Of a stretch of DNA of 64,000 nucleotides, positions 1 through 64,000 are shown piece by piece. The number at the start of each line of letters is the position of its first letter. Position 1 is the stretch's first letter. A model generated the notes under the pieces. That model was given only the letters and a program-made list of their open reading frames with translations, was not told the DNA's origin and made no database searches. The translations under genes and the position numbers were made by a program. Source of the DNA: Polytrichum commune (Eukaryota > Streptophyta > Polytrichopsida > Polytrichales > Polytrichaceae); contig OX485809.1 in the NCBI GenBank assembly GCA_950295325.1, positions 310,001 through 374,000 on the forward strand, written 5' to 3'.

Positions 1-1
1 T

Positions 2-3000
2 GGTTGTACACAGCTGAGGGAATTGGTCAACCTCTATCCTAAGATTAGATGGCTTGGAAATCCCTGGGCAAGGAAGAGCTCTGGAGGTCCTCGAAAATCG
101 GGTCATCACAAGGTGAAAAACCGGAAGCGCACTGGTGAGAGGCGAGAAGTTGAACAAGGTTTTGATGGTTACAGTGGGTGTTCATTAGATGAAAATGGTT
201 ACCCAGATAAAAGTGCAGAGGAAAGGGAGAGTCCAGGAGCAGAGCGCACATTGGTTGATATTTTAGGCCCAGTGGTTGCAGAAATGCGGCAAGTGGGGCC
301 AGGGCAGTCTAGGGAAGCTAAGCGTCTCAAGTTGAGCAGAGGGAAAGGATCACAGAGTGGATTTGGCTCTGGGATTAGCAAGTACCCTGAACAGCAGAAA
401 ACTGGAATCAACTATGAGAAGGGAATTCAAACCAAAGTGAGTAGGGATGAATACAGCACAAAGCGAAAGGTGAAGTCTAGACTTGCCTACAAGAAACAAG
501 CCAATTTGACCCGTCCTTCAAAAAAATCCACATCAATGAGTCGAAAGCCTGAGACTCCTGGAAAGGAAGTAACGCGGAGTCCAAAACATGCAGAGAAAGA
601 TCTGGAGAAAGCATTGGCAGCTGCACTGAAAACTGTTATGGAGGCTGACTCTGATCAAGTGTTCTTTCGTCTGGTATTTGTACTAACTTATGTCATACAT
701 TCTCTAGGGATCAGTTGCAATTAGGTTGCTGCAAGGCACTTTTTTTTAGGCTCCATATTTATGTTGCTAAACTGGTGATTCATGGTAGTTAATGTTCTTT
801 TGGCTAATAACTGGCAGATTTTTCTCTTGGAAAACTGAATTGAATTAGAGTCCATTGCAATTCAAATCCAAAAGATTGGACATAAATAAATAATGATAAA
901 TTGGTCCAATTGATTTCATGCGTTAGATACGAAGAAGACACAAAGTCACGTGCCCTACATCTATAGAATGAGAAATGGGAACAGGAATTATAGTGACTTT
1001 TCCTCTGTATCTTTGGTCCTTTCCACAACAAGATTCACAAGTAGTGATAAACTGCTTCCTTGGGGATGTACTTCTTATTAATTGCTCTTGCTCATCCACC
1101 CCTGCACTTTTTGTCCTGTATATTTATAGTGGTGTGAGTCTAGTGGGCAAGCCATTTCACCACTGAGATCATAATGGAATGCTTGCCTAATGGTAGGCAA
1201 ATGAGCAAGTGCCTGATGGCAGAGGAGCCTCTTCCAAGACAGCTCAAATGGATTTCAGCACTGTCCAGAAAAAACTTAAGATGGGCCTTTATGGAGGGAA
1301 AGACGGCACCAGAACTTTCAAGGAAGACCTTTTTCAACCTCTACGCAACGCTTTCAGGTGGTTTGGCAGACCTCATAGTGGGAAGTAGTTTCCTGCATTC
1401 CAATCCTGTGGCTTTCTTCATTCATTTCTGGGCAGGTTGTGAGGGGAGCTAGCCATGGAAGAACTAAATAATTGTCCTGTAATGTGAAGACTGTGCCCCT
1501 ATATAAGCAGTGCCATTTGCACATGATCTTATCCTGATGTAACCACTGCATCAATCATTGAAATGTGCAGGCTGGAGCATGATTCTCCAATGTACAAAGC
1601 AGCAGGAAGAATCTTCAAGGTGGCCCATCAAGTGGGAAGGCAGCTGGATGATAGTCTGGCGAGTCCCCAGTGGAGCATTCCTGCTCAAGGTCAGAACAGG
1701 GCCCTTGGAAGTTGCACAAAATCAAGAGGTGCTAAGTATTCTGTGGAAAGACAACAAGGTACTAAGAGAACTTGGGAGCAAACTGCTGGAAGTGGACGAG
1801 TTAGGGGAAAGGTCTTGAGCATCAATAACAACAGAGCTGATGGAGTTGTTGGGAGTGGAGACTTCGATATTGAAGGACCTTTTGAAAGAGACCGAGACCG
1901 GGAGTCTCGTCATGTTCGAATGAGGAGAAACCAGTGGTCAGAGTCAGAAGCTGAGAGTTCAGATGAGGAGGATGCAGATGAAGCACTCTCTGATGAACCA
2001 GAGGAGGAGGACTCTGAGACGTCTGGGTAAGACATTGAAGAACTTTGACAGGGTGGCAGTTGGGTCGGGCTGCGATGAAAAGTGGTTTCTTGCTTCTGTT
2101 ATGAACTGTTATCCTACTATCCTTCTATGTTATGGCCAAATGAGATGCATAGATTTTTCTAAATGTCTCCTCTATCTTTTAATTGCACAACTTGAATTTC
2201 AATACTTCTTTTGCTAGTACTATGTATAAGTCCTGATGAATTTCTTTGCCTTGGCACAGGTCTGATGTTGCTAGTAAATCTGAAGTAGCTGATGAGACTA
2301 TGGAAGATAATTGGGAAGAGACAGAGAGCGATGATGCCTACTCTGGTCTTGGCGGCGAGGGGAGCAGCCGAGATTGGTGGGGGGCTAGAATGACAAAGGC
2401 TGCCATGGTTCCCCCTTTGACACGCAAATACGAAGTAGTAGAGGAGTATCGGATTGTAGACGACATAGAGAGGGTGGCACTAAAGATGAAGGTACCTCCT
2501 AAATTCCCCAAATGGTTCTTTCAAATTGAGATGCTCTCAAAGCTGAGTCTAGTCCTGTCCTATCACTGCTCCTATGCAGTAATGAGTTCTGAAGCTCATT
2601 TCTTTGTTGCTGTAATCTCAAGGACGAAAGTGTGATGAATGTTTATATGTTGCTTGATATATTTGAAGTCTTCATTTATGCTTCACCCTCTTGATTTCTT
2701 GAGAGGTGCTTGGTTGTTTACTTATATGGAGAGAAATTTTGGATTTTTCTTGGCATATTATCATGAAGTGAAGTACCTGACTTATAAAATTGTAAATCTA
2801 GATTAAAATGTTTATGAGTGGTACAAACTAACAGGTGAGTGGTATTATTTTAAAGATGGTGTTGCCAGATGACTATGAGGAGAAGCTACGTGCTGCAAAA
2901 GAGAAGGGTGGTGATCGTTATGCTCACTTAGATGTTCCAGAGCTCAAGGAATCCAAGCCTCGGAAGCGACTAGGAGAAGAGGTGGTTGAGCAAGAGGTCT

Positions 3001-6000
3001 ATGGAATAGACCCTTTCACTTACAATTTGTTGCTGAACACAATGCCACAAGACACCCATGGATTCACAGACAGGCAGAAACAACTCTTTATAGAAGAGGT
3101 TTGGGCCCTGCCTTCAATTTCTTTTTGTATGTTGATATTTTGACTGTGTACAACGTGACTTTTTTTCTTCTATGTATTATTTCCTTTTTTGTAAGATAGT
3201 TACCTTTAACCACTTATTTGACTTTAGCAGACATTTGATGTTGAGGCTTCCTCTGGACCTGTCTGTGTCCCCCTTTTTTCTTTTTCTTTGCGAACTTGAC
3301 ACCCCTGATAGATGACAATCTGCTTGAGTTTTTTGGATACGTTCAGAGATGTAGCAAAAAGTGAAGATGAGGATCCACTGTTTGTGGTGATGTTCTGGAA
3401 CGTGGCTTCTTCCATGTCAATTGTTGAGGATGACCCCTAGTCAAATGATATTCCTCTATTTTACACCCTGCTGCATGTGTTCCTGCTTTTGATAAAATTG
3501 ATTTCTAGAGGCCTTTAGGTTACAGCACTTACAACCTTGCCATGTGCTGGATGTGTCTCCTTTTCACATTTTCCCCCTCTGCTATAAGGTTTAACAGAAC
3601 ACACTTTCTGAAATAGTTATCTCTAAAAGATATATTTTCTCACCCTTTTAAGCCTTTTCTGTTAGCAATGTTTATCGACTACTCACAAAGATCTAGCAGT
3701 TGTGCATTTCATAACTGTTGACTATCAAAGTGGTATGGTTCTCTACTACTTACTGTGTTGGGTGGCTGTTGGGACTATGTTTTGTTTCCAACTTTTTTAA
3801 AAGGAAATAAAGTGTTCCATTGAAGAACAGCATTATTCATAACTGTCAGTTTGGAGTTGGTTCATTATATACATCTATAGCCTATTGTCTTGTTCTACTA
3901 CCAGTTTCATTGCTACCCAGGGTACTTCTTCCTGAACAGTGTCTAGGGTATTCTGGACTAGGATTTTATCTGATAAGTGAAATTAGACATCTCTTACAAT
4001 GTGCCTCCTTGCTCAAATGTTGCAGAAATTGCTGCGGGTTCTGAACAAAGAAGTGAGCGGCTTCACAGGAAGTGGGAAAGCACCCATGGAGTACTCACTA
4101 GAGAAGGTTATCTCTCACATAATCAGTGATGCCCATGGTGACCAGGCCTTGCAAGTGTTCTGTTCAACTTTGTTGAGGAATATGAAAACTCGTATGAGTG
4201 ACAAGTATGTTGCTTATAGAAAGGTAAGACCTCAAGCCACATTTGTTTATGCTGTTTCTATTGTCAGTATCCTTTAGTTCTCAGATTTTTTCAAGAGATT
4301 GTGGATTTCACATATTTCCAGTCACTTTCATATGAATTTATTGCTTTCTCTTGATGATACAGGGCCTAGGTGTTGTATGTAACAAGCAAGGGGGTTTTGA
4401 TGAAGGGGACTTTGTTGTGGAATTCTTTGGAGAGGTATGTGGATGTGCTCTTTGACTGTCAATGGATATCTATTTGGCAAATTCATGGAGATGAATATTT
4501 GATGCTAATTGAGAAGGTGACGCTGAATTCTTTATATCATCCACTAAATAAATGCCCTGGAAAATGTGATCATAATGTGCATGCTATTGTGGAGAAACTA
4601 ATTTACATTGTTGTCTATCAAGGTCTATCCTCCATGGAGATGGTATGAGAAGCAAGATGGTATCAGGTCGTTACAAAAGAAAGACAAAGATCCCGCTCCC
4701 GAGTTCTATAACATTGTCTTTGAGCGACCTAAGGTACCATGTCGATCTGTTACTGTCTGTGCGAAGATGTTTTTTTTTAACTATAACCGTAAATTGGATA
4801 ATGTGAAGAGGCCTGTTGAACCTGTGGCATTAAGTAGAGACCCATTTGTGAGTGGTAAATGAGAAAATACTTTCCTCAAATTATGAATAGCAAGATTCAT
4901 TTATGTAACCATGTAATGTTATTAAGAATCTTTCTTTCATATTTCATATCTAAATTAGAAGATGTTGGAATTTCATGAGCTCAATTGCATAAGCCTTCTA
5001 GTGGATTTGCTACTCTATAGACTTTTGATTTGTATACTTATTGGGCATAAGCATAGATTCCTCAAGTTCCATGAAATAGCGTTGCGACCTTTGCAAATGT
5101 CTTAGCTTATTCAAGGTTTCTGTTGAAACCTTCTTTTTAGGTCAAGCAAAACTACGACTTACATTTGTTTGCACAATGTGAATGTTCAGAGAATTATGAA
5201 GCACAGGATGGTATTATTGGTTGTTGGTTATTTGTTATTCCAAAAGGAAGTGATTACCAATAACTACTGGGCATAAAGTGATTTGGACTGGCAGTAATGC
5301 ATATGTTGCCGTTGACAGTCATTTTGTCAATGATAGATGGTCACTTGGTTGTCATCACATGTTTTGCTAAGCGACTAGTATCATCATGATTGTTAAGGAA
5401 TAGCTCAGGCATGAGTATTGGAAGGCTTAGATGAAATTAATCTCTTACATATTGTGGGAATATTCCCATCAGACTTCCAGGACCACACAGGTGGTGGGTG
5501 GCAATTGTGATGTATATGTTATCTATATTGCTTGGTATATCTTAGTTCATGCCATCAGTAGGTGCCTGACAATACAAACTTGTGTTCAGGGTGATTCGTT
5601 GGGTTATGACGTGCTGGTTGTTGATGCAATGCATAAAGCCAATTTCGCAAGCAGGCTTTGTCACTCCTGTCGACCAAATTGTGAGGCCAAGTATGTTTCT
5701 TGCTCTCTGTAACACTAACTAAACGAGTTTGTGATTTGATTGGTTTGTCATGAGCCCAGGAGCCTCCCCAGCTTGGTTCTTATTTGGACACCTAGTTCTT
5801 GTCAGTGTGGTTGTTTGGTCCTCATAGGAAGCTGCACAGCATGGCAGCTTATTTAGTCACTTCTGGGAGCAATTTGTAAAGTTTGTGCTTGGTGCATACC
5901 AGTATTGGTGATTTTAATTGTGAAAGAGTGTTTAATGAGGCTCTTGATTGGCTCATTCCCCATGCCAGCATTTGTGCTTACACCTAAAGTGGCTTCTGAT

Positions 6001-9000
6001 TTTGTAACCATATCCATGATCTCTGTTTATGAAGAAAATTGCCTTGGAAAGGCTACATTTTAATTTATATTTTCAACTGTTGGTGAAACGTGTTGCACTT
6101 GGTCACAGGGTCACTGCTGTTAATGGCAAGTACATGATTGGGGTATATACGCTTCGCAAGATTGAGTTTGGGGAGGAACTCACGTTTGATTACTGTTGCG
6201 TCACTGAGGTACATGACTGTCCTTACTCCTGATAGTTTTGACCTGAATTTTCATTCTTAATTTGACCTTCTGTTCAGTCTTGCAGAGCATATTGTGTTTG
6301 ACTTGAGAATTGATGACTTGTTGGACTTGGCAGAGTAAGGAAGAGCATGATTCGTCTGTCTGCCTTTGCGGGAGTCAGGGTTGTAAAGGCAGTTATTTAT
6401 GTTACACGGGACCTGGAGCATATGATGAGGTTTGACTTGTTTCCTTCAACCATGAACCTGTTGGTTCTGCCCCTTTCCTACAGTTGTAGTTTCTCTTAAC
6501 CTAGAAACAAGCACTGTCCATAAAAAGTTGTTGTCATATGTTAGTCCTTGATCTATCTGGCAATCAGAATTCTTAAGGGCTGTATCTTGTTCAAATAAGG
6601 TAAGTGGGCCTGAAATGGGCACTTGCAGCTCTGCACCCACTTCTCCTATGATTTAAACATGTGATTAGTATGAGATAATTGGTCATTCCAAGTCGAGGGC
6701 ACAGCCATTCTTCTCATAATTTCCAACATTCATATGAACTTCTTATTCATTATCAGAGAGGAAGAGAACTTTCCCTTCTCAAATTATCATATAAGTGATG
6801 CAGGACAATGCCATTTTTCTTTTATGGTGTCATTTCTTTTTTTGATTTCAGCTGACTGGCTATGGTTTATAAAATTTATCTTCACTATAATCTCCCTTCT
6901 GAGCAGATTGTATCTGATGCTATACAGGTCCTTAAGGAGTATCATGGAATACTCGATCGCCACAACCTTCTGCTACAGGCTTGTACAAGTGGGGCAGTAA
7001 CTGCAAGAGAGATGGACGAATTGAAACAAGCTGGTCTAGGGGCCTGTGTGCTCGATGGTCTTCCACATTGGGTCATCAAGTATGCTGCAGGAATAGTATG
7101 TTATGCCTGTACCTTCCTCGTGTTTTGCACTCTATTGGTTCAAAGTCAATATCAAGTGGTTAAGTTTCGACTTTCAGGTTCTATTGTACCATCGTGCATC
7201 GTTCACCATGATATGTAAATAGTTGTGATCATTATATCACATTCTAAGAATGAGGGATAGTGATGTTTTTTTCGTAGCCAAAGGTGCCTAGTGTGGTCAA
7301 TGCACTTCAATATATTCCTTGTCAATTAGAGTTGTGTGCTTCATCTACCTCTTGTATATTTTTTGATCCCCTGGTGTAGCAATCTTGTTGGATCAGTCCA
7401 TTATGCCTAATTTTTAGTAAACATGCTCTGATATTGTAGCTTGAGGATCACGGAGGCAACTTGGATCTGGTTTGGTCCAATCGTCAAATTGATTTGTTGT
7501 GTGCATTTGTTCACTCCATGCAAGTCCAGGGAAATATTTGTGGTCTGGTGTGATTGAGAGGTCAGGAAATATTAGAGCTACTCTGTTTGCATGTCTTACG
7601 TTGGTGGCTATGCACAGGTTTCTTACCTAAACTTTGAAAGGCAAAGGCTTCCAGAGGAGCTCATGAAAGCTGAGAGGGCGAAACACACTGGTATTGAAAT
7701 TGATAGACTGGATATTGAGGTTCAGGTATGTATTGTGGTTCAATTTTCACCTCTGCAGTCTCTTTGTTTTCTGCATCTGTTTAATGAGCCCGAGTGACTA
7801 AAGAAATAATGTATTCATATGTCTTCTATTTTATAAGCATGACATAGCATGGCATGTGTCTCCCATTTAGCTGGGTGAGTTTTTGTGAAGCAAGCACGTG
7901 CCCTTCTGGTAGGAGTTTTCCTGTAGTCCTGAATACTCTATTTTCTTGTGCTTGTATGCAGACGGAGGGAGTCTACAACCAGCGCCTTCAAAATCTGGCT
8001 ATCACTCTAGATAAGGTGGTTATTACATATTGGCATTCTAGTTTCTGGATAGCTGTATCTCTGTTTTTCCGTTCCACACTAGTAATTTAGTGCTATCCTC
8101 AGTATACGTTCTTATTTGAATTATCTGCTTTTTGGGTGCTATTTCAATACAAGTAAGTTATATTTGTAGTTATACAGTCGAGTGGAAGGTCATTCGTGGA
8201 TAGTCTTAAATCCATCACTGTGTCTGGGTATCAGTGTTAGAATGGAGGACAAGCTGTGCATTCTTTTAAGTAGGTTGAACTGGGCCGCCTTAAAGGTGTA
8301 GACTGTGTAAGGTTTATCATCTTTGGTTGTCATTCACATCTGACATGACTTAGAAATAAGCATCAGGTAGTCAGGGATTAGCCTCTTGACTGTGGGAAAA
8401 TGGCAATCTTCTGTCAGGTTCGGCATATCTTGGCAAAGCTCTATGACCAAGCAAGCAAGGCTCCTCCACCTTTACGGATGCTTGAACCTCATGAGTTAGT
8501 AGAATTTATCTGGAAAGGTAAAGATTCAGTTGTTAGCGAACTCCTTCAGTGCATGGCTGTGCATGCTCCAGAAGGCCTGGGAGATCTAACGAAGCAAATA
8601 CGGGAGCACAACCCACCTTCAGGTGGAGACATAGAAGGGAATCTTCGGAAATCCCTAATTTGGTAAGAAAATAGTCTTTACTCTGTTTCCTGCTCTCTGA
8701 TATTTGAATGGTTCACTTCTTCTATTCATGTCAATGGTATTCCACATGGATTTGACTGGCAGCTATTTCCTGGTGCAGGCTGAGGGACACACTTCGGAAG
8801 GTTCCAGCTACTTGTATGGGTCGGCACGATGCAGCAGCGGACTTGATACATCTCTATGCATACACCAAATATTTTTTCACAAATTATGTGAGTCAATATT
8901 CTCATTTGACATATCTTATACACATATGGATGCATTTTTTTCCATTAACTACACAATATATATGTGCTGTCTGCGCTAATTATACAGAAAATATCCTTTT

Positions 9001-10061
9001 CTAGGTTTATGTTTACTATCTCCTTTCAATGTCATTCTATTTCCAAACTCAAAAGTTGTGAGTTCAAAGATTGTAAACGACAAACTTGAGAACATGGACG
9101 ACTTGTGAGTGGATGGATACTTTTTGACTGCAGGACTATGGGATGGTGGAGTCCGAACCCCTGCTGATTTATGCTTGTGACTTGGGTCCAAAACATCAAG
9201 GATCTGGCCCCTTTAAGTGGCACAAATCATACAGCAAAAGCTATATCTGGGGCCAGCTCATTTCTTGGTTCCGGCAAACCTCAGCAGACCCTGGAGCAAG
9301 CTTGGTCCAAGACCGTCGTGGTTGCCTCATGCTTCCAGATGTATCATCGTGCTATGCCAGAACAATACAACACGACTTTCGATGTGGATATAGTGAGAAA
9401 GATCGAAAGAAGATGATATTCCACATGGTGAGTTATCGAAAATATTCTTCAATGTTTATTATTCTGGGGTGGTGACTAGTCATTATTAGTTGTGTAACTA
9501 CTAGACTATTTCTTGCTGATGGTGTGATAATTTTCCTCAATGTTGTGTTTTCTTAGGTAATGTGGTATTGCATGAGTGTTTGGTGTGAGCTTGCTCTTGG
9601 TGGCAGAATAAACTTGAAGCTTCCTAATTGCAGCAAGTTAAGACACTTATTGACCCTGTAGGTAGGATATGATTACATTGAGATGCTGATACATTGTATT
9701 TAATGAGTTGTCTTATTAGATTGTCCATGAAGTATACACACTCACCTTGTTTGGAGGGCCTCCCAAACTCCTTGCCCTACTATATCTCACTTATAAGCTG
9801 TATGCCTCCTTATCAATTTATGTAACATTGTGCATGGAAATGTGCATCTGAGAACCTGTTTTGGGTGTGCAGGAAAACCAACCTCAGAAAAAATGGACAC
9901 GGAAATTCACACCTGAGCTGTGGAATTTTAAAAGCGAGAGAGGCCTGTACGGCAGTCCCATGCTTGATGCTGTTGTTTCAAAAACAAAGCTTGACAAAGA
10001 ATGTATCAGTTGGCTCAAGAATCGTGATACTGTGTTTCGAGGCCCTTGGGACGAAGAGTAG
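2..10061 (+). CDS. ATXR3: ATXR3/SDG2-type histone H3K4 methyltransferase (C-terminal part, 5' end outside window)
   Basis: Nuclear SET-domain enzyme that trimethylates histone H3 lysine 4. Exons: 2-673, 1197-1357, 1571-2026, 2260-2491, 2856-3098, 4026-4223, 4363-4434, 4623-4733, 5590-5690, 6109-6208, 6334-6429, 6907-7095, 7618-7725, 7962-8015, 8418-8662, 8779-8887, 9134-9427, 9873-10061. All phases agree and give 1209 codons plus a TAG stop. Seen: a basic linker; an acidic Ser/Glu/Asp tract (about 1930-2026); the ATXR3 signature MTKAAMVPPLTRKYEV; SET motifs GLGVVCNKQGGF, HSCRPNCEAK (5660-5690) and ELTFDY (about 6179); post-SET cysteines CLCGSQGCKG; then the long plant ATXR3 C-terminal region with YNQRLQNLAITLDK and DAAADLIHLYAYTK. 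The closeness to Arabidopsis ATXR3 is from memory. A bromodomain-like stretch is built from exons 1-3. Only the 5' end and the exact first donor (673, or alternatively 658) are uncertain. Confidence 0.95.
6599..6795 (+). repeat. R2-family dispersed repeat, truncated copy in ATXR3 intron
   Basis: Begins GGTAAGTGGGCC and shares the order of motifs of the R2 family (a stretch like gatTAGTATGAGATAATTGG, then a 'cacagcc..ttctcat' block, then 'ttattatca..gag'). The 3' half of the family consensus is missing. It lies in the ATXR3 intron between 6429 and 6907. Confidence 0.55.
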
Positions 10062-12985
10062 GCAAACTCAGCTCTCTTGTCAACGATAAAGCTCAGTACA
10101 AGAAATTTCTTTGAATGACTTGCTCGAGGGTTCTATGAATGAAGCGCCCCCGCCACCATGGAGTATGTTGTTACTACTTCACCTGTCAGTGGTTTTGATA
10201 CAAAGCAGATCCCCAAACCCCCCTGCACTGGATATCTTGTACAGTGGATTTTTTCATCCAGTCAACATTCTGGAAATATTGTTATCAGTTAGCATCATAG
10301 ACTGTAGGATCCTAATTTGCTTCATTGTGTATCATGTAGCGGTCAGTGAAGTGCCCTAGTGGCCCCAATTTCTTTTATTGTGAAACTTAGAGCATGAGAC
10401 TAGCAAAGGGGACATTGTTTCTTTGTCTCCTGCTTTTCCACCCTTCTATTCTGTTTTCTGAAAGGCTCCATCTTTGCGACGGTAGTCAGGAATAGCCCTT
10501 GAATAGCAAAAGTGCCTTCGTGGCATGGCTGAATTCAATGTACAAGCATTAGTTTGAAAATCACACCCAATTTACATCTGAAAAGTTTCAGATGGGGGGT
10601 TAACATTCATGAGGGCCTTGCACCTTATGTGGCTTTGCAATCAATTTACATGGTCAAAACCTTTGTGGACTGTGTATTGCCTATTTGTATCTCTTAACTT
10701 TTTGCGTGAAAGTTTCTCTGAAACCCTTGGATATGTATTGATTTTCTGCATCTTAGTGTTCCCACATCTCAGTTTACTTGCTAAGTATTAGCATGATTAG
10801 AAGAAAGTTGTCAGTATTCTGGGAAGATTCGAATATTTTTAAGTGTCTCTTTTGACAGATATTGACAGTGATGTGATTGGATTCTTTATGAAGGGACCTC
10901 GACATGAAGTCCAAATCCTCTGCAGATTGTTGACACATTTATCTTGGAATGACCAATGGCAAGGTATGCTCAAACCAATTTCTATTACGATGTTGATTTC
11001 ATTTCTGCTACAGATGCCCTAGAGGGATTTTCATGATTCATGCTGCACAGCTGCAGCTTCTGTTAGTAGTTAGTCACTAAGGATGTTAATAACTCCATTG
11101 AAACATTATTGTTATTTTCTTGTAACCTGGAGTTTATTGGCTTTCAATGTAATATTTTATTGCTGTTGAACATAAGATGTTCACTTCATGAAGTTGTCCG
11201 GTTCAAATTTGTCAGGTTTTCCTCACGAGACCAAATTGCTTTCAAATTGGAGGACACATATTTTGGTCTTTTCGCAACTGTCATTACAAGAAGCGCACTT
11301 AGGAACTTGCACACTGTAAGTTTGAGCTGTCTTGTTTTTATTATGGTCACAGGAACACTATTGAAGTTCAGACCTTACTGTACAAATATTTCTGCAGAGA
11401 ATGCAATTGTGTCAAGGATCAAGAAGACCTTGACATGAGAGTGGTTAGACAGCTAGGGAAAGACATGACCCAGCCAGGAGATACATGTTACTTGTTCAAT
11501 TTTCTACTGATGTGGCGATTGTAGTCTAGAATACAAAATCGAAGGCCTGCAAGTTCAATGGCAATTTTTTGTATTGTTGTTGCAAATTCGCTTGTTGATG
11601 GAAATTTTGATGTTATGAATAATGCTGCCAAAAGTGCATCCCAGAAGAAGTGCAATTTCTTTCATTTCCAAGATCTTATTGGCATTTCTTCAAACACATA
11701 TATGTAATCAAACTCTGATTTGCACATCATCAGTCTCAAAGCTCACTTTGATAATCTGAAAAGAAAATAAGTTGTGTAAATTCGTGGTGTTCTCTCATGT
11801 TGTTTGCCAGAGAACCAGAAATTCTACCTTAAAATATCTGAGTTGATTATATATCGAATGAATGCACCAAATGATGAAATGAACAAATTTTACTTCTCTA
11901 CATGTTGCATTGGTGCATTTGTAGGGTTTTATAAGGAGCAAATCCACCTATTGTCATTGCAAAATGTGCATCATCATCATCTATGCAGGATATGAAAACT
12001 ATGTTCCAATGTTGAAAGTTGTTTGCTATGGTGAACAGCCTTCGGCCGAATTTCTGAGCAGAAGTGGTACACTGCAACATTGGAGATGTAGCCCTTGGTC
12101 CCTCCAGTTTCCATTGGAAATTTAGAAATAAGACAATCTTGATAGTTGGATGGTTCTGCCTAAAAACAGAAGGAGACCTACATAGAATATATGGTAATTA
12201 CATCCATAGTTGTCTTTTTAATGCATTTCGGCACAGTTACTGATAATAGATATTCTTGAATTTTGTTGGATCTTGTTGGTGACTGAAAGAGGATTTCAAC
12301 ACATAGTTTTGGGACATTGTTTGAATATAGTGTGAATTCTTAATCTGCTGGTTATAGATTTGTCCAAAACCAACCCTAGACTCTCATGTTCAAACCATGA
12401 GAAGCACAATTACACACCAAATTTATAAACATTTAAATCACCAATAGACACGCAAACACAATCAACATGAAAAACTGTGGTTTGTATTCATTTGTCCTCT
12501 CCATTCAGGTCTAAGTGGCTTGTGTATGTGCCTCTAAATGCCATTTTCTTGTTCCTTTTAGACAGTCCCCTAAGATTTCAATTGGACCACTATATTTTTG
12601 AATTTTAGATTTCCTCCCACATTGTCCAACATAGAAAAGCAAGAGCAAAATCCCTTGATTGTCATAAGGACCTTGCATTCAATTTAGATGTCCTTCGCTT
12701 AACATCATCAATCACAATAGGGTTGGAAGTCTTCACTGAAAAAGAACTCAAGTTTTTTTGTGCAAACTCCCTTGTCGGGGGTTATTGTGGCATCCAAACT
12801 TGTACAAATGTCTTGCACCATTGCCCTTGAGAATCTTCTAGGTTCAATAAGTGCATGGATATCAAAGTTCTTGTCATAGAAAAGAAAATACTAAAATGTC
12901 GTTAACATAGATGTCAAAATGCTACTCACATAGATAAATTAATAGAGTTGAAACTGTGGGCTTGATTCCTCTTGGACAAAATTTT
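10062..12985. other. 3' flank of ATXR3; no recognised gene
   Basis: Probably begins with the ATXR3 3' untranslated region. A stretch at about 10859-10965 is bounded by a good acceptor (ttttgacag) and donor (CAAG^gtatgc) and reads open for about 35 codons, but I recognise no protein in it; it could be a 3'UTR exon of a longer ATXR3 transcript. Minus-strand open stretches (for example 11898-12080) do not match a family I know. Confidence 0.5.
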
Positions 12986-12989
12986 CAAT

Positions 12990-13325
12990 TAAGAGTTCAT
13001 GAGCTCACCGTGTGGTGGAGCCTATTCGAAAGTTGGGTGGAACTCCTTGGACCTCCTATTCCCATCGCAAAACCTTTGAGGAAATTGAAGGATGTCAAAT
13101 AGAGTTTGCTTATAGGATGCACCATCTAAAATCTCATATCAACCTTTGCAAGGCTAGCTATACCCACTCATCCTAGTATGACAAGCTAGAAATATGGTCT
13201 TTAATTGCCCAACACTCTTTGAGCATGTTAATTTATGCCTTAAGAGAACTTGGGTGACTACATGGATACACGCTCAAACTCATGTGAATAGGAGTTTGAT
13301 CCCAACACTTTATGTATAAGTCTAG
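12990..13325 (+). repeat. R1-family dispersed repeat, copy A
   Basis: Shares with 52337-52735 and 57978-58365 the ordered blocks 'GGAGCCTATTCGAAAGTTGGG', 'CAAGGCTA', 'ACAAGCTAGAAA', 'TTAATTGCCC' and 'AACTTGGGTGACT', all in the same orientation. Copy A is the most diverged and lacks the first ~50 bases of the other two. No coding potential and no clear terminal inverted repeats. Confidence 0.65.
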
Positions 13326-13870
13326 TGATATAACACATTTTACCAAAAGTCTCACATGCAAATTTGACATCTTCTTAATCATGGCAGAGAGGGATTTATT
13401 GCATAGAAAAATATCTCTCATCCATCCAACATAATAGCTTAACCCCTCATAAGTTTATGGTCGATTGGGGGTTGATTCATCTCACATCGCTACGACTCGA
13501 CTAATTCAACATCATTGAAGGTGATACCGGTGACAAATGTACTATAAATGAACACACAATGAAAGGAACTCAGATGCACAACTAGAAATAGAAGAAAAAA
13601 AATGTGGTCCTCCATTCATGAATTTATAAATAAATATTTCAAAATCACTTCTCGATCATCATCTCATTCTTTTGATGAGAAACTTGATATGATTTGCTGA
13701 AATTAAAGATAAACAGATGGGTTCGTAGGTGCAACCATGATAAAATTTTCAAGTGATCAAACTGCCAGAATTACATCTTTATATGCGATCACTTCTCAAG
13801 TGTAAAGGATAGCTAATCATGATCTTCTATAATCAAGCATCTGAAGGTGCAATACATTGCGAAATACTTA

Positions 13871-14760
13871 TCATTCAGCAATATAAGCGCATTTAAAATC
13901 AAGAGTCCCAGTTTGAGACTCTAAGACCATACACAGATAACTATAAGAAAAACAATGTTTCGTGTATCTCAACACTGTGTCATCGACCACTCCAAACTCT
14001 TGAGAATAACAATGTTGAGTACTTTGCATCAATGTAACTGTACTCACCTTCAATCCAGATACAGAAATTAATAAATATACATTGGATATTGGATACAGTG
14101 TCTGCATTTTGTAAAGGATGACTTTGGAGCTTCATCATAATATGATATGAATCCAGTCACATCGTTACACTTACCGGGTTTCTCTTGCATAATGTGAACA
14201 TGACAGAATGCAAATGGCTGACTGTTCGTAATTGAGTCCACACAACCAAGATAAACTTCCAGTCCAAATTGGTTAGGATAGGAATGCATAATCCTCTGCA
14301 TGCGCATTTGAGATTTGTGGTACACCTCGTAATCAACAGACTCGAGAACCAGGGCATAAGGGAAGCCCACCTATATGCTTCCTATTGAAAAGCAGCAGCG
14401 GTATTATGTTCATTGAGGTGGAGACCTAACATCAACTTTTTCATGCAAATCTCACATCTGACAGTATTCAAATGGGAACTTCTGGGTACTCGAAGCGAAC
14501 AACCAGCGCACAAATGCAGGCCTGTTTGAGTTGGGCAAGACTGCCTGGTCTTCAGTGCATATGAGATTGGTGACCAACGTTCCACCACCTAATCAACAGA
14601 CTTTGGAACCAAGACGTGTTGGTAACCTAGGTAGATGCTTCCCATTTGAGAGCATCATCGATACGATATTGATTGAGATGGGGATTTACACTGAAGATAC
14701 AACCAACTACCCAGCAAGCAGCCGTAAACAACTAAAGCAAAACGATCCGTGCTGCACTCA
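13871..14760 (-). pseudogene. Decayed, partly duplicated gene fragment of unknown function
   Basis: On the minus strand a protein-like frame (about 14350-14176, containing LESVDYEVYHKSQMRMQ and YPNQFGLEVYLGCVDSI) ends at a good donor (CCCG^gtaagt), followed by a 73-base intron and a 54-base exon-like block (about 14102-14049) ending at another donor (GAAG^gtgagt). A related block at about 14670-14589 reads GSIYLGYQHVLVPKSVD then a stop, aligning with the start of the first frame (GSI-stop-VGFPYALVLESVD). An open frame at 14588-14382 has a C-x2-C ... C-x2-C arrangement (CAGC ... CEIC). The two copies each carry a stop where the other reads through, so this looks like a duplicated pseudogene. 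I do not recognise the parent gene. Confidence 0.4.
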
Positions 14761-14855
14761 GGAATTGGTGTGTGAATTGGCTTTCATTGGCTAAAGAAAA
14801 TGTGACAGGTAACTCAAATTAAATAATCTACTCCTACAAGACTCTCTTTTAGATT

Positions 14856-16816
14856 CTAGCTAATGATCTTGGCGATGACTCCGGCACCTACTGTTCGCCC
14901 TCCCTCCCTGATGGCGAATCTCATCTTGGCCTCGCAAGCCACGGGCATGATCAAGTGGATCTCTAGGTTCACTCTGTCTCCGGGCACCACCATCTTCGTC
15001 TCCTCTCCTGCGTCGTTCTCGATCTTCACCACTGACCCTGTCACATCTGTCGTTCGCAGGTAGAATTGGGGTTTGTACCCGACGAAGAAAGGTGAATGTC
15101 GGCCTCCCTCTTCCTTCTTCAACACGTACACGGATGCCTCGAACTTGGTGTGCCCCTTGATAGAGCCGGGCTTTGCAAGCACCATACCCCTCTGGATATC
15201 CATCTTTTGGATTCCTCGCAGCAACACCCCCACGTTGTCCCCTGCGAATGCCTCGTCCAGCAACTTCTGGAACATCTCAAGTCCCGTCACCGTCGTGGTC
15301 CTGGTGTCCTTCAATCCCACCAGCTCCACGGTCTCTCCGATCTTCACGATACCCCTCTCCACTCGTCCGGTGGCCACGGTTCCTCGTCCGGTGATGGAGA
15401 ACACGTCTTCGATGGCCATCAAGAATGGCAATTCTGTCTGCCTCTGGGGCACAGGGATGTACTCGTCCACCTTCTCCATCAGGTCGTAGATCTTGTCCAC
15501 CCACATGTTGTCTCCCTTCTTCAACTCGGGTTTGGCAATCAGAGCCTCCAACGCCAGCAATGCAGAGCCGGACACAATGGGTACCTCGTCACCAGGGAAC
15601 TCGTACGAGTTCAAGGTGTCCCTGATTTCCATCTCCACCAGCTCCAAAAGCTCCTCGTCGTCAACCTGCAGCACCAACGATTGCTTTGTCACCAAATGCC
15701 AACGCAGGAGACCCTTCACTTCCGTAACCTACGAGGATTGTGCTAATTAAGTATCTATCCAAGCAAAATGCAAAGGAGGAGAAATACCAACGTGATTGTA
15801 ATGCAGTATACTATTCGGTTTCAAAATCCCTGCGCCTACAACGGCTACTCATTCAGCTCAACATACGAAATGTTCAAAGCTCGACCTTACCCTTCCACCC
15901 AGGAAGGATCCAAGGACAGCCATCCCGAATTAAGGCTATACTATGATGCTCCATGCGTGGAGAGCCCGGACGGAATTAAGCCATGACCCTCACCCGGAAA
16001 ACCCCTGAAAATGAAGCTCTTCCTGGGTAACGAAATTGGACTCAATTGCAGCTTCTGTTTAGAGGACGAGGCCCCAGAGGAAATTGTACCAACACGCATT
16101 GCGTTGAGAACCAATTCAATTCGGGCGAATCCCTGCAATTGGCGGAAAGGAGGAAATGGATGGACTGGACGAACCTGGTCCTGTTTGTTGAGGAAGACCA
16201 CCATGTTGGGCACACCGACTTGCTTGGCCAGCAGAATGTGTTCCTTGGTCTGGGGCATTGGGCCGTCGGAGCCAGACACCACAAGGATGGCGCCGTCCAT
16301 CTGGGCAGCACCGGTGATCATGTTCTTCACGTAGTCCGCGTGGCCAGGGCAATCGACGTGGGCGTAGTGCCGGTTCTCCGTCTCGTACTCCACGGTCGCC
16401 GTGTTGATGGTGATACCACGGGCCCGCTCCTCGGGGGCGGCGTCAATGTCGGCGTAATTCTTGGCGACGCTGCCTCCCACGGAGGCGAGGGCCATGGTGA
16501 GGGCAGCGGTGAGAGTGGTCTTGCCATGGTCGACGTGGCCGATGGTGCCAATGTTGACATGCGGCTTCGTCCTCTCGAACTTCTCCCGGGCCGCCCGCAC
16601 GGTGAACACCCGCCGCCTCTCCCCGGCCGTCTGCACAGCCACGTCCACCAAAATCGTCCGCCCGCGCAGCGACGCAAGGTCGGCACCGCGCACCACGAAG
16701 GGCGTCCTCAAAGCCAGCTGCGCATTGCCATTCGCCTCCACCCCTCCCCGCGGAGCCGCCCGGCACAGCACGGGCGCCTGCACGGCAACTCGGGCCAACT
16801 CGGAAGCGAAGGCCAT
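14856..16816 (-). CDS. tufA: Chloroplast elongation factor Tu, nuclear-encoded
   Basis: GTPase that delivers aminoacyl-tRNA to the chloroplast ribosome. Two exons on the minus strand, 16816-16175 and 15665-14856, joined in phase 0 across a 509-base intron (gttcgtcc...gtgctgcag), give 483 aa. The start is supported by an in-frame TAA two codons upstream of the ATG. Residues 1 to about 75 are basic and rich in Ala/Val/Arg, as in a transit peptide; the mature part starts near [19 protein letters not shown]. GTPase boxes: G1 GHVDHGKT (93-100), G2 RGITI (133-137), G3 DCPGH (155-159), G4 NKQD (210-213), G5 SGSAL in exon 2. Domains 2 and 3 follow ([37 protein letters not shown]). The match is to chloroplast/cyanobacterial rather than mitochondrial EF-Tu. 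Coding GC is far higher than in the flanks. Confidence 0.96.
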
Positions 16817-17200
16817 CGCTTAGCAAGCGCACAGACGAGACGGGAAGAGAGAGAGCAAAAGAGAAGGGCAGAGAAGGGGATTATTGCAAAAGCAGGAATG
16901 TCTGCCTGCCTCCCTCTCTCTCTCTCTCTCTCGCTTGGCTGCGCTTCTCTCTGCGCTGCGCAGATGGGTGTTGCAAACGGAAGATGACGATGGAGGAGTG
17001 CGGGGGACGATGCGAGCGCAGGGCACACAATGGAAGCGAAGGGAAGGCAAGGGCGCAGGGCTGGTGAGGAGCCGCGAGGGGCGAGGCGAGAGGGTGAGAG
17101 TTGAGAGGCTTGTGGGAGCCCAGCCACGTAAAGCCCTGGCCAGGCTTTCTCATGAACCACCTTACCTTAAACAACCACCGCCATTGCTCCGGTCATTCCA
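16817..17200 (-). promoter_or_regulatory. EF-Tu 5' leader and promoter region with (GA)n tract
   Basis: GC-rich sequence directly upstream of the EF-Tu start. On the gene's sense strand it carries a pure (GA)n run (plus-strand CT at 16913-16932) about 100 bases before the ATG. Purine dinucleotide runs are common in plant 5' leaders; here the role is inferred from position only. Confidence 0.5.
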
Positions 17201-17234
17201 TTTCACTGGTGCAATGGCACTGGTAAATAATTGA

Positions 17235-20214
17235 AAAGAAATTGTTTTAGTCCTACTATCTTCTCGTGCTCCTTTTCTTTTTCTTTTTCTTTTCTTTCCT
17301 ACCTAGGCTTCCTCTTGAGTAGGGGGGAAATATACTTTGGATATAGCTTCGACGTTTTGTGAATTCAATACTCTGTAAACTTAATGCTCGTGTGTAAATT
17401 CAACACTCATGTATAAATTCAATACCAGTGTTACTCATGTAGAAATCCATGTAAAAACTCAATACCATCAGAGTCTTCCATATAGTCTGGGAATGGAATT
17501 AGAAGTGTACAAAAACTACATTTTGCTATGAAAAAAAGGAGACGCCAGCCACATCAAAGGCCTTGCGATCCACTCCCAGTGGCCGCCCGAGCCCTTTACT
17601 CAGTATAACTCATGTAACTTAACATACACTGGAAGCCACAAATCTCATCTCCAATTGCCAACTAGTTGCTTTGCCCTTTGCTTTCTTACATGGCTAACCC
17701 CCACCCCCCCCCCCCCCCCAAAAAAACGATGTAAGGTTGAGGCTCCTATAACCGATGAAATGATAAGAGAGTTTGCATCTGTTTAGGAGGAGTAATAGTG
17801 GGGGATTGTTTTTCTTGCGAAGAGAAATAAAGTTGGAGGAGAATATAATTTTTCCTTAATTTGTTGTCATGATTATGAAAATTGCTACAAATTTTGAAGC
17901 AGTAAAGTTTAGGGTAATGCATAGTCGATCTATAGGTTAACCCATGATTGCTCATCTAAATGTTGATTCTTGGTTGTGATAACTGACAAAACTCTTATTA
18001 TGGTAATCAATCACAAGTCAGCATCACATGAACATTAACTCCGTTCACCTGAAAAACATAGGCCAACAACAGATCTCATCCATGTCGGCATCACATGTAA
18101 CATAATATTTGTGAAAACGTCATATTCACATGTCACATTTCTTTCAATGCCAACTTAATTTCTAGTCTTGCAGAGTGCACTTCAACTTTGGAAAAATGTG
18201 CATTTTGAAACTAATTTTGTATGGGCACATATGGTACAAGTTCATAAAGTAAAAGAAGTAGTCTTTTTAATGTCATGAATGTTATGTTTTGATTGCTATT
18301 CAAGAATGTGTAAAGTAACAATGAAGAACATTACGTTCATCATATAAAAAAACTTCTTCCCTCATTATCACTTGCACATCTAGATGTAGTTGTCAAAAGT
18401 TGCCTCCAAAGACCAATTCAAGCTAGCCTTCCTTGTTATAGAGAAAACATCATTTATGACATTTATGCATGCCATGTGAGGTTTTCACAAATACCATGTT
18501 ATGTACTCTGGTGAGCGGTTAAATGAACCAAGTCCACTATGGATGCCTCCATCCATGTTCGTGTGCAAGTGGAGCCTCCTCCATGTGCTTCACATGATTG
18601 ATTGGATTGCCGACTAATAGGAAATTGTTTTTTTCTCTCCAAATCTATTGCCCCAGTTTGAGACACCTTCATCTCACATTGAAAAGCGAGTCGGTTGCCA
18701 CTATAAATTAGTATGAACATGTATAAGGTGGTCGTTGCACCTATTCCGTTGGCAAGGTACTTTAAGTCATTTGTTTCATGCACCCATTCTCTTGTTGGAT
18801 CAACCTTTCAAAGTTTATTTTCAAGCCATGTGGCTCCAAATATTTGAATAATAGGTCTCTCAATTTCTTACATGCCAAAGGTTTCCAAAACCCATTCTAG
18901 TCATAATATAGGACCATTTGATTGTGCCAAATGTTGGAAATTCCAAACTTTTTATGCAATTGTCTCTACTAGAATTAGTACATGGTATATGGAAACATAA
19001 TCAAGGATCATCATTGATGCATGTCAATCGCAATCACATAGACCATGGCATTTGCAACACTATGTTCAATTTTCTTTCCAAGTTCAAAACTCGAGAAAAC
19101 AGTAGTAGCTTGCTATTGGTTCCTGAGTATTACACTGAGTATGTATGCAATTGAGTATAAATATAAATCAATACAAACCGCCCTGAGTTTCTTGCATTGT
19201 GAGCATAGTAATATATTGTGTCTTGATTGGAAATGGACCTAGTCTTAGCTAAGCATCAAAATTGGGCAAAATCCCTCCCAACTCATATTTCCCTAGGTCA
19301 AATAGAGATATTTGTGTGCACAGAAATAAAGCAATCAACAAGATACTCACAAATTTATCACTTGCATTGTAACACATGACTGGCAAGAAGTCTCCATCAA
19401 TGAGCTCACTCACCATTGGATGTTGAAACATGTATATCCAGATTTTGCAACAGCGGATCTTGAAAGTCAATTTCATATCAGACATTAGCAGTAGGATTGC
19501 AATACAACATAAGAACCACCCAGAATGAACGGTGAATCTCCTCAATACCTCTTGACGGTGGACAGACTGATGCATTCAATCAGACACAAGTTATCAGTTC
19601 TACACTTATCAGTTTCCTGCCAATATCTAATGGTACAAAAACCTCAATACGAACCCTTGTTGAGAAGTTGGCTGCTCCTTAAGGTTGCACATTCTTCTGC
19701 ATAGATATGGATTCCTACAGACACAGCATTTGATACTGAACTTGCTGAAGGTTGTAAATCAAAAGACAGCCATAAAATATGAACAAAATACACACTCCTG
19801 CAGAGTGGATACTTACAAGTTACAACACTCCTGCAATGTACTTCCAGTCATCTCGAGATATGATAGGCATGGTTTGACATATAACTTATATACAACACAA
19901 AATTTGCCAGGAACAACAAAACATTCGAAACTGCAAGGCAGTATGGATATTACTCAGAATACTTGGTTGTAAAAGTGCACAAGATACTGAGGTGCAAAAT
20001 CTATGATAGTGATACTGCTACAAGGAACTACTTGGGATGTCCCATTAAATTTACAGATGTTTGCTCACAAAGCATTAGTACTTTGCATGCCACACTCAGA
20101 GCCTTCCCTCATGGTCAATGCGAAAATTTGCAATGCCACATTGTGGATAGGCCAATCATTTCTTTTGCCGCAAGGTAATCACAAGCTAATTTATAGAAAA
20201 GCAAATCAGTATTC
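17235..20214. other. Intergenic stretch, no recognised gene
   Basis: AT-rich spacer between EF-Tu and the BRC protein, whose 3' untranslated region probably fills its right end. It contains a 16-base C run at 17704-17719. A minus-strand frame at 19575-19249 (108 codons) contains donor-like GTGAGT sequences but resembles no protein I know, and nothing here resembles the helical or OB-fold region of BRCA2. Confidence 0.5.
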
Positions 20215-22782
20215 TCACTGATTCTTTACAAAATACGGAATTTTATGTTCAGGCACACTCCTTCGCAAGGCATCAACCCTTGCTTTCGAAGCTGCTACAG
20301 CCTTCCATTGCAAGAGGGGCTGGGCCAGGTCTTCCTCGTCCATGACCACATTGAGTATACAGCTTCCACCTGTCTTGGGCTTTCGGGCATTTAGGGACAA
20401 TCGAGACCTCCAAGGGTTTGAACTGGGCTTGCTACTCACTCCTTCCAAACAGGAGAGAAGACCAGGATCCGAAAGAAGAACATCATCGGAAAGGAAAGCA
20501 TCATTCCACAGAAAAGGATCATCCAATTGAATAGCATTGGCCTCTACATGTCCATTTTCATTCCCAGGTAGACATGAAGAGGGTGGCTCCACTGGAACTC
20601 CTTGCCCAGTGTTTGGACATGCATGGCCATTTTCTATATTCTCAATGTTATCTCGAGTCCTAAGAGGTGGTCTGAAGTTGAGCTTGGGTCTCCCAATCTT
20701 GTTGTGAGGCACAGCATTTTCTTTTCCAGCTGCAAAGACAGGCTGAATGCAATTCTCTTGTTCAGCATATACCAATTCAACATCCTTTGGAAACCTCCCA
20801 CCTCCCAAAATCGACGTCTTCATCCGCTTCCTATCTGCAGAATAAAGAAGGTGCTCGCCCCAATTTAATTCTTTTGGAACCAGACATCCATTGCCAATTG
20901 AAGCATCCTGTGTAGCAGGGACTTCACAATCATCATTTGCCCCCTCTCTGAGCAAGGCCTCTGCCCTTGCTTTCCCAGCTGCCGATGGCTTGAAGTGCTT
21001 TCCTGAAGCAAATTGAAAGAGCGGCTGAGCTACATTGTCCTCTCCACTATGTATGGCTCCATGGCTGCTTTGTGGAGAGCGAACTCCTTTACCTGGACGT
21101 TGTCCTGCAATTGGAGGCACTTGTTGGCTCTGCTGCTGAGATTGAGGGATATCAGTTCTCTCCTGAACAAGATGAACCGCTATGCAATCATCAGCCACCT
21201 CCCGAAGTAAGGTCTTCACCCTGGTCTTTCCAGCCAACAATGTGTTGGAATGCTTTCCAGAAGCAGGTTGAAAGAGAGGCTGAGCCTCCTGCCCATCATT
21301 AGTATGCTTCACTTGCGGAGGGCTGCCCATCGTTTGCTCAGGCTGCTGTCCACTACACATAGGCAATCTTGAGCTGTTGACTCGTCCTGAATTCACATCA
21401 ACATGGCCTACTCCTGAAGGGCACACTGTTTGCCCTGGTTGCTGTCCACTACATGTAGGCAAACTCAAGCTGTTGACTAATCCAGAATTCATACCAACAT
21501 GGCCTATTCGTGAAGGACACACTCTCTGCCCAGATTCCTGTCCTCCAACTGCTGGCAAACTTGGCTTCCATTTAGTCTTTATCACCTCACTCTCATCCTT
21601 GACTAAAGGACCACTTAAGGAGTCACCAGACACCTCCCCTTGTAATAAGGCCTCTGCCCTTGCTTTTGCAGCAGACGATGGCTGGAATTGCTTCCCAGAA
21701 GCAAATTGAAAGAGGGGGGCAACCATGTTCTGTCGTCCAGAATCAATTTTGACATGCTCCAGTTCTGGAGAAGGTGATTTTCCAAGAATTTGGTAAAGAA
21801 TTTGTTTTGCAATTGAAGGTGGTCTGGAGTTCCCCTGATGTGTCTTCAGTTTATCACTTCCTTCTTGCACAACAGGGGAATTTGTAGAATCATCAGCCAC
21901 ACCATAGATCAAGGCCTCAGCCCTCACTTTTGCAGCTCTAGACACCTGGAACTGCTTCCCAGAAGCAAACTTGAAAAGGGGCTGGGCCTCATTCTCCTGT
22001 CCATGACCATTACCTCCTTGTCCATGATCTATACCTCCATGTCCATTATCAAACTTCAATTTGGTGCTCCGTAACTTGAACGAGGAGTTATTGATGCCTT
22101 CTTGCAAATGGTGGACTTCAACAGCAGAAGCAGGAGCAGGAGCCTCTCGTAGCAAAACCTCCGGCCTCTCCTTCCCTAATGCCGATGGCTTGCAATGAGT
22201 TGGGGAATCACCTTGAAAAAGAGCCTTGGCCGTATTTTCCAGTCCAGGAGGCATGTCTCCATGGCCATTAGAATACCCTTCACCATTCTGCAGCACCACA
22301 GTTGGAAGCAAGTTCCTTTTCCAGCGCCGGCCTTGTGTATTTGTGATATCATTACCAAACTCTCGATGATGAGCTTCGGTATCTGCTTCCTCACCTGTTA
22401 AACTCTGCAGCGGCTCCCCCACTGACGTACTCATAGGACTTTCTGAGTAATTGTGGATGTGGCCATTAGGTGCTAAGACGGATGACCCCCCCTCCTCCTC
22501 GACTTTCTGTTTCTTCTCTTCGACTACTTGTCTTGGGGCATTGAATTTCCTCTTGTCACGCACAACACCACCATCACCACCCGCCTTCTGTGTAGTGCAA
22601 TCAACATACACTGAGAGCTCCCGCCTGGATAGCCCCAATCGTCTCTTCCTTGGTGCACTACTACCTAACGATGTCGGTTGAGTCCAGGAGTGTGTCGGCC
22701 GGCTTGGAGCTGATTGCGGTGGAGATCGAAAATCCATAGGTTCTGTATACTCTGCTGCAGAATTTGCGTTATCCTGGGCCAC
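20215..22782 (-). CDS. BRCA2: BRC-repeat, BRCA2-like RAD51-binding protein without a visible DNA-binding domain
   Basis: Long open frame of 855 codons (numbered from 22782). The first codon is GTG and an in-frame TGA lies upstream with no ATG between. So either the first ATG at codon 16 (22737) is the start, or an upstream exon joins at the acceptor-like ggcccag next to 22776. Four clear BRC repeats, the RAD51-binding motif FxxA..SGK: 268-294 (LFKFASGKQF), 357-383 (LFQFASGKQF), 502-527 (LFQPASGKHS) and 587-614 (LFQFASGKHF), each ending in an EALL-type helix. Degenerate ones sit at 187-214, about 679-695 and 820-841. BRC repeats load RAD51 onto single-stranded DNA in homologous recombination. 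The helical/OB-fold DBD of canonical BRCA2 is absent from this frame and from the 3 kb downstream. An acidic-hydrophobic tract lies at 752-779. I recall a DBD-less BRCA2 reported in the moss Physcomitrium. A donor-like gtaaag near the stop leaves a further exon possible. Confidence 0.88.
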   Translation of the reverse strand: MAQDNANSAAEYTEPMDFRSPPQSAPSRPTHSWTQPTSLGSSAPRKRRLGLSRRELSVYVDCTTQKAGGDGGVVRDKRKFNAPRQVVEEKKQKVEEEGGSSVLAPNGHIHNYSESPMSTSVGEPLQSLTGEEADTEAHHREFGNDITNTQGRRWKRNLLPTVVLQNGEGYSNGHGDMPPGLENTAKALFQGDSPTHCKPSALGKERPEVLLREAPAPASAVEVHHLQEGINNSSFKLRSTKLKFDNGHGGIDHGQGGNGHGQENEAQPLFKFASGKQFQVSRAAKVRAEALIYGVADDSTNSPVVQEGSDKLKTHQGNSRPPSIAKQILYQILGKSPSPELEHVKIDSGRQNMVAPLFQFASGKQFQPSSAAKARAEALLQGEVSGDSLSGPLVKDESEVIKTKWKPSLPAVGGQESGQRVCPSRIGHVGMNSGLVNSLSLPTCSGQQPGQTVCPSGVGHVDVNSGRVNSSRLPMCSGQQPEQTMGSPPQVKHTNDGQEAQPLFQPASGKHSNTLLAGKTRVKTLLREVADDCIAVHLVQERTDIPQSQQQSQQVPPIAGQRPGKGVRSPQSSHGAIHSGEDNVAQPLFQFASGKHFKPSAAGKARAEALLREGANDDCEVPATQDASIGNGCLVPKELNWGEHLLYSADRKRMKTSILGGGRFPKDVELVYAEQENCIQPVFAAGKENAVPHNKIGRPKLNFRPPLRTRDNIENIENGHACPNTGQGVPVEPPSSCLPGNENGHVEANAIQLDDPFLWNDAFLSDDVLLSDPGLLSCLEGVSSKPSSNPWRSRLSLNARKPKTGGSCILNVVMDEEDLAQPLLQWKAVAASKARVDALRRSVPEHKIPYFVKNQ
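21331..21522 (-). repeat. Tandem 32-residue duplication inside the BRC protein
   Basis: Residues 421-452 and 453-484 of the BRC protein are two adjacent copies of one 32-residue unit (VCPSRIGHVGMNSG... and VCPSGVGHVDVNSG..., each closing with CSGQQP). They lie in the spacer between BRC repeats 2 and 3, and the underlying 96-base units are direct tandem repeats. Confidence 0.85.
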
Positions 22783-23830
22783 AAACCCCGCTCGTTTGGA
22801 ACCCCAGGAGCGTCAAAGCTCCCCACCGCGCGGATGTTCCCTGAATACCAAGTACATTCTTGAGGGTCAAATGGAATAAGTGAAAAGTCTATGATGCAAC
22901 CCTTCTCAAGATCTTACCAATCACATGTCACCCATAAAATTCCTGGTCATTCATTTAAACAAAATGAATCCCTGTATTTTCTTCACAACGTTCGTGATGG
23001 CCTTCACATCTCATAAGTGGAGCGACAAGCTACATTTTTGAGCTTCGGGACTAGTCCCAATAATCCATCACAAATTGGATGTGGCAATTATAGTACATGT
23101 GAATAAGATTGCATCCACGATGTAAAGCCCTTGTTGCGCAACATGATGATGCAGAACCCTAATTGCACAATCTCAACAAAAGCTCAAATGCATTGAATCC
23201 CTTGACACTGCAATTCCTCCCGTTTCCTGACTTTCCCTGACAACTACACATCATTCAGAAGGAGAAATGCATACCCAAGAAAAACGGCCTTCTCCGAGTT
23301 ACGATGATCTCCAGCTTGAAGAGGAAATTGACCACACACTAGGAAATTGGCCTTCTCCAAATTTGAGCTAACCATGAGTCCATATGAGCCCTAAGAAGAG
23401 GAACTGACTGCCTCCATAGCCACAAGCGGAGTCTCGCAGGCTGAATTACTTACACACACAACTGCTGGATGTACCGAGAACGCAATTGGGCAAGAAACTA
23501 ACCGACCTAATTCTCAGAAGAGCACAGGGAGCTCGAACCATGGCTCCTAAAACAATCTGCGTGCAATTGAAGGATCTAAACCCTAAACCCTAAACCCCAG
23601 AGCAGAGGAATCGACGAAGGAAGAAAACAAGAGTGAGATCTGAAATTTTGACGAAATTGAAGCATGCGGGCGCGGATCTTCCATCGCGGAGGCGATTTGC
23701 TAAATACCCTAAATCATCACTTCGCTCCTCCTTCCCGCGCCCGTCCGAATTTTCAAGTTCTTCGTCGCACCTTCTTCATCTGCATCCCCCACTTTCATCC
23801 ATTCGCATGGGATCCTACTAACCACGCTAC
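22783..23830 (-). promoter_or_regulatory. BRC-protein upstream region with telo-box tract
   Basis: Moderately GC-rich flank upstream of the BRC protein. At 23577-23596 the plus strand reads taaaccctaaaccctaaac, i.e. telomere-type TTTAGGG units forming a telo-box (AAACCCTAA). In plants this element is typical of promoters and early transcribed regions of growth and replication genes. A first non-coding or short coding exon may lie here. No other gene seen. Confidence 0.5.
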
Positions 23831-26800
23831 GCTACACTACACTACACTAACATACTACCTACACTAAACATTTGGTTTAGTGTGGCATTAAAATTGGTGT
23901 GCCGTGTTAATGAGGTAGCCCGGTATCTTTTGCTAACATTAATGGTAAAGTTTATTGGCTTCACACCAAATGTTGGTGGTAAGTAAGATTGTGCCAAGTT
24001 AATAACATAATAGTTAGTTAACGGCACGTTGGTAATTTCTACATGGAATCTCTTCCTTTTAGGTTGTTAACTTAACATGGGGAGATTCAAATTTTAGTTA
24101 TTATTAGGGTATTTGATATCAAGGATGATGGTATCAAGTCAATTTAGGTCACTAGTATTGTGCAACATAGGAGAGCCTTACTATAAGTTTAAGTATATAA
24201 ACATAAACATAAATATACATTTTTTTGTTGTATATATTGTTGTCCAAGATATTATGTTCATATTATACATATATAATCCCCACAATGTTTTTATATTTCT
24301 TTTGTTCACCACCAACCAACCTATTGAACCTCGAGGTAATATTGACCACCTCATCAGAATTTGCTTGTTTTCTATCTTGGCAATGGGGATCTGGTAGTAG
24401 AATTCAATCATTTTTGTTCTAGAATTCAAAAGGGGGTTGAATACTTCATTTTCCTTTGTAATCTATTCATTTGTACTAAAACCCACATTTTCCCTAACAA
24501 ATCATCTTATAGTGCCCAATCCACTTTGTTAAGTAGTAGCATGGTAAAATATAAAATTGATTTACACATACGTAATAAGATATTAACCAAAACTATAATT
24601 TTTTTTGTCTCAAAAAGAAAGAAAGAAAGAAAGATGACAACAACCACTTATGTTGGCATGAACAATGGTTTCACCTTGGTCATAATCATGAGCTTTATAT
24701 GTGAACCCGAAATGACTTTACAAAGCAGGGCTATGGGACAAGTGCTCGTGCTTCTTGTTAGGGTGGTCTCTTTTTGTAGGTACCTTGGTAAGAAGGGGAT
24801 TGGGAATGGCCCTTTGTTGACCAAGGTTGCACAATCAGTGTGTTGTGTGTTTATGTTGGTATCTTGGGGGTGGGTACGATGGTGGTAAGGTGTCTTTACT
24901 GGTATCAATATGTGTTGGGTTCCATCCCGCCTAGTGCAAGGGGGGGGGGGGGATGCAACCTGAAGTGCTTGCTTATCCACATATACGAGTTAATTGAGTT
25001 GGTCATGGCATTTTGTTGTAGAATTCAACATGAAGATAATGGTACTTGGGAGTATGAATTTTGGTGTTCTTGTTTTTGCCAAAATACCACAGCCATAGGA
25101 TACTAGTGGCTGCAATTCCAAATACATATTTCCTTCCTTGTTGCTCACAAGTTATTGTGAACTCATACCTTGCTATGATAATGCTTTGAAACCAAGTCAT
25201 GGTAAACTATGTGTGGGTTGTTTATGCACTTGCGAAGGGACAAAGATAATATTCATCATGTGCAAATTTATATGCCATACATTACATTTCTTAATTTCCA
25301 TCTACAAATATTTGTAGTCACATAAGATCAATGCTAACTTCTTGAGATTTGATTATGTTGCTCAGGGGCACACTTCCAATATTTTCCAAAAGGGGGTGGA
25401 ATATAACATAGGGTGGCATTTATTTTTCAAAAGTAAAAATTATAACAAAGTTACAATTAACAAAGGATTGCCTTTCTACCTAATACTTAGGCTAAAAAAC
25501 TTAGCCTAGTAGTTATAAGGTGATTTTAAAATAGAATTACATGTAAAATATGTGAACAAATATCCCAAGCGAGTTTGTTAAGATTTTTTTTTTAAGGAAT
25601 GCCAACAAACGCCAAATTGTTGTACATGCCTTAGGGAGACCTTGTGCTACTTCCCTAATGAGAATAATCTCTATACCATCATCCCAAATAGTAAGACTGA
25701 TCTCATTCATAACATTCAACATTTCATCCATTGAAGGAATCCCTTATGAAAGGAGGAAAAACCTCCCCGAAACCCTAAATTGGGGGGCTCATTTCCACCC
25801 CCTATATCTCTCATGTGTTGTGTGGTTAACAAGGTGTGTGAGCTCAGAAGGGTGTGCAAGTTTTGAGTGTGGTGTGGTTAGGTTGTGAGTATCGTTTTTT
25901 TTTTTTTCCTTCGAAATGCTTTGCCGATTGCTTTGTAGAGTGTATTAACCTAAGGTATAGAAACATGTTGTGTAAGCAAGATGTGTAGCACTTGGATCTA
26001 TACTCATGGATGTGTAGCACCAATAACATGCACATGTAGCTCTTGTATCTATACTCCATGATCTATACTCATGTTTCCCTTGTGATTTAGTCTCAGAGCT
26101 TGGACAGAGTGCCACATGTTCAATTCATTGGAGACATTTAGAGGTGGGAAGAAATTTGAGTGTCTAACATAATTTGTTTATGCTCAAGGTTAAATGTTTA
26201 TGTGTATGCTAGACCTTATTGGTTCGTACTTGAACCATTTACAATGCAATGTCTACAGTACATCTCATCAATAAATGCATACCAAAAGCAATTTTCATTG
26301 CCAAATTTTTGTGTATTGGAAACTTGAGAAATGCATCTATTACTTCTAGTCCTACTTTCAATTTTTTGATTTCTTAAGATAAATATATGGTTATGGGTAC
26401 GAAAGCTCTACAAATATTATGATTAACATACCATCCCATCAAAAGGCTTGAAATCCAATATTATGTAATTACAGGGCCCTCAAAATCTATGCTAAAAAAA
26501 TGAATACCCCCCTAAAACATGTTGGATATCACACGTATATGCAAGAATTTACACTAGGTGACTCTTTCATATGTTTTCTCAAGGGAAAACATAAAAATAG
26601 AAAGATACATGAATTTTCATTCACACTTGCCATTGTGATGGCTGCCACATGTCGTACAAGGTACATGAATCTTAAATGGCTCGTTGTCCTTATCAGACCC
26701 CTATACTTGATTGGTATGTAGTTTAATGAAGATCAAAGAGCCAACATCATTAAGGCACATGTTTAAATGAGATTGGACTACATCTCCAAATACTAATAAC

Positions 26801-27720
26801 CTCTCTACACTCGATAATGGGCACGATGGGGGGGGGGGGGCAGGAGGGGAGGAGGGGCTATGTATCCAACTTAGAAGTCAACCAACATGCACTTCCAATA
26901 ATCATAACTAAATTAGGGAGGTATAAATTTCAACATGAATTTTACATATGTATCACCATAGATTTGCTAATGCAACACGAGTTTTATTGTTTAAATGTGA
27001 TCAGTAGAAGTCGGAGAACATGAAAAACAAACCATATAACACACACACACCTTACGGAACAAATCCCATTGCTCTTCAATGCCTTAGTTAAACCTACGTA
27101 TGATTATCATCCTCACCTTCCACTACTACTATCCTTGTTAGTATTCTTGTAGTGACAATATCATTGTTGAAGATAACAATGCTCCTATTTGACCTTCAAC
27201 GGGGTTTTAGGGTGGATTAAATGATACCGAAATTTAAGTTGAAGTTGCTCCCTAGACGTATGTGACCAATAACTACAAAAGCAACCAAATTATCACATTA
27301 TGAAGAAGTGGGTGTCACATATTTACCATGTTGGATTAACACTAGTTCAACTTGTAAGGAAAAACCACTTTGGGTTATGATGACATCATGATCGGTTAGG
27401 CATGCGTGAGAGTGTCCATGGGCGATATTCTTCAAGGTCCCCCCAATTCTCATGAAGTCCATTTTCGGAATACATAGAATTAGACTAACTTGAAGATGGA
27501 GCAACACCATATTTCATACCGATGGCAACATCAATGTCATTTTCTTTTTCTATGTGCCCATACATCAAGCTAGTGTAGAGGGTGCATTGGTATTAATTGG
27601 TGTAATGAATTGACCCTAAGATAAGCAACTATAAAAAATACACTCATCTTTCTACACCCACTTCTTGTTGGGTACAAAACGCCCGATTAACGGATCCATA
27701 TCGTGGTTATGGCCATTTTT
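23831..27720. other. Intergenic stretch, no recognised gene
   Basis: AT-rich and without convincing reading frames. Contains simple repeats: cactac-type units at 23826-23850, (GAAA)n at 24617-24634, and G runs at 24941-24954 and 26827-26838. An inverted pair aacatttggt/accaaatgtt lies at about 23866 and 23967 and may mark a small element remnant. Confidence 0.5.
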
Positions 27721-27724
27721 TCCA

Positions 27725-27990
27725 TGATATTTGGATATCACATGAATGGTATTTTTAATTTGTTATCAAGTGAAGACTCTCGTGCTCGTTAAATGATCAT
27801 TTAGGTTTCCTCCTCCCCCACCCAATTATGTTGACAAATAAGCTTAGAATGTTCAACATTTTTTGAGCACGTAATCTAGTAGTTTCCTTTAAGCACATGC
27901 CTTTTTAGTGCATATTCTTAGATCCATAGTGCATAACCATACACCACTCAAATATATCATATATGATAAGCAAGTTCAACACAAATGAGC
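27725..27990 (+). repeat. R2-family dispersed repeat copy
   Basis: Matches the R2 copy at 42417-42806 over 'tatcaagtgaagactctc..ctcgttaaatg', 'cccaattatgttgac', 'gagcacgtaat' and 'tattcttagatccata', in the same orientation. Confidence 0.6.
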
Positions 27991-28609
27991 CATGTGTCAT
28001 TTCCCTATTAGTTGGAACCCTACATGTGTTGCCTATCTGCTTATCACCTATGGTAGATGTTCATAATTTGTGGGTGTTAGATTAACGCTGGTCTACCTTA
28101 ATGCGTTCTATTGTACTAAGAAACCCCTCGAATATACTATATAATAGACCATGGACGGGATGGTGACGTAGTCGCGGTTTTAAATTTTCTAAATAGACGG
28201 CCATCAACACTGGCATGTTGAGCGGACGGTGCAAGTGTTCTCCAGGCCATTCAATCATATGCATGGGTGCAATGAGCAAGGACAACATGAGTACAATTAC
28301 ATCATTGACACCTACTTATGTGGGTAGAAAATACCATGGCCTGCAAAAAATTATGTGTGGATTAAAAATTAAGTTGATTATAAGTAAATAATTTATTGAT
28401 ACTCAAATACCATATGATAAAAAATTTGATAATATTTTTTTCAAGCCAAAATAATTTATGTTTGTATAATACACAATCATTCCAATTTTTTAGTTTTGAA
28501 CACATGATAGTCTAGGCTCAAAAAAAGCATGGGTCAAGAAAAGTTACATTAACCAAAATTATTGTAGTATGTCAAAATTATAGTGGGCCACAATAATAAG
28601 GTATATGAG

Positions 28610-28830
28610 TGTCATTCGCTTTGTTTTTCATGTTCTCCAACTTCTACCAATTAGATTTACACAACATAAATGTGTTGCATTAAGACATCTAGTATGAAGC
28701 ATCAACAAAAATCGGACCTCCCATGATTTAGTTATGGTTATCGGAAGTGTAGGTTTGTTGATTTCTAAAGTATGCATGTCCTCCCAATTGTGTTCATTAT
28801 TGAGTGTGGAGTACTTAAATACAATTTGAA
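28610..28830 (+). repeat. R3-family repeat, copy 1
   Basis: Aligns with 54000-54245 through 'ttctccaacttctaccaatt', 'tgttgcatta', 'gacctcccatgatttagtt' and 'tcggaagtg', in the same order and orientation. No coding potential. Confidence 0.6.
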
Positions 28831-30130
28831 GATCTAGTCCAATATTTTTTTAACCTTTGAGAGCATGTCACTCAATGTTGTTTGTGGATTTGTCATAGAC
28901 AAGTTTTGAGGTTAAAGTGGGATATATATGTAGGATTTTGAAACATGGGAGATGGGCTAATTTGCAGGGGGGAAATATGGGTATGAAACATTGTTGGGGT
29001 TTTCAAATTATAACATTTGAAGAAAGGGGTTCCCATGAAAATCTCATGGTTTACCCTTAATAAAGAACCATTGACTAGTCAAATTCACCTAGAAAATGAG
29101 TGGAATGCTTATGTGATCCACTAGATGGGAGCAACCCAATAGTTGAGCGCCTCCACGAATTCTCAGGCCAAAATGTGCAAACCATAGTGAGCTAGCCACC
29201 TAGCAATTGGGGTATGTAAATTGTCTCATGTTTCTACCTTAAAAATAATTGCAAAAAAATCCTCAAAATTCAAAGAGCGTCTGAAAGTCAAATTGAACAG
29301 TTGATGTGAGAATGAAGAACACAATTGCAAGAGCATCAAAAAGAAAAATCACTTCTATCCAAATTAACATCATTGATGTCCATGCAAAATTTGCATTAGA
29401 GTGACAACCACGATGAGATTGAACACCCTCACACGAGCTCCACAACACACAAAACACACGACCACTTCTCATTTTACTAATTTTTTTGCACATTCTAATC
29501 ATCTCCAAATTACATGGTTAGGTGTTTGTGTGTAAATGTCCATGTTGGCTTGATGTTCATTGAAATTTTGATTGTAGATGAATAAGGTAGGCGAGATTAA
29601 TGTAGGGCAAAAACCATAAAATGGTTGCTTGGAAAGTTAGGGGTTAATTTTGTGTCTTTATGATGTTTGTCCTTTGATCCTCACCTAACCACACACAAAT
29701 CAAATATAGGGTTCCGATTAAGAAAAGTAACCGAATAACACCCGCATTCAATTTGGAGCCCAATTTGGAGGGACCCATTCTGCTTGATGATTATGTGTTG
29801 GCGGTGGAGATGCTCCTTAACCTCTTTGTGAGAATGCTACTGTTCCAACGATGTGCACTTGAAGCATTGGCTGATTCTCGAACCCAGTTCACCACATCGA
29901 AGAGGAAGGAAGGGAGGAGTGACGAGCCGCATCGGAAGCAATTCAGTCTTACCATATCCGACATGCTCAATTTATCTGCCTCTCTCTTGTAGCTCCGATG
30001 TAAGTTTGGGAAATGCTTATAACCCCAACTCTTGCTTATTAAAATGGTGGCAATGCAATTAGGCAAGCTTAAATCATTTTTTTTTGGCTTGTAGGCTTAA
30101 TCAGGTTTTGTTTTGTTCCTCACCCACTGC
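28830..30130. other. Intergenic stretch upstream of MRE11
   Basis: Contains an R2 tail at about 29640-29745 ('cacacaaatcaaatatagg', 'attaagaaaagtaaccgaa'). Overlapping open frames on both strands at 29753-30066 (79 and 91 codons) are GC-richer than the surroundings, but match nothing I recognise and share a region likely to be promoter-proximal. Confidence 0.4.
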
Positions 30131-30136
30131 GCGTGT

Positions 30137-30145
30137 CGAGCGAGC

Positions 30146-30177
<32 letters not shown>

Positions 30178-30179
30178 GA
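30137..30179 (+). repeat. (GA)n microsatellite, probable MRE11 5' leader
   Basis: A GAGAGA run following a GC-rich spot (ctgcgcgtgtcgagcg), about 0.95 kb upstream of the first recognised MRE11 exon. The EF-Tu gene carries the same kind of tract just upstream of its start, suggesting this marks the MRE11 transcript leader. Confidence 0.5.
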
Positions 30180-30413
30180 TGGTTTAGAAAATTAGCGATG
30201 GATCTTGGGAGATTCTTCAGGGTTTTTGCAGGGTTTATGATTATTGGGGGGTCATATCGCATCTCATGTGTGGTAATGCAAAAGTTGGAGTAGTGGAGGA
30301 AAATTGTTGTTTACCGAATTGTTGGATTATTTCTTATAGCACAACGACCATCTCATTAGAACTTGAAATGGGTTTTGTGAGCCCCGATGAACTGAAGAGA
30401 ATTGCATTGTCTC

Positions 30414-30750
30414 ATTAGAATTATCCTCCGACTCGAAGATGGCTTTTGGTCTGGAGTTGGTTGTTTTACATAGAATACTATATCTGTTCATTGAGGGTCA
30501 AACTCATTTTGGCATGCCAAGAGGTGCTAAAATGACTTTGGCCATGAATGAATGACTTTGACAATGAATGAAACAACATAGGTTGCTGTTCATTCAAATT
30601 GAAACACTACATCAAAGCACGCATCACAAGTGGAGAGAAATTATTGATGTTGTATGCAAACAACCAAGAGAAATTATTGATGTTGTATGGAAAATCATAG
30701 GGGGCCTATATCTGACGAAAATTCCCATTGAGTGAGAGGATAACTCTATT
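30414..30750 (-). mobile_element. MITE family A, copy 1 (reverse orientation)
   Basis: Reverse-complement copy of the element at 35679-36036: its left end reads TTAGAATTATCC...TTTTGGTCTGGAGTTGGTTG and its right end GAGAGGATAACTCTA. It retains the internal gttcattgaggg/ccctcaatgaac arrangement. It sits between the (GA)n leader candidate and the first recognised MRE11 exon. Confidence 0.75.
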
Positions 30751-31100
30751 GCCTTGCTTGATTTCAAATTGATGGAAATTTTTGAAATGTACGCAACCTG
30801 GGAAGGATCATCAGGAGTATTTAGGTGATGGTGGTAGGATGACCAAGGCTATGGTGGTAGAATGACCTGCGCATGGAATTGAGACGTGAACTCTTTCTTC
30901 TTGTATTGGAAAAAGTGTGCATCATGGTTTTGGGATGGATGTTTGTGAGAATAATTTGGGTGGAATTTTCGGGTCCTCCAAAAAAGAAAAGAAAAAAAGA
31001 AAAGAAAAAAGAAAACTCCAAACATAGGAGGAGTTCTTGCATATAAGTTTGTGATGAGAGTGTGTTTTGTTCTGTTTTGTTTTTGTTTTGCAATATGCAG

Positions 31101-34100
31101 GTCTGCAGATATAGACACTCTGCGCATCTTGGTTGCAACAGACTGCCATTTAGGCTACCTGGAAAAAGATGAAGTCCGTCGCAATGACTCCTTCAATGCC
31201 TTTGATGAGATTTGTTCTATTGCATCGCAGCGTCAGGTTTTTGTCCAATCTTCATTACCTTTTTCAGCCATCCCTTTGCATTTGTACGTGTTTGATTGTT
31301 GGAGTCCTTGCATATTCTGGTAATTCATGGAACTTTGCCTCCTTACTATGATGTCATGGAACATTTGTTTTGTCTGCAGCATCATTACCTCAGGTTTGGC
31401 AGTTGAGTTATCCTTCAACTCAATGGGACTTTTCATCGGGAGTTGGTCCCCTATGATTACCCACTGGTTGCTTTGCATTCAACATCAATTATTTTTATTC
31501 TACTTGTGGTGCATGCTCGATTGTAGTGTTTGAATTTGAATGAAGAGCAACCTATTTTGGTTCGTTGAGGGCCAAAGTCATTTTAGCATCTTTTAGCATG
31601 CAAAAATGGGTTTGACCCTCAATGAACTGATATTAAAGAATGTTCACAACCAACTCCTGACCAAAGGTCATGTTGAGGTGAAGGACAACTTTAATGAGAC
31701 AACGTTTCAGGGTTTTCATTAGGTTTACATTGAACAGATGATTCCATGCTTTATAATGAAGCCTATTGATGCCAAAGAACCTTGAACTTTGAGTATACTT
31801 CCTTTAAAAGTAATCTGAACCTGAGAGAGTGAAAATGGGTCTCTCTTGCAGAATAGACCTGAAGTCTCCTCTGCTTTGTTTGCAGGTGGATTTTGTATTG
31901 CTGGGGGGAGACCTGTTCCATGAAAATAAGCCATCCCGTGCCACCCTGGTGCGCACCATTGAAATATTGCGTAAATACTGTATGAGTGACAAGCCTGTTC
32001 AATTCCAAGTTGTCAGCGACCAGACCATCAACTTTCCAAATAAGTAAGCTTCTGCACTAACTTTGCCAGAATGATGATCCCGGGCCGTTCATTCTCTGGA
32101 CATTTTCTTCCTTCTCTTTACTTCCCTTTTGTATCTGCTCATCTGTTTAGCTTTGAGTATTTTAATCGAATCTTTAATATATCTTGAGTACTTAAGTACA
32201 TATTTGTATGGGTCACTCTCTTTGAGCGGCATGGTCTACATTCATGTTCAATCGACTTAGTATGTGTATGTATAATTCCACTACTTTGTATTGATTTGAG
32301 GAGTCACCTTTGTGTTATCAAGATTTGGACTCGTCAACTATGAGGACCCAAACTTCAACGTGGGTATGCCTGTCTTCACTATTCATGGCAACCATGACGA
32401 TCCGGCGGGTGTGGTATGTGTCTATTGTCTTCAAGCTTATCTGATTGCAACAAATAGAAAACCATCTGTGTAATCTGTTTAATACGTTGGACTTGTTCTA
32501 TGGGCACATGTTAAGGTCATCCTGCTACTTTTCTAATATATCTAGTCTTATAGAAATATGTTCAGACCTGAGAAGATGGGGATGAATCTAACTTCTGATT
32601 CAAGTGGACATATGTTTTTTGAAGAAGAGCAAGAGATGAAAACAGCATTTTGCCGTAGTTTGTATATTCTGAAGATGCCATTTAACTAGAGGTCTCTCTT
32701 TGAGGAAAGTAATTTGCAATCTGGTGCTTGGGTTGCAGGATAATTTATCAGCAATTGACATTCTAGCAGCCTGTAATTTGGTCAACTACTTTGGAAAAGT
32801 TGTGCTTGGGGGAACAGGTGTAGGACAGATTGCTTTGAATCCTATTTTACTGCGTAAGGTTAGTCTTCTCTGTCATATTGAACCTATAGTGACTTTTATT
32901 TTAAGAGTTCTAATAGAGATTCAGAGTGTGTGTGAAGGAATGTATGTTGTGTGATTTGGCTTGACTTTGTATGGGGTGCATGGCTGGCCTTATTAACCTT
33001 CTAGACTCTAGCATGTAGGAAATCCTGCTGTCTCTGTGGTCATCCTGAATGTAATCTACATGCCTGATTTCAGGGCTCTACAAGAGTTGCCTTGTATGGT
33101 CTTGGAAACATCCGTGATGAGCGTCTGAACCGAATGTTTCAGGTGAGTTTATTTCCTTCATAGCTGTTTTTTGTTGGGATTATAGGTTGAGCTTGTGAAG
33201 AGACAATTGCCATAATTAAGAGGATGTGGTTTACCTTGTGGCTTGGACCCAATAAAGTTTTTTTCCTACTCAATTAAGGTAGAATGGTGTCAATCCAACA
33301 TACCAATAACAAGGACATCTACATTTGAGTGGTATGTGGTAAGGTGCGGATCTAAGAGCGGACACCAAAAGGAGATGTGTCTAAAAGAGGTTGAACTATG
33401 TGCTCAAAATACGTTAACCATTCTAGGCTCTATAGTCAACATAATTGGGGGGACCTGTATGAGTATTTAATAAGCACAAGATTATTCACTCTGATAATAA
33501 TTAAGATATTCATACGAGCTTTGAGTACTATGAAAAAGATGGCTACAGGCATGAATTGGATTTGCTATTCATCTCGCACTAATTGCGTGTTTCATATCCT
33601 ATGAGAAGCGGGTGTAGAGAGAAAAATGTCCGATTAACACTGGTCTACCTAATATCCTTCTTCTGTTCCATATTGTTGGGTTTGGTGCAATGTTTGTTGG
33701 ATCAGAACTAGGTGGATATATCCCTGGATGCTTTTGTGCTATTATGGACTTTTTGGGCTATGTGGGATGCTCAGCTGCATTTCACTCCATTTTGGTCAAT
33801 GGATTTATAACTTTCAAGGTTCTTTTGAGCTGCACACAATTCATTGCTTTCGAAGTTCTTTCAGTGACCCACTCATGAATTTGCACTGGGTTTTTCATTG
33901 GATATAGACTCCGCATGCTGTACAATGGATTCGCCCTGAAAACACTGAAGATTGCGCTGTTGCAGACTGGTTCAATATTTTTGTTGTTCATCAAAATAGG
34001 TGTGTAAAATCTCATCCTTCTGCTAAGACAACCAGATTATTTCTTTCTTGCTAATAAGGATCTATGCATGCATTACTCTTTGCATTTGTCAACTTTGATT

Positions 34101-37100
34101 TGGAAGGCGTAAATTGACTTGATGTGCAGGGTGAAGGCAAATCCCAAGAATGCAATCAACGAGCACATGTTAGCAAATTTTCTAGATTTTGTGATATGGG
34201 GCCATGAGCATGAGTGCCTTGTAGATCCACAGGTACTTCATATTGCTGTTAGTCTTGTTACACCATTGCTAGAGATGAATGAAAGTGGTCTGGCTTTAAT
34301 CAGTGTTGCTAATACACTCAGTGTTCTTTATTTTTGCTGCCGTTAGCACTCCTTGTTGCTCAGTGATGGTGGTTAGTAAGGGCCACTTTACACTATGGCC
34401 AAGGGCCAAGGGCCATGACCATGAAATTGTGATTGCCTTAAAATTCATCTGAAGGCTGTACAATGGAAGATTGAAAGTGAATTTTGTGTGGTCATGGGCC
34501 CTTAAGTGCATTGTAAAGACATATGTGACCGGGCTCTCAACCGAATGCTTTTTCAATCCCAACCTATTCATGTGGGCCTTCTACATGATCAGTTATAATA
34601 AATTACGGGTTGTGAGATTTTGAAGTGTCACAGTGTCCTGGTTTTGTGTTAGACAGTGTTTGATGTTCTGGTATAAGGAATATTCATCATCTTATTTACA
34701 GGTATTGAGATAGCCTACTGTAGTCTTCCATTGACATTTCACTGGGGATTAATACTTATCTGTTGAAAATATTGACTATCTGCAGGAAGTGCTGGGGATG
34801 GATTTCCATGTTACACAACCAGGATCATCAGTGGCCACGTCTCTTATTGATGGGGAATCTAAACCCAAGCATGTTCTTCTTTTAGAAATTAAGGTTTGTT
34901 TAAAAGTTCAAAATAGGATAGATACCGTAATCCACATCAGCTTGCAAGGTCCCCAAGGCATTTGTTCTCTATATGTGAAAGCAAAAAGTATATGTTGAGC
35001 TAAATGATGTAGATTGTTGCTGCAGGTATTTAGGTGTTTCTGTGATTGCTCTCCTACACATGGCTTAGACAATTTAGCTTTTTCCTGTCTCTGTTGTTGT
35101 TGTTGTTGTTGTTGTTTTTTTTATTTTTTAAAAATTTGGTTTTAAAAAATAGTTTGTTTTGTTTGTTTTTAATATATTTTTGGTTTGCACCAAATTGCTA
35201 GCAAGTTCAAATACCATTGGAAGGTTGTAATTTGTGTATTTCTGTTGACAGGGAAATCATTACCGACCAACAAAGATACCACTACAATCAGTGAGACCCT
35301 TTAAATATAAGGATGTAAGTCTCATGTATAATTATTATATTGGAGTGTAAATTGAATGCTGTTTATTGGCGACTGCCACTGACATCTGGTTGATTGGAAG
35401 GAGTGGACATCTGCAATATCTATGCTACAATTATATAGCTTAGTTCTTAGTCCAGGAGTTCTATTCTTTCAATGGATAGGTCTTATGTACATCCTGGAAA
35501 TACTTGGTATTGAAATAACTTAACTTGACAGGAAGAGTAGGAGAACAGTTATCATATGCTTTAGTCCTAACTTTGCATCAACCATGTTAGTATGGGAATC
35601 ATATTATCCTCAAGGGCGATAAGTGACATCCATATCTTACGTTGTTCAGTACTTTGTTCAGCAAGTTCTTGCATATTATTAGAGTTATCCTTTATCACAA
35701 TGGGACATTTCGTCAGGAGTTGGTACCCTATTATATTTCATAAGTTGTTTTGCATACAATGTCAATAAATTCTTTCCCCTTGTGCATCCTCGGAGGTTGT
35801 GTTTGAATCTGAATGAAGAGCATCCTATTTCAGTTCATTGAGGGCCACACTTGTTTTAGCACCTCTTGGCATCCCAAAATGAGTTGACCCTCAATGAATC
35901 AACAGTGAATGTTCTTTGTTCAATCCTCCACACTACCTCCAAGCATGCACCGCAAACTTACTGAACATGGAAGGCATTTTATGCAAAACAACCAACTTCT
36001 GACCAAAAGTCATGTTGAGTTAGAGGATAACTCTATTAGGGTTATCCTGAATTATGACAGTACCTTCAGACCAACCTTATTCTAGTACCAACACCAGTTC
36101 TATTTGGTTAGCCTCTGCTTCCTTTATCTCAAATTTGTTCATTGTTGATTATTAATCCAGTTACCTGCCAAAGCGTATTTGTCACACATTGTGACTCACA
36201 GTGGTTATATTCTGTTACTTTCTTTTTTTTGTTTTTGTTTTTTCTTCTCAGGTTTCGTTGCAAAATGTCGCTGACCTAGATCCTAATGATCAGACTGCTG
36301 TTCTGGAGTACCTGGGGAATGTGGTGAGTGGTGAATGTGTTGGAGCAAAGTTGATAATTTGTGATTGCAAAGTGAGCAGTGTCATGGGAGAAGATGAGAT
36401 ATGATATTTATTCTCACGTCTGGGATATCTTTTTAATAGGGTTGACTGACCTTTGGGTATCTTTACTGTTCCAGGTGCAAGAGCTTATAACAGAAGCTTC
36501 AAAGAATGCAAAGGGTGGGTCAGAGCCTGTAATGCCTTTGATCCGAATAAGGGTGAGAGATTTGAGGACTTCTTTGTGTTTGGTCAATTCTGTGTTTGGG
36601 ACTTAGCTCCCCACCCCGGATTGAAAGCTCCCCATGATTGGAATCTTTTATGGGGAGTATGTGGGAGGTGGAATCATTAATATAATCCTAAATCCATGGC
36701 CTTGAGAATTTTTGGAAGGTGTGGAACATGGGACTTGGCTATGCTTTTTTGGTTTCTTATTTCGGGATGGTGTATCTAAAAGCTATTCAATTGCAATCAA
36801 CTTGAGACTTTGTGGGCAAACTATTCTATACACAAGGATCGCATCTACAGTTGGAAATTCTAAATTCATGAATATGCAATTTTGTGTTCCAATTTTTCTC
36901 ATTTTGCAAGAATCTGGGGTCGTCCTGTTGCTAGTTTTTATTCCCCCTTATTAGGTCTCTATTGTAAACTTTTGGTTAGTTTTTGGTGCTGCCCAGAGGT
37001 GTAAGGGTGGCTTTAGACCTTTAGCTGACATTGAAGATGTGGTTGGATTGAGCTGAAATATTGTGGACGTGTAGTCAATTAACTTTTAAACAGTGCAGTC

Positions 37101-40100
37101 AAAAGTTTGCAAATTAACTCTAAATTGGACTTCATTAAGGACACAAACGTCAGCAGTGGTCAAGGGGCCACTCAAAATTGATCAAAACGGATTTCAACAT
37201 TTAGGGGGTAATACTTTTTTAGGTAGGGGTTGATATTGGGATACTTTGAGGGGGTGGCCTTAATGCATAGTGTCTAATAAAGCTTTCTTGTCATGCCAAT
37301 AGGTTGATTACACTGGCTTCACAACAATCAATCCACAACGATTTGGCCAGAAGTTTGTTGGAAAGGTGGTTGTTTAAAACCCTCTGGTGGTTGCTGTGTC
37401 TGATACTTGAAGTTTTATTGGGTGATCAAATCTTTGAAACATTTTATGTGTGCCTTCCTTGCTCTGTATTCCTTTGGAACGTGCCCTCTCATACACTTTC
37501 TACTCAGCTTTCAAGACGGGGATGCTGATTTGGCGTACTTGTTATCTTTGCAGGTGGCTAATCCACATGATATTGTGTTATTTACAAAAGCAGCAAAAAA
37601 GCGAGCTGCAGCAGATGGTCTCATTCTCTTCCCCACTTGAACCCTACTTAATTTGTACTTAGTCATTAATTTTCCAATTGTGCAGAAGCTATGACTACCA
37701 AGGCCTTAATGCAAATCTGGTAACAAGATATTTTGCCATGGTGAAATTTGTATGTCTGATACTGTACATCTGGCTATGTTAGCCATTCAGTGAAAGTTTG
37801 TGTTACATTAGAGTTATCCTTCAATTCAATTGGGCCTCTTGTTGGGAGTTGGTCCCATATGATTTTCTATTGGTTGTTTTGCATCCTCAGAGGTAGTGTT
37901 GAATTTGAATGAAGAGCAATCTATTTCAGTTCATTGAGGGCCAAAGTTGATTTACCACCTCTTGGCATGCCAAAATGAGTTTGACCCTCAATTAATCAAA
38001 CAAAGAATGTTCTTTGTCAATCCTCCATACTACCTCCAAGCATGCACCAAAAACTTACCAAACATGGAAGGATTTGCATGCAAATGAATTAACTCCCGAC
38101 CAAAAGTCATGTTGAATTAGACAATAAATCTATCGTCAAATTGGTTTTCCAAATTCAGTACTTCTGAGTGGGCCAAAGACAAAGAGCTCAGGACTGAAAA
38201 AACTTAGAAATCGTGACTTTTGGACATTACACAAAATCTCAGGTCTGCAAGTGGAAGACAGATGTAACCTCTAGACAGATGTACTTTAACAAAGATCTGA
38301 AAGAAATAGTAATTTGTGCACATTCTTGTGGCGTTGTAAGGAACTCAAGGTGGGTGAACTGGGCTCATTCTAGGAAAATTTGACGAGGCGGAAATGCTAC
38401 GGCCAGAAGAATTGAACCAACAGAATATTGAGGCTCTCCTTGCTGAAAGTAATCTGGTTAGTATCCTGACTTTGTATTTATTACTTGGGAGCACATGAAA
38501 TAGAACTGTTGGAAACTGGCAATCAAGTTTCTTTGGAACTGGTGGAAGGCCTCTGGTTATCCCTGTTCAACCTGTGAACCTAGAGAGAGTTTCCAGAATT
38601 TTAGCCAGATTATACCCAGAATGAATCTTGTCTTTGTATGGAATTGTCACTTGGTTACCAACAGTTTTACTAGTCTTTTTGTGGATTTAGTCTTTGTTTT
38701 TTCCCCTCCCAAGTCCGGATGTCTCTAGTAATAGTATATATACCAGTGTTGGCCAGTTATACATGTTGTTTCCAGTTATCAACCTGGTTATCACTTTGTT
38801 CTGGACTACAGGTATGCGCGGGCCTCAAAATACTAGTAATTGACTATTATTCATATCCACCAAATTTCAAAATTCAAATAGAACATTGTTAGTGATAATC
38901 TTTCAGTTGTGGAGATGCAGATTTCAGTAATAGGTACCAAGAGTCAATATGGTGTTTAATGTGATAGTATCAGTTGCATTCTATTAACAGATTCTTTTGG
39001 GAAGATATTTTAATTTACTGACTCAAAATTGAATAACACAAGAAAGTAAAGAATGAATTGAGATTGATAACTGAGATTTGTAAACACCAACTATTGGTCT
39101 TACAATATATTTATAATCATGATTATGAATTAAATATGTGTCTAACAAAATCCATAACCTGGAGTTATTGATTTCTCCATAATTTTCACGATGTACTACC
39201 TTAATTAGTATAGAAACTTGATAACCGACCAACAGGTGTATATACCTCTTTTAATGGGTACTTTAATTAATCACTGGATTCAGAAGAACTTTAGAGGTAA
39301 TCTGGGAACTTCGGCACTTGCAGCCATATCTATATCTGGATGGTAATGGTGTACTTTTGTGAAACAGAAAATGGAGATTCTTCCAATTTCAGAGCTGGGC
39401 TTGGCTCTACACAACTTTGTAAATAAGGATGACAAGGCGGCTTTTCTTTCATGCCTTCAAACGAACTTGGAAGACACACAGGTACTCTCAATATAGCTAT
39501 GCTGGTACACACTTTCCTCAAGAGTGAATCATGGTCTCTTTTGGTGAACCATGGTAACAATTAAGGTCTATTAAGTTGTTTCCCAGGCTATTGTAGATTC
39601 TTTGTTTGAGAAAGGTTTAGGACTTCCTTGAAATGTTTGCAACTATGTGAGGCTTATACACCTCTTCCATGGATGTGGCAAATGACCTAGTTACAGAAAC
39701 TATATTTGATGGTTGTTTGTTCTAGTGATGTGCCTTTGTTCAATATGTATTACCTTGACTTGTACATAGGAACAGTCCTTATCAAGGCTTAAGCTTGTAT
39801 AAATATTGAGATGAAAGGTCCATGTGTACGCTTTTCACTGTGCACTATGGAGCATATTTTGTGGTGTACATGTTTTAGATATGGATTTCATTTGAAGTTA
39901 ACCCCTAACTGTCCGAGAGGCCCTATGTGGGCCTCTCCATGTACAAAAACATTATTTTGAGCGACATACTTCCAATTTTAGCCTATTTGTTGAAAGTGAC
40001 CCTATCTAGTATTAACTCAATACTTCTAGTGCACTTTTCAAGTTGTTTGAATATCTCAATGCTATTGAAGATATGGGTTCAAACACACCAGCTAGATGCC

Positions 40101-43073
40101 CTTGGACGCACCTACAAACTTGATCATTGATGTCACAGACGACTAAAGTTTAATTTTTTAATCTTATGTGTCACACATGACATATAAGATAATTCATACA
40201 ATTATCTTATGCCAATTTTTTGACATAAGATAATGTACTAAATAAAATCTCAAACTCATGTCAGGAATAATGATCTTAAGGCTTGGTGACACTTGTAGAA
40301 ATTGTGTATTTAGGTTGTACATTGAGCCCCTTGGTTCTGTAACGATTAACCTTGCGGACCTTTGATGAGGGTGCTCCAGAGCAAACTTGTGGAGGAAGCT
40401 AGATCTACCAAGTTGCAGGAAGACGATGTTCTTTTGAAAGTGCAGGAGCATATGCAAGTATGTGTCATGCAGACCACGCCTTTTTGATGTCTGGTGATCC
40501 TTCTGGCGTGATGTACTTTAAGGATCCAGTGTGGGCGAATTTTTCTTGCCAGTTTTGAAGAATTGATACAACTTTTACACTTACATCGGTTTTTGCTCAG
40601 TGAGAAGGTCACGTGGATAGGTGCCATTTATGTTGTGCTTTATGATCTTCACTTGTGTATTCAACTGCTGTTGGGAACTCAGATGCAGCATCTTGGCCTT
40701 CTGTGATCACCTACTATCAATGGAAGGAACTTTGTTTTGTTAATCCTCCTTCCCTGGGTTTTAGCTGTATTTGTGCATGTTAAGTAATGACATACTTTCC
40801 CTTGGCAGCAACGTGAGAGAGAGTCAATCCCTCGCTTTAAAGAGACTTCATCGTCTTCTTCAGCCTATGAGCAGCTATTGTCATTACAGCCGCACATGTC
40901 TCAGGTACACTTTTTCACTAGGTTCACAATTAAATCGATTTTCCTCCCAAAATGTTACTGTGGCCTTTCTCATCCTATTAGAGTTATCATTTAACTCAAT
41001 GGTTTTCAGCACAAGTTGGTTCCATAAGTTTTCCCACTGGTTGTTTCGCATACAAGATAAATAATCTTTTTTTCACTTGTGGATCATGCGTGGAGGTAGT
41101 GTTTGGATTTGAATGAAGAGCAACCTATTTCGGTCCATTACGGACCAAGCTCATTTTAGAACTTTTTGGCATGCCAAAATGAGTTTGACCCTTAGTGAGC
41201 CAATATAGTATGTTCTTTCAAACCTCCATATTACCTCCGAGCATGCACGAAAAACTTGCCGAACATGGAAAGTGTTGGATGCAAAACCAAATGTATTTTG
41301 GTACTTCCAACCAAAAGTCCCGTTAAGTTAAAACTATTGCCTTTTATTATTCTGTGGAATGGAAAACCTGTTTGTTGTCTTAGATGTAAGGTAGCCAGTT
41401 TCAAAAAAGCATTTATTCAGTGTGAACATCTCAATCAAGTACAGGGAGGAGGTAGCAGTGGAAGAGCAACTACTGGTGATGAGCCATTTAGTGACGATGA
41501 TGCACAAGCACAAAAAGTAGGGAAGACATTAGGAGGTGCAAAACACAAGGCTCCTACCAGTAAGCCAACTGCCGCCGAAAGCTCCCGTGGTCGCGGCAGA
41601 GGCAGAGGAAGAGGCAGAGGGTCCCAAGGATCCCTTACTCAGACAACATTGAATGTGGTTTCAACACCACGGCCTCCAAAGAGGTCAAGAATTGATTGAC
41701 AGCAACCTCAACTTTGTCTTTTGCCTTAGACTGGTCACGGCAGGGTGCATGAAGGGGGTTTTACACACAACCACCATTTTTGGTGGTTGATGTTTTACTT
41801 TCTTTGGTGCTATTTTTGAGGGATAAGGAGGGATAAGATGCAACCACTTGAGTAGTTCTGTGTAAACGCCCCTTGAGGCTCATTGGATTCTAGATAGAAG
41901 TTCTGAAATTTTCTTTTTGTTTGTTGGGAAAATGGAGGTATACAAAGTGACTGAGAATGTGCTGTACAGGTGGCTAAGTACTTTTGTACATATCAGATTT
42001 GCAACTTTGAACGTTTCTAAGGTGGATTGTCTGATTCTGTTGAAGCATCTGGTAGTTCACAATAATCTATCAAATGGTCGATTACTATACATCATTTATG
42101 GACTTGCAGAAGATTCCTGTTTTTAAGGTTGATGCTGAAGTTGCCGTTCATTATGCAGAGCTGCAGCTTCACAGATTGTTGTTAGTGACGATTCGGATTC
42201 TGAATCTGACAAGGACAGTGAAGAGGAGCCAGAGGAACCCAAGAAAACGGTATTTGTGTGCTCATTGAGAGTTTGAATGGTTTCATTCCACCAGTTTACC
42301 TTGTAGATTTTAAAGTTCTCATGTGGGGAGATTTTCAGGGCCATCTTCTACACAATGTTTTTCAATGTGTCAACGTATTTTCCTTGTTGTGGGCTCTACT
42401 TATCATAATAGCATAAGGTAAGCGGGACTTAAATGAACACTTCTAGCTCTGCACTAAATCATATAATACATAGAACACAAGACATGGAATTAGTGCAAGA
42501 TAATTAGCAAATCCAAATCATGCCCATAGCCATTTCTCTCGTAATTTTCGGAGCCTATATGAATATGCTATTTATTATCAAATGAGGATTCTCTTTCTGA
42601 TCAAAATATCATATAGGTACCCTACTCCCAATTATGTTGACTGTTGAGCCTAGAATGACTACATTTTGAGCATGTAGTATAAACTTGACTAAACACATAT
42701 CTTTAGTCTTTCTGGTGTCTATTCTTAGATCCACACTCAACCACATGTCACTCAAATACAGGTGTCCGTTAAAGACAAGTAACCGAGTTAGGCCCGCTTA
42801 CTTACCGTATTTGCCCCAACTTTACTAAATTATATTTGCAATGTGCAGAAGAGAGCACCCACATCCACATCAAAGCGGGGGAGGCGAGGCTCTGCGGTGA
42901 CGACGAAACGTGGAGCTGGATCCAGTAGTCGTGGAGCACGGAATACATTCATAGAAGATGACGTTGAAGATGATGATGATAATGATGATGCTGGAGCCCC
43001 TAAGAAGGCAGCAGCAGCAGCAACAACTTCTCAGGTATGGGACACAACCCTAGGTGACAGCTGTGTATTATAG
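31101..43073 (+). CDS. MRE11: MRE11 double-strand-break repair nuclease
   Basis: Mn-dependent nuclease of the MRE11-RAD50-NBS1 complex. Recognised exons: 31101-31236, 31886-32043, 32323-32413, 32739-32858, 33074-33142, 33908-33999, 34130-34232, 34786-34893, 35252-35314, 36252-36323, 36475-36552, 37303-37365, 37554-37617, 38374-38456, 39368-39481, 40380-40457, 40809-40904, 41445-41683, 42159-42249, 42849-43034. All phases fit, about 701 codons (Arabidopsis about 720). Phosphoesterase motifs: DCHLGY (31141), [27 protein letters not shown] and GHEHE (34199). The cap domain ends near [20 protein letters not shown], followed by an RG-rich GAR tract and acidic/basic tail. The initiator exon was not found: the first exon joins in phase 2 (or at an internal acceptor in phase 1). 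The 3' end is ambiguous, with in-frame stops at 41699 (intron retained) or 43073 (last donor unused); a further small exon is possible. Confidence 0.93.
31402..31694 (+). mobile_element. MITE family A, copy 2 (in MRE11 intron)
   Basis: Begins TTGAGTTATCCTTCAACTC, runs through 'gggagttggtcccctatgat', 'gaatttgaatgaagagcaac', 'cgttgagggccaaagtcatt' and 'ttgaccctcaatgaac', and ends with the inverted 'aactcctgaccaaaggtcat...gacaactttaat'. The family's left end and the inverse of its right end match over tens of bases. Confidence 0.75.
33265..33620 (-). repeat. R2-family dispersed repeat, reverse copy in MRE11 intron
   Basis: Reverse complement of the 43319-43680 copy: 'accattctaggctctatagt' mirrors 'ctattgagcctagaatggtt', and 'ggatttgctattcatctc' mirrors 'gatggttagcaaatcc'. 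The open frame here is therefore repeat sequence, not a gene. Confidence 0.7.
35679..36036 (+). mobile_element. MITE family A, best-preserved copy (in MRE11 intron)
   Basis: 358-base element with terminal inverted repeats TTAGAGTTATCC ... GGATAACTCTA that extend inward imperfectly (cgtcaggagttggtaccc against accaacttctgaccaaaag). The centre carries a second inverted pair, gttcattgaggg ... ccctcaatgaat. No coding capacity, so non-autonomous. The target-site duplication is not clear. Confidence 0.85.
37808..38132 (+). mobile_element. MITE family A, copy 4 (in MRE11 intron)
   Basis: Starts TTAGAGTTATCCTTCAATTC and follows the 35679 copy through 'gaatttgaatgaagagcaat', 'ttcattgagggccaaagttg', 'ccatactacctccaagcatg' and 'cccgaccaaaagtcatgttg'. 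The right terminus has decayed to 'gacaataaatcta'. Confidence 0.8.
40978..41338 (+). mobile_element. MITE family A, copy 5 (in MRE11 intron)
   Basis: Starts TTAGAGTTATCATTTAACTC, then 'ggatttgaatgaagagcaac', 'tttggcatgccaaaatgagt', 'atattacctccgagcatgca' and 'caaccaaaagtcccgttaag'. Its right end lies about 100 bases before the exon at 41445. Confidence 0.8.
42417..42806 (+). repeat. R2-family repeat, most complete copy (in MRE11 intron)
   Basis: 390 bases with imperfect inverted ends (GGTAAGCGGGAC... and ...GCCCGCTTACTTACC), suggesting a non-autonomous DNA transposon. It ends about 40 bases before the exon at 42849. Related copies or tails: 6599, 27725, 29640, 33265 (reverse), 43319, 47150, 54270 and 54590. 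Confidence 0.65.
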
Positions 43074-44010
43074 AGATGACTCTGATTTTGCCACCCGCAT
43101 GAATTTTGGTGTTGCTTCATCTTCAAGTTGTCTAATTTTACAGGTCTTTCCAAAATGGACATTGAGAGAAATAGAGGGACCTAGAAGAACACTGCTTCTT
43201 TTGAGAGGTGAACACCTTGAATGGACACACAGAATCTGGCCCACACCTAATCTCCCCAACCCTAGGTTCCCACCTAGTTGGTTGGAAGTATTGCGGTTCA
43301 CCGGGATACTTCCACTAAGGTAGATGGGTCTTAAATGGTTCCGACTAGCTCACTTCTCCTAGAATATGAAACATGCTTTTAGTATGAGATGGTTAGCAAA
43401 TCCAAATAGAGGCTGTAGCCACTTTTCTCATATTTTTTTGAGCTCTTATGAGTGTTTTATTCAGTATCAAAGTGAAGATTCTCATGCTCATCAAATGGTC
43501 ATATAGGTCCCTCCAATGATGTTGACTATTGAGCCTAGAATGGTTATCCCAATTTGAGCATATAATTCAATCTCTTTTAAACACGTCTCTTTTGGTATCC
43601 TTTCTTGGAGCCACACCAAACCACATATCTCTCAAATATAGGTGTCTGATTAGATAAGTGCCCAAATTAGGCATGCCTGCTTTATGATACTGTAGCAGCA
43701 ATACCAACTTGCCAGGCATGGGTATAAACCTAGGTGAAAGGATGCGCATTTTAGGCAGCCAAAGAGATGACTCCAATGTTGTGAATTATGGTGTTCATTC
43801 ATTTACAAGTTAGTCTCATTCTATAGGTAATTCCAAAACGGACATCACTAGAATTAGAGGGACCTTGAAGAATACTGCCTATTCAGAGGTGAACACCTTG
43901 AATGGGCACAGACAAGCTGGCCCACACCCCCCACCCCCCTCTAGGGTGAGCCTCTAGGTTACCATGTAGTTGGTAGAACTTATCTGGTTCTTGCAGTATG
44001 ATTGGGTGGA
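43010..44010 (+). repeat. Diverged tandem duplication spanning the last MRE11 exon end
   Basis: Two related blocks, 43010-43300 and 43690-44005: both run from 'gcagcagcaacaac..ct..caggtatggg' through 'agagatgactc', 'atgaattttggtgtt', 'ttccaaaatggacat', 'gaggtgaacaccttgaatgg' and 'ctggcccacacc'. An R2 copy (43319-43680) separates them. The second block keeps only a remnant of the MRE11 exon end. Confidence 0.75.
43319..43680 (+). repeat. R2-family dispersed repeat copy
   Basis: Opens GGTAGATGGGTCTTAAATGG and runs parallel to 42417-42806 ('agatggttagcaaatccaaa', 'gttgactattgagcctagaa', 'aatataggtgtctgattag'). It sits between the two halves of the local duplication. Confidence 0.7.
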
Positions 44011-45689
44011 CCATAATGGTCGGATCCACCGGAAATTAGTGCTAGGAAGGTTACAAATTTAAGCACTATTCTGGCCTTAGGCAGCTTAACCTCAGAGTTT
44101 CCATGGAATCCAGGTTAAGGCCTTGGGTTTAAACCACCGTAGCCACCACTAACATCTATGTTCCACAATTAAGAAGCCAACCTATGTCCAGTGCCTTGTT
44201 TGTTGTGCACTTAGAACTCATTTAGAACTCAGTTGCTGAGGGTGCCCAGAAGAAGAAACTGTACAGTGTAGAAAGTACAGAGTGCTTCCATTTGTCGGTA
44301 TATGGTAGTGGTACTCCAGTTAGTATTTATCAAAGATATCCTGAGATTATTATTGAAAAGTACCCTGAGAAGTCCTCAAAAGTGTTATCACATCCAGCAA
44401 TTCTTAAGTGGTAAAAATCTATCTCTGGCCTCATAGGGAATTGAATGTCAACATGCAGTAAAGTGTCTCAAGTTGATTTTCAATGGAAAGAAGAAGTTTT
44501 GTCAACTTAAAGTGAGTGTTCAATTTAAGCTAACGAAATACTCACTCAACAATTGCATCACATAACAGCTACTGCAACTACTACTCTGCAGTTTCAGGCA
44601 ATGAATACATGGATCATAGTTCTCAATACCTGTTTGCAAGTTAACATAAAACATGCTCTGAAGATGGAATGGCATTCACAGGGTTAGCATACTGAAACTA
44701 GGTTTTCCTTACTTGAAAGGATCTGATAAAGAATCACTGGCATATGTGCTAAATCTTGTTGGTCATGTGGCAGCGTTACTCGAGCTGGGGATCTCTCCGA
44801 GGATGAGCTCAAGTCATCCACCACATGCGGTAATTTTGAGGTCCTTAGCTAACTGGGTCTCAGTCTGTTGAAAAGAAGGCTCTGGTTTAATTAGTTCTAT
44901 CAGATGCTCCCATGAAGGTCAGCTGCAATGTTTGTGAAGCTTCTCATGCGCTGGCTATGTGAGCTTTTCAGGAGTGAAATTTTACATTTTTGATCACCAC
45001 TATTACGCACAATGAGGATCGATGACATTTGCTTTGGCGCAACAGATTGCTCCACCTGATGTCCAAAGAATATCTATTGATCCAAGGTGGCTATAGAGAT
45101 CTCACAGTCAATGTCGTTTCCTCCTTTAAGCCAATTTGGGTTGCTCTTGGTCAAACCTTGGTATATTATCTAATCTGAGTGTGGTTGAAGAATTGGTGTA
45201 AAATGCAGGTGTGAAATTTTGAATCTAACCAGTGTAGTAGAAATATCACTAAAAGGTCCCAAATCAAAATGGACACGTGTAAGGATGATAGGTTGGCAAG
45301 TTTTGTGAGGGGTCAACCTTTATGTTAAGATGATAGTGGGTGTCAAGCTACACTACAAGGTCTTTTTTCTGATTGAATCTCACATTCTTAATAATAGTAA
45401 ATTTTGCCAAAGCTTATGTAATTTGTCTCATGAACACTGGGGAATATGGTAGTGGCAATGTTGCATGGATAGTTACTTGGAGTCCATTTGATGAGGGATT
45501 ATCTTTTCTGAGAATTATGATTTTTTTGAATGTACATTGTATTTTCGTTCTGAACATTCAGGCCTCTATTGTAGCATCAATCCAACTAACTTCCTACTTC
45601 TATAATAGAACTTTGTGTGCAAAAGAATATTTCATTCAAGTGAGTGCATTTCTAGATTGAATTTTTTGACAAGTGTACTTACACTTGTT
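44011..45689. other. Spacer between the convergent MRE11 and CFAP58 genes
   Basis: No recognised gene. It presumably holds the two 3' untranslated regions. A possible last MRE11 exon was sought here; I could not identify one with confidence. Confidence 0.5.
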
Positions 45690-48600
45690 CTACTTTTGCT
45701 TCTGCTCTTGTCGTTTGGACAAATAGTATTGATTTTTCAAAGTGTCGAGCTCCTCATTGGTACGTTCAATCTCTATTTTGTATTCTTTTATGTGAATCTG
45801 TCGGAAATAATTGACATAACAACATTGCACAACCTTCAACAATAAATCTCAATCTCTATAGTAGTCTAAAGGTTAGGTTTTGGGATGGCACAAAATGGAT
45901 TGTAATTCTTGTATATTTTGACTCAATCAGTATGTGTTTGTTGGATTCCATCAATATCTCTAAAGACACAAATGTAACAAGATATCAAAAAAACCCTTCA
46001 CACATTGTATAACAATTTATTTGAATATAGAATAATGACTAACCTGCAGCATGTTCAATTCAGAAGCCATTGCTTTCATTTGCCGAGATTTGTCATTAAG
46101 GCTGCGGGCATAAGCAACAACTTGGTCTGCAACTTCTGGTCCTGGTTGACGTGCTAGTATGTTGCGTAATTCAATGTATAATTTTTCTTTTTCTTGTAAC
46201 AACAAATCTCTTTCAACCACCTGTGATCAGACTATATCAACATAGATGAGAATTCATACCTGAAACTTCATTTTGAACTAGATCTCAATCCACATCAATT
46301 TTTATAGATCACAAGGAGACAAGTTGCTTGTCATCATCTTGCCTTTGTTGCTAATTAATTGTCTAGTGTTGGTCAACTTGTTCGAGTTTAATGATTGAAA
46401 ATTCACAGCCTTTTCTTCAAAAGACTTATCTAGACTTGTTAAACATAGAATATAAAACTCAATGACACATATAATGCTTTTAGTGGGTACTAAATCCCTA
46501 CTCAAACTCCACACAAATGCTGTACTTCACATTAGAGGTTTAAGGGAATCCAGATCCTCCAAGTGGATTTTCGAGGTGAGAATGAGTTACCGTAGAAGGT
46601 GGACGGGGGTGGATGCACATTAGGGATTTCTATATTAAAATTATGGTGCCTAGATCATGGACTTTCTTTAAGATTTTGCAATATAACAAGATAGTGACAT
46701 CAACTTGGCCTAATGGAGGGAGGAAGTGTAATGCCATCTTTGTCCACACGAAGGAAGGTGATGTTTGTGTCAAGAATGGTACCTCAAAACTCAAGACCTA
46801 GCCCAAACTCATGAATCCTTGCCTTTTTGATCCACGACTCAATCTTCCTTGAGTTTTGAGGACTTGACATTGGTTAATAAAACATGATTGGGAGAAGATG
46901 CTTGTAATATTCATGGTTCTGACCCTTTTGCCATTTTATGTACATCTTATTCCATTATAAGTTTTCAGAGTCTAAAGTAACTAGTAGAGTACACAAAGTA
47001 TGTATCTTAAAGGTTTGTGGCCCTATTGTTGACCTTTCCAACTCCGCATATAATTTTGACTCTTGGATTGGATAGGGAAGTGACTCATCAAGTTAGCTAA
47101 TGACACAAATCATTATTTCAAATTTTAGATAAATTGAAATGCTAAAATCATAGAAGGTCAAAGTGAAGATATCCTTTTCCTTTAAGCGGTCACATAGCCC
47201 CTCCTAATGGTGTTAATTATTGAAACTAGTGTAAATATTATATTTTGAGTGCAGAGTGCAATCTCACAAATATAGGTGTGCAACTAATAAATGTGACCAT
47301 ATAAGGTTTACATATGTTATATAATGATGGAGCAGTACAACTGACACCCTACAAGATTGAATACATAAACAAAAAGATAGTTCATGCTTGTTTAACAAAA
47401 TGAAATTGATGTCAAAGTCCACAATGCCAAACATCCTATGAGATTGGAAGTGGGCTAGAAATACACCAAGGTGAGGTTAAAAAGACTAGTTCCCCAACGT
47501 AGCAGTATTGGCCTCCATGAGATAACGACCATTATTAGCCCTATGATCAAGTTGGTAGAAAGACTCGAAATCACCTAGTGCTACATTATATAATAGGGAA
47601 GTATGGGCTTTCTTAATGGGCATCATGTATGTGTAAGTTACCTCTTCCGATTTCAAAATAAGCCTCTTCTGTAGAGTTTGAATCTTAAGGATCATCTCAT
47701 ATGCTTGAGGATCCGACCCTTCTAGTTTTCTCCACCGATGCACATTCAAAGGGTTCTCGAGTTCTTCCGAGAGCGCCTTAACCTACGACACGTTACAACA
47801 CACTTGACCAACTTGAGATGCTTGGAAAGCAATGTGTCCATTAACCCCTAACTGCATAAACCTTTGAATATATGCGTAGAGCTATTGGTTGGATTCGAAT
47901 ATAGACTTGTCAAAGTGCCAACTATATATTTTAACAATACAAATTGAAGTAGTAGGAGAAAATGAAATGGGTGCGAACAATCTTGAAGTAGTGTAAATTG
48001 AACCAATATTACATAAGTTCACAAAGTGACGCAGTAGTACAAATTGCAATTTAAAGTATACGATAACTTTAAGTGCCGACTATCGCTTGAAGTAGTGTAT
48101 AAACTAAATGAATATCTCAAAGATGTTCATTTTAACTAGTAGTTAAAATTTACATTTTTGTGAACTAGGAGATGGTGTGAAACGTGCGTGGTGTTAGGTA
48201 TCTCTTCCTTGGTGATGTGCAATATATACTGACCTTTGTTTTCTCTTGATTTAGTTCTTTGTTGATGTTTTGTATCTCCCTCTTCAAGACATTGATGTTC
48301 TTGCAATTGAATTCAAGAATGGCGTGGTCACGATTTAGGTTTTGGAGTTTTATTTTGAGGATGCGAATCTCGTTCACCCGGTCTTTGTATTGGGCATTTC
48401 CCTTGATGAGTGTGGATGTTTGGATCCTTACTTTCTCCATAATGAGTGCTGCCTCTTGCGTTTTGCGGATCAACTACATGTCATACATTAATTAAAACAT
48501 TAGACTAGATGTGGAAAATTAAAACCAATTATGAATAGTTAGAATTCAGGGTTTTCATATTGGATAGGATGGTCGACTCTGTTGTTAATTGTCATGTCTG

Positions 48601-51600
48601 TTTTGATGGGATGGCTATCATCAATGACATGTCATGGACAAAACAAACCAACATGATCTAAAATTTTGTTGACCAATAAGGTCAACTGATTGATTACACT
48701 GACCCAATGACTGGGAATATCTACTCTATTTCAATGGTTGGACAATTAACCGGTTAAATTCATTGGCCATATTTTTTATAAAAGTTTTCATGGATGAGTT
48801 GACCATGATGCCTATTGGGTACTTACAACAATGTGACTGGTTAGTATTTTTTTTCTCCTATAGAAGGATTTTTCTTAAACCCCCCCCCCCCCCGCCTTTT
48901 CCTCCTTTCCTTTTTAGGGTGATGTGATGTAACAACCTATCACATGACAATTCTCCTAGCCATATAAATATTTCAGTGTGAAATATGATATGTCCTCATA
49001 GTAAGTGTCAATGTGCACTTCATTTGATATACATAACACTCTTCTACTGTATAGACCTTTAGAGTAGACTAGCCTCTAGCTTCCCAACCCACTATTCAAT
49101 TTGTTCTTTGAAGATAGCAAATTGTCCTAATTAAATCGTGAAGTATCAATTTCAAACTGAAGATCTAGATTTTAACATGTTTGTTCTTGAATCTCCACAA
49201 GGATTATTTTGTCTAATGGGTGAGTGCTACAACAATTCAAGAACATGCTATATGCACTCACAACATATGACTAATGCCTTGTGGTGGTATTATGAAGCAA
49301 CGATAAAATTAGTGTAAGTTTTGGTATTAGCAACATGATGGCATAAACAAAGAAAGACGCACATTTTTCTCACATAAGTAATTTGCTATATATTCACAAT
49401 AAGTATTTGTAGGGTATTTCGCAATGACGAACATAGGGGTGATTGTAACATGATTCATTCTCTCCACAACGAATACCAGGATTAGGGTCTAGATTTCTAC
49501 AAAGAAAAGTAGAATGTTTATTATTATTATGAAGAATCACCATCAAGATTACATGAACTATAATTATAGGAGGTGTGTGCAAATTGGATTTACTTGTGTG
49601 CCTAGCACATCTTTATCACTTTTCAAGGTCTCCACTTCTTTTTTAAGCTTTGCCATTTCCTCGTGGTCTTCACTTATGATGTGATTTAATCCTTCAATTT
49701 GATTTACATGTTCTGAATTTGCGGCCTCCACAATCTTCAACTTTGCAACAACCTTACTCAACTCTCCTTTCAAGCCTTCTCTTTCTTTCTCAACCTGTAC
49801 AACTCATTCACAATTACAAAATGATAACTCAACAAACAACACATGTTATAATAACATATATTTACACACATTTATTTTGTCAAATTCACCTATGCGAGTT
49901 ATAGTTAAATGCCTACAAAGCACACTTGTCAATAACCTATTTTTCATGTTTTTTGGTTACGAAAAGTGTTTGCCAACATGTGATTTGACCATATGACGCT
50001 TGAGGGTGGCATTGGGTGGAGTTAAATTAAACTTGTTAAATTAACTCTCTTGTTGAGACCTACATGGACACATTTATTTTCATTTATGTTTGTCTCATAT
50101 CCATGAATCTAGATATCTATCCAATACCAAACACAATGGAAGGAAATAAGTAAACTTTCAATGTCTTGAATACTAAGATTGAAGACATAAAACAAAACAT
50201 GGGAGAAGAAATTCTAGAGCTCAAAGTATTCATAACTTAGGGGATACAAAGTTGGAAACCAACTTGGTCCGAGTTTTTGTTCGTGAATGTGCCCGTGTGT
50301 AATCAAGCCTAGAGAGCCCATTGCCAAAAGTTGAATATCCTTAAGTATGTTGAGGGCGTAGTTATATAGAACTTCACCTGCACATACCCACAAACAAAAA
50401 CCATCAACAACCTCCTCACCTCATTGACAATCATCAAAGGTGATATGAGAGATTCCAAAAATATTTGGAAACTTTGAGAATCATGAAGACATGAAAGTAT
50501 ACATGACCGTAATTAGCCTAAGCCTTACAATGATGTCAAAATTGCAAAATGGGAATTTCAGTTCATATACATGGCCCTTGAGGCAAAGGCTCGTTAAACA
50601 TTAAAAACATAACACCTACAAAATGGGAGTTTAAAAGTACATAACTTCTTGAGTTTGTGCCTTTAATTATCTCAATTTTGTTCCATTGTTCCGTGCACAT
50701 CTAGTATTAAATGATCTTTAATCACTTCCTTTTCTCCTTTATTCTTTATAGTTTTTTTTAGCCCTTGAAATAAGTATATCATATAGCTTATTTGTAAATA
50801 TTAGTGCTATTCATCAAGCCTATGGTTTGATGATGGTCAAGGCTTGTGGTTGTCACCAAAGTGACCTAAACTTAATTCCATGTGCCATCTGATATTACGA
50901 CATGTAATCTACCCAATTATGATGAGAGTCTTCAAGTAAACTAGAGAATAGATAGTCATATACGTGGGACTAGAAGCTTGCCTTTAGAAGAAAGTTGGGG
51001 TACAATTGATCTTAAATCGGTAATGAACACGTCTCTATTGAAAGGTAATATTTGGTTCTTCACTTGGTTAGCAATGGACAAACATACATAAATCACGTCA
51101 ACCCTCGAAGATTGGAGTTTCTCTCAAACTTATTGTTACTTCCTAGTGCAAAGATAAGATTGTCAATGACATTTTATGTGGGATTTAAGAAACAAAAGAA
51201 GGGCATTGTTTTAGGTGGATGAGTCTCATCCCGTCCTTGAGTACATAGTTTCTAAGCACTTATCCTAGGTCCACTAAAACATGGTTCAAGATGCAAGGGT
51301 TGTGAATCGTGAGATGTAATTTGTCGTGAGGTCACCACACTTTGAGTCATATCATGTTGGCAAACACTTTGGTCTACCCCTTCTCAAGGATCCTTCGAGC
51401 TCACTTGGCAATATCATGTAGAAGACTTGTTTTGGTCATCATGAAAACCTCTTACAATATACTTCTTCATTCTTTGAGATATGTTTCTACAAGCATGAAT
51501 TAAGCATTTTCTCATATTTCACAACATAAAGGTCCGGTCTAGAAGCTTCCTTACCTTGAGGAAGTCAAAATGCTCTTTCATAAGAGCAACATCTTTTGAA

Positions 51601-54600
51601 TTTAAGTCTTCCTTTAGTTGCTCCACCGAATGGTTCATCAGCTTGAACTTGCGATTCATCTCATTGATTTGGTCTTGAGCTGCCACCAAATTTTTACTAT
51701 AGAAGTTTCGTTCGGTGCGAACTGTTTCTGTAAGATTTTGTTGTTGCTTGAGAATGTTGTCAAATCCTTCAATCTTCTTTTCCAAGTGTAGTATTTGGAT
51801 CTCGTTGTTCTTTATGACATCTTGACTCTGTTAAACAAATCACAAAGTCCATCACAATTTAACATTACTTTGGAGACTCCATTTGTTATTAGATTGTTGC
51901 ATAATACCACACATGGACCTTTGTATTATTGTAGGGTTTCGGGTTTAGTATTTAGGTTCATAGCCCTTAACGCCTAAACCCTAAACCCTTCACTCATAAT
52001 TGGGTTCTTCGTGTTAATTATTATGCATGACCAGTGTGAGGAAAATTTCTTGTGTGAAAATTTCAAAAGGAATTCAACCAAGACTTCTGTGCACATTTTG
52101 CAATGTATTTTTCAAATGAGAATTCTTATTCACTAATCCACATCTTAAACCTATTTACAATGTATCTGGTGCATGATAAGTTTCATTCACATGCTAAATA
52201 TTTTAGAATTTCAAGCATCACATCATAATAATCCAGACTTATTTATCTAAAACGAGAAGACATGTGTACTCTGCTTTAAAAGTTCAGAACATTTAAAAGT
52301 TGTGATAGTGGCAAGACATTAAAGTTATCCTTGAAGTCCTTCTAAGAGGGGCGAAACCGAGGGTTTTATTCTCCTTTCACAAAACTTCCTATGGAGAGCT
52401 CGCTTAGTTCATTGTGTATCGGAGCCTATTTGAAAGTTGGGTGAAAGTTTCGGGACCTCCTCTTTTGGTTTCTCAAACTTTGAGAGAATTTTAAATTTTA
52501 AAATAAGGTATGTGCATGGAACCCACTGTCCATTGCATAGTTGATGAGAATCAGCCTATGCAAGGCTAACTTGACCCACCATCTCAATAAGACAAGCTAG
52601 AAAGCCAATGTTTAATAGCCCGACACCACGCTCTGTGTATGGTAATTTAAGCATGAAGGAAACTTGGGTGAGTTTGTGTTGATTCTCATGAACTCAAGGT
52701 TTCGGACTAAATCCATGGTTTCATCTGCTTTACTTGACAAATAACTCCATCGTGCACCGAGTTAAGGCTGAAGCTTGGAACTGCAGCTCACTCATGCCAA
52801 CTTCACTCTATTCGTGACCATACTTTAGAAAAAGATTGTGAGCTCCCATGTTGGGGAAGGGAAGAGCTTGATCTTACATTCATGTATTTTGAGACAGCAG
52901 CCGCGGCATCTGCTGCAACCTTGGAGATGTGTTTCTCCAGACTCTGAATGTCCTTGGCTTGCTTGTCAGAGGCTCTTTTGAAGAGGGTGAGCTCCTGGTC
53001 AAGGTTCTTGATTGCTAGTTTCCCAACTTTCACTTCATCCACTTGCTTCTTGATTTCTTTCTCTGCCTGTGAGAATTTTCATCACCACCATAGAGTCAGA
53101 GTCAGAAGAACAACAACAACAACTCCGGTCTCTTAACAAGGCCGGAGCGAATATTAGCAAAGTGTAAGTTCATAAGACATCCGTGGCCAGGTCCTAGTGT
53201 CATTAGATCAAAACTACATCACCCTTTGCAGAGAGTAGACATTATATAAGTAGCTAGTAATTTGAAATGAGAAGCAATAGCATGTGACTGTAGATAGTTG
53301 AATTTGGCTGTTAAATACTTCATCGCCATCACAGAGTCCATAGAGTCATGCTCCATAAGAGTACTCAACAGTAGGTTTTTGCAGGGGCATAATGTCCTTT
53401 TTATGTCCACGGACCACCCTCACAAAATGAACAATTCCTAACATGAGTGTTATTATGTCTCGGGGGGTTCACTCCCCCTTATATTTTGCATACACGTGCG
53501 TTCGGGACCTATTTATTAGGGGGCTATTTACCTTGCATAAAAGATTATAAGGTATGGTATTTTTCAAAATAAAGGTGTGATGGTATTTTACATGTGATGG
53601 TATTTTACATGTAATCCTTTTTCACTATTTAAAAACCCCCTATATTATACGTAAGTTTTTCACAAAATTTATCTACAATGAATATATTAGACCCTATTTT
53701 TTATCACACGTTGTTCTACGATTTTTCGCTAGTGAACCCCCCGAGTATTATGTGAGGAAACATTGATAGTTGAACTGGATTGGTGATTATGTTGCCGAAT
53801 TATGACTAAATGAAAACATGTCAGCTAGTTTGCCCCCCCTACCGCGTGGGGTTGGGCACCTGAGTGACATGTGACCGTTGTAATCTCCGGTCAATGTTCA
53901 TGGCCACCTACTAAGCCTACATAAAGCCTTCCCCTATCAGGAAAGGGAAAACCTCACCGTATAGCTTCTGTAATGTTTTTTCTACATAAGATATGCGGGT
54001 GTTCTTTGGTTACTATTTCTTGTTCTCCAACTTCTATTGACCATGTCTATAAATTTGTATTGCATTATTGATCTACAATGAGGGTTGAAATGTCAACAAG
54101 AATCGAGTTGAAAATTTGACCTCCCTTGATTTAGTTTGGGTTCTCGGAAGTGCACTTGTGTGTTGATGACTTAAACGAACACATAGCCTCGCCCTCTATA
54201 TTGTAACAAATATTGATTGTAGAGTAGTTGATCAAATTTGAAAATGTAGTCGATTTCTTTTAAACATGTGTATTCATGGTGTGTTTATGATGTCTATTCT
54301 TAGATCCACACCTTACCACACACTGTTCAAGTATAGATGTCCAATTAAGAAAAGTCACCGAATAACACCTGCATACCTTTGATAGATTTATGGATACCGA
54401 AGAGTGCTTCATACTTTCAAATTTTAATTAACAAATTCTTGAAGTTTTGCCACATGGCAGTTTCACATGACTGCTGGAAACCTACTCGAACTCCACATCA
54501 AATTAATAGTTCATCAAACTAGGAAGTGTCTTACAATATAGTCCTTAGGTTTGGGCTAAGTCTTCTAACTTGGTATGTGCCACCGTCCTTGTGGGCACTC

Positions 54601-55002
54601 CCATCTCCAGATGACATTCAAATATAAGTCTCCAACTAAGAAAGTAACTCAATAAGACGTTCATACACTACAGGTAAATGTGTCTTGGGCAATTGTCTTA
54701 CATCACTGGAAAATCATAAATTTGTAAATCTACCATGGTGATAATTTCACATATTTCTCTCATCGGTGCAAGATGACTGCCTAGAGTTCATGTGTTGGTA
54801 GCAATACCTTAGATTTATCAATACTGGGGAGTGCTTCATACCTCATGAAACTGGAGAGAGGGGATTGTCATATACCAATATACCTCTCATTTATCCAACA
54901 TCACTATATTCGGTAATCGGAGACTTTTTCACGATTTTGAAACTACTTAAGGACACGGTTTTCAAATAAAGAACAAGGAAAACAAAAATATATGTATATA
55001 TG

Positions 55003-55038
<36 letters not shown>

Positions 55039-58000
55039 GATATGTATTCAATGTGACTTAATAAAGTGATACGTGTGGTCGGCACTAACCAATTTGTCAC
55101 AAATACATGTCATCACAATAAGAAATTGGACCACATCTTCAATCATTTGCATTCATTTTGAGACTTTCCAAAGTCTCCGATTAACGAATATAGTGAACAT
55201 AAATGCATTGCAATAAACTATAGTATGCAGCCCAGATATTACTCTTTTCAACTAATTTGACATTGAAATTAGCTTCAAAAATCCTAATTAGTCCAATGGA
55301 AGTCATTTGAGATGAATCGACGACAAATCTATAGGAGGTCAAATTTTTATGTTGGATGGATGAGAGGTACTCTCGTATACAATAATTCCCTCTCCCCTAA
55401 AACTTCACCCTTGCATGCACTCTAACCACATGAACTTATGCCTTGTGTAACACCAAAAGTGATTGCAAATTGTGGGAGCTCATAAAAAGCATGAAGATTA
55501 ACCATTTGTATCCAAAGGTGATAAGCAGAACCCCCCTTTTGAGATGCGCTTTCTACTAATGGACGGGGAGATTTTTGAACATAATCGATCAAAATCCTAG
55601 TTCGTTTTCTTTCCAAGTCCAACCGGTCACATGTTGTGATCTTCCGGTCTCTCTTCAATAACTTGAGGCATATTCCCTAGATTCCTCTAATATGATGGGT
55701 GATTCTCCTGAAGTCTTGAACTTCAACCCGGTTATTGCTCAAACTCAACCGGTTTATCTGTAACTAGCGGCCGGTTCTCCACGTTCATTGATCCAAAACA
55801 CAAATTATACAAAACCTTATAGTGCTATCATCGATCGTACCTGCGTTTTGGCTTTGAGGATGAAGTCCTTGTCACGAGCAATCTCCTCCACCCGCCGTCG
55901 TTGTTGCTCCACTAATTTCTGCTGCTCTTCGATCTCTCTCTCCAACTTCATCTTTTGTTCGCTCAAATGGTTCCTCTCCTTCTCCACATCCTCCTTCGCA
56001 AACTCGGCCGCCTTGATTTTGCCCAATGCAACCTCACGCAACTACAAAGTAGCAACCAAGGGTCCATAAGAAAGAAAGAAAAAATGTAGATCTCCGGGTG
56101 CATGGTTTTCTAGGTTTTGTGTTAAGTTTTCGTTATTTGAAGTTCCGAACCATTCTAGCAACTCGCATTCTCATTATGATGGATCATGTCGGGTAATTTT
56201 AGCGTATCAATTTAGATAATATAATATGTATCACGTGGAAAAGCCATTGTCAAGGTGATGCATGGATGGTTTCTTGTTTAGACACGAGCGGTATTTTTCT
56301 TTTCTTTATGTACGAGTACCAAATTTATTTATTGAAAAAAGAAAACAAATACAAAAAAGAAACCTTCGACTCATGCAAGACAGTTTTAGGGTAGATGGAC
56401 GTACTTTATTGACGCGTATCACTTCTTGCTTTTGATTCTCTATATCATCCTCTCTCATCTTCAACTCCACTTGTTTTTGGCTATTCTCTGCAAGTAACTG
56501 TGCGTTATTGCTCACTTGCTCTTCCAAATCTGCATTTAACTTTTCCATCTGCAATCGAGTCGAAGTTTCCACAATCGAATGGTTAGAATTTGTTGAAAGT
56601 TGTATTGTAAGCTTACACACGATCAAAGCAAGGGTGGAAATAAATGACCACTCCGTAAGGAAATGCATATCTTGGAACCAAAGTAGGATGTTGAAAGTCA
56701 ATTAAATAACATTTGTACCCAATAATCTCATAATTTTACGAGATGTTGATAGAAAAGGCATGTGTTTTTTTATAAATAATTTTAAAGAGGTGCCAAAGAA
56801 TATGCCTATATGGTAGTGGCACATATAGGAAGCACATAGAGTGACTCCTCCCAAGTACAAACTCAATACATGCTATCCTAGATCATGTGTAATTCTTGAA
56901 ATTATTACTATTGAAGACCACTTTGGATGAAGGCCCTAGCCCAAGAAAATCATGATGAAAAAGCCATCATGTGCACCATTTGTAATGAAACAATATTTCC
57001 ATGAAGGGTGAACTCAGTGGTAAAGAACCAAGATTTCGTGAGTGAGTATATTTGACCCCTTATTTATTATTGATTTGCAAACACATGAAAAAATGATTGT
57101 GCATGTTAAACCTTGTGCAAATTCTATGTGGTAGAAAAGTGAAACTATCATGTGTTGTCATTACTTTGTTTTCCATACATCTTCAAAGGGGAAAATGAGA
57201 CATTTTAAATCAACTTTTAAGCAAATTAGTTGATTGATTTTTTTTGTTTGTTTTGGTCCAATGAAAGAATTGCAAGTAATGATATACAATCAAAAACAAT
57301 TACCCTAAAATCGATCATGATAAATGTAAATAAGGGGAGTAGTAGCATTAATTCCCACTCACGTCATTTTGAATCTCTACATTGACTGCACCCCCAGGAG
57401 AACACTGGGACTAAACCCATAAACTTAGGTTTGACTTCACAGTGGTGAGTTATTTTCAAGTCAAGCCCAAGAATCTCCTGCAAATTTGGGTGGCACTTTG
57501 GCTACCAACTAGGATGTTGGTTTTCAATCACCTTGAAATTCATCTAAAGTGAAATTGGACCATAATTACAAACCTTATATGGTTATTTGCATGGATGACA
57601 AATATGATATTTCTTATGCAAAAAGACAAGTTCATAGCACTTGTGAGGGGGTTTCAATAAGGTCTTCGTAGAAGCCAAATTCAATGTGTTGTTATGTGTA
57701 GAAGTGAAAGTTACCCCACCCGCATATTTGTCAACTGAAGCTCTTTTCCGGATCTTTCGGCAAAATTCTTCGCTTCTTTCACGGTCTCACTTAGTTGGGT
57801 TATTTGTTCTTGCCCGGCTTTAATTTGGCCTACTTGGGTCTTGATCTCCGTGTCTCGTGCACTCAGCTCCATTTTTAGATTTCGCAATTCCCGTTCAATG
57901 CGTTCTTTCTTCTTCACCTCTCTGCTCCACCATGTGGCCTCATGTTGCATCAAGTTCCTCAACAATAGAGTCATATGTAAAGTCCCTCAAAGAGGGACGA

Positions 58001-61000
58001 AACCGCGGGTTTGATCCTTCCTTTGAGAGAACTTTCTATTAAGGGCTCGTTAGCTCATTCTGTATCGGACCCTGTTTTGGAATTTTTGGGACCTGCTCTT
58101 TCCACCTCTCAAGCTTTGAAACCATTTTAGGATCTAAAAGAGGGTATGCGCATGGGACCACTGTCCTAAATCCCGAATTACCCTATACAAGACTACCTTG
58201 GCTTACCCATCCTAACAGGACAACCTAGGAAGTCGGTTTTTAATAGCCCGACAACTGACCCTCTTTGTGCGTGGCAATTCAAGCATCAACAAAACTTAGG
58301 TGACTTTGTGTTAAGTCTCATAAACCCAAGGTTTGGGACTAAATCCATGGGTTCATCTGCATGGCTTTACATATAATTCTAATATATAGGAAATTTTTGA
58401 TTGAAATTCTCTCACCTCAAATTCATGCTAACAACTTTGCCATATCCATGTATAGAGAATAACTCGGCTTTCGTCCTAAACACTAAACCCTGACTTCTAA
58501 CTACCCATAATTGTGAGGCCTAATGGATATAACTATGTGATATCTATGAGCTTGGCAATCATGGAGATTGATATCTTGGATTTAGGGCAAGGGAGTGAAA
58601 AGTTATTGCAGAATGGTTCTTGCATTGGGTTATTCCAAACAATCTTTTCAAAAAAAATATATATATATCACATGTTGTAGTCTTATATTGCCCCAATTAC
58701 TTGATTCTAAAGACGAACGACGATACATTATCATGTGGGAAGAGACCTGGAGGTGGCCTCTAAAATGGGCCAAAATTTAAAAACCAAGGAGAATCAACTA
58801 CATATGATGTTAGTAACTTGCTCTTCAAGTGAAGTCTAATTGCAAGTAATTATTGATATAAAGAGACCTCTTAAATGAGCCTAAGTTTGGTCTTGGTCGG
58901 ATAACCAACCAAAATCGACCACATGTGCAAGATGAAACTAGAGCATAGCACTCTTATGACTAGCGACTTGTTTTATTAGTTGTCCCAACTTGCAAGCCAT
59001 CACACTAAGGGTGGCTTATGGCTCACTGCTTTGTGTGTGTGTTTTATTTATTTACTTATTTACTTATTTACTTATTTTTTAAAATAAATTTATTTGTAAA
59101 GTCTTTTCTTGCAGTGAACTTTCTTCATTCATGCAATACTTCTAGAATAAAAATGAATCACTCATGATTTGAGGGGTATTTAAACATTTAGCGATCCCAA
59201 CCTTTCACATTCGGAACGTTTGGATGCAAGCACATCCTTCACGGCACTCAATTCGCGGTCGGCTTCTGTTTGTTTGAGGATTGCCTCTTTGGTCTTCTCT
59301 TGCCAGTCTTCCACATCCCTTTTCAAGTTCTCAATGAATGTTTTTTGAACTTCAATTTGTCGGTTTGCCTTTTCGATGAACTTCACCATAGTTTGCATCT
59401 ACAACAACAACCACAAAAGCAAATGTTGGTGCCTTCTAATTTATCGTTATCAAATGTGAACAAGGATCCATGAAGTTTGACGACATCTAGATTCTAGAGT
59501 AATTACACATTGTCATTACAAATCAGTGATTCATTTGACCAGTTCATCACATTTTGCATCTACAACTTTCACTATATTCGTTAATTTGGGACTTCTTTGG
59601 CATTTTGAGACAGTTACAAATATAAGAATATGGATAAAATCACACAGATATTGGAGTATGTTGTAAGATGCAAATACTTTGAAGCGAGTGTTCATATCAA
59701 GATGGTTTAGGTAGGATGACCCAAACATTAGACCATGTTGTTGTGATCCATATATTAATTTGAGACAAGAGAAAGTCTCAAATTAACGAATATAGTGATA
59801 ACAACCACAAACCAATGTCGGCGCCTTCAATTATCGTTGTCAAATGTGGAGTCATGTTTGATGACATCTAGATTCTACATAAATTACAAATTGTCATTAC
59901 AAATTGTCATTACAAATTGTGATTTGATTTCAGCCTCATAACAGAAGTTGTTCTTAAGCACTTCTACTTTTGAGTGTGTCATTTCTAGATGGGGAGCAAT
60001 TTTGGTGGCTATATTTTCTGGTTACATGAAAGTAATCATCAAGACCGATAAGTGAGAAACATAAGTTTGTAGACAGAATTTGGAATCCATATTAAATGTG
60101 GTATATGAGCACTTTCCAATGTTATTTGCCATCAACTAACCCAGTGGATTTTCATCCTACAAGAATAAGGTAACGCTCAAGAACCGGTAGATTCATTTAG
60201 TAAGCATGTGAACGTCGTGCCCATCCAATTATGTTTATTAATCTCCAATCTCAAATAATGAATACCATTCTTGATCTATAGTGCATTCACTTTAGGATTT
60301 CTATCACTCAAGTGAGTTGAAGGTGAACATGTTGGAAACCCCTTCTAACTTTGTACGGTAGTTTTTGTTTTAAAAGCAGATTTGGCCTTAGAATTAGCCT
60401 AAGCCTAAGCCCTTGCGTAATTGATTACACTAATGATCAACAATTTCATCATTAGTGTCACCTCATGACACTTTGTGTTCATGCGTGTTTACTAATATCC
60501 TATTATGAGTATGTTCAATAATTCTATGAGGAGTATGCCTATGTTACACATTGGTCTACAAGTTGACTAAAGTGTGACTAAAGTATACACAAATGGCACT
60601 TGGCATTAGTATGCTCAAGAATAATAAATTGCATAATAAATTATAAACACATGACACTTGCCATTAGTATTCTGAATGAAACCTCCCCCTTGGATACTAA
60701 AACAAAAAACTATCATCTCAAGTATGCCAACGTACTATGCTAAATGTCATCAATGTAAATAATCTTCCAACTCAAAAAAATTACTTACATTGACAAATAA
60801 TATCATATTGACAATTAACGGACATGACACTTTGAGACCTCTGGGCATCTGGTTTAAGCCCTTTGTAAAGAGTGTATGTGACACTAAATACCATAAACGG
60901 TGTAATAAAATTGAAGTGAGATGAATCAGCCACAAACCTACAGGGGTTAGGGTTTTACGGGACCGGTTTATACACAAGTGGCACGAATGCTAAGCCCTTG

Positions 61001-63821
61001 CATTCCACCTGAGTTATATTTGAGTCTAAAATTGGTTGGGAAGTATAGAACATACTTGTGCCACAGACCCTTCTCCTTCTGGTATTTCTGGGGCTGGTTT
61101 ACTTGTAACATCTGCCGCAGCTTCTAATTTCATAGCCCTACATCCAAACATGAAATCTTTCTAGTTTCATCGACTCGATCGATTGCTAGATAGATAGATA
61201 GATAGAGGTTTTATTGACTAGATAGATCGATCGATTGATAGATGGATAGATAGAAGTTTCATTGCCTTTCGATTTGTTATACAAAGAAACCCACTCGTAA
61301 CCATCACGGCCACAGTAAGAGGAGCCATATACGAACATTCCATTACAAACCTCAAGAACTTCCACATCTCCAAACCAATTATCAAGTACCTTATGAAATT
61401 CCAACATCAAAATCCCATAGAATACCTTACATACTTATTACTAAACAACGAAAACTAGATCACCAACATGCACCAGTGACACCAACACCATAGAACCCCA
61501 GGGTGGCAACTCAAACAAATAATTACAGGGGGCTCGTCCTAAAATTTCACAAAGGCATATATTATGTACACATAATCATACATATAATCTAGATTATGTA
61601 CACATAATCGTACATATAATCTAGATTATGTACACGTAATAATACATATAATCTAGATTATGTTTCAAATTATTTGGATTCAAGAGTTTCAAAAGAGAAG
61701 TGGGAGAGAAGCCACCAAGAGAAGTTGGGAGGAGAGTTAGGGTTAGGACTTAAAAACCAAAATAATCTAGATTATCGTCAATTTTTTTGTAGATTATCTA
61801 AATTATAATTAGGTCTCATGAAGACCAAATTATGGACGTGCCCCCCCTGTCCAAGAGAAAGTCCAAGTTAGTTTCAAATTATTGATGTGTTATAATACAT
61901 AGACATCTTCAAATCAAAAAATTATTATGTATTATGGACGGTCTCAATGTGCACTACATCACTCCATTCTAAGTTCCGTAAAATTATTCTTTGGTATGAA
62001 TGTACAAGAATAATATGGATGGATAATCTGTTACAAATTATTATGCACTAGTTGCCACCCCGGCCATAGAACCATCCTTTACCTTGCATCGTGGATGATC
62101 ATGATCAGCTGAAGGACAATGGGCTCACATTCATGCCGGTGCATGAACACTGGTGTTCAGTTTTCTTTTCTTATGCAAAGAGGTTCCAACACATTACCGT
62201 AGGATGACTGTCCATTTAATATGTTGGTGATCATACTTGACAAACTCCTTCTTCGCAATACCTGACGACACATTGTCCTTCAATAAGTCGCATCAAACCA
62301 CAGCATTTCATTGTAATTTGTACCCAAGCAAGCTGCTCATTTTGGGCACTGAACTTGTCCCTTCACTGTCTGCCATCCTTTGCGTTTCCAAAGTCTTCAT
62401 AGTATGTGGGGGCTCTCACTCTGAATGAATGGCGAGAAGCGGCTGCTAGTTGCAGATGAACCGGACCGATTGAAGTTCAAGACTTCAGGAGATTTACCCA
62501 CCATTTTAGAAGAACTTGGAGAATATTCCTGAGATTGATAATGAAAATCCGAAAGGTGTCAACATGTAACCAGCTGTTGGACTTGGAAACACTGGGATCA
62601 CGACCGATTATGCTGAACAATCTTCCCGGACACTGCTCATGCATCACCGTAGAGTATTTCATGATGGAGAAATGGAACTCATAGTTTGTTGAAGATTTAA
62701 GAGCTTTGGCGAAGGCTTACTGAATTTCGGCCTTTGCTTTGGCCTCCTCTGCTTGCGCCGCATCCACCATCCTCCAAGCCCTCTCAATTTCCGCCTTCAA
62801 AGACGCAATTGCTTTTGCATCATCCTCGTTCATTTTCACGGAAGTTGATACTTTCTTTGCATTCCTCTGGACCTCCCCATTTAGCTCCCGACATTTCTTG
62901 ATGAGCCTTTTCTCGCTTTCTGTTACAGGCATCAAATTTGACACCATGCATTCACCCGTAAAAAACCAACGGGATCGATACACTCTAGGCCGTCGAGTCA
63001 CGTCACGAATTCTAAGAATCGTATAATGTTTTGTATTAACAGGCTAGAAACTAGATTTTTTTTTACAATATCATGTGTCAAGGAGAAATTGAAACATATT
63101 TTTACATGTGATAGTAATGACCAAAATGTTAAGTATGTAATAAGTTGCATCCAAGAGCATCCATGTACAATATTTGAACCCATGTAATATAATATTTGAA
63201 CAATGTGATGAACTTGCCATGCGATTTCTTGAGTGCACGATGGAGTTTCTCGTACTCCTCTCGAAATCTGTCGAGGCTCCGATCGCCTTCTAATTGTGTC
63301 AAGACCTGCCACGATTCCCACCGTCCCCAACTTTTGTTGCTTAGAATCCAACAATAATTCCTCAAGTTTGTTCAATATTGAAGACTTCCATACCGGTTGC
63401 ATGTTCCATTTGAAACCTAAATTATATGGTCTCTTTCTATTTTGACCTTTGAAAATCACATTACAGGTGGATGCCATCATAGTCACAATTACAAGCTGTA
63501 GCTAACAAATTATCACAATTGAATTTGACCCATGATTAAAAGACATTGGCCCATGCCGTGGTTTGCTTCTCTAAGCTTATAACTTCACATTCAGCTTAAA
63601 TTTGAAAGCATATTTGACATATGTGCCAATAGATGTTGGAATTGTACCCTTGAGATTGGAGGACCCACACAATATGAACAAACCACCTCATCTTTTAATC
63701 AATATGTTATGCAAGTTGTTTATTGACTTACCTCTTGGAAGTCTCGCTCAAGTGTGTCAAACATTCTCGACTCCATGGTCGGTCTCACGGCTTCCGCCAT
63801 TTCCTTCTCGGATTCCGCCAT
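45690..63821 (-). CDS. CFAP58: CFAP58 (CCDC147), cilia- and flagella-associated coiled-coil protein
   Basis: Axonemal coiled-coil protein needed for motile cilia/flagella. Minus-strand exons: 63821-63732, 63305-63218, 62919-62721, 61137-61056, 59398-59202, 57921-57720, 56548-56405, 56041-55841, 53066-52878, 51827-51555, 49794-49594, 48473-48234, 47782-47642, 46220-46044, 45797-45690. All phases fit and yield 843 aa plus TAG (human about 870, from memory). Landmarks: MAESEKEMAEAVRPT start; LERDFQE/VLTQLEGDRSLDRFREEYEK; KRLIKKCRELNGEV; LKAEIERAWRMVDAA; ILKQQQNLTETVRTERNFY; KNLVAAQDQINEMNRKFK; ENPLNVHRWRKLEGSDP; LLLQEKEKLYIELRNILARQ. The last exon ends in a short basic tail, lacking the longer human C-terminus. 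Nearly the whole protein is predicted coiled coil. Intron 2 uses a GC donor. Implies flagellated sperm. Confidence 0.95.
47150..47320 (+). repeat. R2-family repeat fragment (in CFAP58 intron)
   Basis: Shares 'gtgaagatatcc', 'cctcctaatggtgttaatta', 'ttgagtgca..gtgcaatctc' and 'aaatataggtgtgcaacta' with the other R2 copies. Confidence 0.45.
48880..48893 (+). repeat. C homopolymer run
   Basis: Fourteen consecutive C bases in the CFAP58 intron between exons at 49594 and 48473. The length is prone to sequencing error. Confidence 0.7.
51971..51988 (-). other. Telo-box-like tract in CFAP58 intron
   Basis: Plus-strand cgcctaaaccctaaaccct, about two telomere-type units. It lies inside an intron, so it may be an interstitial telomere-like remnant rather than a promoter element. 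Confidence 0.4.
52337..52735 (+). repeat. R1-family dispersed repeat, copy B
   Basis: About 400 bases aligning end to end with copy C (57978-58365): 'agtccttctaagaggggcga', 'tgtatcggagcctatttgaa', 'gacaagctagaaagccaatg', 'taatagcccgacacc' and 'ggactaaatccatggtttca'. It lies in a CFAP58 intron. Confidence 0.8.
53459..53745. mobile_element. hAT-type MITE with 8-bp target-site duplication
   Basis: 287-base element with perfect 15-base terminal inverted repeats CTCGGGGGGTTCACT ... AGTGAACCCCCCGAG, flanked on both sides by TATTATGT (53451-53458 and 53746-53753). An 8-bp duplication is the hallmark of the hAT superfamily. No coding capacity. An internal 'gatggtattttacatgt' is doubled. It lies in the CFAP58 intron between exons 8 and 9... 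specifically on the downstream side of the exon-9 acceptor region (53066). Confidence 0.9.
54000..54245 (+). repeat. R3-family repeat, copy 2
   Basis: Pairs with 28610-28830 ('ttctccaacttctattgacc', 'gacctcccttgatttagttt', 'ctcggaagtg') and runs directly into an R2 tail at 54270. Confidence 0.6.
54270..54390 (+). repeat. R2-family repeat tail
   Basis: Contains 'tctattcttagatccacacc', 'caagtatagatgtccaatta' and 'agaaaagtcaccgaataaca', as in the 29640 and 42417 copies. A second tail follows at about 54590-54665 ('aaatataagtctccaactaa'). Confidence 0.55.
54902..55195. mobile_element. CACTATATTCG-type MITE, copy 1, with 5-bp duplication
   Basis: 294-base element with inverted ends CACTATATTCGGTAATCGGA ... 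TCCGATTAACGAATATAGTG, flanked by AACAT on both sides (54897-54901 and 55196-55200). The CACTA...TAGTG termini recall the CACTA superfamily, but that group makes 3-bp duplications. The centre has become a TA/TG microsatellite (54988-55045). Confidence 0.82.
57978..58365 (+). repeat. R1-family dispersed repeat, copy C
   Basis: Aligns with copy B over its full length ('agtccctcaaagagggacga', 'ctgtatcggaccctg', 'aatagcccgacaact', 'ggactaaatccatgggttca'). It begins only about 55 bases from the acceptor of CFAP58 exon 6 (57921). Confidence 0.8.
59376..59935. repeat. Local duplication of the CFAP58 exon-5 acceptor region, split by a MITE
   Basis: The stretch 59376-59530 (exon 5 start, its acceptor and adjacent intron) recurs as 59539-59569 plus 59798-59935: shared 'gcatctacaac', 'aacaaccacaaa', 'gacatctagattcta' and 'aattgtcattacaaat'. 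The second copy is interrupted by the MITE at 59570-59797. Confidence 0.75.
59570..59797. mobile_element. CACTATATTCG-type MITE, copy 2
   Basis: 228 bases with ends CACTATATTCGTTAATTTGG ... CAAATTAACGAATATAGTG, matching copy 1 at 54902. It is inserted into the duplicated exon-5 flank: ctacaac on the left resumes as aacaaccac on the right, consistent with an AAC duplication if a few terminal bases belong to the element. Confidence 0.82.
61188..61206 (+). repeat. (GATA)n microsatellite
   Basis: agatagatagatagatagag, followed by more degenerate gata/gatc units to about 61252, in CFAP58 intron 4 (left of the exon at 61056-61137). Confidence 0.7.
61498..62063. mobile_element. TIR transposon with 10-bp target duplication (Mutator-like)
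   Basis: 566-base element with 14-base inverted ends CCAGGGTGGCAACT ... AGTTGCCACCCCGG (one mismatch), flanked by identical CCATAGAACC at 61488-61497 and 62064-62073. A 9-11 bp duplication points to the Mutator superfamily. No coding capacity. It contains a 32-base satellite (61561-61663). Located in CFAP58 intron 3. Confidence 0.87.
61561..61663. repeat. 32-bp satellite inside the transposon, 3.2 copies
   Basis: Unit starts at 61561, 61593 and 61625, with a partial fourth at 61657. Each unit contains the palindromic core ataatctagattat across unit junctions. The same core reappears at about 61762. Confidence 0.88.
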
Positions 63822-64000
63822 CTTTGAAACTTTTATCAAGCACTCAGTTTCATCCAGACACAAACACACACAAAACACACATTTAGAGTGAAATTTGACA
63901 ACATTGGGTATTGCAATTTTTGTGCCAACACACAATTGCAAATTTTTAAAAAGGTTCAAAATATTTGAGATATATTGATTGGTGTCAAGGTTGAGGGCGT
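63822..64000 (-). promoter_or_regulatory. CFAP58 5' flank
   Basis: Sequence upstream of the ATG at 63821. The frame stays open without an in-frame stop back to 63959, but homology begins at MAESEKEMAEAV, so this is taken as leader/promoter. No motif recognised. Confidence 0.45.

What the first reader, a model, noticed from the sequence alone, without database searches (positions are those of the whole stretch)
20215..22782. BRCA2-like protein with BRC repeats but no visible DNA-binding domain
Four canonical and about three degenerate BRC repeats fill a single ~850-codon exon that ends with no helical or OB-fold region. The next 3 kb downstream offers no such exons before EF-Tu. Canonical plant BRCA2 carries a large DSS1/ssDNA-binding domain. 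A DBD-less BRCA2 has, as I recall, been described in the moss Physcomitrium, so this may be a second example or the same lineage-specific form. It raises the question of how RAD51 is targeted to ssDNA.
Basis: partly seen in the sequence, partly recalled or inferred. Interest (0 to 1): 0.78.

Follow-up and report, generated by a model that had tools for sequence, protein, structure and literature searches.

The report
Moss BRCA2 without DNA-binding domain
This probably moss gene encodes a BRCA2-like protein that keeps the RAD51-gripping repeats but lacks the folded DNA-binding half, a form already described in three other moss genera, here in a longer version with widely spaced repeats.

Summary
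Confirmed, with corrections. A single minus-strand frame (22782-20215; first ATG 22737, 840 aa) carries four FxxASGK BRC repeats and two decayed ones. It scores 24.9 bits against a small BRC model, versus at most 8.9 in 5000 shuffles; one repeat matches a recalled Arabidopsis repeat at 15 of 24 residues. Pfam's BRC model does not detect them. No helical/OB-fold domain was found in the frame or window, nor in the 408-Mb genome. Those genome searches had no positive control genome; an RPA OB-fold in three pieces was found by the same tool. The closest known kind is the moss-type noncanonical BRCA2 (Chanteau 2025, PMC12412785): single exon, no DBD, loads RAD51, binds ssDNA through a disordered N-terminus. 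This one is twice as long, has repeats 85-146 codons apart and about 235 aa after them, and its part before BRC1 has zero net charge. Seven large chromosomes and an uninterrupted NAS gene suggest, but do not prove, Polytrichopsida. New member of a known kind.

The parts
20215..22737 (-). Single-exon coding frame of the BRCA2-like protein from the first ATG (840 aa plus stop); the finding's 22782 is a GTG 15 codons upstream
   Evidence: the only full-length match of the protein in the genome
22621..22653 (-). Basic cluster PRKRRLGLSRR, candidate nuclear localisation signal
   Evidence: read from the translation; NLS pattern recalled, no predictor run
22144..22221 (-). Degenerate BRC repeat before BRC1 (LFQGDSPTH...LGKERPEVLLRE), FxxA lost
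   Evidence: 10.7 bits with a model of the four repeats vs best 5.0 in 2000 shuffles; DNA copy 22132-22246, 64%
21889..21987 (-). BRC repeat 1 (PLFKFASGKQF...)
21625..21723 (-). BRC repeat 2 (PLFQFASGKQF...)
   Evidence: 15 of 24 residues identical to a recalled Arabidopsis BRC repeat
21332..21543 (-). Linker of 2.2 tandem copies of a 96-nt (32-codon) unit between BRC2 and BRC3
21187..21285 (-). BRC repeat 3 (PLFQPASGKHSNT...), lowest-scoring of the four with the BRC model; proline at position 3 and serine at position 9
20932..21030 (-). BRC repeat 4 (PLFQFASGKHF...)
20431..20577 (-). Acidic-hydrophobic stretch (LDDPFLWNDAFLSDDVLLSDPGLL), candidate RPA-binding segment (inference only)
   Evidence: net charge down to -8 per 31 aa; 20.65% of 2000 shuffles reach this, so the charge alone is not significant
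20260..20310 (-). Degenerate C-terminal BRC half repeat (second, di-hydrophobic module only)
   Evidence: 6.1 bits vs best 5.0 in 2000 shuffles; DNA half unit 20265-20295, 84% identical to 20952-20982 in the BRC4 unit
20224..20229 (-). Donor-like GTAAAG starting four codons before the stop; no DBD-like exon seen downstream

Best explanation
It is the BRCA2 of a moss, of the noncanonical type without the helical/OB-fold DNA-binding domain. Shown here: one long exon, four BRC repeats with the FxxA module and the di-hydrophobic module, two decayed repeats, no detectable DBD, and a RAD51 gene in the same genome whose FxxA pocket is conserved. Inferred: the four repeats hold RAD51 monomers. Disordered segments outside the repeats (an N-terminal basic cluster and stretches in the C-terminal extension), perhaps helped by contact with RPA through the acidic-hydrophobic stretch, bring the complex to RPA-coated single-stranded DNA, where RAD51 is nucleated. 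The single-exon structure suggests (inference, untested) that the moss form arose as an intronless copy of the BRC part of an ancestral BRCA2, after which the roughly 85-codon BRC unit multiplied.
For: BRC model 24.9 bits vs at most 8.9 in 5000 shuffles; rank 1 of 1245 window frames. All 4 repeats score above every one of 2000 shuffles against one Arabidopsis repeat (Arabidopsis letters recalled, the 270-aa stretch they come from is recognised by Pfam PF00634 with E 3.7e-38). No DBD in window or frame. No match in the genome for PF09169, PF09103 or a recalled 580-aa Arabidopsis DBD stretch, while the RPA C-terminal OB-fold PF08646 was found at 2 loci, one of them in three pieces. The published P. 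patens protein has the same plan (single exon, four BRC, no DBD, ssDNA binding outside the BRC repeats). F at BRC position 9, noted there for all four P. patens repeats and differing from human, is present in 3 of 4 repeats here. RAD51 in this genome is a single uninterrupted frame, as the two RAD51 genes of P. patens are intronless, and 11 of 12 recalled FxxA-pocket residues equal those recalled for human. In hamster cells DBD-less BRCA2 truncations restore recombination if the C-terminal region with its RAD51-binding site is added (PMC3240595, passages).
Against: Pfam PF00634 does not see the repeats. Human BRC4 alone is only weakly similar (18 to 86 of 2000 shuffles score as well). The region before BRC1 has 31 K+R and 31 D+E (pI 7.2), unlike the highly positive N-terminus of P. 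patens BRCA2. Local charge patches are no stronger than in shuffles: 64% of 2000 shuffles reach the best positive patch. The control genomes of the DBD searches were silent, and the tool warns that its empty answers alone do not show absence. No transcript or protein data, and no direct alignment to the P. patens protein was possible.
Confidence: 0.85

Rival explanations
1. A canonical BRCA2 whose DBD exons lie downstream and were missed: the transcript leaves the long exon at GTAAAG (20229) and continues into helical/OB exons.
For: A GTAAAG donor-like site starts four codons before the stop; the genome searches are exon by exon and can miss short exons (one search recovered pieces of only three RAD51-family loci).
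Against: No frame in the window resembles the Arabidopsis DBD stretch beyond chance (best tblastn E 1.7, best phmmer E 2.9 over 2795 frames, matches scattered over the window). Only about 3.4 kb separate the stop from the EF-Tu-like frame on the same strand. The published P. patens gene is intronless with its BRC repeats in the C-terminal region.
Confidence: 0.05
2. A truncated duplicate or side copy; the true, DBD-bearing BRCA2 sits elsewhere in the genome.
For: The whole-genome searches are of limited sensitivity and had no positive control genome. PF09104 would miss plant OB3 anyway. Two decayed copies of the C-terminal coding end exist on C2, so parts of this gene have been duplicated.
Against: No BRC family match above cut-off anywhere (though that model also misses this gene), no helical or OB1 match, no Arabidopsis DBD match, no other full-length match of the protein; the frame itself is intact over 855 codons.
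Confidence: 0.06
3. A BRC-repeat protein with another job, for example a RAD51 brake or buffer rather than a loader.
For: BRC4 and the P. patens C-terminal BRC block prevent RAD51 filament formation in vitro with rising dose; the part before BRC1 here is not net positive.
Against: No other BRC gene was found in the genome, and the moss form in P. patens is needed for RAD51 foci and gene targeting (abstract and discussion).
Confidence: 0.07

Closest known systems
Noncanonical moss BRCA2 (P. patens Pp6C10_10830; Ceratodon and Funaria relatives), Chanteau et al. 2025, PMC12412785
   Same: Single exon, four BRC repeats with FxxA and di-hydrophobic modules, no DBD, N-terminal basic cluster, F at BRC position 9 (3 of 4 repeats here, 4 of 4 there).
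   Different: 840 aa instead of 391; repeats 85, 88 and 146 codons apart instead of packed one after the other; about 235 aa after BRC4, with half a BRC repeat near the end; F/F/P/F at position 3, where P. patens BRC1, 2 and 4 have L; glycine after FxxAS in all four, BRC3 included; part before BRC1 net neutral instead of highly positive. Compared with the paper's description only; its sequence was not at hand.
Canonical plant BRCA2 (Arabidopsis BRCA2A)
   Same: BRC repeats; 15 of 24 residues identical between repeat 2 and one Arabidopsis repeat (Arabidopsis letters recalled).
   Different: No helical or OB1 domain detected; no introns in the long coding frame (that Arabidopsis BRCA2 has many introns is recalled).
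Drosophila BRCA2
   Same: BRCA2 without a canonical DBD (as stated in the abstract of PMC12412785).
   Different: A distant lineage; its sequence was not compared here.

Membership tests
Noncanonical (DBD-less) moss BRCA2 | BRC repeats with FxxA and di-hydrophobic modules | tested here: met
   Pfam PF00634 itself silent
Noncanonical (DBD-less) moss BRCA2 | No helical/OB-fold DBD in the gene | tested here: met
   genome-wide support of limited sensitivity, as a control family
Noncanonical (DBD-less) moss BRCA2 | Single exon | tested here: met
   open 855-codon frame with stop; no cDNA to exclude short further exons
Noncanonical (DBD-less) moss BRCA2 | Comes from a moss | tested here: inconclusive
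   genome unnamed; seven large chromosomes, uninterrupted RAD51 and NAS frames fit a moss, no direct identification
Noncanonical (DBD-less) moss BRCA2 | Highly positive disordered N-terminus that binds ssDNA (property of the P. patens protein) | tested here: not met
   charge part only: 31 K+R vs 31 D+E, pI 7.2 for aa 1-250; aa 1-100 are basic, pI 9.9. Binding not testable. Treated as a property of one member, not as the definition of the kind
Noncanonical (DBD-less) moss BRCA2 | Binds RAD51 and is needed for RAD51 foci | not testable with these tools
   RAD51 pocket 11 of 12 residues as recalled for human
Canonical BRCA2 | Helical domain plus OB folds that bind DSS1 and ssDNA | tested here: not met
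   DSS1 family matches are present in the genome (3 matches)
Pfam PF00634 BRCA2 repeat | Score above the curated cut-off | tested here: not met
   no match at E up to 10; the genome search gave one sub-threshold match (E 4.83), on C7 at 18.5 Mb, not at this locus

The most novel reading that the evidence does not exclude
In this lineage BRCA2 brings RAD51 to ssDNA by a route that differs both from the DBD and from the positive N-terminus of P. patens: through the C-terminal extension (basic stretches, an acidic-hydrophobic RPA hook and a terminal half BRC), functionally like the C-terminal part that lets DBD-less mammalian BRCA2 work. The DBD-less form would then date to before the split of Polytrichopsida and Bryopsida, born as an intronless copy of the BRC part of the ancestral gene.
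Probability: 0.25. Interest if true: 0.6.

Novelty: new member of a known kind. Interest (0 to 1): 0.42.

Why it matters
It adds a further genome, probably of an earlier-branching moss (inference), to the three genera reported with a DBD-less BRCA2. It also shows that this BRCA2 type varies greatly in size, repeat spacing and charge, which helps to sort essential from incidental parts of a minimal RAD51 loader. The neutral N-terminus makes the published ssDNA-binding model testable by exchange experiments in P. patens.

Tried and rejected
Pfam scans of the frame and of each repeat and PDB sequence searches with the frame and the repeat profile were all empty, so BRC identity rests on the small model and pairwise tests. 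PF09104 is uninformative: the recalled Arabidopsis DBD stretch itself does not match it. The one PF00634 genome match (C7 at 18.5 Mb, L001 1501-1536) covers 12 of 29 model positions below the cut-off in a 25-aa open frame; taken as chance. The C2 matches are decayed fragments of the C-terminal end (frame-shifted, with stops), not a second BRCA2. The C4 match (E 0.27, one internal stop) falls on the Gln-rich linker and was set aside. Single-sequence AlphaFold models of aa 1-250 (mean pLDDT 45.3) and the last 236 aa (33.9) show no confident fold, but from one sequence that says little. The idea that charged patches mark DNA-binding sites was tested and not supported beyond chance. Naming the species: listings of four paper searches showed no matching assembly; a bacterial and archaeal genome scan with the NAS protein gave no relative (33 pattern matches, none confirmed), only weak support for a fungal-type NAS.

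Full report
WHAT IS THERE. The window is G000:C7:310001-374000 of a 407.8-Mb genome in 64 contigs. On the minus strand an open frame runs from a GTG at 22782 to a TGA at 20217-20215 (855 codons; stop-to-stop 865). The first ATG is at 22737, so the likely protein has 840 aa. Four repeats start PLF[KQ][FP]ASGK. At DNA level there are five copies of a 115-nt unit starting at 20932, 21187, 21625, 21889 and 22132 (spacing 255, 438, 264, 243 nt), the last of them the degenerate repeat before BRC1, and a 31-nt half unit at 20265 that is 84% identical to 20952-20982 in the BRC4 unit. The long step between BRC2 and BRC3 contains 2.2 tandem copies of a 96-nt linker unit. The protein seems to have been built by multiplication of a roughly 85-codon unit that holds one BRC repeat.

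IS IT BRC? Pfam's BRC model is silent. A small model made from four Arabidopsis repeats (recalled; the stretch they come from matches PF00634 with E 3.7e-38) and human BRC4 (checked against PDB 1n0w) gives the frame 24.9 bits, while the best of 5000 composition-preserving shuffles gives 8.9. The best single repeat has 9.6 bits, the best single match in the shuffles 7.9. Because the repeats resemble each other, the total overstates the independent evidence, and the single-repeat comparison is the stricter one. Among the 1245 window frames of 30 aa or more it ranks first, next 8.5 bits. In pairwise tests of 4 repeats against 5 references (20 pairs), all four beat every one of 2000 shuffles against Arabidopsis repeat 3; against human BRC4 18 to 86 of 2000 shuffles did as well. 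The repeats are therefore plant-like and divergent. Chanteau et al. report that PSI-BLAST missed the P. patens protein and that profile-profile search was needed.

NO DNA-BINDING DOMAIN. A recalled 580-aa Arabidopsis DBD stretch (matched by PF09103 at 1.5e-38 and PF09169 at 3.1e-13) finds only chance-level matches in the window (tblastn best E 1.7, phmmer best 2.9 over 2795 frames of 15 aa or more; blastp against the frame itself best E 2.1) and nothing in the genome. PF09169 (E up to 0.001) and PF09103 (E up to 10) find nothing genome-wide. PF09104 also finds nothing, but it does not match the Arabidopsis stretch either and is set aside. The tool's control genomes are prokaryotes and were silent for all three families, and the tool warns that an empty answer alone shows nothing. 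As my own control for exon-wise sensitivity, the RPA C-terminal OB-fold PF08646 gave 5 matches at two loci, one of them in three pieces of 34-53 bits. The RAD51 family PF08423 gave 5 matches at three loci, fewer than the seven RAD51-family genes I recall for land plants, so small or divergent exons can be missed. A second, canonical BRCA2 is unlikely but not excluded. The genome search with the protein itself gave the locus and three minor matches: two decayed fragments on C2 and a weak one on C4.

PARTNERS. RAD51 is encoded by one uninterrupted frame on the same chromosome at C7:214145-214870 (family match), with an ATG-started protein of 350 aa, 115 kb from the BRCA2 locus. P. patens RAD51 genes are also intronless (PMC9956106, passages). 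Of 12 residues that I recall as the FxxA pocket of human RAD51, 11 are identical and one is M158L (numbering from the PDB alignment). The DSS1 family has 3 matches on C6.

WHICH ORGANISM. Seven contigs of 77.9, 70.3, 59.2, 59.1, 52.9, 44.7 and 42.1 Mb add up to 406.1 of 407.8 Mb; the eighth is 0.15 Mb (lengths seen for 14 of 64 contigs). A review passage mentions seven chromosomes as the ancestral moss number (PMC13120521, passages). A nicotianamine synthase gene, horizontally acquired in mosses, occurs here as one uninterrupted 377-aa frame; the paper marks introns for the Funaria and Hypnum types (PMC12454661 section 6 and passages). Seven chromosomes (n=7 in Polytrichaceae, recalled) and this NAS point to Polytrichopsida or a neighbour. 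That is inference.

COMPARISON. The paper on P. patens BRCA2 (PMC12412785; abstract, sections 20 and 25-28, two of three parts of section 5, and passages) describes the same plan and gives function: needed for RAD51 foci, repair and gene targeting; BRC repeats bind RAD51 (BRC3 did not); the N-terminal region binds ssDNA. It names three moss genera, and its main text does not mention Sphagnum, Takakia or Polytrichum (supplements not seen). A search for BRC repeat + BRCA2 + Sphagnum in the held library gave no paper; BRCA2 + moss + intronless gave three unrelated ones; BRCA2 + Physcomitrium + DNA-binding domain gave this paper alone. The present protein differs in length, repeat spacing, C-terminal extension and charge: aa 1-250 carry 31 K+R and 31 D+E.

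HOW IT MOST LIKELY WORKS. Four BRC repeats hold RAD51 (inferred from motif and pocket). Targeting to ssDNA must come from other, probably disordered, parts. The N-terminal basic cluster may be the counterpart of the published ssDNA-binding region, but with neutral net charge over aa 1-250 the C-terminal extension may contribute. In hamster cells BRCA2 truncated after BRC3 or BRC5 is inactive, and becomes active when the C-terminal region, which has a RAD51-binding site, is added (PMC3240595, passages). No charge patch here exceeds chance, so the site of DNA contact stays open.

VERDICT.

Noticed in passing
L008 (G000:C7:213200-215800), 631-1683: Uninterrupted RAD51 gene only 115 kb from the BRCA2 locus on the same chromosome; both partners intronless and linked, possibly chance.
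   Followed up: partly
L006 5558-5774 and L007 4093-3833 (G000:C2 near 64.08-64.09 Mb): Two decayed, oppositely oriented fragments of the C-terminal end of this gene (window 20295-20523), inside a larger stretch shared by both places but not by the BRCA2 locus; perhaps carried by a mobile element.
   Followed up: partly
L022 2604-1471 (minus strand; G000:C4 near 11.91 Mb): Uninterrupted 377-aa nicotianamine synthase frame, a family reported as horizontally acquired in mosses.
   Followed up: partly
G000:C6:24582399-24582569 and 24632350-24632520: Two DSS1 family matches 50 kb apart, besides a third at 13.89 Mb on the same chromosome.
   Followed up: no
G000:C3:13659176-13659826: RPA C-terminal OB-fold family match in an 892-aa uninterrupted frame, besides a second locus on C1 (70.73 Mb) where the match is split into three pieces.
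   Followed up: no
window 23577-23598: Short telomere-like repeat (AAACCCTAAACCCT) upstream of the BRCA2 frame, like the telo-box of plant promoters (recalled).
   Followed up: no
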